In this document: one piece after another, positions 1 to 43,703 of the stretch | How positions within the stretch are numbered: position 1 is the stretch's first letter | Layout of the letters: each line of letters begins with the position of its first letter | From: Chloroflexota bacterium | GTDB taxonomy: Bacteria; Chloroflexota; Anaerolineae; J036; Brachytrichaceae | DNA: 43,703 bases | NCBI GenBank assembly: GCA_030550095.1 | Contig: JAUQQA010000019.1 | Coordinates: 1 to 43,703 of the forward strand | Reading direction: 5' to 3' | Notes under the pieces: generated by a model | Told to the model about the DNA's origin: nothing | Database searches by the model: none | Seen by the model: the letters and a program-made list of their open reading frames with translations, nothing else | Made by a program: the position numbers and the translations under genes

Positions 1-928
1 TGGGCACGACGAGCGCGGGGTCAATCACGCGCTTGCTGCCCAGTCCTTGGCAGGCAGGACAAGCGCCTTGAGGCGAGTTGAACGAGAACAGCTTTGGTTC
101 CAGATCGGGGTAGCTTTTGCCCGTGGCGGGGTCCACGCGCTTTTCGCTGAAGAGCACATCGCGCCATTGTTCGCTGCCGGGTTCCTGCACCATGGCGATC
201 ATGAAGCCGTCGCCGAGCTTAAGCGCCGTCTCCACCGAATCGTTGAGGCGCGAGAGGAAGGCGCGCCGCTCTTCTTCTTCGATGATCTCATTGGGCACCA
301 CGAGGCGATCCACCACCGCCTCGATAGTGTGCAGCTTGTAACGGTCGAGCTTGATCTCCTCGTCCACAAGACGAATCTCACCATCCACGCGCACGCGGCT
401 GAAACCCTGCTTGCGCACATCTTCGAACACTTGCTGGTGGTGCCCCTTCTTATCTTTGATCAACGGCGCGAGCACTTGTACGCGCGTGCCTGGCGGCAAC
501 GCAGCGATCTGGTCCACGATCTGCTGCGCGCTCTGCGAGACAAGCGGCTGCCCGGTGACAGGCGAGTAATACACGCCAACGCGCGCGAAGAGCAGGCGCA
601 GGTAATCGTAAATCTCGGTGACCGTTCCGACTGTGGAGCGCGGGTTGTGGCTGCTGCCCTTTTGGTCAATCGAGACCGCAGGGGAAAGCCCATCTATTTG
701 GTCCACGTCTGGCTTTTCCATTTGCCCCAGGAACTGGCGCGCGTAAGCAGAGAGGCTTTCAATGTAACGCCGCTGCCCTTCGGCGAAGATGGTGTCGAAC
801 GCGAGCGACGACTTGCCGCTGCCGCTCAAGCCAGTGATCACCACGAGCTTGTCGCGCGGGATCTCGACGTTGATGTTCTTGAGGTTGTGCACACGTGCGC
901 CACGCACGACGATTTTGTCCTGCGCCAT
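1..928 (-). CDS. uvrA: UvrABC excinuclease subunit A, N-terminal part (truncated by window edge)
   Basis: This is the ATPase that scans DNA for damage and loads UvrB in nucleotide excision repair. About 309 N-terminal residues are present and the frame stays open to base 1. The ATG at 928 gives [19 protein letters not shown], the usual UvrA start. Walker A of the first ATPase domain (GLSGSGKSS) follows at about residue 32, then the [14 protein letters not shown] signature. The UvrB-binding/insertion region comes next, and the first pair of the zinc-finger cysteines (CPAC) lies near residue 290. A TATAGT -10-like element lies at 954-959, 25 bp upstream. No strong Shine-Dalgarno (SD) is visible. 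The family call is secure; the C-terminal two thirds lie outside the window. Confidence 0.97.
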
Positions 929-1043
929 GGCTTCGATCGTTGAGGGTGAGGCAACTATACCCGTGTGGCCTCAAACTCGAGCGTGCGCTCTAAACTGGCG
1001 CTGAGCGCCACGAAAGGGGGTCTCGCGCGCAGCGCGTGTTGGC

Positions 1044-1049
1044 TATCAT
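1044..1049 (+). promoter_or_regulatory. -10 element (TATCAT) of alpha/beta hydrolase gene, leaderless type
   Basis: TATCAT ends 6 bp before the ATG at 1056 and no SD can fit between them. If it is a real -10 box, transcription would start at or next to the start codon. The -35 region is not recognisable. One of a recurring set in this window. Confidence 0.4.
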
Positions 1050-1055
1050 GCACGC

Positions 1056-2018
1056 ATGCGATCGCACCTTGTTCTCCTCGGGTTGGCTGGATGTGCTGTT
1101 TTGGCGTGGTCGGCGTTGACGGTTTTACCTGTGCAAGCACAACCCTCGCCGGCTTACGAAGCGCTTACCATCTCCGCATTGCGCGCGCGCAGTTACGGCG
1201 AGGGGAGCCTGCGCGTGGAGCGCACCTTACAGGTCACCGCGGCGTTCACGCGCACGCTGATTCAATTTGACAGCGACGGGCTGCGCGTGTACGGCTTCAT
1301 GAACATCCCTCGCGGCAAAGGACCGTTCCCGACTGTGATTGTGCTGCATGGCTACGTGAATCCGCGCACTTACCGCACGCCCTACGCTTACACGCAGCCC
1401 TACGCTGACGCACTTGCGCGTGCTGGTTTTCTCGTTGTGCATCCCGATTACCGTGGACATGGGCGCAGCGAGGGCACACCTGAGGGCGAGGACAACTTGT
1501 TCCGCGTGGGCTATGCGGTGGACGTGTTGAATCTCATCGCGCACCTGCGCAAGCTGCCGCAGGTGGACGCAAACGCCATAGGGTTATTTGGGCATTCAAT
1601 GGGCGGCGGGATCGCTCAGCGCGTGATCAGCGTGGATCGAGGGGTGAAGGCGGTGGTGCTCTATGGCTCGATGAGCGGTGATGAGCGCCTCAACGTGGAG
1701 CGCATTCGCAACGTCTTCCGCCGTGTGCCGCGCCTGCCAGAGGACGACGTGCCTGGCGCGTTTTGGTCGCGCATCTCGCCAATCAGCTACGCCGCCGAGT
1801 GGCAGGCTGCGGTGGAACTGCACCACGGCGCGCGCGATGCCCAAGTGCCCATCGCCTGGTCGCGCGACTTACACCGCCTGCTCACCGAGCTTGGCAAGCC
1901 AAGCGCGTTGGTTGAGTATCCTGAGGGCGGCCACGTGCTGCAAGGACGCGACCGCGACGAGATGATGCGCCGCGCGATCGCCTTCTTTCGACGTACGCTT
2001 GCCGCGCCAGCGCCCTAA
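1056..2018 (+). CDS. Secreted alpha/beta hydrolase (S9/DLH-like)
   Basis: 320 residues. The N-terminus is a signal peptide with a hydrophobic stretch of about residues 4-25 and a VQAQ cleavage region, so the enzyme is probably exported. The alpha/beta-hydrolase fold shows an oxyanion-type HGY at 98-100 and a nucleophile elbow GHSMGG with Ser181. Asp261 (GARD) and His293 (GGH) complete a plausible triad. It resembles prolyl-oligopeptidase-like and dienelactone-hydrolase-like esterases or peptidases. The substrate cannot be read from the sequence. It is transcribed alone and converges on the next gene; the two stop codons overlap (TAA at 2016-2018 against a minus-strand TAG at 2015-2017). Confidence 0.88.
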   Translation: MRSHLVLLGLAGCAVLAWSALTVLPVQAQPSPAYEALTISALRARSYGEGSLRVERTLQVTAAFTRTLIQFDSDGLRVYGFMNIPRGKGPFPTVIVLHGYVNPRTYRTPYAYTQPYADALARAGFLVVHPDYRGHGRSEGTPEGEDNLFRVGYAVDVLNLIAHLRKLPQVDANAIGLFGHSMGGGIAQRVISVDRGVKAVVLYGSMSGDERLNVERIRNVFRRVPRLPEDDVPGAFWSRISPISYAAEWQAAVELHHGARDAQVPIAWSRDLHRLLTELGKPSALVEYPEGGHVLQGRDRDEMMRRAIAFFRRTLAAPAP

Positions 2019-2725
2019 CGCGTGATCTTCTTCACCACCTCGACGCCGTTGCACGCCATGTTGTAGAGGAAGATCGCGTGCAGCAGGTCGCCGTCGTGGG
2101 CAGGAATGCCGAGCTTCTGTGCCACCTTCACTGGCGTGTCATAGGTCTGCACGCAGTTCTCCGGCACGATCACGCGCACATCGGGGATTTGCAGCGCGTT
2201 GGCGCGCAGGCGCAGGTGCATGGCGAGCTGGTAGGTGCACAAGTCAGTGCAATCGCCGACGACGATGAAGGTCTTCACCTCGGGGTGCTCCTCAAGCCAC
2301 GGATCGAGCTTGGTGCCGATGGACGAGGAGAGGGAGTTTTTCTCGATGATCACAAACTCCGAGGCGAATGGCAAGCGCGCAAGCTCGGGGACGGTTTGCG
2401 CTTCGTCTTGACCACGCACGCAGTGCGGCGGATACTGCGCGAACTCGACCGCGTTCGGATCGTGGGCGTCCTGCGTGAGCACAAAGTGGCGCACGCCAGC
2501 AGCATAGGCGTCCTTGAAGAGCTTGACGATGGGGCGCACGATCCCCTGCACGCGCGGGCTAGCAAGCGGACCCACCGTGCAGAAGCCGTTGATCACGTCC
2601 ACGCACATGATCGCTACGCGGCTCGGGTCGTCGCCGACGATCTTGGAGAGCTTCATCGTGGGGCGCTCTGCAAGCCACGCCTCCACGTAGTTGATGAACG
2701 GACGAGCGCGCGTTGCCAGCGACAT
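2015..2725 (-). CDS. Isochorismatase/nicotinamidase-fold cysteine hydrolase
   Basis: 236 residues. The triad of the cysteine hydrolase superfamily is visible as Asp43 (VDVINGF), Lys129 (IEKN) and Cys163 (DLC in GDCTDLC). QDAHD (85-89) and His101 sit where nicotinamidases bind a metal. A nicotinamidase-like or related amidase role is therefore possible, but the substrate is undetermined. The start is supported by AAAGGAGG about 6 bp upstream (read on the minus strand). It stands alone: head-to-head with the SDR operon, tail-to-tail with the hydrolase. Confidence 0.88.
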   Translation of the reverse strand: MSLATRARPFINYVEAWLAERPTMKLSKIVGDDPSRVAIMCVDVINGFCTVGPLASPRVQGIVRPIVKLFKDAYAAGVRHFVLTQDAHDPNAVEFAQYPPHCVRGQDEAQTVPELARLPFASEFVIIEKNSLSSSIGTKLDPWLEEHPEVKTFIVVGDCTDLCTYQLAMHLRLRANALQIPDVRVIVPENCVQTYDTPVKVAQKLGIPAHDGDLLHAIFLYNMACNGVEVVKKITR

Positions 2726-2787
2726 AGCGTTTCCTCCTTTGCGAGTGGTTTTGATGTGTGGGGATTATCGCGCAGGCTGGCTCGCGT

Positions 2788-2793
2788 TACACT
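2788..2793 (+). promoter_or_regulatory. -10 element (TACACT) of the SDR operon, leaderless type
   Basis: TACACT ends 8 bp before the ATG at 2802. A weak -35 (TTATCG, 2765-2770) lies at 17 bp spacing. No SD precedes the ATG, so the first cistron would be leaderless. Confidence 0.4.
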
Positions 2794-2801
2794 CAACGGA
2801 T

Positions 2802-3584
2802 ATGAGTCGCATCTCACTGCGCGATCGCATTGTGTTCATCACAGGCGCAAGCAGCGGCATTGGACGAGCATGCGCGCGCGCTTTCGCGGCTGAGGGAACG
2901 CGCCTTGTTCTTGCCGCGCGCCGCATCGAGCGCCTGCGCGAGCTTGCTGAGACGCTCGAAGTGCCGACACACATCCTTCAGCTCGACGTGCGCGACCGCC
3001 GCGCGGTGTTCCAAGCAGTGGACGCGCTCCCCGCGGAGTTCCGCGACGTGGACATCTTGGTGAACAACGCTGGGCTGAGCCGCGGCTTGGAGAAGCTCTA
3101 CGAGGGCAATGTGGACGACTGGGAGGAGATGATTGACACCAATGTGAAGGGCTTGCTCTACGTCACGCGCGCTATCTTGCCGGGCATGGTGGCGCGCCAG
3201 CGCGGGCACATCGTGAACATCGGCTCGGTGGCTGGGCACTACGCTTACCAGAACGGCGCGGTGTATTGCGCGACCAAAGCAGCGGTGAAGTCGCTCACCG
3301 AGAGCTTGAAGCAAGACCTGCTCGGCACGCCGATTCGCGTTACCTCAGTTGACCCGGGCTTGGTGGAAACGGAGTTTAGCGTCGTGCGCTTTCACGGTGA
3401 CGTGGAGCGCGCGCGCAAAGTGTACGAAGGCGTGAAGCCGATGACGCCAGAAGATGTCGCTGAGGCAGTGCTCTTTTGCGTCACGCGCCCGCCGCACGTG
3501 AACATCAATTTCCTGATGATGATGGCGGTGGGGCAGAGCACACCCACCACCGTGTATCGCCAGCCCATCCCCGGCGTGCAGTGA
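2802..3584 (+). CDS. Short-chain dehydrogenase/reductase (YdfG-like SDR)
   Basis: 260 residues when started at the ATG at 2802. A start further upstream (2691) would run back across the neighbouring divergent gene's start and is not supported. Classical SDR features are present: cofactor loop TGASSGIG at 14-21, NNAG at 88-91, catalytic Ser142 and Tyr155-x3-Lys159 (YCATK). Arg residues soon after the second beta strand (AARR) favour NADP(H). It is closest in style to YdfG/3-hydroxy acid dehydrogenases, but the substrate is not known. First gene of a five-gene plus-strand run; yggS follows after 15 bp. Confidence 0.92.
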   Translation: MSRISLRDRIVFITGASSGIGRACARAFAAEGTRLVLAARRIERLRELAETLEVPTHILQLDVRDRRAVFQAVDALPAEFRDVDILVNNAGLSRGLEKLYEGNVDDWEEMIDTNVKGLLYVTRAILPGMVARQRGHIVNIGSVAGHYAYQNGAVYCATKAAVKSLTESLKQDLLGTPIRVTSVDPGLVETEFSVVRFHGDVERARKVYEGVKPMTPEDVAEAVLFCVTRPPHVNINFLMMMAVGQSTPTTVYRQPIPGVQ

Positions 3585-3599
3585 AGGGACGAGAGCGCT

Positions 3600-4328
3600 A
3601 TGACGAGCATCGCGCAATCGCTGCACCGTGTGCGCGAGCGCATCGCCGAAGCCGCGTTGCGCGCAGGGCGCTCGCCCGATTCGATCTTGCTCGTTGCCGT
3701 TTCCAAAACCATGCCGCCAGAGGCAGTGCTCGAGGCGCTGACGGCAGGGCAGCGGGATTTCGGCGAGAATCGCGTTGAGGAGGCGCTGCCCAAAATGGCA
3801 GCCGTAGGAGTCGTGGATCAAGTGCGCTGGCATATGGTTGGGCATGTGCAATCGCGCAAAGCGCGCGAGGTCGCTGGCGCCTTTTACCTTGTGCACTCGG
3901 TGGATTCGCTGCGGTTGGCGCAAAAGCTCAACGAGCGCGTGCCAGAAGGACAAGTGCAAGATGTGCTGCTGGAGTGCAACGTGAGCGGCGAGGCTTCCAA
4001 GTATGGCTTTGCGTTGCACGGTTGGGAACGCGAGCCTGCGCGCTTTGAGGCGTTCGCGCGCGATGTGGCGGCGATCCTCGCGCTGCCGCGGCTGCGCGTG
4101 CGCGGCTTGATGACCATGGCGCCGATCGTGGAGACGCCCGAGCAGGCCCGCCCGTTCTTTGCTAGCCTTCGCGCGCTCCGCGATGCGCTTCGCGCCCATT
4201 TCCCCGAGCAGCCCGCAGAGACTTTCGAGCACCTCTCGATGGGCATGACCGACGACTTCGAGGCAGCCGTTGCCGAAGGCGCGACTATCGTGCGCATTGG
4301 TCGCGCGATTTTCGGAGAGCGCACATGA
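3600..4328 (+). CDS. yggS: YggS/PROSC family PLP homeostasis protein
   Basis: 242 residues. This is a single-domain, alanine-racemase-like TIM barrel that binds pyridoxal 5'-phosphate and buffers the free pool; the family has no known catalytic turnover. Lys36 in LLVAVSKT is the Schiff-base lysine. The GENRVEE motif, HMVGHVQSRKA, SMGMTDDFEAAV and the closing VRIGRAIFG are all typical. The length matches the family (about 230). Its stop overlaps the next start by ATGA (4325-4328), indicating translational coupling. Confidence 0.95.
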   Translation: MTSIAQSLHRVRERIAEAALRAGRSPDSILLVAVSKTMPPEAVLEALTAGQRDFGENRVEEALPKMAAVGVVDQVRWHMVGHVQSRKAREVAGAFYLVHSVDSLRLAQKLNERVPEGQVQDVLLECNVSGEASKYGFALHGWEREPARFEAFARDVAAILALPRLRVRGLMTMAPIVETPEQARPFFASLRALRDALRAHFPEQPAETFEHLSMGMTDDFEAAVAEGATIVRIGRAIFGERT

Positions 4329-4939
4329 GCAGCGCTTTGTTTCGCCACGCACTCGGCGCGCAGTTCGATCAGCTTGCTCCTGCGCTGCGCCGACATTACG
4401 ACCTCCCTCCGGGGCACGCGGTGACGCTGCGCGGCGAGATGGAAGTGGAGGCGCGCTGGTCTTGGCTGCATCGCGTGTTGCCGCAAGCACTGCCGCCGAG
4501 CAATCGCGTCGAAGTCGTGGTCCACAACGCAGGCGTGAGGGACGCTACAGGCGAGATCGGCTACGAGTGGCGGCGCACATTTCGCTACCCCGATGGGCGC
4601 ACCTTCGCGCGCTATACCCTCACGCGCAGTGCGCCAATCGCTTGCGCGTTTCCTTGCGTGATGGACACCTTCCCGCCTGCGCCTGTGATTGGGCTGGTGC
4701 TTGCGGTGTTGGTTCAAGAGGGAGGTCAAACGCTGGTGCAGCGCACGGCGCGCGCGCCGTTTGTGCAACTCGGCAAGCGTTGGTTGCCGCTGCTGTTGCC
4801 GCCCGCGCGCATCACCGTTGAGGCTGTGGAGCGCGCCTGCGACGAGAGCACGATCGAGGCAGAGGTGCGCGTTGCGCACTTGTGCCTCGGCGAGCTGTTT
4901 GCTTATCGCGGTTGGCTGCGCGTGGTGGAGGTCACGTGA
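4325..4939 (+). CDS. DUF4166-like protein
   Basis: 204 residues, soluble. The opening FRHALGAQFDQLAPALRRHYDLP and the later beta-rich half (EWRRTFRYPDG, then a hydrophobic strand pair near 130) resemble the DUF4166 family as I know it, often found beside SDR or NAD-dependent epimerase genes. The function is unknown. The start overlaps yggS (ATGA) and the end overlaps the MFS gene (GTGA), so it belongs to the same transcript. No catalytic motif is recognised. Confidence 0.65.
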   Translation: MSSALFRHALGAQFDQLAPALRRHYDLPPGHAVTLRGEMEVEARWSWLHRVLPQALPPSNRVEVVVHNAGVRDATGEIGYEWRRTFRYPDGRTFARYTLTRSAPIACAFPCVMDTFPPAPVIGLVLAVLVQEGGQTLVQRTARAPFVQLGKRWLPLLLPPARITVEAVERACDESTIEAEVRVAHLCLGELFAYRGWLRVVEVT

Positions 4940-6219
4940 GGGTCAAACACCTCTTCCAGCAGCTTCTCGGCTTGGATTACGACGAGGGCGTGTCGCTCAC
5001 GCCGCAGCATCGCCGTGGGCTGCGCCTGTTCTACGCTGAGGCGCCCGTGGCTACGTTTAGCGACGCGTTGGTGAACAACTACACCAATCTCTTCCTCGTC
5101 GCGTTGCGCGCCACCAACGCGCAGATCGGTTTGCTTGGCACGCTCTCGCAGGCGCTGACGGCGCTTGCGCCGCTGCTTGCTGCGGTGTTGGCGGAGCGCA
5201 CGCGCGCTTACAAAAAGCACGTCGTCGGCGCGGCGCTGTTGGGGCGGTCAATGGTGGCGTTGATCGTGCTTCTGCCGCTGATCCCGTTAGGGGTGTGGCT
5301 GCCCAATGTGGTGATTGGGCTTTTCGCGTTGCGCGCGTTTTTCATGGCGTGGATCGCTGCGCCGTGGGCGGCGTTTGCGGCGCAGATTGTGCCGCTGAGC
5401 ATCCGTGCGCGTTACTTCGCGGCGCGCAATTTCGTCGGCGGCGCAGCTGCGATCCTCGGCACGCTCCTGGCAGGGCAAGTGATTCGCGTGCTCGGGTTCC
5501 CGCTGGGGTTTCAGGTGATGTTTGGGTTGGCGGCGTTGATCGGCTTCGGTGCTGTGCTGATGTTCGCGCGCATCCCCGAGCCGACGCATGAGACCGCTGC
5601 ACCTGCACAAACGCCGACCAATCCGCTTGCCTTCTTGCGAGGTGCTTTCTCATGGCACACGCCGTTTGGTCGCTATGTGCTTTGCTCGTGTGCCTTTGCG
5701 TTCGCTGTGAACATCGGCGGTCCGTTCATTCAGGTGTATCAGGTGCGCGTGCTGGAGTTTTCCGCAGGGCTAATCGGCGCGTTGCTCGCGTTGGAGCAAG
5801 CCGTGAACATCAGCGCGCAGCGCGTGTATGGGCAGGTGGTGATTAAGAAGTTCGGCGATTTTCGCGTGATGCAGGTGTTGCGCTTTTTGACGGCGCTGGT
5901 GCCGCTAGCCTGGATCTTCGTGCGCGATCCCATCACTGCGGCGTTGGTCGGCATGTTGGCAGGGATGATTTGGTCGGGGCATGAGCTGGCGAACTTCAAC
6001 AATCTGCTCGATGCAACGCCCGAGACGGCGCGCGCGCAATACGTGGCGTTGCACACCTTCGCGGTGTCCGTGATTGCCGCGATTGGACCGGGGCTTGGCG
6101 GTGTGCTCAGCGAGATGATCGGCTACCAGGCGTTGTTCTTCATCTCTGGCGCGCTGCGCATTGGGGCTGGGTTGTTGCTCGTGTTCGCGTTCCGCGGCAT
6201 GGCGTTGCGCACAAGCTGA
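4936..6219 (+). CDS. Major facilitator superfamily transporter
   Basis: 427 residues from a GTG at 4936. A further upstream ATG (4882) would overlap the previous gene by 58 bp, whereas this GTG gives a compact GTGA overlap. About 12 hydrophobic segments can be counted, with a cytoplasmic loop around residues 205-225 (PTHETAAPAQTP) splitting the protein into two six-helix halves as in MFS. The N-terminal YDEGVSLTPQHRRGLRLF leads into the first helix. Substrate is not identifiable. It is probably cotranscribed with the next permease, one base apart. Confidence 0.85.
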   Translation: MRVKHLFQQLLGLDYDEGVSLTPQHRRGLRLFYAEAPVATFSDALVNNYTNLFLVALRATNAQIGLLGTLSQALTALAPLLAAVLAERTRAYKKHVVGAALLGRSMVALIVLLPLIPLGVWLPNVVIGLFALRAFFMAWIAAPWAAFAAQIVPLSIRARYFAARNFVGGAAAILGTLLAGQVIRVLGFPLGFQVMFGLAALIGFGAVLMFARIPEPTHETAAPAQTPTNPLAFLRGAFSWHTPFGRYVLCSCAFAFAVNIGGPFIQVYQVRVLEFSAGLIGALLALEQAVNISAQRVYGQVVIKKFGDFRVMQVLRFLTALVPLAWIFVRDPITAALVGMLAGMIWSGHELANFNNLLDATPETARAQYVALHTFAVSVIAAIGPGLGGVLSEMIGYQALFFISGALRIGAGLLLVFAFRGMALRTS

Positions 6220-6220
6220 G

Positions 6221-6991
6221 ATGATGCGCTCACAGCCTGCGATTAACCCGTGGCTCACCGCACTCATCTTTGCTGCGGCGTTGCTCGGCTGGGAGATCGG
6301 CGTGCGTTGGGCGCGCGTGCCGACGTATCTGCTGCCTGCGCCGAGCGTTGTGCTGCACACGCTGAGCACGCGTTTTCTCTCTGATTACCTGCTTGCCACG
6401 CTGATCACGCTTGGCGAGGCGTTGGGTGGTTTGGTGTTGGGCAGTGCGTTTGCGGTGCTGCTCGCGCTGTGCATCACGCTTTACCCGCGCCTAGAAGGCG
6501 GCGTGATGAGCATGGCGATTTTGATCAAGTCCATGCCGCTAGCGGCAATCGCGCCGTTGCTGACGATCTGGTTGGGCTTTGGTTGGCAGCCGAAAGCGGT
6601 GATCGCTGCGCTGCTGGTGTTTTTCCCAATGCTGGTGAACTTGGTGGTTGGGTTGCGCGCGCTCGATCCCGCAAAGCTCGAGCACATGCGCGCGTGGCAC
6701 GCGAGCCGCTGGCAAGAGTTGCGCTACCTGCGCGTGCCGCACAGCGCGCCGTATTTCTTCGCCGCGCTCAAGGTGACGGCGCCGCTCGCGCTGATTGGCG
6801 CTGTGGTGGCGGAGTGGGCTGGGGCATCGGGGGGCTTAGGGCGCATCATGTGGCTGGCGTACACCAACCTAAACCTGCCGGTGATGTTCGGCGCGATCTT
6901 CATTCTCAGCGCGCTGGGCGTTGCGTTGTATGGGTTGATCGCAGGGGTGGAGCGCCGGGTGGTGTTTTGGGCGCAGCCCGATCTCGGTTAG
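6221..6991 (+). CDS. ABC transporter permease, SsuC/TauC type
   Basis: 256 residues with about six transmembrane helices. It resembles the inner-membrane permeases of nitrate/sulfonate/taurine and pyrimidine-precursor importers (BPD_transp_1). The N-terminus has the family-typical LLPAPSVVLHTL. An EAA-like loop sits around residues 150-185 (LDPAKLEHMRAW through LRYLRVPHSAPYFFAALKV). The ATPase and the substrate-binding protein normally adjacent are absent here, so the partners must be elsewhere. The stop overlaps nrnA tail-to-tail (TAG 6989-6991 against a minus-strand TAA at 6988-6990). Confidence 0.85.
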   Translation: MMRSQPAINPWLTALIFAAALLGWEIGVRWARVPTYLLPAPSVVLHTLSTRFLSDYLLATLITLGEALGGLVLGSAFAVLLALCITLYPRLEGGVMSMAILIKSMPLAAIAPLLTIWLGFGWQPKAVIAALLVFFPMLVNLVVGLRALDPAKLEHMRAWHASRWQELRYLRVPHSAPYFFAALKVTAPLALIGAVVAEWAGASGGLGRIMWLAYTNLNLPVMFGAIFILSALGVALYGLIAGVERRVVFWAQPDLG

Positions 6992-7977
6992 CGCCCGCGC
7001 GCTGCTTGCTTCAGCCGTGGGAGCAAGCGGTTCACCGCCTCGCGGAGCGGTCCGGGCAGCGTGCATCCCGCTGCAGCAGGATGACCGCCGCCGCCCATTT
7101 CAAACGCCACTTGTGCCACGTCGAATCCAGGCTGTGCGCGCAGCCCCACTTCCACCTCGCCGTTCGGCAACTCCACGAACACCGCGGCGATGTCCACCTC
7201 GTAAGCGGAGATCAGCATCCCCACCAGCCCACCGTCGCCGCGCTCCTCGCGCACGCCAAGCTCTGCCCGCAACTTCTGCGGGATCACCGCGTACGCCACG
7301 CGCTCTTCGAGTTGTGCGCTCGCCAGCCCCGCGCCAAGTAAGCGCAGCGAGTCAAACGGGCGCAACACCAGCGCTTGCCGCGTGATCTCCTGGAGATTAC
7401 CACCGAGGCGCATCAGCTCTACGGCGTTGGCGAGCGTTTGAGGCGTGGTGTTTGAGGTGCGAAACGCCTGTGTGTCGGTGATCACGCCCGTGAGCAGCGC
7501 GTTAGCGATCTCGGGTGTGATCGGCGTGCCCATGTGCTTGAGCAGGGCAAACACAATCTCCGCTGTCGAAGATGCACTTGGGTCGATCACGTTCACAGTG
7601 CCGAAGGCGGTGTTGGTGATGTGGTGGTCAATCACGAGCAGCGGCAATGCAGCGTGTTGCTCAGGCTGGTAGATCGTGCCTAAGCGCGCGATGTCGCTAC
7701 TGTCGAGCGCGATGATCAGGTCGAAATGCTCGCCGGGCGGGAGCGCTTGCCGCACCTCGTGCACGCCGGGCAGGAAGCCGAAGCGCGGATGAGGTTGGTC
7801 TTGGCAGGTGGGCACAGCGTGTTTGCCCATGTTGCGCAGCGCGAAGGTGAGCGCCAGCGTGCTGCCCAGCGCGTCGCCGTCGGGGGAGACGTGTGCAATC
7901 AGCAGCACGCGGCGCGCGTTGCGCAACAACTCCGCCGCCGCCTCCCAAGGGAGTGTTGTAGGGGGTGGCGTGTTCAC
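6988..7977 (-). CDS. nrnA: DHH-family phosphoesterase (NrnA, nano-RNase/pAp phosphatase)
   Basis: 329 residues. NrnA-type enzymes degrade 2-5 nt RNAs and/or pAp and related cyclic dinucleotide breakdown products in the cytoplasm. Motifs seen are HVSPDGDALGS near residue 30, ALDSSD, the signature VIDHH near 120, and the C-terminal DHHA1 motif GGGGHPAAAG near 305. It starts at a GTG (7977) overlapping the rbfA stop (GTGA), so it is the last gene of the nusA cluster. The position after rbfA is common in bacteria. It converges on the ABC permease gene with overlapping stops. Confidence 0.93.
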   Translation of the reverse strand: MNTPPPTTLPWEAAAELLRNARRVLLIAHVSPDGDALGSTLALTFALRNMGKHAVPTCQDQPHPRFGFLPGVHEVRQALPPGEHFDLIIALDSSDIARLGTIYQPEQHAALPLLVIDHHITNTAFGTVNVIDPSASSTAEIVFALLKHMGTPITPEIANALLTGVITDTQAFRTSNTTPQTLANAVELMRLGGNLQEITRQALVLRPFDSLRLLGAGLASAQLEERVAYAVIPQKLRAELGVREERGDGGLVGMLISAYEVDIAAVFVELPNGEVEVGLRAQPGFDVAQVAFEMGGGGHPAAAGCTLPGPLREAVNRLLPRLKQAARGR

Positions 7978-8378
7978 TGCGTCTCAGGGTTGGTGGGCTG
8001 GGGCGGCGGCGCAGATTGCTGGGCGGTTTCCCGTGCCTTGATCTCGTCTAGCAGGCGCGAGATGCGGTCACCGTACTCGAGGGACGGGTCGAACTCGAAC
8101 GTGATGTGTGGGGTGTGGCGGGTGCGCAAGCGCTTTGCGAGTTCACGGCTGACCCAACCTGCGGCGCTGTCCAAGCCGCGTTGAGCTTCGGCGCGTTGCG
8201 CCTCGTCGCCGATCAAGCTGTAAAACACACGCGCGTAGCGGTTATCGGCGGTGACTTCGACGCCGGTGATGGTGATGCCTGCGTTGCGCACGCGCGGGTC
8301 GTTCAGCTCATGTTCCACCAATTGCACCACATGCCGCCGCACGATGTCGTTGATGCGGCTCTCGTATCGCTTGCTCAT
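7974..8378 (-). CDS. rbfA: Ribosome-binding factor A
   Basis: 134 residues. RbfA is a small KH-like protein that helps mature the 30S subunit at helix 1 of 16S rRNA. Recognised from the N-terminal RYESRINDIVRRHV, the DPRV element, the VTADNRYARVFYS strand and the HTPHITFEFD motif near the C-terminus. About 15 polar residues extend past the core. Its ATG overlaps the infB stop by 4 bp (ATGA), and its own stop overlaps the nrnA start, so translation of infB, rbfA and nrnA is coupled. Confidence 0.95.
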   Translation of the reverse strand: MSKRYESRINDIVRRHVVQLVEHELNDPRVRNAGITITGVEVTADNRYARVFYSLIGDEAQRAEAQRGLDSAAGWVSRELAKRLRTRHTPHITFEFDPSLEYGDRISRLLDEIKARETAQQSAPPPQPTNPETQ

Positions 8379-10372
8379 GCGTTTTGCTCCTCTTGGACGA
8401 CAAACTCGATCACGTCACCGATTTGATATTCGCCAAAGCCTTCGAGCGCGATGCCGCACTCAAAGCCTTGGCGCACTTCTTTCACATCTTCCGTCAAGCG
8501 CTTCATGGAGGCGACAGGACCAGTGTGCACCACTTGCCCTTTGCGCACCACGCGCGCCGTTGCGTTGCGCGTCGCTACGCCGCTGGTGACGCGCACGCCG
8601 GCGACGATGCCCACCTTGGCGATCTTGAACGTCTGGCGCACTTCTGCCGTGCCCACCACGCGCTCAACCGCCTTCGGCGCGAGCAGCCCCTTCATCGCCT
8701 TTTCCACGTCTTCGAGCAGCTTGTAAATCACGTCGTATAGCCGCACGTCCACGTGGTCGTTCTCCGCCTTACGCCGCGCCACGGGGTCAATATCCACCTC
8801 GAAACCGAGAATCACCGCCTTGGAGGCAATGGCAAGGTCCACGTCGCTCTCGCTCACGTCGCCAGTGCCCTGCATGATGACCTCGAGCTTCACGGGGTTC
8901 TCGCCACCTGTGTTGACCGTCTCGTTGAGCTTGTTGAGTTGTTCGACGAGCGGCTGGAGCGAGCCTTGGGTGGCGGCTTTGACGATGAGCAGCAGCTTCT
9001 TCGTCTGGTTGGCTTTCGCCATGGCGAAGAACTGCTCCAGGCTGATGGTGCGGCGCGTCTGGGCGGCTTGCTGGCGGCGCTCCAGGTTTTGAGCAGCACG
9101 CGCACGCGCTTCGCGCTCATCTTCGACGACTTCAAAAATGTCGCCTGGCTCCGCAACATCGCTCAAGCCGATGATGCTGACGGGCGTGGAGGGCGGCGCC
9201 TCCTTGAGGCGTTGGCCGCGATGATCGAACATTGCGCGCACGCGCCCGCTCACCACGCCAGCGACAAACGCATCGCCCACGCGCAGCGTGCCGTTTTGGA
9301 TCAACACAGTCGCGGTTGCGCCCTCGCGCTTGCTGAGCTGGCTTTCGAGGATCGTGCCGACAGCAGGGCGGTTGGGGTTTGCCTTGATTGTGTCCACGGA
9401 CTCGGCGACGAGCAAGATGCCCTCAAGCAAGTCCTCGATGCCAATGCGCTGCTTAGCAGAGACAGGGATGAACAGCGTGTTGCCGCCCCACTCGTCGGGG
9501 ATCAGCCCTAGCTCGGCGAGCTCTTTCTTCACGCGCTCAGGGTTAGCGTTCGGCTTGTCAATCTTGTTGATGGCGACGATGATGGGCACCTGCGCGGCGC
9601 GTGCGTGGGCGAGCGCTTCTTTCGTTTGGGGCATCACGCCGTCGTCGGCTGCGACGACGAGCACAGCGATGTCAGTCACTTGTGCGCCGCGCGCGCGCAT
9701 CGCGGTGAACGCTTCATGTCCTGGCGTGTCAATGAAGGTGATTTTGCGTCCGTTGTGCTCCACCATATAAGCGCCGATGTGCTGCGTGATGCCGCCGGCT
9801 TCTTGCTCTGCGACGTTGGTCTTGCGAATGGCATCGAGGAGCGAAGTCTTGCCATGGTCCACGTGTCCCATCACAGTCACCACAGGCGGTCGCGGGACGA
9901 GTTTCTCCGCTTGCTCTTGGGCGAGCAGGCGTTGGCGCAGCGTGGGCGCAGCGTGGGCGCTGGCGGGCGCGCCTGCTTCGGCGGCAGGAGCAGCGCCTTC
10001 AGCAGTGGGCGCAGGCTCGAGCACAGGCGCGATGGGGCGCGCGTCCCAGCCGAAGGCGCTGGCGACGATCGCGGCGGTGTCGAAGTCGAGCTGCTGGTTA
10101 ATCGTCGCCATCACGCCGTTCTGCATTAGCTCGCGGATCACGTCAATAGGGCTGACGTTGATGCGTGCAGCAAGCTCACGCAGAGGGATGGACTCAGGTA
10201 ACTCAACGATCTTCGGTCCTGTGGGCTGCGCTTCGAGGGTAGGCGCTGCACCGCGCTGAGGTGTGGGTGTGCGTGCACCTCCCTCGCGGCGAGCAGGAGT
10301 GTTGCGCACAGGTGTATTGTCGCGCCGCTGCGGCGCGGGAGCTTTCGTAGGTTGCTTTGGGTTGCTAGGCAT
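8375..10372 (-). CDS. infB: Translation initiation factor IF-2
   Basis: 665 residues from the ATG at 10372. A GTG nine bases upstream (10381) is also in frame, but AAGGA sits only 2 bp before it and 11 bp before the ATG, so the ATG is preferred. A short Pro/Ala-rich N-terminus is followed by the IF2-N module ([16 protein letters not shown]). The GTPase domain has G1 GHVDHGKTS, switch [26 protein letters not shown] and NKID. Beta-barrel and C-terminal domains ending [13 protein letters not shown] follow. It is shorter than the E. coli protein (890), mainly in the N-terminal extension. It has its own putative promoter downstream of a terminator. Confidence 0.98.
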
Positions 10373-10482
10373 GCGGATCACCGTCCTTGGTTATAGGTTT
10401 TCAGGCTGGCTAAGGGCATAAAGGGTTGCTCAATGAACCAACTACAGCTTTGTTGTTCAAGCCTGCTCGATGGAACAAGCGA

Positions 10483-10511
10483 ATCATATTTGACACGAAC
10501 TTCATGACCAA
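10483..10511 (-). promoter_or_regulatory. Putative infB promoter
   Basis: On the minus strand, TTGGTC (10511-10506) and TATGAT (10488-10483) lie exactly 17 bp apart. The site is immediately downstream of the hairpin/T-run that would end the nusA-rnpM transcript. It would give infB about 105 nt of leader. The -35 matches consensus at only 3 of 6 positions. Confidence 0.45.
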
Positions 10512-10539
10512 AAAGAACGCAGGCTCGTGAGGCCTGCGT
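10510..10539 (-). terminator. Intrinsic terminator between rnpM and infB
   Basis: ACGCAGGC / GCCTGCGT (10517-10524 with 10532-10539) form an 8-bp GC-rich stem with a 7-nt loop. On the minus strand this is followed by TCTTTTT (T run 10514-10510). Read in the direction of the operon this is a textbook intrinsic terminator, or a partial attenuator, inside an otherwise continuous gene cluster. Confidence 0.75.
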
Positions 10540-10592
10540 CCGAACGTTCTCAATTCGCTTCGCACGCGCTGCGCTTGTGGCGCAGCACCCCG

Positions 10593-10907
10593 TCAATCGA
10601 ATTGACTGAAGAACGCTAGGATGGCCTCGGCGTCCTCCTTTGAGAGCGGCTGTCCGAACACGGCTTCCAGCCGCTTTTGGCGAATCGCCAGCTCAGCAGC
10701 AGCGCGGCTCTTGCACAAGTAGGCACCACGGCTGCCACCTCGCTTCCCAGTTGGGTCCACCACGATATGCCCGTCCTCAGTGCGCACAAGGCGCACGAGG
10801 TCGCGCTTCGGGTGAACCGTGCGCGTGGCAATGCACATGCGCATGGGCACGTGCTTGCCCTTTCGAGGTCGCTCGGCTTGCTCGCTCATGGCTCCAGCGC
10901 GTCGCAA
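10593..10907 (-). CDS. rnpM: YlxR family RNA-binding protein (RnpM)
   Basis: 104 residues from a TTG start. GAGGTGA ends 7 bp before this TTG and embeds the nusA stop, which decides the start over the ATG 18 bp further in (10889). YlxR/RnpM proteins bind RNA and, in Bacillus, modulate RNase P. The family core is present: MRMCIATRT, RDLVRLVR, the GKRGGSRGAYLC loop near residue 55-70 and a C-terminal helix. The order nusA-ylxR-infB is conserved across bacteria. The start is 7 bp from the nusA stop, so coupling is likely. Confidence 0.93.
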   Translation of the reverse strand: MRRAGAMSEQAERPRKGKHVPMRMCIATRTVHPKRDLVRLVRTEDGHIVVDPTGKRGGSRGAYLCKSRAAAELAIRQKRLEAVFGQPLSKEDAEAILAFFSQFD

Positions 10908-10914
10908 AGACGAG

Positions 10915-12582
10915 TCACCTCATTTCGTCGTGTTTTTGCGAGGGATCAACGGTGATCGCCTCGTTCATGGCCTCGATGAAAAGCTGTTGAGCTTGCTCGG
11001 TTGTTTCCTCAGAACGGGCGGCTGCTGCGCTTTCGGGTGCACGCGACTCAGCGAGCGACCATTGTCCCGTCACCTTCCCCAGCGCTTGTTTGATCTCGCT
11101 CAGCGCTTTGGGCCCGATGCCCTCAATGGCGAGCAATCCTTCGTCGCCGCGCGCGCTGCGCTCCAGAAGCTGCCCAACGGAGACGATGCCCGCTGTGTTC
11201 AGGTGGTGTAACACACGCGGCGAAAGCCCAAGCTCAGCAACAGCCATGGCATACGCTGCTTGTGGCACGACCACGCGCGCCCTCTCGGTTTGAGCGGCAG
11301 ACTCTGAGTGACGGGCTGTAGCTTTGGCAGATGGAGCGCTTGCTTTCTCCCTGTCTTTCTGCTGTTGGTAAGCGAAGGCTGCATCCACCACGCGCTTCAC
11401 CAACGCAAACTCCTCTGCGGAAAGCGCCGAGGAAACAGTGCGCTGGCGCACGAGCAACTCACGCAGCGCCGGCATTTGCTGCACCACTTCCTCGCCAACC
11501 CAAGCGCGCATCGCTTCGTCTTCTTCGAGTTGATTTAGGGCGTCGGTCAGCGCCTCACTGGTGCTGCGGATGTCAATGCGCCAGCCCGTGAGTCGCGCGG
11601 CGAGGCGCGCGTTTTGCCCTTCTCGCCCAATCGCAAGCGAGAGCTGGTCGTCGGGCACGATGACGGTGGCACTTTTGGCACTGCTCGGGTGCACCGACAT
11701 CACCTTGGCAGGACCAAGCGCCTTAGCGATGTAAGTGGCTGGGTCAGCGCTCCACTCGATCACGTCGATTTTCTCGCCGTGCAGCTCATTGATCACGTTC
11801 TGGATGCGCGAGCCGCGCTGACCGATGCACGCGCCGACGGGGTCCACGTTGGGCTGCAATGCCGCGACCGCTACTTTTGCGCGCGACCCAGGCTCGCGCG
11901 CAATGGCTTTGATCTCAATGGCGCCGTTTGCCAGCTCCGGCACTTCGATCTCAAGCAAGCGGCGCAGGAAGTGTTTGCTTGCGCGCGAGAGGGTGATCTG
12001 CGGGCCGCGGTTGGTGCGCTTCACCTCCAGCACGTAGGCGCGCAGACGCTGTTGTGGCTCATACTTTTCGCCGGGGATCTGCTCCTTGCGCGGCAAAATG
12101 CCCTCCACACGCCCCAGGTCCACCGTCAAGCTGCTGCTGCTTACGCTGCGCACCAAGCCGACGACGATCTCGCCTTCTTGCTCGACGAACTGGTTATACT
12201 GGAAATCGCGCTCTGCCTCACGGAGCTTCTGCACCACGAGTTGCTTCACGTTTTGCGCAGCGATGCGCCCAAAGTCCTCGGGCGTGACGTCCACCATGAT
12301 GCAGTCGCCGAGCTGAGCATCGGGCTTGTGGGTGCGTGCCTCTTGGAGCGCGATCTCCGTGCGTGCCTCGCGCACTTCCTCGACAACCTCTTTCTCGACG
12401 AAGACCCGCACCTCGCCTGTGTCGGTGTTCACCTTCGCCGCGACGTGTTGCCCAGGGAGCACGTTGGCGTGCTTTCGATAGGCTTGCACCACAGCCGACT
12501 CCACCACCTGCGCGACGACCTCGCGCGGCAGGTTACGCTCCGTGCTGATTTGGTTGATGGCGAGCGCCAGTTCGTTCCTCAT
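10915..12582 (-). CDS. nusA: Transcription termination/antitermination factor NusA
   Basis: 555 residues. NusA binds RNA polymerase and modulates pausing, termination and antitermination. Domains in order: N-terminal RNAP-binding domain (1-125), S1 domain (about 132-198, [17 protein letters not shown]), KH1 and KH2 (about 230-345, with [14 protein letters not shown] and [19 protein letters not shown]). A linker follows, then a C-terminal helix-hairpin-helix region ([17 protein letters not shown], about 490-515). The tail is acidic/polar. The usual upstream partner rimP is missing; the gene is first in its operon, preceded by a promoter and a terminator-like hairpin. Confidence 0.97.
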
Positions 12583-12636
12583 CGCTCGGTATTTCTGGTA
12601 ATTTTAAACTTGCCTAATCCCTACTTAAGCTTCAGG

Positions 12637-12668
12637 AAAAAGAAAGTGGGTTTTGGCAACCCACTTTC
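12637..12668 (-). terminator. Terminator-like hairpin in the nusA leader (candidate attenuator)
   Basis: GAAAGTGGGTT (12642-12652) and AACCCACTTTC (12658-12668) form an 11-bp perfect stem with a 5-nt loop. On the minus strand it is followed by TTTTT (12641-12637). It lies between the nusA promoter and the nusA ATG, so transcripts must pass it before reaching the gene. No gene ends here on the minus strand, which argues against a simple end-of-gene terminator. Confidence 0.7.
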
Positions 12669-12708
12669 CAAAGCGCGCTCACTTTTTGACGACGCCTTAG
12701 CGGCTTAA

Positions 12709-12737
12709 AGTGTAGCGCGCGCAGGTTGGAATGTCAA
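12709..12737 (-). promoter_or_regulatory. Sigma-70-type promoter of the nusA operon
   Basis: On the minus strand, a perfect TTGACA (12737-12732) and TACACT (12714-12709) are separated by exactly 17 bp. Transcription would start near 12702, giving a leader of about 120 nt that includes the terminator-like hairpin. Confidence 0.8.
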
Positions 12738-12788
12738 TACTTTTGCGCTTGCCTATCGTAGCGCCGCGCGGCAAGCATGGGTAATCCC

Positions 12789-12817
12789 TTGACGAACGCA
12801 CCAGACCCCGCTAGAAT
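12789..12817 (+). promoter_or_regulatory. Promoter of the tRNA-Gly/tRNA-Ala unit
   Basis: TTGACG (12789-12794) and TAGAAT (12812-12817) are separated by 17 bp. The predicted start is about 7 bp before the tRNA-Gly 5' end. It is back-to-back with the nusA promoter. Confidence 0.8.
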
Positions 12818-12830
12818 TACAGGCGCCAAC

Positions 12831-12903
12831 GCGGGAGTAGCTTAGTTGGTAGAGCGGTTCCTTGCCAAGGAACAGGTCGCGGGTTCAAGTCCCGTCTCCC
12901 GCT
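12831..12903 (+). tRNA. tRNA-Gly(GCC)
   Basis: 73 nt cloverleaf. Acceptor GCGGGAG pairs with CTCCCGC. The anticodon stem GTTCC/GGAAC carries loop TTGCCAA with anticodon GCC. The T arm GCGGG-TTCAAGT-CCCGT is present and the discriminator is U, typical for bacterial tRNA-Gly. CCA is not encoded. Confidence 0.96.
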
Positions 12904-12910
12904 TGTGTGA

Positions 12911-12983
12911 GGGCCTGTGGCGCAGTTGGGAGCGCGCTTCAATCGCACTGAAGAGGTCAGGGGTTCGAGTCCCCTCAGGTCCA
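12911..12983 (+). tRNA. tRNA-Ala(CGC)
   Basis: 73 nt cloverleaf seven bases after tRNA-Gly. Anticodon stem CTTCA/TGAAG with loop ATCGCAC gives anticodon CGC (GCG codons). The acceptor GGGCCTG/CAGGTCC contains the G3-U70 wobble pair that identifies tRNA-Ala. The T arm AGGGG-TTCGAGT-CCCCT is intact. Confidence 0.95.
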
Positions 12984-12991
12984 AGCAACAG

Positions 12992-13028
12992 AAAAAGCCC
13001 TAGTGCATTGCTGCACTAGGGCTTTTTT
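12992..13028. terminator. Bidirectional intrinsic terminator
   Basis: A 16-bp perfect stem (12992-13007 with 13012-13027) with loop TTGC has A5 on the left arm and T6 on the right. It can end the tRNA transcript (plus) and the atpA-atpG transcript (minus). Confidence 0.92.
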
Positions 13029-13044
13029 GGTGCATTCTGAATCT

Positions 13045-13938
13045 TCAGCGTGCTTGCTCGAGTGCTTGACGCAGCGCTTCGGCACCACCAGCGATGTCCA
13101 GGAGTTCGCTGGTGATGCTTTGCTGACGCGCCTTGTTGTAACTGAGCGTCAGGGTCACGATTAACTCGCTCGCGTTGTCGGTGGCGTTGCGCATGGCGAT
13201 GCGCTGCGCGGTGTAGAAGCTGGCGAGAGACTCGAGCAGCGCCTGATACACCTGAAGCTCGGTTAAGCGCGGCAGCAGGGTGTTGAGGATCTGGCTAGGT
13301 TCTGGCTCGAATTCGTAGGCGGGGCGCGGAGCGCTTGGGCGTTGCTCTGGCGCGAGCGTCTCCGCGAGGAGCGGCAACAGCCGCCTCACCACAGGGCGCT
13401 GTTGCGCGGGCGAGAGGAATTCGGTGTAGCACAAATACACTTCATCCACCTCGCCGTTCAGAAAGTCGTCAATGGCAGCGCGGGCTGCTGGGGAGATGTC
13501 CAGCACCGTGGGGCGCGAGGGCAGTGGAGAGAAATCTGCCACGATGCGCCCGCCCCGGCGAAAGATGAGGTCGCGCCCCTTCTTGCCGAGCGTGATGAAG
13601 CGCACGGGCACGTTCGATTCGCGCATGAACTGATACGCGGTGCGAGCGATGTTGCTGTTGAACGCGCCGCACAAGCCGCGATCGCCACTGATGAGGATCA
13701 CCTCGCGCGCTTTTACGGTGGAGCGTGTATCCAGCAGCGGGTGGCGCGTCTCGCCGCCTGAGAGCGCAGCGACGTTTGCAAGCAGCTCGCGTGCAAGGCG
13801 CGCGTAGGGGCGCGTTGCCTCCACCATTTGCTGCGCACGGCGCACACGCCCCGCTGCGACGGACTCCAGCGCTTTGGTGATCTGCCGCACGTTGCGCACG
13901 CTACGGATGCGGCGCTTAATCTCTCGGGGAGTTGCCAT
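13045..13938 (-). CDS. atpG: F-type ATP synthase gamma subunit
   Basis: 297 residues. Gamma is the central rotor shaft of F1. The N-terminal coiled-coil helix has REIKRRIRSV and QITKALESVAAGRVRRAQ. The Rossmann-like middle starts with LISGDRGLCGAFNSN. The conserved C-terminal helix has AMRNATDNASEL, LSYNKARQQSITSELLDI and GA near the end. Length is typical. It follows atpA by 20 bp and ends at the shared terminator. atpD and atpC, usually next, are absent. Confidence 0.97.
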   Translation of the reverse strand: MATPREIKRRIRSVRNVRQITKALESVAAGRVRRAQQMVEATRPYARLARELLANVAALSGGETRHPLLDTRSTVKAREVILISGDRGLCGAFNSNIARTAYQFMRESNVPVRFITLGKKGRDLIFRRGGRIVADFSPLPSRPTVLDISPAARAAIDDFLNGEVDEVYLCYTEFLSPAQQRPVVRRLLPLLAETLAPEQRPSAPRPAYEFEPEPSQILNTLLPRLTELQVYQALLESLASFYTAQRIAMRNATDNASELIVTLTLSYNKARQQSITSELLDIAGGAEALRQALEQAR

Positions 13939-13958
13939 GATGTGTGTTGCTCACTCCG

Positions 13959-15665
13959 CTAAAAGGTCTTGTTGAACGTCTCGATGGCTGTCTTTAGCTT
14001 GGCGATGGTCTCGTCGCTCAGGCGTTTCTCAGTCATGATCGCGTTCACGATGTCCGGGTAGGACATCTCCAGATACTGGAGGAACCGCTCTTCCCATTCT
14101 TGGATGCGGTTGACTGGAATCTTGTCGAGGTAGCCGTTGGTGCCTGCAAAGATGGCGGTGACCATCGCCCAGAGCGGGCGCGGCTCGTATTGCCGCTGTT
14201 TGAGCAGCTCGGTCATGCGGCGGCCGCGCTCAAGCAGGGCAAGCGTGGTCTTGTCCACGTCGCTGCCGAAGGTGGCAAACGCTTGCAACTCGCGGAATTG
14301 CGCAAGGTCGAGCTTGAGGCGCCCAGCGACCTGCTTCATGGCTCGCGTCATTGCGTCCCCACCCACGCGGCTGACGCTGATGCCGACGTTGATCGCGGGG
14401 CGGATGCCTGCGTTGAACAAGTCCGTCTCCAAGAAGAGCTGCCCGTCGGTGATCGAGATCACGTTCGTCGGGATGTACGCCGAGACGTCGCCGAGCTGCG
14501 TCTCGATGATCGGCAGTGCGGTGAGCGAGCCACCTGTGCGCGGGTTTCTCACCAGCTTGTACTTCTTGCCGGTCTCCGCCTCGAGCGCCTTCATGTCATG
14601 GCGCGCGGTCTCCTCGCCGATCGCGCCGTCGTAGATCTTGCCGTTCACGCTGTGCCCGTCACCCCACTCGTCAGAATCCTCTGCCTCGCGGATCACCCAT
14701 TGGGGCGCGAGGCGCGCAGCGCGCTCCAGCAAGCGCGAGTGGAGATAGAAGATGTCGCCAGGATAGGCTTCGCGGCCCGGCGGGCGGCGCAGCAGCAGCG
14801 AAACTTGGCGATAGGCGTAGGCGTGCTTGGTGAGGTCGTCGTACACCACAAGCGCGTCGTTGATGAACTGCCCGCCGATGGTGACGCCGTTCTCCATGAT
14901 CTCCTCGCCCATAGCGCAGCCCGCATAGGGCGCGATGTATTGCAACGTGGCTGAATCAGCCGCAGACGCGACGACCACGATGGTGTACTCCATCGCGCCG
15001 AAGCGCTCCAGCGTGCTCACCACACGCGCCACCTGCGCCAGCTTCTGACCGATGGCGACGTAGATGCACACCACGCCCTTGCCCTTCTGGTTGATGATGG
15101 TGTCAATGCAGACAGCGGTTTTGCCAGTGTTGCGGTCGCCAATGATGAGCTCGCGCTGACCGCGCCCGATGGGGATCAGGGCATCAATTGCCTTGATGCC
15201 GGTTTGCAGCGGCGTGTCCACGTTGGCGCGCTTGATCACGCCGGGCGCGATGCGCTCCAGCGGGCGGAACTTGTTGGTGTTGATCGGCCCTTTGCCGTCG
15301 AGCGGCCGCCCCAGGGGGTCCACCACGCGCCCAATCAATGCGTCGCCGACTGGCACCGAGATCACGCGCCCCGTGCTGCGCACGAGGTCGCCTTCCTCGA
15401 TCTGCGTGTAGTCGCCGAGGATGATCACGCCAACCTCATCCGGCTCGAGGTTGAACGCCAGACCGTAGGTGCCCGTTTTGGGGAACTCCACAAGCTCTTG
15501 CGACTGAACGCCGGCCAACCCTGTGACGCGCGCGATGCCGTCACCGACTTCGCGCACGGTGCCGACGTCCACAGCGGTCAGCGTGGGGGTGAAGTTTTCG
15601 ATCTGCGCCTTGAGCGCCGCCGTTAAGTCTTCGAGTTTGAAGACGGGCGAATCCGAGCGAACCAT
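13959..15665 (-). CDS. atpA: F-type ATP synthase alpha subunit with ~50-residue insertion
   Basis: 568 residues, against about 500-515 for most bacterial alpha subunits. P-loop GDRNTGKT is at about 176-183, and the arginine-finger region [10 protein letters not shown] at about 430-439. [10 protein letters not shown] and [13 protein letters not shown] are normally separated by roughly 7-17 residues; here about 57 residues intervene (about 321-377), rich in charged residues. GGAGG lies about 9 bp before the ATG. A -10-like TATACT is at 15728-15723. The gene is not preceded by atpH/atpF, so the operon is only alpha-gamma. Confidence 0.97.
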
Positions 15666-15805
15666 CTACGTTGTCCTCCAAGTGCAAGCGATTTGCACAC
15701 GCGCCGGTGCTTTGCCGCGCCGAGTATAACCGAATGCGCGCCTTGTTTGGGTTTGTGCTTGCAGGGCATTAAGCGGCAATGCGCGAGTGCGGCAACGCCC
15801 TGCAC

Positions 15806-15813
15806 TATAGAAT
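15806..15813 (+). promoter_or_regulatory. -10 element (TATAGAAT) of the CPBP-like gene, leaderless type
   Basis: TATAGAAT contains two overlapping -10 registers and ends 9 bp before the ATG at 15823, with no SD between. The -35 is not recognisable. Confidence 0.45.
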
Positions 15814-15822
15814 AAGCATGCG

Positions 15823-17037
15823 ATGCCTTCCACCAGCCAACCGAAAGCGGCTGCACCCGTCCGCGCATCGCTCGGTGTGATCAGCGAGGGGGTCATGCGA
15901 GTTGCGTTGTGGTTGGGCGTGGTGCTGGTGATCGCCGAGGCGTTGAGCATGCGCGCCCCCGCAGCGCGCACATATCCGCTTGTGGTGGCCGCTGGGCTGG
16001 TCGGCATTGCGCTCTTGTTGAGCACCGCGCAGTTGGCTGAAGCCGCGCGCGCCTTTGCAGCACAGCAGCCACTGCTCACGGTGGTTCTTGTGTTAGTAGC
16101 GCTTTTTCCAGCGTTGCCCTTGCTAGCCGATCCAGCGGCTGCTCCCGAGGTGGGCGAAGTGCTGCTGAGCGGGATGTTGCTCTTTTTACCAACGGCCAGC
16201 GCTGTGCTCAACGCGCCAACCCTGCGACAAGGCGATCGCACGCTTGCGCTCGGCACGATCGCGCTGCCGACTTTGCTCGCGCTTTCACAGGACGTGCCCG
16301 CACAGCCGCCCACGCCGCTCGGGGTCGCAGCGCGTGGCGGGATGGTGCTGCTTGTAATAGCGCTAGGCTGGTTTACCTCGCAAGCGCAACGCGCACGGCT
16401 AAACCTCCTCTGGCTTAGTGCCGCTTTGGCGCTTTGGGCCGCGGTGGTGTTCGAGGTCGCGCCACTGCCCGCGCTTGACCCTGCTGTGCCGATACCATTG
16501 TTTTGGCTCGCCGCGCTGCCCGCTTTAATGCTGATTGGCGTGATCGGGCCAGCGCAAAGCCGCATCGCGATCGCGGGGGCACCCAGCGCAAAGGTGGGAT
16601 GGGTCGGCTTTGGCGTGAGCCTCGTGGTGGGGCTGGGGATACTCGATCAGCTCTTCTTGCATGTTTTGCGACCGCCGCTCGCGCACGTCGAGGATCAGTG
16701 GCCTGCGCTGGCATGGCTGCGCTTTTCAGCTAGCCCACTGCTGCAAGCCGCGCTTGTTTTCGTCTTCTTCGCGCTGCCGGAGGAGATCGCAGCGCGCGCG
16801 GCGTTGCTCAACGGGATGCAAGAAGCGCTGGGCTGGCATCCGATGCTTGCAGGCGCATTCAGCGCCTTGTTTTTCAGTATGCTGAACGCTGCATTTGCGC
16901 CCCTCTCGCCAAGCACTGCGTTGTTCATCCTCGTGCGCCAGGGAGTGGCAACGGCTGCGTTCTTGGCGACGCGTTCTGTGTTCACATCCGCAGCCGTGAG
17001 TGCGCTTGTGCTCACAGCAGCGATGTTCGTCCGTTAG
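15823..17037 (+). CDS. Multi-pass membrane protein, divergent CPBP-like (Abi/CAAX protease) family
   Basis: 404 residues with about ten hydrophobic segments. The C-terminal third has an EExxxR motif (PEEIAARAALLNGMQEALGW), the first active-site motif of CPBP-family intramembrane proteases, followed by a helix with FFSMLNAA. Active members normally have His in this second motif; Asn stands there here, so catalysis is doubtful. The N-terminal two thirds are Ala/Leu-rich membrane segments without known motifs. It stands upstream of the receptor kinase gene (21 bp gap), so the two may be cotranscribed. Confidence 0.6.
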   Translation: MPSTSQPKAAAPVRASLGVISEGVMRVALWLGVVLVIAEALSMRAPAARTYPLVVAAGLVGIALLLSTAQLAEAARAFAAQQPLLTVVLVLVALFPALPLLADPAAAPEVGEVLLSGMLLFLPTASAVLNAPTLRQGDRTLALGTIALPTLLALSQDVPAQPPTPLGVAARGGMVLLVIALGWFTSQAQRARLNLLWLSAALALWAAVVFEVAPLPALDPAVPIPLFWLAALPALMLIGVIGPAQSRIAIAGAPSAKVGWVGFGVSLVVGLGILDQLFLHVLRPPLAHVEDQWPALAWLRFSASPLLQAALVFVFFALPEEIAARAALLNGMQEALGWHPMLAGAFSALFFSMLNAAFAPLSPSTALFILVRQGVATAAFLATRSVFTSAAVSALVLTAAMFVR

Positions 17038-17058
17038 CCAGCGAAGACGGGGTGGATC

Positions 17059-18684
17059 ATGCGCACCATCGGGCGTTACCAAGTGAAAGCCGAGCTTTCG
17101 CGTGGTGGCATGTCGGTGGTGTACTTGGCACACGACCCCAAATTCGGGCGCGATGTGGCGATCAAGATGCTGCCGCGCAGCTTAAACCGCCCAGAGCTGC
17201 GCGCGCGCTTCGAGCGCGAGGCGCGCATCATCGCTGCACTTGAACATCCTGCCATCGTCCCCGTGTATGACCTCGGCGAAGAGGACGGGCAACCCTATCT
17301 CGTGATGCGCTACATGGCGGGCGGTTCGCTGGCGGACCTGCTTGCGCATGGGCGTCTGAATGTACGCGACGCTGCGCGCATCACCTACCGCATTGCACAG
17401 GCGCTCGATGAAGCCCACGCGCGCGGCGTGATCCATCGTGATCTCAAGCCAGGCAATATCCTCTTCGATGCCCATGGCGAGGCCTTTCTCTCGGATTTCG
17501 GCATCGTCAAGCTCTATGAGCTGGAAAGCACCGCAGCCACGTTGACAGGCAGTACCATCCTCGGCACGCCTGCTTACATGAGCCCCGAACAGGCGCTCGG
17601 CAAAACGCTGACGCCGCGCAGCGATATTTACGCGCTTGGCGTTGTGCTTTATGAGATGCTCACGGGTGTGCCGCCTTATCAAGGGCCGAGCGGCATTAGC
17701 GTGGCGATGAAACACGTGCTCGAGCCGGTGCCCGACCTGCGCGCTGTGCGTCCTGATCTCCCAGAGGCGTGCGCCGCGGTGCTCGCCAAAGCAATGGCGA
17801 AGAACCCAGAAGAGCGCTACGAAACCGCCACCGCTTTTGCCGAAGCTTTCGCACAAGCTGCCCTCCAGCAATCTGCCGAGGCGCTCATGCTTGCGCCGCC
17901 CGCGGCTCGTCTTGTAGCTGCTGCCCCGCGCCAGATGATGCCAGCACTCCCCGAGACCGTTGAGGTGCGCCCCTCTGGTGCAGGTGCGCGCGCAGCGGGG
18001 CGCGGTGCCCGCCGTCGCTGGTGGTTGATCGGGGCGGTATCAGGAGTGGGCGTTGTGCTGGTGTTTGCGTTAGCTACGCTGCGGCTTGCTCCCTCGCTGC
18101 CGCCGACGACGCCACTCCCGATCACGCCGCGCCCGACTTTGTTCGTCGTTGTCAGACGAACGCCTACGCTAACACCCTCACCAACTTTGTTATCGCCTTC
18201 GCCGACCGAGACGTTCGCGCCCTCCCCTACACCCACGCCATTTCTTGTGACGAACATCTCTGGCGCGCGCGTGCGGAGTGGACCGGGCACCAATTTCGAC
18301 ATTGTGGACGTGCTGCCGCGCAACTTTCGCATCGCACCGCTCGCACAAGCCCGTACCTCAAGCGGGCGTTGGTTCCTCATTCAACTGGACGAGGAACGTT
18401 GGGGGTGGGTCTCCGAGCTGGTGGTGAGCCTGCCCGACGAAACAGCGCTCGCCCTTTTGCCCACACCCGCCACGTTGCCGCCCACCCCCACGCCCACACG
18501 AACACCAACCCCTACGCCAACCGAGACACCAACGCCAACACCTTCACCAACGCCCACACCCACACCAACGCAAACGCCCACAGCAACCCCAACGCCCACA
18601 GCCACGCCGACGCCCGTGCCTGTGAACACGAGTACACCAACCCCTACGCTCACGCCAACCCCGAGCCTCACCCCCACCCCGTAA
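17059..18684 (+). CDS. Transmembrane Ser/Thr protein kinase with extracytoplasmic SH3 domain
   Basis: 541 residues. A Hanks-type kinase domain (about 6-265) has a glycine-rich loop ([12 protein letters not shown]), Lys36, HRDLKPGN with Asp128, SDFG with Asp146 and the activation segment [10 protein letters not shown]. The kinase should therefore be active. A transmembrane helix follows at about 321-343. Outside the membrane lie a Thr/Pro linker, a bacterial SH3 domain (about 396-459, [19 protein letters not shown]) and a 75-residue Thr-Pro-rich tail to the stop. It resembles PASTA-type receptor kinases in layout but carries SH3 in place of PASTA. A cell-envelope ligand is an inference. pcrA starts 9 bp later. 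Confidence 0.93.
18466..18681 (+). repeat. Low-complexity Thr-Pro codon repeat
   Basis: Imperfect tandem ACN-CCN codons encode the Thr/Pro tail of the kinase. Both ACA/ACG and CCA/CCC/CCT are used, so the DNA is only approximately repetitive. Probably a flexible wall-spanning or glycosylated linker. Confidence 0.85.
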
Positions 18685-18693
18685 AATTGGCGT

Positions 18694-20820
18694 GTGCATT
18701 CCATCCTCGACGCGCTCAACGCCCAGCAGCGCCGTGCGGTCGAAGCGCCCTCAGGCCCAACGCTGGTGATTGCCGGTCCCGGCAGCGGCAAGACGCGCGT
18801 GCTGACAGCGCGCGCCGCGTATCTATTGGCGCAAGGCACGCCGCCCTACCGCTTGATGGCAGTGACCTTCACGAACAAAGCGGCGCGCGAGATGCAGGAG
18901 CGCATTGAGCGGCTTGTCGGCTTCTCGACCGCGCGCGAGGTGTGGCTCGGCACCTTCCACAGTTTGTGCGCACGCCTGCTGCGCCGCGAGGCAGAGCGCG
19001 CCGGGCTGAGCCGCGAGTTTTCGATTTACGACACCGATGATCAGCTCAGCGTGGTGAAAGCAGCGCTTGCAGACCTCAACATTGACGACAAGAAATACCG
19101 CCCCGCCGCCGTCCATGCGGTGATCAGCAACGCCAAAAACAACCTGATCAAGCCCGAGCAGTTCCAACCGCAAACCTACTTCGAGGAGATCGCCGGGCGC
19201 GTGTATGCGCGCTACAACGCGTTGCTGCGCGCCAACGATGCGCTCGACTTCGACGACCTCATCGCCGAGACGGTCTGGCTGCTGGAGCGCGAGGCGACTG
19301 TGCGCGAGCGCTACCAGGAGCGCCTGCAACACATTTTGGTGGACGAGTTTCAGGACACCAACCTTGCGCAATACGCGCTTCTCAAGCTACTCGCTGGGAA
19401 GCACCGCAACCTGTTCTGTGTGGGCGACCCCGACCAGGGCATCTATGCGTGGCGCGGCGCCGATCATCGCAATGTGCAGCGCCTGCTTGAGGATTTTCCC
19501 GATGCGCGCGTGATCGCGCTTGAACAAAACTACCGCAGCACACAGGTCATCCTCGATGCTGCCATGGCGGTTATCCGCAAAAACCCCAACCGCCAGCACA
19601 TTCAGCTCGTCGCCCAGCGCAGCAACGGGCCGAAGATCGTCGTGCGCGAGCTGTTCAACGAGGAAGAAGAGGCGCAGTATGTCGTGGACACCATCGCAGA
19701 GTTGATCCGCCGCAACGCCGCGCAGCCTGGCGAGATCGCCGTGATGTATCGCACAAATGCGCAGTCGCGCGCGCTTGAGGATGCCTTTGTGCGCGCGGGC
19801 ATGCCCTATCGCCTTGTGGGGGCAACGCGCTTTTACGCGCGCAAGGAGATCCGCGATGTGCTCGCCTACTTGCGCATCATCAACAACCCTGCCGACACGG
19901 TGAGTTTGCAGCGCATCATCAACGTGCCGCCGCGCGGCATCGGCGAGAAGAGTTTCAAGGCGCTCGAGAGCGCTGCGCGCGCGCGCGGCGTCTCCTGTTT
20001 GGAGGTCATCGAGGCGGGTGAGCTTGAGGGTCGCACAGCGAAAGCGCTCACCGAGTTCGGCGCGTTGTGGCGGCAGTGGGTGCGCTTGCGCGCGGAGCTC
20101 AGCGTGAGCCAACTGCTCGACCACGTGTTGCAAACAAGCGGTTACCGCGCTTATCTCCTCGATGGCACGCAGGAAGGTGAAGAGCGCTGGGCAAACGTGA
20201 ACGAGTTGCGCACAGTTGCTGCTGAAGCGGGCGACATGATGCTCACAGAGTTCCTCGCCAACATCGCGCTGGTGAGCGAGGTGGACAACTACGACGAGCA
20301 CGCCAATGCACCAACGCTGCTCACGCTGCACGCCGCAAAAGGGCTTGAGTTCCGCGTGGTGTTCATTGTGGGGCTGGTGGAAGGGATCTTGCCACACAGC
20401 CGCAGCATGGACGACGAAGAAGCGCTTGCGGAAGAGCGGCGGCTGATGTACGTCGGGATCACGCGCGCCAAAGAGCGGCTCTATCTGCTGTATCCGTTTC
20501 GTCGCGCTCAGTGGGGCGAGAGCGATGTGAGTGTGCCTTCGCGCTTCTTGCGCGATCTCCCTCAAGCGCTATTGGATATGCGCGCTTCACTCTTTGAGAC
20601 GCAGCAACAGCCCACCGCCGCAAACGGCAAGCATGAGGCCCCCGCGAGGCGTCGTGCGCGCTTCAAGCCTGGCGACCGCGTGGTGCATCCCACCTTCGGC
20701 GAGGGCATCGTGCTGAGCAGCACAGTGCGGCACGACGATGAAGAAGTCGAGGTTTTCTTCTTCAGCGTGGGTGGAAAGCGCCTCTCGGTGTTGTTGAGCG
20801 GGCTGCAACGCGCCGCTTAG
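18694..20820 (+). CDS. pcrA: UvrD/PcrA family superfamily 1A DNA helicase
   Basis: 708 residues from a GTG. It is a 3'-5' DNA helicase acting in repair and replication-fork clearance. Helicase motifs seen: [14 protein letters not shown] (Q motif), AGPGSGKT (I), [10 protein letters not shown] (Ia), DEFQDTN (II), [14 protein letters not shown] (III), LEQNYRST (IV), [12 protein letters not shown] (V) and [15 protein letters not shown] (VI). The C-terminal [15 protein letters not shown] is the PcrA tail that contacts RNA polymerase. TAAAAT (18682-18687), overlapping the kinase stop, lies 6 bp before the GTG, and no SD is seen. Confidence 0.96.
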
Positions 20821-20829
20821 CGCCGTCTT

Positions 20830-20835
20830 TATAAT
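20830..20835 (+). promoter_or_regulatory. Consensus -10 (TATAAT) of the SH3 protein gene, leaderless type
   Basis: A perfect TATAAT ends 8 bp before the ATG at 20844. No SD lies between and no good -35 is visible. Confidence 0.5.
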
Positions 20836-20843
20836 CCCTTATC

Positions 20844-22199
20844 ATGGCAGTGAGCACGTTCGTCCTGCCGTGGCGCCGCTGGCTAGGGGTAAGCCTGCTC
20901 ATCGCAGCAACCTTCAGTGCGCCGAACTTTGCCTCAGGACAAACGAGTGGCAATCTCTTGCGCAACCCGCGCTTTGATTGGCCTGCCCAGACCAACCCAG
21001 ATTTGTGCGCCATCGGCGTGCAAAAAGATAACGCCATCACACCCCATGAGTGGACTGCATACTGGACCTGCAAGAGCGGCGAGGAGGTGAACCAAGACCA
21101 GATCAATCGCGCGCCTGAGTTCCGCGTCATGACGGTGGACATTGACGCGAGTCGGGTGCGCAGCTACCCGACCTCGGCGAGCTTTTTCAACTATTACTCG
21201 CTTAACCGCTCTGCGGGCTTATATCAAATCGTGCGCGGCATTCAGCCTGGCACGCGCTTACGCTTCAGCTTTTGGGCAAACCTGCTCACCACGAACTCGA
21301 ACGAGCTTCCGCTTAGCTCCTCGCGCGCGCCGGGCGGGTTGCAAGTGCGCGCTTGCATCCAGACGCTGGGGCGGATCATCATCAAGCCCGATGTAAACGA
21401 CCCCACGACGGTGTGCGGTCCTTGGATTCGCCCCTACGACACGTGGGGGCAGGCCTCAGTGGAGGCTGTAGCCGCTTCAGACATCATCGCTGTCGTGATT
21501 GACGCAACTGCGGAGTATCCCGTCATTCACAACGACGTGTATGTGGACGATGCGGAGCTGGTTGTCGTCTCCGGGCCGGCCCCTTCGGCTCCCGCTGCCA
21601 TGCAGCCTCAGGCCTCCGCCGCCCAGCCCACACCTGCGCAAACCAGCACGGACATCGCTGCGGATACCCCCGCAGTCATCATCAAAACCCCCTTCGCTAA
21701 CCTACGCGCTGCACCAATCTTCGACGATCGCAACATCTTGACGCAGTTGCCCCAAGGCACGCGCTTGCGGCTGAAGGCGCACACGCCTGACCGGCAGTGG
21801 TGGCAAGTGGAATACGCAGGGCGCGACGCTTACCTTCACCTCTCGGTGATTGACTTCAACGAAGCTGCTCGTGCTGCGCTCGGCATGAGCACGCAGCCCA
21901 GCGCAGCCGCTGCCCAGGCACCGCAAGCGAAGACAGCCTCGCCCCAGGACCCAAACACACCGCAGGTCGTGGCGAATACAGGCAACGCGCGCCTCAACGT
22001 GCGGGCGGCGCCCTCACCCACAGCGCGCATCCTTAAACGCGTGCCTTCTGGCACGCGATTCACTGTGCTCGGCATCTCCAGCGATCGCGCGTGGTGGCGC
22101 GTGCGATTTGCCGAAGCGCCGAACGGCGAGGCGTGGGTAATGGCGATATACGTTACGCCGAACGCAGCCGCGCGCCAGCAGTTCCTCGGCGGCAACTGA
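20844..22199 (+). CDS. Secreted protein with two bacterial SH3 domains
   Basis: 451 residues. The signal peptide spans about 1-32 (WRRWLGVSLLIAATFSA). The N-terminal domain (about 35-243) starts NLLRNPRFD and contains YVDDAELVV, resembling a jelly-roll carbohydrate-binding type fold seen in exported proteins. A Pro/Ala linker leads to SH3 domain 1 (about 283-338, FANLRAAPIFDDRNILTQLP). A second linker leads to SH3 domain 2 (about 376-440, ARLNVRAAPSPTARILKRVP). A cell-wall or extracellular-matrix role is inferred. The nearby kinase also carries an SH3 domain; whether they share ligands is unknown. Confidence 0.85.
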   Translation: MAVSTFVLPWRRWLGVSLLIAATFSAPNFASGQTSGNLLRNPRFDWPAQTNPDLCAIGVQKDNAITPHEWTAYWTCKSGEEVNQDQINRAPEFRVMTVDIDASRVRSYPTSASFFNYYSLNRSAGLYQIVRGIQPGTRLRFSFWANLLTTNSNELPLSSSRAPGGLQVRACIQTLGRIIIKPDVNDPTTVCGPWIRPYDTWGQASVEAVAASDIIAVVIDATAEYPVIHNDVYVDDAELVVVSGPAPSAPAAMQPQASAAQPTPAQTSTDIAADTPAVIIKTPFANLRAAPIFDDRNILTQLPQGTRLRLKAHTPDRQWWQVEYAGRDAYLHLSVIDFNEAARAALGMSTQPSAAAAQAPQAKTASPQDPNTPQVVANTGNARLNVRAAPSPTARILKRVPSGTRFTVLGISSDRAWWRVRFAEAPNGEAWVMAIYVTPNAAARQQFLGGN

Positions 22200-22202
22200 C
22201 GC

Positions 22203-22769
22203 ATGGATCTTACGCGCGATTTGATCTTCGCCGAGGTCGTCGCCGAGCAGTTCGATGACTACGTGCATGCTGAGGTGCTGTTCTATCCCGTCGGCGCTTT
22301 GCGTGGGCACATGATGCCCATGCTTACCATCGGCACCTGGCTGGAGACCGAATGGCGGCTCAGCGCCTTGCGCGCGCAAGCCCCCGAGCGCGTGGACGCT
22401 GCGCTTGAGCGCGCACGTGCGCACGTTCGCCAAGTGCGCAGCCGCGCAGCTGAGCTATACACGCAAAAGGCACGCCGCGAGTTCAAAAGCCGGCTTGACA
22501 CTTGGGAGATGTTCCTCAACGATCGCAGCGAAGACGCCGCGCGCTTGCGCGCGTTCAATCATCTCTCTGGCTATCGGGCACATGCACACACCCGCTTCAA
22601 ACTCGAGCTGCTAAAGGAAGACGTGGCACAGCTACCCGCACAACTTGCGCGGTTGCGCCTGTGTGATGCGCGCCTGCGCGCGCACTTTGAGCCAGGCGCG
22701 TTCATTTGGGAGCCAGAGCTGGAAGCTGCTGCGCCGCGCGAGCGCTTCTGGTGGCTCTACGCCGCATAA
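22203..22769 (+). CDS. Uncharacterised protein, 188 aa
   Basis: I do not recognise a family. 188 residues, soluble, no signal peptide and no cysteine apart from one in LRLCDARL. It is strongly helical and Arg/Ala/Leu/Glu-rich, with two acidic-aromatic stretches (LDTWEMFLND, FIWEPELEA). The distribution of hydrophobic residues suggests a helical bundle. It begins 3 bp after the SH3 gene and probably shares its transcript. A hairpin follows the stop. Confidence 0.7.
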   Translation: MDLTRDLIFAEVVAEQFDDYVHAEVLFYPVGALRGHMMPMLTIGTWLETEWRLSALRAQAPERVDAALERARAHVRQVRSRAAELYTQKARREFKSRLDTWEMFLNDRSEDAARLRAFNHLSGYRAHAHTRFKLELLKEDVAQLPAQLARLRLCDARLRAHFEPGAFIWEPELEAAAPRERFWWLYAA

Positions 22770-22780
22770 GCAGCAAACGC

Positions 22781-22812
22781 ACAAGCCCACCCCAGGAGCA
22801 GGGTGGGCTTGT
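22781..22812. terminator. Hairpin between convergent genes
   Basis: ACAAGCCCACCC (22781-22792) pairs perfectly with GGGTGGGCTTGT (22801-22812) around an 8-nt loop. Neither side has a strong T run, so it may act as a bidirectional terminator or as an RNA 3'-end stabiliser. Confidence 0.6.
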
Positions 22813-22841
22813 CGAAAGGCTGTCTCGGTGCAAAGCAAACG

Positions 22842-24116
22842 TTAGCTGGTCGGCACGCTTTGCCCTTCCATCCCCTCAAGCAGCTGCGGCATGTACCAGA
22901 TTTGCTGGTCGGTTGCGCGCTCACCCGCCTTGAGGAACACCGAGCCATCTTGGAAATTCAGCGGCCCCTTCCAGAGATCAATGCTGCCGTCGCCAAGCCC
23001 CTTGATGAACTCATCAATCAGCGCGGCGTTCTCAGACCGCAACGCCTTGCCCTTGAGGTAACCAAATGCGGACGCGTCTGGGTTGTTTAGGTCTTGGAAG
23101 TTCCCCTCAGCCCAGATCCACGTCTCGCCGATCTGACCTTGCATGGCGCTTTGGATGATCTTCAAGTAGCCCAGCCCCCAGTTGTAGTAGTGCACGCCGA
23201 TGCAGATCTCTGGCGCAAGCTCGCATCCGCCCTTGAAGTCGTAGTGATGGTATTTCACCTTCTTGCCTGCGTCAGCAGCTTTCTTTCCTTGCACAGCTGC
23301 CTCGGGTGTATCAATGGCGCTCATCACCACGTCGAAGCCGCCGTTGTAGAAGTCATCCGCCACTTTGGTCGGGTCGAGCGTGACGCCTGGGATGTTAAAC
23401 CAGAAGCCGATCCACGTCACTTTGAATTGCAGCGCTTTAGGATCGCGCTTGCGGTAGTTCTCCCAGCAGTAGCGTGCGCCGAGATAAGCGGCGTTTGCAT
23501 AGCGGCGCGTCTCCTCGTTGATCAGCGGACCGAGCACGCCGATCTTGCCCGTCTCGGTCTCTAGCGCTGAAGCGCAGCCCGCGATCATCCAGCCTGGCTC
23601 CATCTTCACCATGAGGTTGATGAGGTTCGGCTGATTCTTGTAGTTGCGCCCCTCCTTCCAGGCGTAATCCCCTGAGACGTGCACGATGGGGATGTTGGGG
23701 TGCTTCTTAGCTGTTTCCAGCGCATCGTCCTTGAAGTCGTCGGAGTTGAAGATGATAAGCTTGGCGCCGCGCGCGATGAGGTCGTCTGCCACCTGCGAGC
23801 CCTTCACGTTGGGACGGTCGCCGGGGTTCACCTTATCCACGTAGTCGAACTTGACGTTAGGCATTTTCGCCATCACGTACTTGGTGCCTTCCACGTGCGA
23901 TTCGTTCCATCCCTTGTCGTTCATAGGACCGACGATGACCATGCCCACGCGAAATTCTTCTTCTGCTGCAGGGGCAGGAGCACCGCCCTCGGCAGTGGTT
24001 GGCTGGGCAGGCGGCTGCTGAGGCGCTGGAGTGGGAACTACTTGCGCACAAGCCGAAAGCAACAAAGCGAGGATTCCCGAAAGCCCAATCAGTGGGCGCA
24101 AGCGATGCAACGACAT
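22842..24116 (-). CDS. BMP/PnrA-family ABC transporter substrate-binding lipoprotein
   Basis: 424 residues. Lipoprotein signal with lipobox LLSAC (Cys22), then a Pro/Ala/Thr linker. The periplasmic-binding fold starts FRVGMVIVGPMNDKGWNESH, typical for the BMP (Med/PnrA) family that delivers nucleosides or purines to an ABC importer. Further landmarks are KLIIFNSDD, HVSGDYAW, KIGVLGPL and GFWFNIPGVTLDPTKVADDFY. GGAGGTAG lies about 7 bp before the ATG. No permease or ATPase gene is adjacent, so the rest of the importer is encoded elsewhere. Two hpt genes occur 13-14 kb away, in line with purine salvage. Confidence 0.88.
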   Translation of the reverse strand: MSLHRLRPLIGLSGILALLLSACAQVVPTPAPQQPPAQPTTAEGGAPAPAAEEEFRVGMVIVGPMNDKGWNESHVEGTKYVMAKMPNVKFDYVDKVNPGDRPNVKGSQVADDLIARGAKLIIFNSDDFKDDALETAKKHPNIPIVHVSGDYAWKEGRNYKNQPNLINLMVKMEPGWMIAGCASALETETGKIGVLGPLINEETRRYANAAYLGARYCWENYRKRDPKALQFKVTWIGFWFNIPGVTLDPTKVADDFYNGGFDVVMSAIDTPEAAVQGKKAADAGKKVKYHHYDFKGGCELAPEICIGVHYYNWGLGYLKIIQSAMQGQIGETWIWAEGNFQDLNNPDASAFGYLKGKALRSENAALIDEFIKGLGDGSIDLWKGPLNFQDGSVFLKAGERATDQQIWYMPQLLEGMEGQSVPTS

Positions 24117-24240
24117 GATTGCCTACCTCCTCTTCTTGGCGCTCTGGAGCGCAATACACGAAGAGCCGCTCAACGACGTTACCTCACAGGGTGAACCGCT
24201 GAGGCTGCGGGCGACAAACCACCCCTCATAAAAGCAATAA

Positions 24241-24275
24241 CGCAGGTGTTCAGCATTCAATGCCTGAAACCTGCG
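24241..24275 (-). promoter_or_regulatory. Leader hairpin upstream of the BMP lipoprotein gene
   Basis: CGCAGGT...ACCTGCG enclose TTCAG/CTGAA and CATT/AATG, giving a 16-bp stem with one-base bulges. On the minus strand it is followed by a T-rich stretch. It lies between a minus-strand TATAAT (24307-24302) and the gene start. It could be an attenuator or part of a ligand-sensing leader. No known riboswitch class is recognised. Confidence 0.5.
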
Positions 24276-24301
24276 GGCTCGCTCTTCGAGGGGACAACGC
24301 A

Positions 24302-24307
24302 ATTATA
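24302..24307 (-). promoter_or_regulatory. -10 element (TATAAT) upstream of the BMP gene
   Basis: Perfect TATAAT on the minus strand, 185 bp before the BMP ATG. The -35 region at 17-18 bp is poor. Its leader would contain the hairpin at 24241-24275. Confidence 0.4.
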
Positions 24308-24380
24308 ACGCCTGCGAGCTAGAAGCTCGTCTTAGCCTGCGCTTAGCTTCGTTTCTCCTGCTTACCCCACATCGCTGGGC

Positions 24381-24386
24381 TATAAT
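24381..24386 (+). promoter_or_regulatory. -10 element (TATAAT) of rplU-rpmA-rpmE
   Basis: Perfect TATAAT followed by a leader of about 110 nt up to the rplU ATG. The -35 at 17 bp (CTGCTT) is weak. The leader contains a small TGCCT/AGGCA hairpin near 24450; a ribosomal-protein leader function is possible but not demonstrated. Confidence 0.5.
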
Positions 24387-24501
24387 GCTCAACCTGCTCT
24401 AGCAAGAGAGGAAAGCCGAACGAAAGCACTCTCACCTATCGGGCCTGACTGCCTGGATGAGGCATCACGCGCAGCCGATGGGTTACAAGCAGAGGGAAGC
24501 C

Positions 24502-24801
24502 ATGTATGCAGTCATTGAAGTGGGCAGTCGCCAATATCGCGTTTCGCCGGGCGATGAACTCTATGTAGAGAAACTGGACGCTGCTACAGGCAGCACGCTC
24601 CAGTTCCCGGCGCTTTTGGTCTCAGACGAAAATGGGGTGACCGTCGGGAAGCCCTACGTGGAAGGGCGCATGGTGAGCGCCCAAGTGCTGGGTGAGAAGA
24701 AAGGCGATAAGCTCATCGTCTTCAAGTATCACCCGAAGAAGCGCTACCGCCGCAAGAAGGGTCACCGACAGGTGTACACCCACATCAAGATCATCGGCTA
24801 A
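24502..24801 (+). CDS. rplU: Ribosomal protein L21 (bL21)
   Basis: 99 residues. The ATG at 24502 gives [20 protein letters not shown], the canonical L21 start, with GAGGGA about 6 bp upstream. An in-frame ATG at 24457 would add 15 unconserved residues and is rejected. The C-terminus [18 protein letters not shown] is the rRNA-binding tail. The rplU-rpmA pair is conserved in bacteria. Confidence 0.97.
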
Positions 24802-24820
24802 GCACGCGGGAGGCAAGCCT

Positions 24821-25102
24821 ATGGCACACAAGAAAGGTGGTAGCTCAACTGTTAACGGGCGCGATAGTCACGCGAAACGCCTAGGCGTCAAGCGCTACGA
24901 CGGCCAGGTCGTGCTCGCAGGGAGCATCTTGGTACGCCAACGCGGCACGCGCATCAAACCAGGCGCAAATGTCGGCGTTGGCAAGGATTACACGCTCTTT
25001 GCACTCACCGATGGCGTGGTGGTTTTCGACACATTGCCTGGTGGTCGCAAGCGCGTGAACGTCACTCCTCTCCGCCTGCTCCAGCAGGAGGCAACCCAAT
25101 GA
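24821..25102 (+). CDS. rpmA: Ribosomal protein L27 (bL27)
   Basis: 93 residues. It starts [16 protein letters not shown]; the N-terminal tail reaches the peptidyl-transferase centre. No cleavable Firmicutes-type N-terminal extension is present. [20 protein letters not shown] and [15 protein letters not shown] are typical. GGGAGG is 8 bp upstream. The stop overlaps the rpmE start (ATGA). Confidence 0.97.
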
Positions 25103-25425
25103 AGAAGGACATTCACCCGAAGTACTACCCGCAAGCCAAGATCTACGTCGCGGGTGAGTTCGTCGGCACGATCGGCTCGACCAAGCCGGAGCTTCACGTT
25201 GACGTGTGGTCAGGCACCCACCCTTTCTACACAGGGCAACAGCGCCTTATCGATACCGAAGGGCAGGTTGACCGGTTTCAGAAGCGCCTAGAGCGCAAGC
25301 AGGAGGTACGCATCACAAAGGCCGAAAAGGCGCGCCGCCGCCGCGAGAAACGCCGCATTGCGGAGATCGTCGAAGAAGAAGGCATGGAGGCTGCTGCGCC
25401 TGAGGCAGGCACAGAGGCAGCATGA
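25099..25425 (+). CDS. rpmE: Ribosomal protein L31 (bL31), zinc-free form with C-terminal extension
   Basis: 108 residues, against about 66-75 usual. It starts [10 protein letters not shown] and contains [21 protein letters not shown], clearly L31. All four zinc-ligand cysteines of the C+ form are replaced (YVAG and WSGT where CxxC pairs usually stand). About 40 residues of a Lys/Arg-rich helix and an acidic Ala-rich tail follow the core. Placement directly after rpmA, coupled by ATGA, is not the most common arrangement. Confidence 0.93.
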
Positions 25426-25453
25426 CGCGCTTGAGGATTCAGCGAGCGCTTCA

Positions 25454-25492
25454 TCAAGGGCTTCCGCTCGTGAGGAAGCCCTTGATTGTTTC
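25454..25492 (+). terminator. Intrinsic terminator of the rplU operon
   Basis: TCAAGGGCTTCC (25454-25465) and GGAAGCCCTTGA (25474-25485) form a 12-bp perfect stem with an 8-nt loop, followed by TTGTTTCC. Confidence 0.85.
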
Positions 25493-25506
25493 CACGCGCT
25501 TTCGGC

Positions 25507-26160
25507 ATGCGCAATAATTTTCCCGCCTTGGGTGAGGTCGCGGCACTTCTGGCGCGCTTGCAAGCAAGGCTCCAAGGTGAGCTTCCTGGCGAGCGCGCAC
25601 ACGCCCCGATGCGCCCACCAGGGCGCCTGAGCGCACCGCCACCCGAAATGCCTCCAGCGCGCCAAGCAGGCGTGCTCTTGTTGCTTTACCCGCGCAGCAG
25701 CGTGCTTCACTTCGTGCTCACGCAGCGCGCGAATGCGCTCACCCGCCACGCAGGGCAAATCGCGCTGCCTGGTGGTCAGTTCGAGGATCACGATGGGGAC
25801 ATCATCCGCACAGCCTTGCGCGAGGCGAGTGAGGAATTGGGTCCTTTGCCGCCGGCGCTGCGCGTGCTCGGTCGGCTTTCGCCTGTATATGTGCAGCCAA
25901 GCCACTTCTGGATGACGCCCGTCCTCGCCTACACCCCAACACCACCGTTGTTCCAACCTGCGTCCTCAGAAGTAGCTTCGCTCATCGAGGTCCCAATCAC
26001 GGCATTGCTCACCCCCCAAAGCCGCTGCATGATTCAACGTGTGTTGAGCGATGGCGCACTTGCTGAAGTGCCTGCTTTCCGCTTTGCGACGTATGAGGTT
26101 TGGGGTGCAACTGCAATGGTGCTCAACGAATTTGCAACATTGCTACACGAGGTGCTTTGA
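25507..26160 (+). CDS. Nudix hydrolase, CoA pyrophosphatase (NudL) type
   Basis: 217 residues from the ATG at 25507. A TTG at 25486 lies inside the preceding terminator and is rejected. The Nudix box is seen as GQFEDHDGDIIRTALREASEELG (about 91-113). The preceding LTRHAGQIALPGG is the UPF0035 motif that distinguishes CoA diphosphatases. The enzyme would cleave CoA or its derivatives to 4'-phosphopantetheine and 3',5'-ADP. It overlaps the translin gene tail-to-tail by 18 bp. Confidence 0.88.
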   Translation: MRNNFPALGEVAALLARLQARLQGELPGERAHAPMRPPGRLSAPPPEMPPARQAGVLLLLYPRSSVLHFVLTQRANALTRHAGQIALPGGQFEDHDGDIIRTALREASEELGPLPPALRVLGRLSPVYVQPSHFWMTPVLAYTPTPPLFQPASSEVASLIEVPITALLTPQSRCMIQRVLSDGALAEVPAFRFATYEVWGATAMVLNEFATLLHEVL

Positions 26161-26802
26161 GCTTTGCGCGCCCGCATCCAGGCGCGCAGCCATTGCCTCA
26201 AGCGCTTGACGCAGCCAATGCTCGCGCACGAAAAGCGTGAAATCGCCCCGCGTGCGCTCTAACACACCGCGCACTAAGTCCGTACTTCTTCGCAGGTTGC
26301 CCGTCAGCGCGTCAGGAAAATCCATGATCACCAACACATCGTAAACGTCATCCATGAAGGCAAGCAATCGCTCACACTCCTCCAGCATTCCTTGGCGCAT
26401 CAAGTCGAGGATGCGTCGCCGCACCTCGCCTACTGCCTCTGCCAATCCATTGAGATAAGCTGCGAATTCAACACCTAACGCCTCTGGCTCAGGCAATGCC
26501 TCGCCCCGAGCCACAGCGAGCAAGATGCGTGCCTCGGCGAATTCTTTCGCTGCGTCTTGAACGTAACCCGAGACCAGCAAGTCGGGATACGCGGCGAGCA
26601 CGGCGTTCATCTCCTGCAGGCGCTGTTGTGCCTCGTGGAGCGAGGCCTCGGCGTCTTGCCAGGCATTGCGATGAATGGCGCGCACACTTAACGCGCAAGC
26701 GCGGATCACTTCCCGGGAAAGCACAACAGCGCGATCGCGCGCAGCGTTTTTCTCTTCCCACGCTCTGTGAATGCGGCGCCCAATCTCAAGCAAAGGCTCC
26801 AT
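26143..26802 (-). CDS. Translin-family protein
   Basis: 219 residues, all-helical. It matches translin in the order of its landmarks: REVIRACALSVRAIHR (first helix), SGYVQDAAKEFAEARIL with LPEPEALGVEFAAYLNGLAEAVGEVRRRILDLMRQG, DDVYDVLVIMDFPDALTGNLRR, then a long helix TDLVRGVLERTRGDFTLFVRE. Translins are octameric single-stranded DNA/RNA-binding proteins; with TRAX they form the C3PO RNase. Archaeal members exist and bacterial ones are uncommon. Acidic residues (E/D in QDAAKEFAEA and MDFPDA) sit where nuclease residues occur, but activity is unproven. GATAAT at 26816-26811 precedes the ATG by 8 bp with no SD. Its 5' end borders the DnaA-box cluster. Confidence 0.82.
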   Translation of the reverse strand: MEPLLEIGRRIHRAWEEKNAARDRAVVLSREVIRACALSVRAIHRNAWQDAEASLHEAQQRLQEMNAVLAAYPDLLVSGYVQDAAKEFAEARILLAVARGEALPEPEALGVEFAAYLNGLAEAVGEVRRRILDLMRQGMLEECERLLAFMDDVYDVLVIMDFPDALTGNLRRSTDLVRGVLERTRGDFTLFVREHWLRQALEAMAARLDAGAQSSKHLV

Positions 26803-26810
26803 GTGCGTGC

Positions 26811-26816
26811 ATTATC
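26811..26816 (-). promoter_or_regulatory. -10 element (GATAAT) of the translin gene, leaderless type
   Basis: GATAAT on the minus strand ends 8 bp before the ATG at 26802. No SD is present and the -35 is not clear. Confidence 0.4.
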
Positions 26817-26882
26817 CTTGTGGTTTATTTTGGTAGTTGTAGTAGAGCACCTGTGGAAAACGCCAACGACTCGATCTAACCC

Positions 26883-27042
26883 CAAGATATGGCGCTCCTT
26901 CCTTTATAAGGGCCAAGATATGGGGGTTAAAACGTGGAGAGGCTGTGGATAAGCATAGATTCTCTGTGGATAACCTGTGAACGCCTTGTGGATAGAGGGA
27001 CGAGGAGACTTATCCACATCTGTGGATAAGTACAAGATATGG
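26883..27042 (+). repeat. Three copies of CAAGATATGG inside the candidate origin
   Basis: Exact 10-mers lie at 26883-26892, 26914-26923 and 27033-27042; the first two share a preceding C (11-mer). The first copy is preceded by TAACC and the second followed by GGGTTA. They do not match the DnaA box and may bind another origin factor. Confidence 0.8.
27009..27030. repeat. Perfect inverted pair of DnaA boxes
   Basis: CTTATCCACA and TGTGGATAAG face each other with a 2-bp spacer, making a 22-bp near-perfect palindrome at the centre of the cluster. Confidence 0.9.
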
Positions 27043-27162
27043 GGTGTGGATATGTGGATTTGCCTAGGAAATTCACAGGCTGTGGATAAGTGTGGATAAA
27101 CCTGTGGATAACTTTGCGGAGTTGGGTATAACCGCTAAGAAAAGAGTTAAGAGCTTTTAACC

Positions 27163-28077
27163 ATGCGACTCTTGAGCGCTGAGGAAACGGCTCAAGCTTT
27201 GCCGTGGGCAGACTTGGTTGAAACGCTGCGCATCATGCTGGATGCTCAGCAACAAGGTCGTGCTGTTGCGCCGTTGCGCCAGCAGATGGCGCTGCCAAAT
27301 CAGGGCGCGCTGCTCACCATGCCTGCTGCTGATGAGACCTTGGCGATCGTCAAAGTGGTGAGCGTTCATCCGCGCAATCCTGAGTTGGGGCTGCCGCGCG
27401 TGCAGGGCGAGGTGGCAGTGATGCGCGCAACAGACGGGACGTGGCTGTTAATACTCGATGGTCAGGTGGTCACAGCACGGCGCACCGCGGCACTCTCTGT
27501 GCTTGCAGCACAAGCGCTTGCGCAGCCAAGCGCAAAGAGGGGGCCCTTGCTCGTCATCGGTGCTGGTGTGCAAGCAGAAGCGCATCTGTTCGCGTTTGCG
27601 GCGACGTTTGAAGGGATGCGCATCTTCGTTGCTGGACGCACGCCAGAGCGCGTGCAAGCGCTGGTTGCGCGCGCACAGGCAGAGGGGATAGACGCGCAAA
27701 CAGTTGCGGATTTGCAGGCTGCGCTGCCACAGTGTGGCATGGTGATCACGGCGACAAGCAGCTCAGTGCCCGTGCTTCCTGACGCAGTGCGCGAGGATGC
27801 CTTCGTGGCAGCGATTGGTGCTTTCACGCCGACGATGGCGGAGTTGCCGCCAACTTTGGTGCGGCGCGCGCGGATCGTAGTGGATACGCTTGAAGGTGCT
27901 CAGCACGAAGCTGGCGACCTCATTCAGGCAGGCGTCAATTGGGGACTCGTAGAACCTCTTGCTGAAGCACAGCACAGACCGCCTGCTGGGGGTGTGACGG
28001 TGTTCAAAAGTGTGGGGTGTGCGCTATGGGACTTAGCCGCTGCGCATGTCGCGTTGCGGCATGTTGGGATGCGGTAG
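27163..28077 (+). CDS. Ornithine cyclodeaminase/mu-crystallin family protein
   Basis: 304 residues. The family includes ornithine cyclodeaminase, alanine dehydrogenase (archaeal type) and ketimine/pyrroline-2-carboxylate reductases. Seen are the N-terminal LLSAEETAQALPWADLVE, the substrate-side lysine region (AIVKVVSVHP), VTARRTAALS and the dinucleotide-binding loop VIGAGVQAEAH at about 128-138. VITATSSSVPVL and GAFTPTMAELPP follow. Which substrate it uses cannot be read. The leader is about 25 nt from a TATAAC at 27127; no clear SD is visible. It is the first gene to the right of the candidate origin. Confidence 0.87.
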   Translation: MRLLSAEETAQALPWADLVETLRIMLDAQQQGRAVAPLRQQMALPNQGALLTMPAADETLAIVKVVSVHPRNPELGLPRVQGEVAVMRATDGTWLLILDGQVVTARRTAALSVLAAQALAQPSAKRGPLLVIGAGVQAEAHLFAFAATFEGMRIFVAGRTPERVQALVARAQAEGIDAQTVADLQAALPQCGMVITATSSSVPVLPDAVREDAFVAAIGAFTPTMAELPPTLVRRARIVVDTLEGAQHEAGDLIQAGVNWGLVEPLAEAQHRPPAGGVTVFKSVGCALWDLAAAHVALRHVGMR

Positions 28078-28155
28078 CGCCGCTCTCATGAACAGGGGTG
28101 CATAGCGGTAAACTTTGTGCCACACAACTCTGCCCGAAAAAGTGACCGAGACACA

Positions 28156-29442
28156 ATGCCCAGGAGTTCACGCCTCTCGTCCTTGATCGGTCTTTCCTCG
28201 TTGGGTGCTGCAACCGTTGCAGCCTACGCGTTTTTCGTGCGCCCTTGGCATTTGCGCTGGGGAGCAACACCCGAGGAAGCAGAAAGCTGGTTACCCGGCG
28301 ACGATCTCACGCCAAACCCGAAGCTGCACGCCACCCACGCCGTGACCATTCACGCGCCTGCCAGCGAGGTGTGGGCTTGGCTTGTGCAGATCGGGCAAGG
28401 GCGCGGCGGCTTCTACAGCTACACATGGATTGAAAACCTGTTGGGCTTGGATATCCGTACGGCCCAGCGTGTGCGCCCAGAGTTGCAACACCTACACGCG
28501 GCTGACGCGATCCCACTTTCGCCAGATGGCAGCGCTGCGCTGCCAGTGGACATTGTGCAGCCGCAGCGAACGCTGGTGTTGCATGGCGAGTCTTTGCGCC
28601 CGAAGGGCATTGCTGTGCTTCAAGCTGGGGCGTATAGCAACCTCACGTGGAGTTTTCACCTACGCCCCATTGATGACCAAACCACGCGCTTGATCGAGCG
28701 TCTGCGTGCTGATTGGCACCACACTTGGTGGCGCACCTTGCTGATCCGTGCCTACTTGGAGCCAGGCACGTTCATCATGCAGCGCCGCATGTTGCTCGGC
28801 ATCAAGGAACGCGCAGAGCGCGCGTGGGCAGAGCGCCAACGCAGTGGTGCGCACTCGCCCACCTTGCTCGACACGGTGCTGCCCGACTACGAGTTCCGCG
28901 ACATCGTCACTGAGTTGATCCACGCCTCGCCGCAAGCCATTTTCAGCGCCATGCGCGAGGTCGCCCACGCCGAAAAGCCACTCGCGCAGGCACTTGCAGA
29001 GCTGCGCCGATTGCCCGCGCGCCTCGCTGGGACGGCAGACGGAAACGGTGCACCTCTCGATCCGTTCATCGCTATCATGCTCAATGGTCCGCAACACAAC
29101 ACTGTGCTTGCAGAGGCGCCCGACCGCGAGATCGTCTTCGGCGCGATCGGCACGCTGCACGATTGGTTTGACCAGCACGTGGTGCAGCCACTCACGTTGG
29201 AGGAGTTCATCGCCTTCAACCAACCTAACTACGAAAAGCTAGCCATCAGCCTGCGTATCGAGCCAGGCACGCAGCCAGGGCAACATCGGCTCGTCCTCGA
29301 GCATCGGACGCACGCCCTCGATGCGGAGAGCGGGCGACGCTTTGCTGCCTATTGGCTTGGTGCGCGTCCCACTGGGATGCTGGTGGCAAAGGAGCTTCTC
29401 ACCGTGATCAAGCAACGCGCAGAAGGCACGAGTCAACGTTGA
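28156..29442 (+). CDS. Membrane-anchored protein with two SRPBCC (START-like) domains
   Basis: 428 residues from the ATG at 28156; a GTG at 28117 is an in-frame alternative. A hydrophobic N-terminal helix (LSSLIGLSSLGAATVAAYAFF) is followed by an SRPBCC domain (about 55-210). It shows the family pattern of an early HAVTIHAPASEVWAWLVQIG strand-helix and a late LTWSFHLRPID strand. A second SRPBCC-like half (about 250-420) starts YEFRDIVTELIHASPQAIFSAM. These helix-grip folds bind hydrophobic ligands; the ligand is unknown. Its stop shares bases with the prmA start (TGATG), so translation is coupled. Confidence 0.75.
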   Translation: MPRSSRLSSLIGLSSLGAATVAAYAFFVRPWHLRWGATPEEAESWLPGDDLTPNPKLHATHAVTIHAPASEVWAWLVQIGQGRGGFYSYTWIENLLGLDIRTAQRVRPELQHLHAADAIPLSPDGSAALPVDIVQPQRTLVLHGESLRPKGIAVLQAGAYSNLTWSFHLRPIDDQTTRLIERLRADWHHTWWRTLLIRAYLEPGTFIMQRRMLLGIKERAERAWAERQRSGAHSPTLLDTVLPDYEFRDIVTELIHASPQAIFSAMREVAHAEKPLAQALAELRRLPARLAGTADGNGAPLDPFIAIMLNGPQHNTVLAEAPDREIVFGAIGTLHDWFDQHVVQPLTLEEFIAFNQPNYEKLAISLRIEPGTQPGQHRLVLEHRTHALDAESGRRFAAYWLGARPTGMLVAKELLTVIKQRAEGTSQR

Positions 29443-30398
29443 TGCAACGGTGGCTAGAGCTAAGCCTTGAGACAGACGCAGAACTTGCAGAGGCAATCAG
29501 CGAGGCGATCTTCCCTTTTGTCGAAGGAGGCGTGGCGCTGGAGCAGAAACCTGTGCTGCGTCCTGGCGAGCAACCTGAAGATCGCTGGGAGGAGCAGCCT
29601 GCGGTAGCCTCGGTTGTTCTTCGCGCTTACCTGCCAGTGGACGCGACGCTCGAAGAGCGCCGCCGCAGAATCGAAGAGGCGCTGCACTTAGCGCGCATGG
29701 TGCGCCCACTTCCCCAGCCGACTTACCGAGAAGTCGTTGCGCAAGATTGGGCGGAGGCCTGGAAGGCGCACTTTAAACCTCTGCGCATCAGCGAGCGAGT
29801 GCTTGTTTGCCCTTCGTGGGTCTCGCTTGATGAGGCAGGCGCAAAGCCCGACGATATCACCATCGTGCTAGATCCAGGCATGGCTTTCGGGACGGGGCTG
29901 CACCCAACCACGCAGTTGTGCATGCAGGCACTCTTGAAGCACGTGCGTCCAGGGATGCGCGTGCTTGATGTCGGATGCGGCTCAGGTATCCTCGCCATCC
30001 TGGCGGCGAAGCTCGGCGCGGAGAAAGTGATTGGCGTGGATACCGATCCCGAGGCGGTGCAAGTGGCGCGCGAAAACGTTGCGCGCAATGGAGTGAGCGA
30101 TCGCGTGCATATCTTTCACGGCTCGCACGATGTAGCACCGGGGCACTATCACCTCATCGTGGCAAACATTCTTGCAGGGGTTATTGCGCGGCTATTGCGC
30201 GAGGGGTTAGGTGCGCGCGGTGACCTGTTTGTCTTCTCGGGGATCTTGGATTCGCAGGCTGTTGAAGTGACTAAAGCAGCGACAAATGTGGGGTTGCGGT
30301 GTGTGGCGCAAGAGGGAATGGGTGATTGGGTTGCGCTGACGTGCGAGCGCGCTACTCTAACTCGTCAGCGCTCGGTGACGAGTCAAGACGCCAGCTGA
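29442..30398 (+). CDS. prmA: Ribosomal protein L11 methyltransferase
   Basis: 318 residues from the ATG at 29442, which overlaps the previous stop. PrmA trimethylates L11 in the cytoplasm. An N-terminal L11-recognition domain ([20 protein letters not shown]) is followed by a SAM methyltransferase. Landmarks are [28 protein letters not shown], motif [14 protein letters not shown] at about 167-179, GVDTDPEA and motif [12 protein letters not shown]. The last 47 bp overlap the 3' end of infA on the opposite strand. Confidence 0.95.
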
Positions 30399-30621
30399 TG
30401 CGCCCGCGCGTGAGGTCGTACGGCGAGAGCTCGACGCGCACGCGATCACCGAGCAGCACGCGCACGTAGTTCTTGCGCATGCGCCCGCATAGCGTGGCGA
30501 GCACCTCATGACCGTTGTCCAACCGCACGCGGAACATCGTTCCTGGTAGCGTCTCGACCACTTCGCCTTCCACTTCGATCACGTCTTCCTTTTTCTTCGC
30601 TTCGCGGACCTTCTTTGGCAT
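30352..30621 (-). CDS. infA: Translation initiation factor IF-1
   Basis: 89 residues against about 72 usual. The OB-fold is read clearly: [65 protein letters not shown]. There is a 9-residue basic N-terminal addition and a 12-residue acidic tail. AAAGGAGGTGA is about 5 bp before the ATG at 30621; longer starts are not supported. infA stands outside the usual ribosomal-protein operon. The 3' end overlaps prmA by 47 bp. Confidence 0.96.
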
Positions 30622-30645
30622 AGGCTCACCTCCTTTGCGCAGCTG

Positions 30646-30651
30646 ATTATA
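30646..30651 (-). promoter_or_regulatory. -10 element (TATAAT) of infA
   Basis: A perfect TATAAT on the minus strand, 24 bp before the infA ATG. The leader would be about 18 nt and carry the strong SD. No good -35 at 16-18 bp. Confidence 0.5.
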
Positions 30652-30692
30652 GGTGAGCGCGCAAGGCGCTTGGATGTAAACGAGCTGGTTAG

Positions 30693-31466
30693 CTAACACG
30701 AAAGCGCCAACGGGTCGGAGGTGAGCGCGATGTGTCGCTGTGTCGCCCAGCGCGCAATGCCTGCCCAGAGCTGCTCGCACTCCTCGAACACGGCTTGGGT
30801 TTCGTGCAGCGCGCCGCGCATGACGCGCTGGCACAGCGGCGCGAAACCCTCGGGCAGGTCGGGCAGCGCGAGCGCCTCGCTGAAGAGGCGGGTTGCAGTC
30901 GAGAACACGTGGCGGTGAGCAGCACCGAGCAACAGCGCGGTGTGTAACACGAGCATTGTTGCGATGAAGGACAGCGCCTCAGTGTGCGCTTGCGCGCGCA
31001 TGTTACGCCACTTGCCGACCAGCTCCAAAATATCGCCCACGATGATCGCGCGCAGCAGATCGTTGAACGCTGCCTCGTCGTGCTCGAAGACGCGCCGCTT
31101 GAGGTCAGGAAAGATGCTTTGAACATCTTGGAGCGGGAGCACGTGCACAAATTGCCCTTGCGTGAGCGCCCACTCCTCTTCGAGCGCACTCGCAAGCGTT
31201 CGCGCCTCGTCTAGCGGCAAGACGTTCACCTCGGCTTTCCACGCGCCCGAGACCCATTCATGCGTGAGCGATTCTCCCTCGTCGAGGATCGCCATCATTT
31301 CGAGGTCTGAGAAGGGGCCGTCTTCTCCTCGCGCCACCGAGCCATAAATCCCAACGGCGAGGAGATGTGCACCGTGCTGCTTGTGCAAACGCTCAGTGAT
31401 GCGCTTCGCAAGCGCAAGCCGGTCTTCGTGAGTGTGCGCCGCAGGCGCAATCAATGGGTCAGGCAT
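30693..31466 (-). CDS. Kanamycin nucleotidyltransferase (ANT(4')-I)-like protein
   Basis: 257 residues from the ATG at 31466, nearly the length of staphylococcal ANT(4')-I (about 253). Recalled similarity runs the whole length: [73 protein letters not shown] and LWAGIARW. Catalytic positions appear conserved: Asp54, Glu56, Glu70, Glu148 and Lys152. The enzyme class adenylylates a hydroxyl of aminoglycosides. A resistance role is inferred only, and housekeeping activity is possible. TATACT (31479-31474) ends 7 bp before the ATG. No mobile element surrounds it. Confidence 0.88.
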
Positions 31467-31473
31467 GGTAGCG

Positions 31474-31479
31474 AGTATA
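31474..31479 (-). promoter_or_regulatory. -10 element (TATACT) of the nucleotidyltransferase gene, leaderless type
   Basis: TATACT on the minus strand ends 7 bp before the ATG at 31466. No SD is visible. It shares a 46-bp intergenic space with the divergent gene's promoter. Confidence 0.45.
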
Positions 31480-31496
31480 TCAGCAAAAGGCGCGCG

Positions 31497-31502
31497 TAGA
31501 AT
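31497..31502 (+). promoter_or_regulatory. -10 element (TAGAAT) of the glycosyltransferase-like gene
   Basis: TAGAAT ends 10 bp before the ATG at 31513, so any leader would be only a few bases. Confidence 0.4.
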
Positions 31503-31512
31503 CGCCGACGCG

Positions 31513-33783
31513 ATGCTCCGCTTTGGGCTGACGCGCGCGCAACGTTGGATGGTGCTTGCGCACCTTGTGCTTGCGTTGGTGTATGGCACACTCACCCCGC
31601 CTTGGGAAGCACACGACGAGACTGGGCACTATGCCTACGTTCGCGAGGTGTTGCGCCAGCGCACGCTGCCCAACGCACTGGACGCGGAGAGGGTGCTGTT
31701 CGACCAGTCACACCAGCCGCCCTTGTATTACCTCGTCGCAGCTGCGCTCACCTTTTGGACGCCCGAGGACGACGCTGCACCGCAGCCCAATCCCTTCGCC
31801 TTTGACGGCACGAATCGGCGTGGCGTGCGCCTGATGTTGCGCCAGCCAGGTGAGGCATTCCCCTGGCGGGGTACGTTTCTCGCTTTGCACGCCACGCGCG
31901 TGGTCTCGGCTCTGCTGACCGCAGCGACGGTTTGGGTGATCGGTGCAGCGGCAAATGGGTTGTTCGGCAGCGGAAGTGTCTCCGCGCTGCTAATGACGGC
32001 GCTTGCTGCGTTTAACCCGCAGGTGTTGTTCATGGGGGCGATGGTGAACAATGACGCGATGGTAGCGCTGACGGGCGCGCTTGTGCTCTACACAACAACA
32101 CGCCTGATCACGCAGCCAGCACGCAGACGTTGGGCGGTTTGGTTAGGTTTTGCTGTGGGGCTGGGGCTGCTTGCGAAGAACAACGCAATCGCGCTGGCGG
32201 GGTTTGCGCTCGTGGCAGTGCTGGGCGTGGGCTGGCAGCAGCGATGGGGATGGCGCGAAACGCTCACACGCGCAGCGTTGGTGTCTAGCTTTGCTCTGTT
32301 GATCAGCGCGCCTTGGTTCGCCGCTAATTGGCTGCGCTACGGGCGCTTGTTGGTGGATCGCAACCCGAGCAACCCGCTCATGCTCGCGCCGACGAGCGTG
32401 ATCGGCGAAGGCGTAGCGACCTCGATCCGTGATGCATGGTTGCCGCAGCTCTTCGCCAACACGTTCCGCACGTTTTGGGGCAAGTTCGGCTGGGGCAATG
32501 TGGGCTTTCCTGATGGGGTGTATGACGCGCTCGCTGTGATGAGCGCTGTTGGCGTGCTTGGTTGCGTGTGGGGAGCTTTACGCGCCGATCGCGCGCTGCG
32601 CTTGCGGCTTGTGCTGCTTGCATTACTGAGCGTGAGCGTGATGGTGCTGCCGCTTTACCGGGCTTTGTTCTTCCAAGATCCCGGCCTAATGCCTGGGCGT
32701 TATCTCATGCCAGCGCTCGGTGGGTTCACGGGCTTGCTCGGCTTTGGGTTGGGTCAAGTGATGGTTGGGGTGAGCGCGAAGGCAGCGCGGCTACCGAATC
32801 CGCTGCGCGCGTGGTTGGAGGCAGAACCTCTTGTGCGTGGCTTCAGCACTTTGCTCGCGGTGGCGTCGCTCCTCATGCCTGCGTTGTGGATTTGGCCCCG
32901 TTACACGCCGCGCCTTGTGCAGCCAACAGATGCTGCGCCGCTGCTCACCTTCGGTGATGCCGTTCAAGTGCTCGAGGCGCAGGCACACACCGTGGTGTTG
33001 CCCGATCGCGAGGGGATGCGCCCTTACGCGCGTGTGCGTGTCGTTTGGCGCCCGCTGCGTGCTGTGCGCGAGCCGCTTGCTTTCGCTGTGAGCGTGCTTG
33101 GGCGCGAGCAAGAAGTGCTCGGTACGCTGGTGACCTATCCCAACGGGGGCAATTACCCAGCGGACAATTGGCGCGGGGGCGAGGCGTTTGAGGATGTGTA
33201 CGACGTGCTATTGGAGAAGCCCTGCGCGCGCCTGCCCGCCGAGGGGCGCATCAGCCTTGCGGTTTTTGCGGTTGATCGCGGCGCAGATGGATTGCGCGTG
33301 CGCCCGCTGGACTCCCTGCCCGCCTACGATGCTGAAGGGCGCGTGGTGACGCCGATCGTTGGGCGCTTTCGTGTGGGCACCGCGCCGCTGATGGCGATCC
33401 ACTGGCAGCCGCCGTTGGCAGCATTTGAGGGCATCTGGTTGCGCGAGGTTAACGTCGAGCGCGCCCAGAACGCGGTGCGCGTGGCTCTAACCTACGAGAT
33501 GGTGTACCCCAACGGCAGGCGCGGCACTGCATTCGTGCACGCGTTGGATGTCGAAGGCAACGTGATCGCGCAAGACGACCACGAGCCGTTCAACGGCGAC
33601 TATCCCACGGACTTATGGCAGCCTGGCGAGTGCGCCCGAGAGACGTTCACGCTCGCGCTGCCGCCTGAGGTGCGTGGCGTGGTGCGCCTCGTGGCGGGGT
33701 TCTACGACGTGAACGGCGTGCGCTTCCGCACGGGCACCCCTGATGATCTCGTGCCGATTGGGGAGGTGCGCTTGGTGCCCTAG
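31513..33783 (+). CDS. Polytopic membrane protein, GT-C glycosyltransferase-like (GT39/DUF2142 style)
   Basis: 756 residues from the ATG at 31513; an upstream start (31432) would overlap the divergent gene. The first helix (VLAHLVLALVYG) is followed by a loop with HDETGHYAYVREVLRQR and DQSHQPPLYYLVA. Acidic residues after helix 1 and a HQPPLYY motif are hallmarks of lipid-linked sugar transferases of the ArnT/PMT/DUF2142 group. About ten transmembrane segments reach residue ~460. The C-terminal ~300 residues are extracytoplasmic and beta-rich, without recognised catalytic motif. Donor and acceptor are unknown. Confidence 0.72.
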   Translation: MLRFGLTRAQRWMVLAHLVLALVYGTLTPPWEAHDETGHYAYVREVLRQRTLPNALDAERVLFDQSHQPPLYYLVAAALTFWTPEDDAAPQPNPFAFDGTNRRGVRLMLRQPGEAFPWRGTFLALHATRVVSALLTAATVWVIGAAANGLFGSGSVSALLMTALAAFNPQVLFMGAMVNNDAMVALTGALVLYTTTRLITQPARRRWAVWLGFAVGLGLLAKNNAIALAGFALVAVLGVGWQQRWGWRETLTRAALVSSFALLISAPWFAANWLRYGRLLVDRNPSNPLMLAPTSVIGEGVATSIRDAWLPQLFANTFRTFWGKFGWGNVGFPDGVYDALAVMSAVGVLGCVWGALRADRALRLRLVLLALLSVSVMVLPLYRALFFQDPGLMPGRYLMPALGGFTGLLGFGLGQVMVGVSAKAARLPNPLRAWLEAEPLVRGFSTLLAVASLLMPALWIWPRYTPRLVQPTDAAPLLTFGDAVQVLEAQAHTVVLPDREGMRPYARVRVVWRPLRAVREPLAFAVSVLGREQEVLGTLVTYPNGGNYPADNWRGGEAFEDVYDVLLEKPCARLPAEGRISLAVFAVDRGADGLRVRPLDSLPAYDAEGRVVTPIVGRFRVGTAPLMAIHWQPPLAAFEGIWLREVNVERAQNAVRVALTYEMVYPNGRRGTAFVHALDVEGNVIAQDDHEPFNGDYPTDLWQPGECARETFTLALPPEVRGVVRLVAGFYDVNGVRFRTGTPDDLVPIGEVRLVP

Positions 33784-33789
33784 CAGTCG

Positions 33790-34293
33790 TTAGGAGTAAA
33801 CGTGCGCGAGCTTCCCATCTCGCAAAAGTTGCTCAAACTCGTCAGGGCGCGACCAAAGCGCTACGGATGACAACTCCTCTAGAAGCTTGAAGTCTTCTTC
33901 TTGCCAGACATCTTCTGTGTCGTCAAACAAGGAGACAAAGCGCAACTCGGGGCTTACAATGCTCAGGTGGGTTAGATCGTACAGACTCGCCAAAACGCGT
34001 TCTGTCACTCGCCGTGCCGCTGAGCGTGCTCCTGCCGACAACACGAAGACGAACGCCGTGCGCTTCGGTGTGCGCGTCACGAAGTCCACAGTCCATGTGC
34101 GCCCCGAACGACCAAGCTGGGTCACACCACGCTCGAAAGGAATCTCGCGCTCGAGTAGCCAATCGTTGACCTCGTCCGCTGTGCTTTCCACCGAACGGAT
34201 GCGCGTGGTGAACCATAGATCGGCGACTCGGAGTGCTGCCTGTGCCACGGCGACCACTGCATCCGCGAGTGCCTCTTCCCGCACGCGACGCAA
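33790..34293 (-). pseudogene. DUF1829-like C-terminal half, separated from DUF1828 by two amber codons
   Basis: 167 codons are open from a TTG at 34293. This half is in the same frame as the upstream DUF1828 reading frame. Between them lie TAG GGG TAG, and the sequence across the break reads F-stop-G-stop-LLRRVREEALADAVV. Changing each TAG to GAG would give FEGELLRRV, a natural continuation for a DUF1828/1829 protein. Either the gene was inactivated recently (the rest is undamaged) or the halves are now separate genes with a TTG start. No function is known to me. Base composition is lower in GC than its neighbours. Confidence 0.6.
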
Positions 34294-34302
34294 TAACTAC
34301 CC

Positions 34303-34581
34303 CTAGAAACGTTCTACACCTAGCGTTAGGCACACGTCGTCCAGCAGGCGCCTTTGCTTCGGCGAGAGCTGGTCGTTGCGTAGCTGCATTTGCAGCCATC
34401 CCAGCGCCTCGCCATAGTCCGTCACTTCGAGCCCGCCGTCTCGCTCAACCACAAACACATCAATGTAATCCCCATCGGGGTATAGGAACGGCGTGCGCAC
34501 GCGGATTCCTCCAGGAGCTTCACTGCACTCGAATAGACGCAAAGGCTTCTCGAGCGCTTCACACAGTTCCCTTACGTTCAT
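34303..34581 (-). CDS. DUF1828 domain protein (N-terminal half)
   Basis: 92 residues from the ATG at 34581. DUF1828 style is seen in RVRTPFLYPDGDYIDVFVVERDGGLEVTDYGEALGWLQ and in LSPKQRRLLDDVCLTLGVERF. The ORF ends at TAG 34305-34303. The continuation of the family lies in the same frame beyond this stop. It begins 4 bp after the DUF6978-like gene, so the module is probably one transcript. Function is unknown; I recall such genes scattered in accessory regions of bacterial genomes. Confidence 0.65.
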   Translation of the reverse strand: MNVRELCEALEKPLRLFECSEAPGGIRVRTPFLYPDGDYIDVFVVERDGGLEVTDYGEALGWLQMQLRNDQLSPKQRRLLDDVCLTLGVERF

Positions 34582-34585
34582 ACGT

Positions 34586-34828
34586 TCACAACAGCAACAA
34601 GTCAAGGGCGTAGATCCGCCCGGCACCCCTGTGGAGCAGGGCATAGCTCAGTTTTCCTGCTGCGGGATTGAGTCGTCCTACCACGTCGAGTGGCCGTCCT
34701 TCCTCCGAGTGCACCGATGCTCGGAACTCGAAAGCCACACGCTGATCAGATGCTTTTCGCCAGATGATATCGCCTTCAACCCACTTGCTCGAACTAAGAA
34801 TCTGTTGAAACTCCTGATCGGTTAACAC
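34586..34828 (-). CDS. Small DUF6978-like protein, 80 aa
   Basis: 80 residues from a GTG at 34828. Reading MLTDQEFQQILSSSKWV, then a beta-rich part (GDIIWRKASDQRVAFEFRASV, LDVVGRLNPAAGKLSYALLHR) and YALDLLLL. It resembles small proteins that I recall encoded just before DUF1828 genes. The start is supported by TATACC (34841-34836), 7 bp upstream, in the same leaderless arrangement as other genes here. The next gene begins 4 bp after the stop. The family name is tentative. Confidence 0.5.
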   Translation of the reverse strand: MLTDQEFQQILSSSKWVEGDIIWRKASDQRVAFEFRASVHSEEGRPLDVVGRLNPAAGKLSYALLHRGAGRIYALDLLLL

Positions 34829-34835
34829 GACCAGA

Positions 34836-34841
34836 GGTATA
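34836..34841 (-). promoter_or_regulatory. -10 element (TATACC) of the DUF6978-like/DUF1828 module
   Basis: TATACC on the minus strand ends 7 bp before the GTG at 34828. It shares the intergenic gap with the divergent SCP2 gene's promoter. Confidence 0.35.
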
Positions 34842-34854
34842 TCACGACGGGGCT

Positions 34855-34882
34855 TTGGGCACAACTCGAGCGGCGCTATACT
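34855..34882 (+). promoter_or_regulatory. Promoter of the SCP2-der operon, leaderless type
   Basis: TTGGGC (34855-34860) and TATACT (34877-34882) lie 16 bp apart; the -10 ends 9 bp before the ATG at 34892. No SD is present. Confidence 0.5.
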
Positions 34883-34891
34883 CTTGTCGCC

Positions 34892-35323
34892 ATGAGCGCG
34901 CCGAGTGCGCCCATCCCGTTTGCCACGGCAGCGTGGGTTGCTGCCTTCAAAGACGCGATCAACGCCTCTCAGGCATACCGCGAGGCTGCGCGGCAATGGG
35001 AAGGCGACTTTTGGTTCATCCTGGAGCCGGACGCCGAGCAGCCGCGGCGCGTGTTCATGTACGTGGACCTGTGGCACGGCGAATGCCGCGAGGCGTTCGT
35101 GACGAACGACGAATCCGTGCGCACGCCAGAGTTTCGCATTTGGGCGCCTTTGCGCAATTGGCGGCGCGTGATCCAAGGCGAGATTGACCCCATCCGTGCC
35201 CTCGTGAGCGGCACGCTTAAGATTCAAGGCAACTTGGCAAAGATCATGCGCAACGTGCGCGCAGCACAAGCGCTCGTGCAGTGCGCCGCAAGCGTGCCTA
35301 CTTCGTTTGAGAGCGTCGCATGA
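34892..35323 (+). CDS. SCP2 sterol-transfer-domain protein
   Basis: 143 residues, a single soluble domain. The pattern fits bacterial SCP2-like lipid-binding proteins: AFKDAINASQAYREAARQWEGDF, a middle beta sheet, then APLRNWRRVIQGEIDPIRALVSGTLKIQGNL, where SCP2 proteins have W..v..G..dp..a...GklkikG. The ligand is unknown. It overlaps der by 4 bp (ATGA), so it is cotranscribed with it. Confidence 0.78.
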   Translation: MSAPSAPIPFATAAWVAAFKDAINASQAYREAARQWEGDFWFILEPDAEQPRRVFMYVDLWHGECREAFVTNDESVRTPEFRIWAPLRNWRRVIQGEIDPIRALVSGTLKIQGNLAKIMRNVRAAQALVQCAASVPTSFESVA

Positions 35324-36798
35324 GCAAGCCACTCGTGGCGCTCGTCGGGCGACCGAACGTCGGCAAGAGCACGTTGTTCAACCGCCTGATCGGTCAGCGC
35401 CTTTCCGTTGTGGACGACCGCCCCGGCACCACGCGCGACCGCATCCACGCGCCGTGCGAGTGGAACGGCGTGGCGTTCACCTTGGTGGACACAGGCGGGA
35501 TCGAGCCGCTCGAGCCGCTGCGCAACCGCGAGCGCACGCCGCTGGCGGAGACCTCGGCGGATTTCGTGCGCGAGATCCGCGCCCAAGCTGAGATCGCCAT
35601 TGCCGAGGCGGATGTGCTGGTGTTCGTGGTGGATGCACAGGCAGGCTTGATCGGCGCCGATGAAGCCGTGGCAGACATCTTGCGCCAGCTCATCGGTCAG
35701 CGCCAAGCAGCGGGCAAGCGCGTGCCGCCAGTAATCGTGGCAGCGAACAAGGCAGAGGCATACCCCGTGCGCCTTGCTAGCCACGAGTTCTATCGCCTTG
35801 GGTTCGACGCGGTGTACCCCGTGAGTGCGCTACACGGCATCGGCACGGGCGACTTGCTCGACGCCATCGTTGCTGCATTAGGCGCGCGCGCTGCCGCCCC
35901 CGAAGAAGAAACCTCGGAAGAAGGCGAAGGGGTGCGCCTGGCGTTGGTGGGGCGGCCGAACGTGGGCAAGTCCTCGCTGTTCAATCGCCTCATCGGCGAG
36001 GAGCGCGTGATCGTGAGCAACGTCCCCGGCACCACGCGCGACCCCGTGGACACGCGCCTCACCTTCACCGAGGCGCCTGAGGGCGCGCCGGTGACCATCA
36101 CGCTGATCGACACGGCGGGCATCCGCCGGCGCGGACACATCACGCCTGGCGCGGAGCAGTGGAGCGTGTTGCGCGCCTTCAAGGCAATCCAACGCGCCGA
36201 CGTTGCGTTGTTGCTGCTCGACGCAACGGAGGGCATCGTGGCGCAGGATGAGCACGTCGCGGGCTATGTGCTCGACGAATACAAAGGCGCCGTTGTGCTG
36301 GTGAACAAGTGGGATCAAATCGAAAGCGCAGAGCGCGTGCAGCGCACAGCGCGGCTTGTGGAGGGGTTCGGCTTGCTCACCCCCAAGATGCAAACGTTCC
36401 TCGAAGCAGTGCAAACGCGCTTCAACTTCATGGCGTACGCGCCAGTGTTGTTCATCAGCGCCAAGACCGGCTTTCGCACGGAGCAGATTTTGCCCACTGC
36501 GCTGCGCGTCTATGAAGCGCGCTCCATGCGCATCGCCACAAGTAAGCTCATGGACTTAGTGCGCGATGCGCTTCAGCGACACACGCCTTCGCAAGGAGGG
36601 CGGCGGCTTAAGATCTTCATGGCGTCTCAAGTGGGCGTGAACCCGCCAACCTTTGTGTTTCACGTCAATGACCCCGATCTGGCGCACTTCACCTATCGCC
36701 GCTTTCTGGAAAACCGCATCCGCGAGGAATACACCTTCCTTGGCACACCTATTCGCTTGATCTTCCGCGGGCGCGAGGAGGAGCGCCCAACCCGTTAG
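35320..36798 (+). CDS. der: Ribosome-assembly GTPase Der (EngA)
   Basis: 492 residues. Der has two tandem GTPase domains and a KH-like C-terminal domain and acts in 50S maturation. G1 motifs GRPNVGKST (about 11) and GRPNVGKSS (about 211), G3 DTGG and DTAG, G4 NKAE and NKWD are all present. The linker between the domains (EEETSEEGEG) is acidic. The KH part near the end has INPPTFVFHVND-like text (VNPPTFVFHVNDP) and FLENRIREEY. First domain's NKxD is NKAE, a slight departure. Essential in most bacteria. Confidence 0.97.
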   Translation: MSKPLVALVGRPNVGKSTLFNRLIGQRLSVVDDRPGTTRDRIHAPCEWNGVAFTLVDTGGIEPLEPLRNRERTPLAETSADFVREIRAQAEIAIAEADVLVFVVDAQAGLIGADEAVADILRQLIGQRQAAGKRVPPVIVAANKAEAYPVRLASHEFYRLGFDAVYPVSALHGIGTGDLLDAIVAALGARAAAPEEETSEEGEGVRLALVGRPNVGKSSLFNRLIGEERVIVSNVPGTTRDPVDTRLTFTEAPEGAPVTITLIDTAGIRRRGHITPGAEQWSVLRAFKAIQRADVALLLLDATEGIVAQDEHVAGYVLDEYKGAVVLVNKWDQIESAERVQRTARLVEGFGLLTPKMQTFLEAVQTRFNFMAYAPVLFISAKTGFRTEQILPTALRVYEARSMRIATSKLMDLVRDALQRHTPSQGGRRLKIFMASQVGVNPPTFVFHVNDPDLAHFTYRRFLENRIREEYTFLGTPIRLIFRGREEERPTR

Positions 36799-36869
36799 CG
36801 CATCCCGCTACAATCCGCCTTGCGCGCTAAGAGCTGGCGCGTAATCCCTCAGAGCATTGGGAGAAGCGC

Positions 36870-37505
36870 ATGGAGCATCGTCGCCTAGATTCACATTTGA
36901 CGCAAGAGGGCAGCGTGGAGGTGATCTGCGGCTGCATGTTCAGTGGCAAAACGGAAGAGCTCATCCGCCGCGTGCGGCGCGCGATCATCGCACGGCAGAA
37001 GGTGCAGGTCTTCAAGCCAACCCTAGATACGCGCTACGCGATCGACGAGGTGAAGTCGCACAACGGCTTGGGGATCGACGCTGTGCCTGTTGCTTCAGCG
37101 CGTGAGCTTTTCGAGCGCGTTGAGCCAGATACAGAGGTGGTGGCGATTGACGAGGCGCAGTTCTTCGACGACGAATTGCCCGACGTGGTGAACGCACTTG
37201 CGGACGAAGGGCGGCGCGTGATCTGTGCCGGCTTGGACCTCGACTTTCGCGGCGAACCGTTCGGACCCATGCCGACGCTGTTGTGCATCGCTGACCGTGT
37301 GGACAAGCTCACCGCGATTTGCGTGGTGAGCGGCAAACCCGCCACGCGCACTCAGCGCATCATCAATGGGCAGCCCGCTCACTACGACGACCCCATCATC
37401 CTTGTCGGTGCTAGCGAGAGTTACGAGCCGCGCGCGCGGCGCTACCACGAGGTGCCCGGCAAACCCGTGCGCTTTCGGCGCATGTCCATGAGCAAACACC
37501 GATGA
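36870..37505 (+). CDS. tdk: Thymidine kinase (type II) lacking most zinc ligands
   Basis: 211 residues. Phosphorylates thymidine/deoxyuridine with ATP in pyrimidine salvage. P-loop [11 protein letters not shown] at about 21-31, DEAQFF near 94-99, [19 protein letters not shown] (lid) and [12 protein letters not shown] near 163. The zinc-binding cysteines are mostly gone: where C..C is usual the sequence reads AICVVSG, and where YEARCR is usual it reads YEPRARRYH. It is followed by hpt (ATGA overlap), forming a nucleoside/base salvage operon. GGGAGAAG precedes the start; TACAAT at 36809-36814 may be the -10. Confidence 0.93.
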
Positions 37506-38071
37506 GCGAACTGCAACGCTCTGCGCCCTTCGTGCAGCCCTCCGAGAAACGACTACCCAATGGGCTGCGCCTGCTGATCGACGAGGCGACGCTCGCAGCG
37601 CGCGTGCGCGAGATCGCGGCGCAGATCAACACCGACTACGCAGACAAGGATCTGTTGCTGGTGGGCATTTTGCGCGGCGGCTTTGTCTTCCTCGCCGATC
37701 TCATCCGACATCTCACGGTCGCGTGCACGCTGGATTTCATGTGCGTCACTTCATACGAGCCAGGCGCGCGCAGCTCCAATCGCTCGCCGCGCATCCTGCT
37801 CGACCTGCGTGAGGACATCCTGGGCAAGCACGTGTTGCTCGTCGAGGACATCGTGGACAGCGGCTACACTTTTGATCATCTCTTGCAACTGCTGCGCACG
37901 CGAGAGCCAGCAAGCCTCAAAGTGTGCGCGTTGCTCAGCAAACCTGCGCGCCGTGAGGTGCCCGTCCCTATTGACTACTTGGGCTTTGAGATCCCCGATC
38001 TCTTCGTGTGTGGTTACGGGATTGACGCAGATGAGCGCTACCGCAACTTGCCCTACGTTGCAGCGCTGTGA
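37502..38071 (+). CDS. hpt: Hypoxanthine phosphoribosyltransferase, copy 1
   Basis: 189 residues. Makes IMP (and perhaps GMP) from hypoxanthine/guanine and [16 protein letters not shown] near 56-67, SYEPGARSS loop, PRPP motif [10 protein letters not shown] at about 114-123, LLSKPARRE and the late [16 protein letters not shown] are the HPRT signature in order. About 20 residues precede the usual start. The start overlaps the tdk stop (ATGA). The second copy begins 15 bp after the stop. Confidence 0.93.
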
Positions 38072-38086
38072 GCGTGGGAGGACGCC

Positions 38087-38656
38087 ATGCCGTTGACCGA
38101 GACACTCGCACAACAGGGCTACGAATTAGTGCTTGACCGTGTGCTGATTGACGCGCCCACGTTGCAAGCGCGTGTCGCTGAGTTGGGCGCGCAAATCAGC
38201 GCCGATTACGCGGGGAAGACCCCGCTGTTGGTGTGCATCCTCCGCGGTGGTGTGATGTTCCTCAGCGACCTTTCGCGCGCGCTGACCATCCCCCATCATC
38301 TGGACTTCATGGCGGTCTCTTCCTATGGCGTGGGGGCGCGCCTCACGCGAGGCAGCCCGCGCATCACGCTCGACCTCAACACCGACGTGCGCGGCCGGCA
38401 TGTGCTTATCGTCGAGGACATCGTGGACAGCGGGCACACGCTCGACCACGTCTTGCGCTTGTTGCAGGCGCGCGAGCCGGCTTCGCTGCGCGTGTGTACG
38501 TTGCTGGACAAGCCCTCGCGCCGCGAGGTATACGTGCCGATCGCTTACCGCGGCTTTGAAATCCCTGATGAGTTCGTCTTCGGTTACGGGCTTGACCTGG
38601 ACGAGTACTTCCGCAACCTGCCGTTCATCGGCGTGGTGAAGAAAGAGTACCAATGA
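38087..38656 (+). CDS. hpt: Hypoxanthine phosphoribosyltransferase, copy 2
   Basis: 189 residues, a clear paralogue of the preceding protein (shared [15 protein letters not shown] at about 109-118, REPASLRVCTLLDKPSRRE, GYGLDLDEYFRNLPFIGVV). It differs in the flexible loop (SYGVGARLTRGSP) and in having LLDKPSRR, closer to well-studied HPRTs, where the first copy has [19 protein letters not shown] precedes the ATG. The two copies may differ in base preference; the sequence alone cannot decide. Confidence 0.93.
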   Translation: MPLTETLAQQGYELVLDRVLIDAPTLQARVAELGAQISADYAGKTPLLVCILRGGVMFLSDLSRALTIPHHLDFMAVSSYGVGARLTRGSPRITLDLNTDVRGRHVLIVEDIVDSGHTLDHVLRLLQAREPASLRVCTLLDKPSRREVYVPIAYRGFEIPDEFVFGYGLDLDEYFRNLPFIGVVKKEYQ

Positions 38657-38660
38657 ACAG

Positions 38661-39356
38661 CTACGCTGCTCCAGCTTGATGCAGCGACGAGGCCGCGTGC
38701 TGGGAGGGCGCTGCAAAGTAGCCTGGCACGCGGAGCGGTGGTGGGAACACCATGCGAAAAGCCGTGACCGCAATGACGAGCAGCGGGCGAAACGGCGAGA
38801 CATCCGGGAACACCTCAGGGGCCACGACTAATTCATGCACACGGCAAAGGCGCGCCCAGCCATGCGCTCGCGGCTGCGTGATCAGCAAGTCCTCGCCTTG
38901 ACGTTGCCCCAAACGCAAGGGGAAGAGCGCGCTGCTCACCGGGAAACGTGGGCCGAAAGGTTGAACGCATGCAAGCATGGCGAGGCGTTCGCCCTTGTGC
39001 ACGTGCAGGCAAGCGCGCCCGTGCGAGTTCTGGTGCTGTTCGAAGCGCGCCACCTGTTTAGGAATGCCCCAATTGGCGCGTCCCCATTGCGCGCTTGCCT
39101 CGGTGCTGACGTAGATTGTGCTGATGGAAAACAAGCGCTGCCTATTCAACGCAAAGCGCCCCGGCGCAAGCAACCACTCGTCGTACGCCCCTGCGTTGCT
39201 TTGTTGGTAGTGCACCCACATCATGGTGCCGAGCGTGTCATGCAAGGCTTGGCGTTGCCACTCCTCAAGCCCTGCATGCTCAAGCACGAAGGCGTGTGGA
39301 AGGCGATACAACCAGATGTAGCCGTAGCCGTTGAGCCTCCAGGGTGGCGCGCTCAT
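38661..39356 (-). CDS. Acetoacetate-decarboxylase-family protein
   Basis: 231 residues. The family pattern is seen in [30 protein letters not shown]. The lysine in GIPK aligns with the Schiff-base lysine of acetoacetate decarboxylase (YPKK). The following lysine, which lowers its pKa in the clostridial enzyme, is Gln here, so the reaction may differ from acetoacetate decarboxylation. The first ~40 residues ([15 protein letters not shown]) match a common ADC-like start. The start overlaps the carboxyltransferase stop by 4 bp. Last gene of a coupled five-gene run. Confidence 0.78.
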
Positions 39357-40912
39357 AGCGGGATGTTGCCGTGTTTGCGTGGTGGGTTGCTGTCGCGCTT
39401 GTTGCGCAGCATTTGCAAGGCGTTGATCAGGCGTGGGCGAGTTTCATGGGGTTCGATGATGTCGTCAATGAAGCCGTATTGCGCGGCAACCCAGGGGTTG
39501 GTCACCTCTTCTTCATACTGGCGCACGAGTTCGGCTTTTTTCGCTGCAGGGTCCTCAGCAGCGGCGATTTCGCGTCGGTAGATGATGCTCACGGCCCCCT
39601 CAGCGCCCATCACCGCTAGCTCTGCGCTGGGCCAAGCGAGCACGAGATCGCCGCGCGTTGCGCGAGGGTTGAGCACGCAGTAGGCGCCGCCGTAGGCTTT
39701 GCGCGTGATCACGGTGATCTTGGGCACGGTCGCCTCGCAGTAAGCGTAGAGCAGCTTGGCGCCGCTGCGGATGATGCCGCCGTGTTCCTGCGCGACGCCA
39801 GGGAGAAAGCCAGGCACGTCCTCAAAGGTGATGATGGGGATGTTGAAGGCGTCGCAGAAGCGCACGAAGCGCGCGGCTTTCTCGCTGGCTTTGATGTCCA
39901 GCACGCCCGCAAGCACGGCGGGTTGATTTGCGACGATGCCCACTGTTTGTCCGCCAAGCCGCGCGAAGCCAATGATGATGTTCGTCGCGTAATGCTCCTG
40001 CACCTCGAAGAACGTGCCCGCGTCCACCACGCGGCTGATCACCTCTTTCATATCGTAGGGCTTGTTTGGGTTGTCGGGCACGATGCGGTCAAGTTCCTCA
40101 TCAGTGCGCAGCGGGTCATCGGTGCTTTTGACGCGCGGCGGGTCTTCCATGTTGTTGCTTGGCAGGTAGCTGAGCAGCTTGCGGATGAGGAAGAGGCAAT
40201 CGCCTTCGCTCTCGGCTGCGAAGTGTGCCACGCCGCTGATGGTGTTGTGCACCATCGCGCCGCCTAGCTCCTCGAAGGTGACGTCTTCGTGCGTCACGGC
40301 TTTTACCACATCAGGCCCAGTGAGGAACATGTAGCTGTTGTTCTTCACCATGAAGATAAAGTCGGTGAGCGCTGGGGAGTACACCGCGCCGCCTGCGCAT
40401 GGGCCCATGATGGCGCTGATTTGGGGGATCACGCCGCTGGAGAGCGTGTTGCGCAGGAAGATCTCGCTGTAGCCCACCAGTGAGGCAAGTCCCTCCTGGA
40501 TGCGCGCGCCGCCGCTGTCGTTCAAGCCGATGATCGGCGCGCCGTTCTTCAGCGCCATATCTTGGATTTTGACGATCTTGCTGGCGTGCGCAGCGCCGAG
40601 GCTGCCGCCGAGGATGGTGAAGTCTTGGGAGTACACGTACACCAGTCGCCCATCAATCGTGCCCCAACCCGTCACCACGCCATCGGTGAGGTAGCGATGG
40701 TTGCTCATGCCGATGCCAGTGGTGCGGTTAGTGACGAAAGCATCAATCTCGCGGAAAGAGCCAGGATCAAGCAGCAACTCAAGGCGCTCGCGTGCGGTGA
40801 GCTTGCCGCGCGCGCGCTGTTGTTGCACGCGCTCTTCGCCGCCACCTTGGCGGCTCCGTTCGCGCATTTCGCGCAGTTTGGCGATGCGGGGATCGAGGGT
40901 GTCTGAGGTCAT
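39353..40912 (-). CDS. Acyl-CoA carboxylase, carboxyltransferase (beta) subunit, PccB/MmdA type
   Basis: 519 residues, full length. Transfers CO2 from carboxybiotin to an acyl-CoA such as propionyl-CoA. It starts with a helix [42 protein letters not shown]. The N-half has [12 protein letters not shown] and [11 protein letters not shown]. The C-half has [35 protein letters not shown] and [11 protein letters not shown]. These place it among propionyl/methylmalonyl-type subunits. The biotin carboxylase/BCCP partner is not in the window. Both ends overlap neighbours by 4 bp. Confidence 0.93.
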
Positions 40913-41328
40913 AACTTCGGTCGCTCGTTTGCAGAGGTATTGGATGAAGATGAAGGCGTAGGACGGGAAAAAGGCACGAGGAGCAGAATTGTGCTGAGCA
41001 CGAGGACGGCGCTGGTCAACGCAGCAAAGCCTAGCCGCGTTTGCGCCTCAGACGCGCGCGTCCCCAGCCACTGCTCGGCGAGCGCAAACACCTGATGCAC
41101 GCTGATGGCTGTGATGGTAACACGCGCTGCGCTGCGTGTGCGCTGGGCAATGCCGAGCGCGCAGCCCAGAAACACCCATGCCCAAACGATGCTGGAGAGC
41201 GCCGCATAAGCGAGCCAAGCGTGCGGGAGCACAAGCTCACGCAGCAACATCTGCACTGCCTCCCAAGCGCGCAGCCCGTTCCACACGGCAAGCCCGCCAA
41301 GCAAGAGCAGCAGTAGCGAACGTCTCAT
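40909..41328 (-). CDS. Small four-helix membrane protein, unknown
   Basis: 139 residues from the ATG at 41328 (ATGA overlap with the FAD gene); an in-frame ATG at 41376 would overlap that gene by 52 bp and is rejected. Four hydrophobic segments: [53 protein letters not shown] and [17 protein letters not shown]. The C-terminus is Ser/Thr-rich. No family is recognised. Coupled to genes on both sides. Confidence 0.75.
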
Positions 41329-42314
41329 GGCGTTTGCATCAAAGCGAGCACGCGCTCGCAGACGATTGGCGCCCAAGCAGCGCCAAAGGGACCTAGCCCG
41401 ATGGCGTAGAGCACGGGCATTGGTGCATTCAGTTGCCCCACCAGCGGCATGCCATCGCTGCCCTTGGTGAGCACACCGCTGGATTGCTCCGCGGTGTACG
41501 AGAGCAAATCGGCATCGAGCTGGTTCAACATTGCCACAAGCTGTGGGCGCAGCGCAGCAGGGTTGGAGCTACAGGCCATCGCATGCACGCTGTTGTCCTC
41601 GAGCGGTATCAGCGCAAACGTGCCCTCGTCCACCACGATGGGTTGCTCAAAGCGCTTGGCGTGTGCTGGGCGCGGTTGGGAGCGCCACGTGATGCTCGCC
41701 ATGAATTGCACTGAGTCGCCAAGGTAGGGCGAGAGCAAGCCTGCAAAAGCGTTGGTCGCCAGCACGATCGACGAGGCGGGAAGCGTGTAGCCCTGCGCGA
41801 GCGCATAAACGGCATCCGGGCCGCGCTCAAGGCTTTCAATCTCTATTGGCGAGTGCACCGCCAGGGCATGTTGGCGCAACAGCGCCGCGCGCAACTGCTC
41901 GAGGTCAACCAGCAGCCCTGATTCTGTGAGCAATCCCTCGGCAACGGCATCTTGGTGAATGGGGAGTGCCCCGTGCCATTGGGCTTTGGTGTCTATTTTG
42001 AGGCGTGCGATGTTCAAGAGTCGCGTGCGTGCCTCATCGTGGGTGGCGAGATAGGCGATGCGGCACGAGCGTGCTGGGATGCTGTAAGTCTTGCACAGCT
42101 GATGCATCAGCTCTACCCCGCACATGGTCTCTTGCCAATGCGAGGGTTGGGGGGCGACCAACCCTAATGACCGACGCGTGGCGCTGCCAGCGGCACCAAG
42201 CGCGTCCACTAAGGCGACGCGAACGCCTCGTTCGGCGAGCTGTGCTGCGATCAGCACGCCCGTTAGCCCCGCACCAACAACAAGCACATCGTAATGCGAT
42301 GCACGAGTGTCCAT
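41325..42314 (-). CDS. FAD-dependent oxidoreductase (DAO family)
   Basis: 329 residues, short for the family (about 370-400). N-terminal Rossmann motif VLVVGAGLTGVLIAAQLAERGVRVALVD, then the RRSLGLVAPQP loop that contacts FAD. A second FAD motif near IVLATNAFAG follows. The C-terminus has GSDGMPLVGQL and YAIGLGPFGAAWAP, the usual GxxxG region next to the isoalloxazine ring. Amine or amino-acid oxidation is typical, but the substrate is unknown. Starts 10 bp after the decarboxylase stop. Confidence 0.87.
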   Translation of the reverse strand: MDTRASHYDVLVVGAGLTGVLIAAQLAERGVRVALVDALGAAGSATRRSLGLVAPQPSHWQETMCGVELMHQLCKTYSIPARSCRIAYLATHDEARTRLLNIARLKIDTKAQWHGALPIHQDAVAEGLLTESGLLVDLEQLRAALLRQHALAVHSPIEIESLERGPDAVYALAQGYTLPASSIVLATNAFAGLLSPYLGDSVQFMASITWRSQPRPAHAKRFEQPIVVDEGTFALIPLEDNSVHAMACSSNPAALRPQLVAMLNQLDADLLSYTAEQSSGVLTKGSDGMPLVGQLNAPMPVLYAIGLGPFGAAWAPIVCERVLALMQTP

Positions 42315-42324
42315 GACTTCTTGG

Positions 42325-43494
42325 TCAAAGCCCGAGCAGTTGCCGTGCTTCGTTCACAGGAACCAAATGAGCGCCAGGCGCAACCTTGCCGATCGCAGCC
42401 TCAAACCCAAGCGCGCGCACCCTCGCTGTGATGCGGTCTGCGTCGCTGCGGTGGCAGAACAGGACTGTGGTTGGACCTGTGTCTGTGGAGAAGTACACGG
42501 GTATGCCCTCGGCGCGTAGATCGTTGCACAGTCGGAACAGGGTGATGTTCTCTGGCTCCCAAGCGAAGAGCTTGTGTGTGTTGCCGCCGGTCATAGTCAC
42601 TGCGTGGAGGGTGATGCTATCGCGCTCGGCAAGTTGCCCGAGCGTGATCCAGTCTCCTTGCACTGTTGCCTCGATAGCGCGCAGCATCTCGTCGCGGCGG
42701 TTGCGCAGCCAGCATTTGAACAGAGGACTATTGGGAGCGTCGGCGTGGGCACTTTCGGTTTTCAAGCCGATGCGCGACTCGATGGGCACCGTCACCAGGC
42801 GCAAATCAGCGAATTGGTCGCGCGTGTCCAACCGAAGGGCGAAGCTGTCCTCGTGGGGAATGCCGGGGTAGGAAAGCCACAGCGATACGCCGCCCGTCGC
42901 CGAGCGACATCCAGAACCCGCCAACAACCGAGACATGGCGCTGACGAAGCGCCAATTTTGCACGGCTTCTTCGCCCAAGGTTGCCGCGATCGCTGCCATG
43001 GCGAGTGCCGCTGACCCAGAGGCGCTTGTGCCCAAGCCTTTGCCTGCGCTGAGCGCGCCTTCGGCGACCACGTTGCGGGAATACACGCGCGCGTAGCTGC
43101 TCACGTTCGCCACGTTGCGCACTGCGTTGAGGCTATGGCGCACGCGCTCCAATTCGCGCCCGCTCAAGCGTTGCCCGTTGAGATAAGCCTCGTCCTCTTC
43201 TAGGGCAGGGTCGAACTCGACAAGGGTGAGCGAGTACGCCACGTCATTGGTCACGGACAAGCTGGGCAAAAACGCGATGCGCCATTGCCAATCTGCCAAG
43301 CCGTGATACTTCAGCACGCCCTGCATCGGGTGTGCGCGCGCTGCGGCAACGCCAGCGGGATTTCCTGGTCGGTCGAAGCGGGGGTACGCGGGGAAAGTGA
43401 AGCCGTGGCGCTGGAGCGCATCGAGGATGTCGTCGTGCGCTGCGTGCATCACGCCAGCGATCTCCTTGAAGCCGCGAGGGATGAACGTGCTCAT
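42325..43494 (-). CDS. Mevalonate-pathway decarboxylase (diphospho- or phosphomevalonate decarboxylase)
   Basis: 389 residues, GHMP kinase fold. [11 protein letters not shown] (about 55-65) is the Lys-bearing start of the fold. [12 protein letters not shown] (153-164) is the phosphate loop. [16 protein letters not shown] (191-206) matches the decarboxylase signature. [12 protein letters not shown] contains Asp338, the expected catalytic Asp. From memory, the [11 protein letters not shown] and SLSVTND wording is closer to phosphomevalonate decarboxylases (alternative pathway) than to classical MDD. About 50 residues precede the core, an unusual N-terminal extension. It heads a five-gene operon. 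No SD is seen. Confidence 0.85.
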
Positions 43495-43516
43495 TGGCTG
43501 CGCTTTGCTGCGCGAT

Positions 43517-43522
43517 TATCAT
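43517..43522 (+). promoter_or_regulatory. -10 element (TATCAT) of the terminal Nudix gene, leaderless type
   Basis: TATCAT ends 8 bp before the ATG at 43531. No SD is present. Confidence 0.35.
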
Positions 43523-43530
43523 CGCAGAGT

Positions 43531-43703
43531 ATGGCACAAGACGCGCCATTTTTAGACTGGACAGGTCGCCCTCTGCGCGCGTTGCCGCAAGGCGTGCGCG
43601 CAAGTGTGTCGGCGTTCATTCAGGATGCGGAGGGGCGCGTGTTGCTGCATCGTCGCGCAGACAACGGCTATTGGGCGTTGCCAGGCGGCGGTGTGGAGCC
43701 GGG
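43531..43703 (+). CDS. Nudix hydrolase, N-terminal part (truncated by window edge)
   Basis: 57 codons are present and the frame is open at the window end. The sequence reads [21 protein letters not shown]...[13 protein letters not shown], which is the strand preceding the Nudix box and its first glycines (GGGVEPG). Divergent from the mevalonate-pathway decarboxylase gene (36 bp between starts). Substrate cannot be assigned. Confidence 0.88.

Follow-up and report, generated by a model that had tools for sequence, protein, structure and literature searches.

A DnaA-box cluster upstream of a translin/Trax-family gene as the probable chromosomal origin, away from dnaA, in a relative of Candidatus Roseilinea

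The intergenic region and its DnaA boxes

The window, i.e., the whole stretch of 43,703 nucleotides analyzed here from a Chloroflexota genome, contains an intergenic region of 360 bp (26803-27162) between two divergent genes. To the left lies a translin/Trax-family gene (26143-26802, minus strand) and to the right a gene for ornithine cyclodeaminase/pyrroline-2-carboxylate reductase (27163-28077, plus strand), assigned using Pfam and NCBIfam. The translin-family gene is the conserved neighbor, present in 53 of 60 relatives, and the cyclodeaminase gene the non-conserved one. The name translin, given to the left-hand gene in the preliminary description, holds at the level of the family profile, which is similar to solved translin/Trax proteins and matches the archaeal Trax structure AfTrax (3zc1) with an E-value of 2.3e-29; it does not hold for Pfam Translin, which matched the window protein below threshold (E 0.0027), as it did all 10 of 10 family members. 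NCBIfam PRK14562 matched the window protein with an E-value of 1.4e-77, under its curated cut-off. The NCBIfam name of this model, 'haloacid dehalogenase superfamily protein', looks wrong, as the profiles match archaeal Trax.

Scanning the window for DnaA boxes revealed seven perfect boxes (TTATCCACA/TGTGGATAA) and three boxes with one mismatch between positions 26852 and 27111, exactly the numbers previously given for this gene-free DNA. The perfect boxes are located at 26944-26952, 26965-26973, 27010-27018, 27021-27029, 27081-27089, 27091-27099, and 27103-27111, and the one-mismatch boxes at 26852-26860 (TTTTCCACA), 26987-26995, and 27045-27053, the last in tandem with a further TGTGGAT directly to its right. 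Nine of the ten boxes point the same way, on the minus strand; the perfect box at 27010 is the sole one in the opposite orientation. Such a density is far above chance: allowing up to one mismatch, the 43.7-kb window holds 14 boxes compared to 2.72 expected, 10 of the 14 fall inside the cluster, and none of 100 shuffles of the window reached 14.

The genome (2,347,360 bp in 67 contigs, 97% complete) contains 13 perfect boxes in total. Seven of them lie within one 168-bp stretch, which is this cluster, and the remaining six are singletons on six contigs. The genome-wide count suggested in the preliminary description thus leaves the cluster at 27 kb as the sole box cluster in the genome. That the six outlying boxes form an ftsA-ftsZ pair or any other cluster was ruled out, as all are single.

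Given that the boxes sit between two divergent genes, they could belong to a DnaA-regulated promoter of the translin and cyclodeaminase genes, and the ftsA-ftsZ junction does have pairs of DnaA boxes in the host family. We regard this as very improbable, because a promoter would need far fewer than ten boxes in 260 bp, Roseilinea does not conserve the cyclodeaminase side, and the skew evidence from relatives, described below, speaks against it.

The ftsA-ftsZ junction itself carries two perfect DnaA boxes in Roseilinea and related genera (L058, 1375-1560; also L053, L054, and L059-L063). In the Roseilinea genus, these boxes are 21 bp apart with a -35-like hexamer, TTGACA, between them, an arrangement suggestive of ftsZ regulation by DnaA. 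This pair is not among the perfect boxes of the genome studied here.

Placement of dnaA, conservation, and GC skew

The preliminary description had reported dnaA, dnaN, and rpmH to be absent near the cluster and had named a denser rival cluster beside dnaA as one of the findings that would speak against an origin here. In the genome, all three genes map to other contigs (dnaA to C62, dnaN to C34, and rpmH to C58, with the box cluster on C44), so that none of them adjoins the candidate origin. The dnaA gene is complete, encodes a protein of 454 aa with ATPase and DNA-binding domains, and is flanked by glycosyltransferase and YceG genes; judged from the contig ends, with the contigs unjoined, it lies at least ~35 kb from the candidate origin. 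Its surroundings contain no box cluster and merely scattered one-mismatch boxes. The dnaA site was therefore rejected as the origin of this genome, and no rival cluster was found there.

Judged by its closest named relatives, the host, an uncultured bacterium, belongs to the family of the class Anaerolineae (Chloroflexota) that holds Candidatus Roseilinea; the Roseilinea genus is g6 here. Boxes are found at the same place in three genomes of the host genus g1, in eight of g6, and in two to three of g7. In g1, the genome G002 shows a near-identical arrangement with six perfect boxes among 10 upstream of translin and several one-mismatch boxes, and G001 has a more degenerate set upstream of the same gene. 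The boxes are also weaker and more degenerate in g6, where the origins have few good boxes (one to four with up to one mismatch), and more degenerate in g7. The gene on the other side of the boxes differs among relatives, e.g., Ppx/GppA-CHAD in the g6 genome G021, unlike the cyclodeaminase gene here, which links the boxes to translin.

Conservation is limited to part of the family. No box cluster was present at translin in g2, g4, and g8, and the g3 genome yielded no translin gene; in g2 and g3, boxes precede dnaA instead. Several other Anaerolineae families carry a box cluster directly 3' of dnaA. Outside the host family, we detected no perfect-box cluster upstream of translin, the nearest case being L150 (Anaerolineales) with six one-mismatch boxes ~1 kb from translin, and translin is therefore no class-wide origin marker. 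In the DnaA tree, which has open forks, g7 falls outside the group of g1, g3, g5, and g6, and the move of the origin to translin may have been a single event or a repeated one.

At L032 (G024 contig 384, 206-1279), the boxes preceding translin recur in the same pattern 537 bp away; either origin-like DNA was duplicated in tandem, or the assembly is at fault. The origin of G004 is ambiguous, as box clusters occur both upstream of its dnaA and next to a gene whose family is unknown (L055, C15:37149; C26:6171). The class relative G041 (L047) has another candidate origin remote from dnaA: its box cluster lies between transketolase and PhoX-like genes, and degenerate boxes there are accompanied by a TAGTAGTAG run on the opposite strand.

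The GC-skew minimum, proposed in the preliminary description as a check, was analyzed in the complete g6 genome G021 (4.67 Mb) using 39 usable 20-kb stretches, which cover about a sixth of the chromosome. A two-breakpoint fit placed the origin at 3.05-3.17 Mb and the terminus at ~1.2-1.3 Mb, and none of 200 permutations fitted as well. The skew of Roseilinea is weak, with an R2 of 0.43 for the two-breakpoint fit. When 2.96-3.41 Mb was scanned without gaps, the skew was lowest at 3,155,001; the perfect box preceding translin is ~8 kb off, at 3,163,019, whereas dnaA, at 4,020,520, is 857 kb away. The minimum thus lies at the site orthologous to the cluster rather than at dnaA.

In the same-genus genome G002, the cumulative skew of the 125-kb contig C51 drops to -1817 over ~118 kb and turns at the cluster-bearing end, so that a cumulative minimum coincides with the site in this relative as well. 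G016, assembled in five contigs, is only loosely consistent with such a placement: its local skew minimum is at ~527-546 kb and its translin gene at 596 kb, ~50-70 kb apart. In our own window, from a genome in 67 contigs, the skew turns up at 27 kb, yet the first 17 kb are also positive. The complete genome G036, used as a class-level control, has a broad skew plateau at ~2.0-2.7 Mb that decides nothing.

Contig C51 of G002 also contains two perfect parS sites (40,904 and 40,961), 83 kb from the cluster, and is syntenic both with the window contig C44 and with the parS contig of the genome studied here (C34). Within g1, i.e., in this genome and in G002 (L241, L240), a conserved parS lies at the junction of EAD7-domain and G5/DUF348-domain genes. 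In the Roseilinea genus, a search for parS near the origin yielded no consensus site in three of four genomes, and in G021 only a one-mismatch site far away.

These data also bear on two other explanations. A fragmented metagenome-assembled genome can contain foreign contigs, and the cluster could then be a binning artefact or the origin of an integrated plasmid or second replicon. This is scarcely credible here: C44 carries ordinary chromosomal genes (PrmA, tRNAs), it is syntenic with the 125-kb contig of the sister genome that also bears parS, and translin and boxes occur together in a complete relative chromosome. The E. coli sites datA and DARS are box clusters away from dnaA, and the cluster could be a DnaA-titration or -reactivation site of that kind rather than an origin. 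We consider this very unlikely, though less so than the other alternatives, since a sole cluster in a 97% complete genome leaves no other origin candidate, the GC skew switches here in relatives, and a likely unwinding module of the trio type is present.

A putative unwinding module and a second motif

Reading from the translin start codon, the left end of the region consists of AT-richer DNA, the trinucleotides TAG TTG TAG TAG, the spacer AGCACC, and the box TGTGGAAAA (26852-26860), the first of the module. The AT-richer stretch at the translin start (26803-26833) is a candidate DNA unwinding element beside the boxes, though with just 59% AT; this share, calculated over 26803-26834, is reached by 0.8% of 32-bp windows in the contig. 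The DnaA-trio-like run occupies 26834-26845 on the plus strand, was recognized from the sequence and from the TAGTAG-box spacing in relatives, and is separated from the box by the 6-bp spacer (26846-26851).

The elements follow the order of the basal unwinding system (BUS) in the oriC of Bacillus subtilis. The wording '5'-tail encoding DnaA-trios' in the literature agrees with the B. subtilis strand layout (PMC8287927). In the BUS, box-bound DnaA moves onto 3'-GAT-5' trinucleotides and stretches the strand open, and the published rule has a box separated by no more than 16 nt (peak 10-13) from three or more NAN trinucleotides, with 3'-GAT-5' preferred (PMC8287927). The run studied here is broken by TTG and so violates the three-in-a-row rule, its spacer is 6 nt, and its box has one mismatch. 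The run of G002, TAGAAGTAGTAG, conforms to the rule, with four trinucleotides in a row, 6 nt, and two tandem boxes, the spacer to the perfect box being 15. Other Roseilinea origins usually have one TAG, 12 nt, and then TGGGGATAA, most of them with a single clear TAG before the first box.

A search for TAGTAG within 0-16 nt before a box found it, at distances of 6-15 nt, in this origin and five others of the 14 related ones, and never in 760 kb of sampled background. Within the genome studied here, the TAGTAG-TGTGGA string alone is insignificant because one more copy exists and reversed-pattern controls occur eight times; the case is made by position and conservation. Together, this makes a Bacillus-type DnaA-trio unwinding module at this origin likely but not proven.

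Taking the ORF map, the sole box cluster of the genome, conservation upstream of translin in g1 and Roseilinea, the skew switch in relatives, the parS sites of a sister genome, and the order of the trio elements together, the whole region 26803-27162 is very probably the chromosomal oriC, located away from dnaA, and the original suggestion to this effect is well supported. According to this model, DnaA produced from the solitary dnaA gene elsewhere would bind the ten boxes, and its assembly would reach the box at 26852 and be handed onto the TAG trinucleotides at 26834-26845. Engagement of the trios would then open the AT-richer DNA that abuts the translin start codon and allow helicase loading. 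The unwinding side would thereby be fixed to the translin gene, which fits the retention of this neighbor and the turnover of genes on the opposite side.

Besides the DnaA boxes, motif searches revealed a second motif, CCAAGATATGG, present on the plus strand at 26882-26892 and 26913-26923, with a third copy, ACAAGATATGG, beside a box pair at 27032-27042. Its form CAAGATATGG has five copies in the genome, of which three fall within 160 bp at the cluster, between the DnaA boxes, and one more lies inside a gene at 40555; its reversed control has none. When 13 origins were searched with the boxes masked, the second motif (width 12) scored 219 compared to 152-162 in shuffled sequences, a score that kinship inflates. 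Other families have similar sites in some of their dnaA-side clusters, and these overlap boxes in part. It is suggestive, nothing more, that CCAAGATATGG may be the site of a second origin-binding protein, and the motif offers a concrete lead to such a protein. The broader proposition that a novel initiation regulator of Anaerolineae binds three ordered copies of an origin-specific CCAAGATATGG-type motif between and beside the boxes in this family, and that the Trax-type protein encoded at the unwinding element is functionally tied to initiation, is speculative and in our view unlikely.

Comparison with known origins

In a survey published in 2008, only 342 of 568 (60%) bacterial chromosomes had an oriC that both adjoined dnaA and lay close to the skew switch (PMC2275245), and the neighborhood of the origin is often conserved within a group (PMC4285127, review). 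The location away from dnaA is supported, but its surprise is, in view of this survey, smaller than the preliminary description implied. Origins far from dnaA are common, and the translin-side origin is a sound addition to a known category, not a category of its own. We found no report of a translin-side origin or of a Roseilinea origin among the open-licence papers searched. The assignment supplies an origin for a group of Chloroflexota that includes phototrophs and is known almost exclusively from metagenomes; it allows closed genomes to be oriented and growth rates to be estimated from coverage (peak-to-trough). Moreover, an origin off dnaA in part of one family, alongside dnaA-3' clusters in several other families, represents a small natural experiment on origin movement.

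As in E. coli and in Synechococcus, where the origin lies near dnaN, the origin is not at dnaA (PMC4285127, PMC2275245); here, however, the conserved neighbor is a translin/Trax-family gene. The dnaA-3' clusters of other Anaerolineae (L049, L065, L068) likewise have perfect TTATCCACA boxes ~20-21 bp apart, and some carry CCATATCT-like sites, as here, whereas in the present case the cluster is at translin and dnaA is elsewhere. With the oriC of B. subtilis (DnaA boxes 6/7 and trios), the region shares the order and strand of AT-richer DNA, TAGs, short spacer, and TGTGGA box. It differs from B. subtilis in that neither dnaA nor dnaN adjoins it, its boxes flank the trios on a single side, the perfect boxes are many more, and its own trio run is short and broken.
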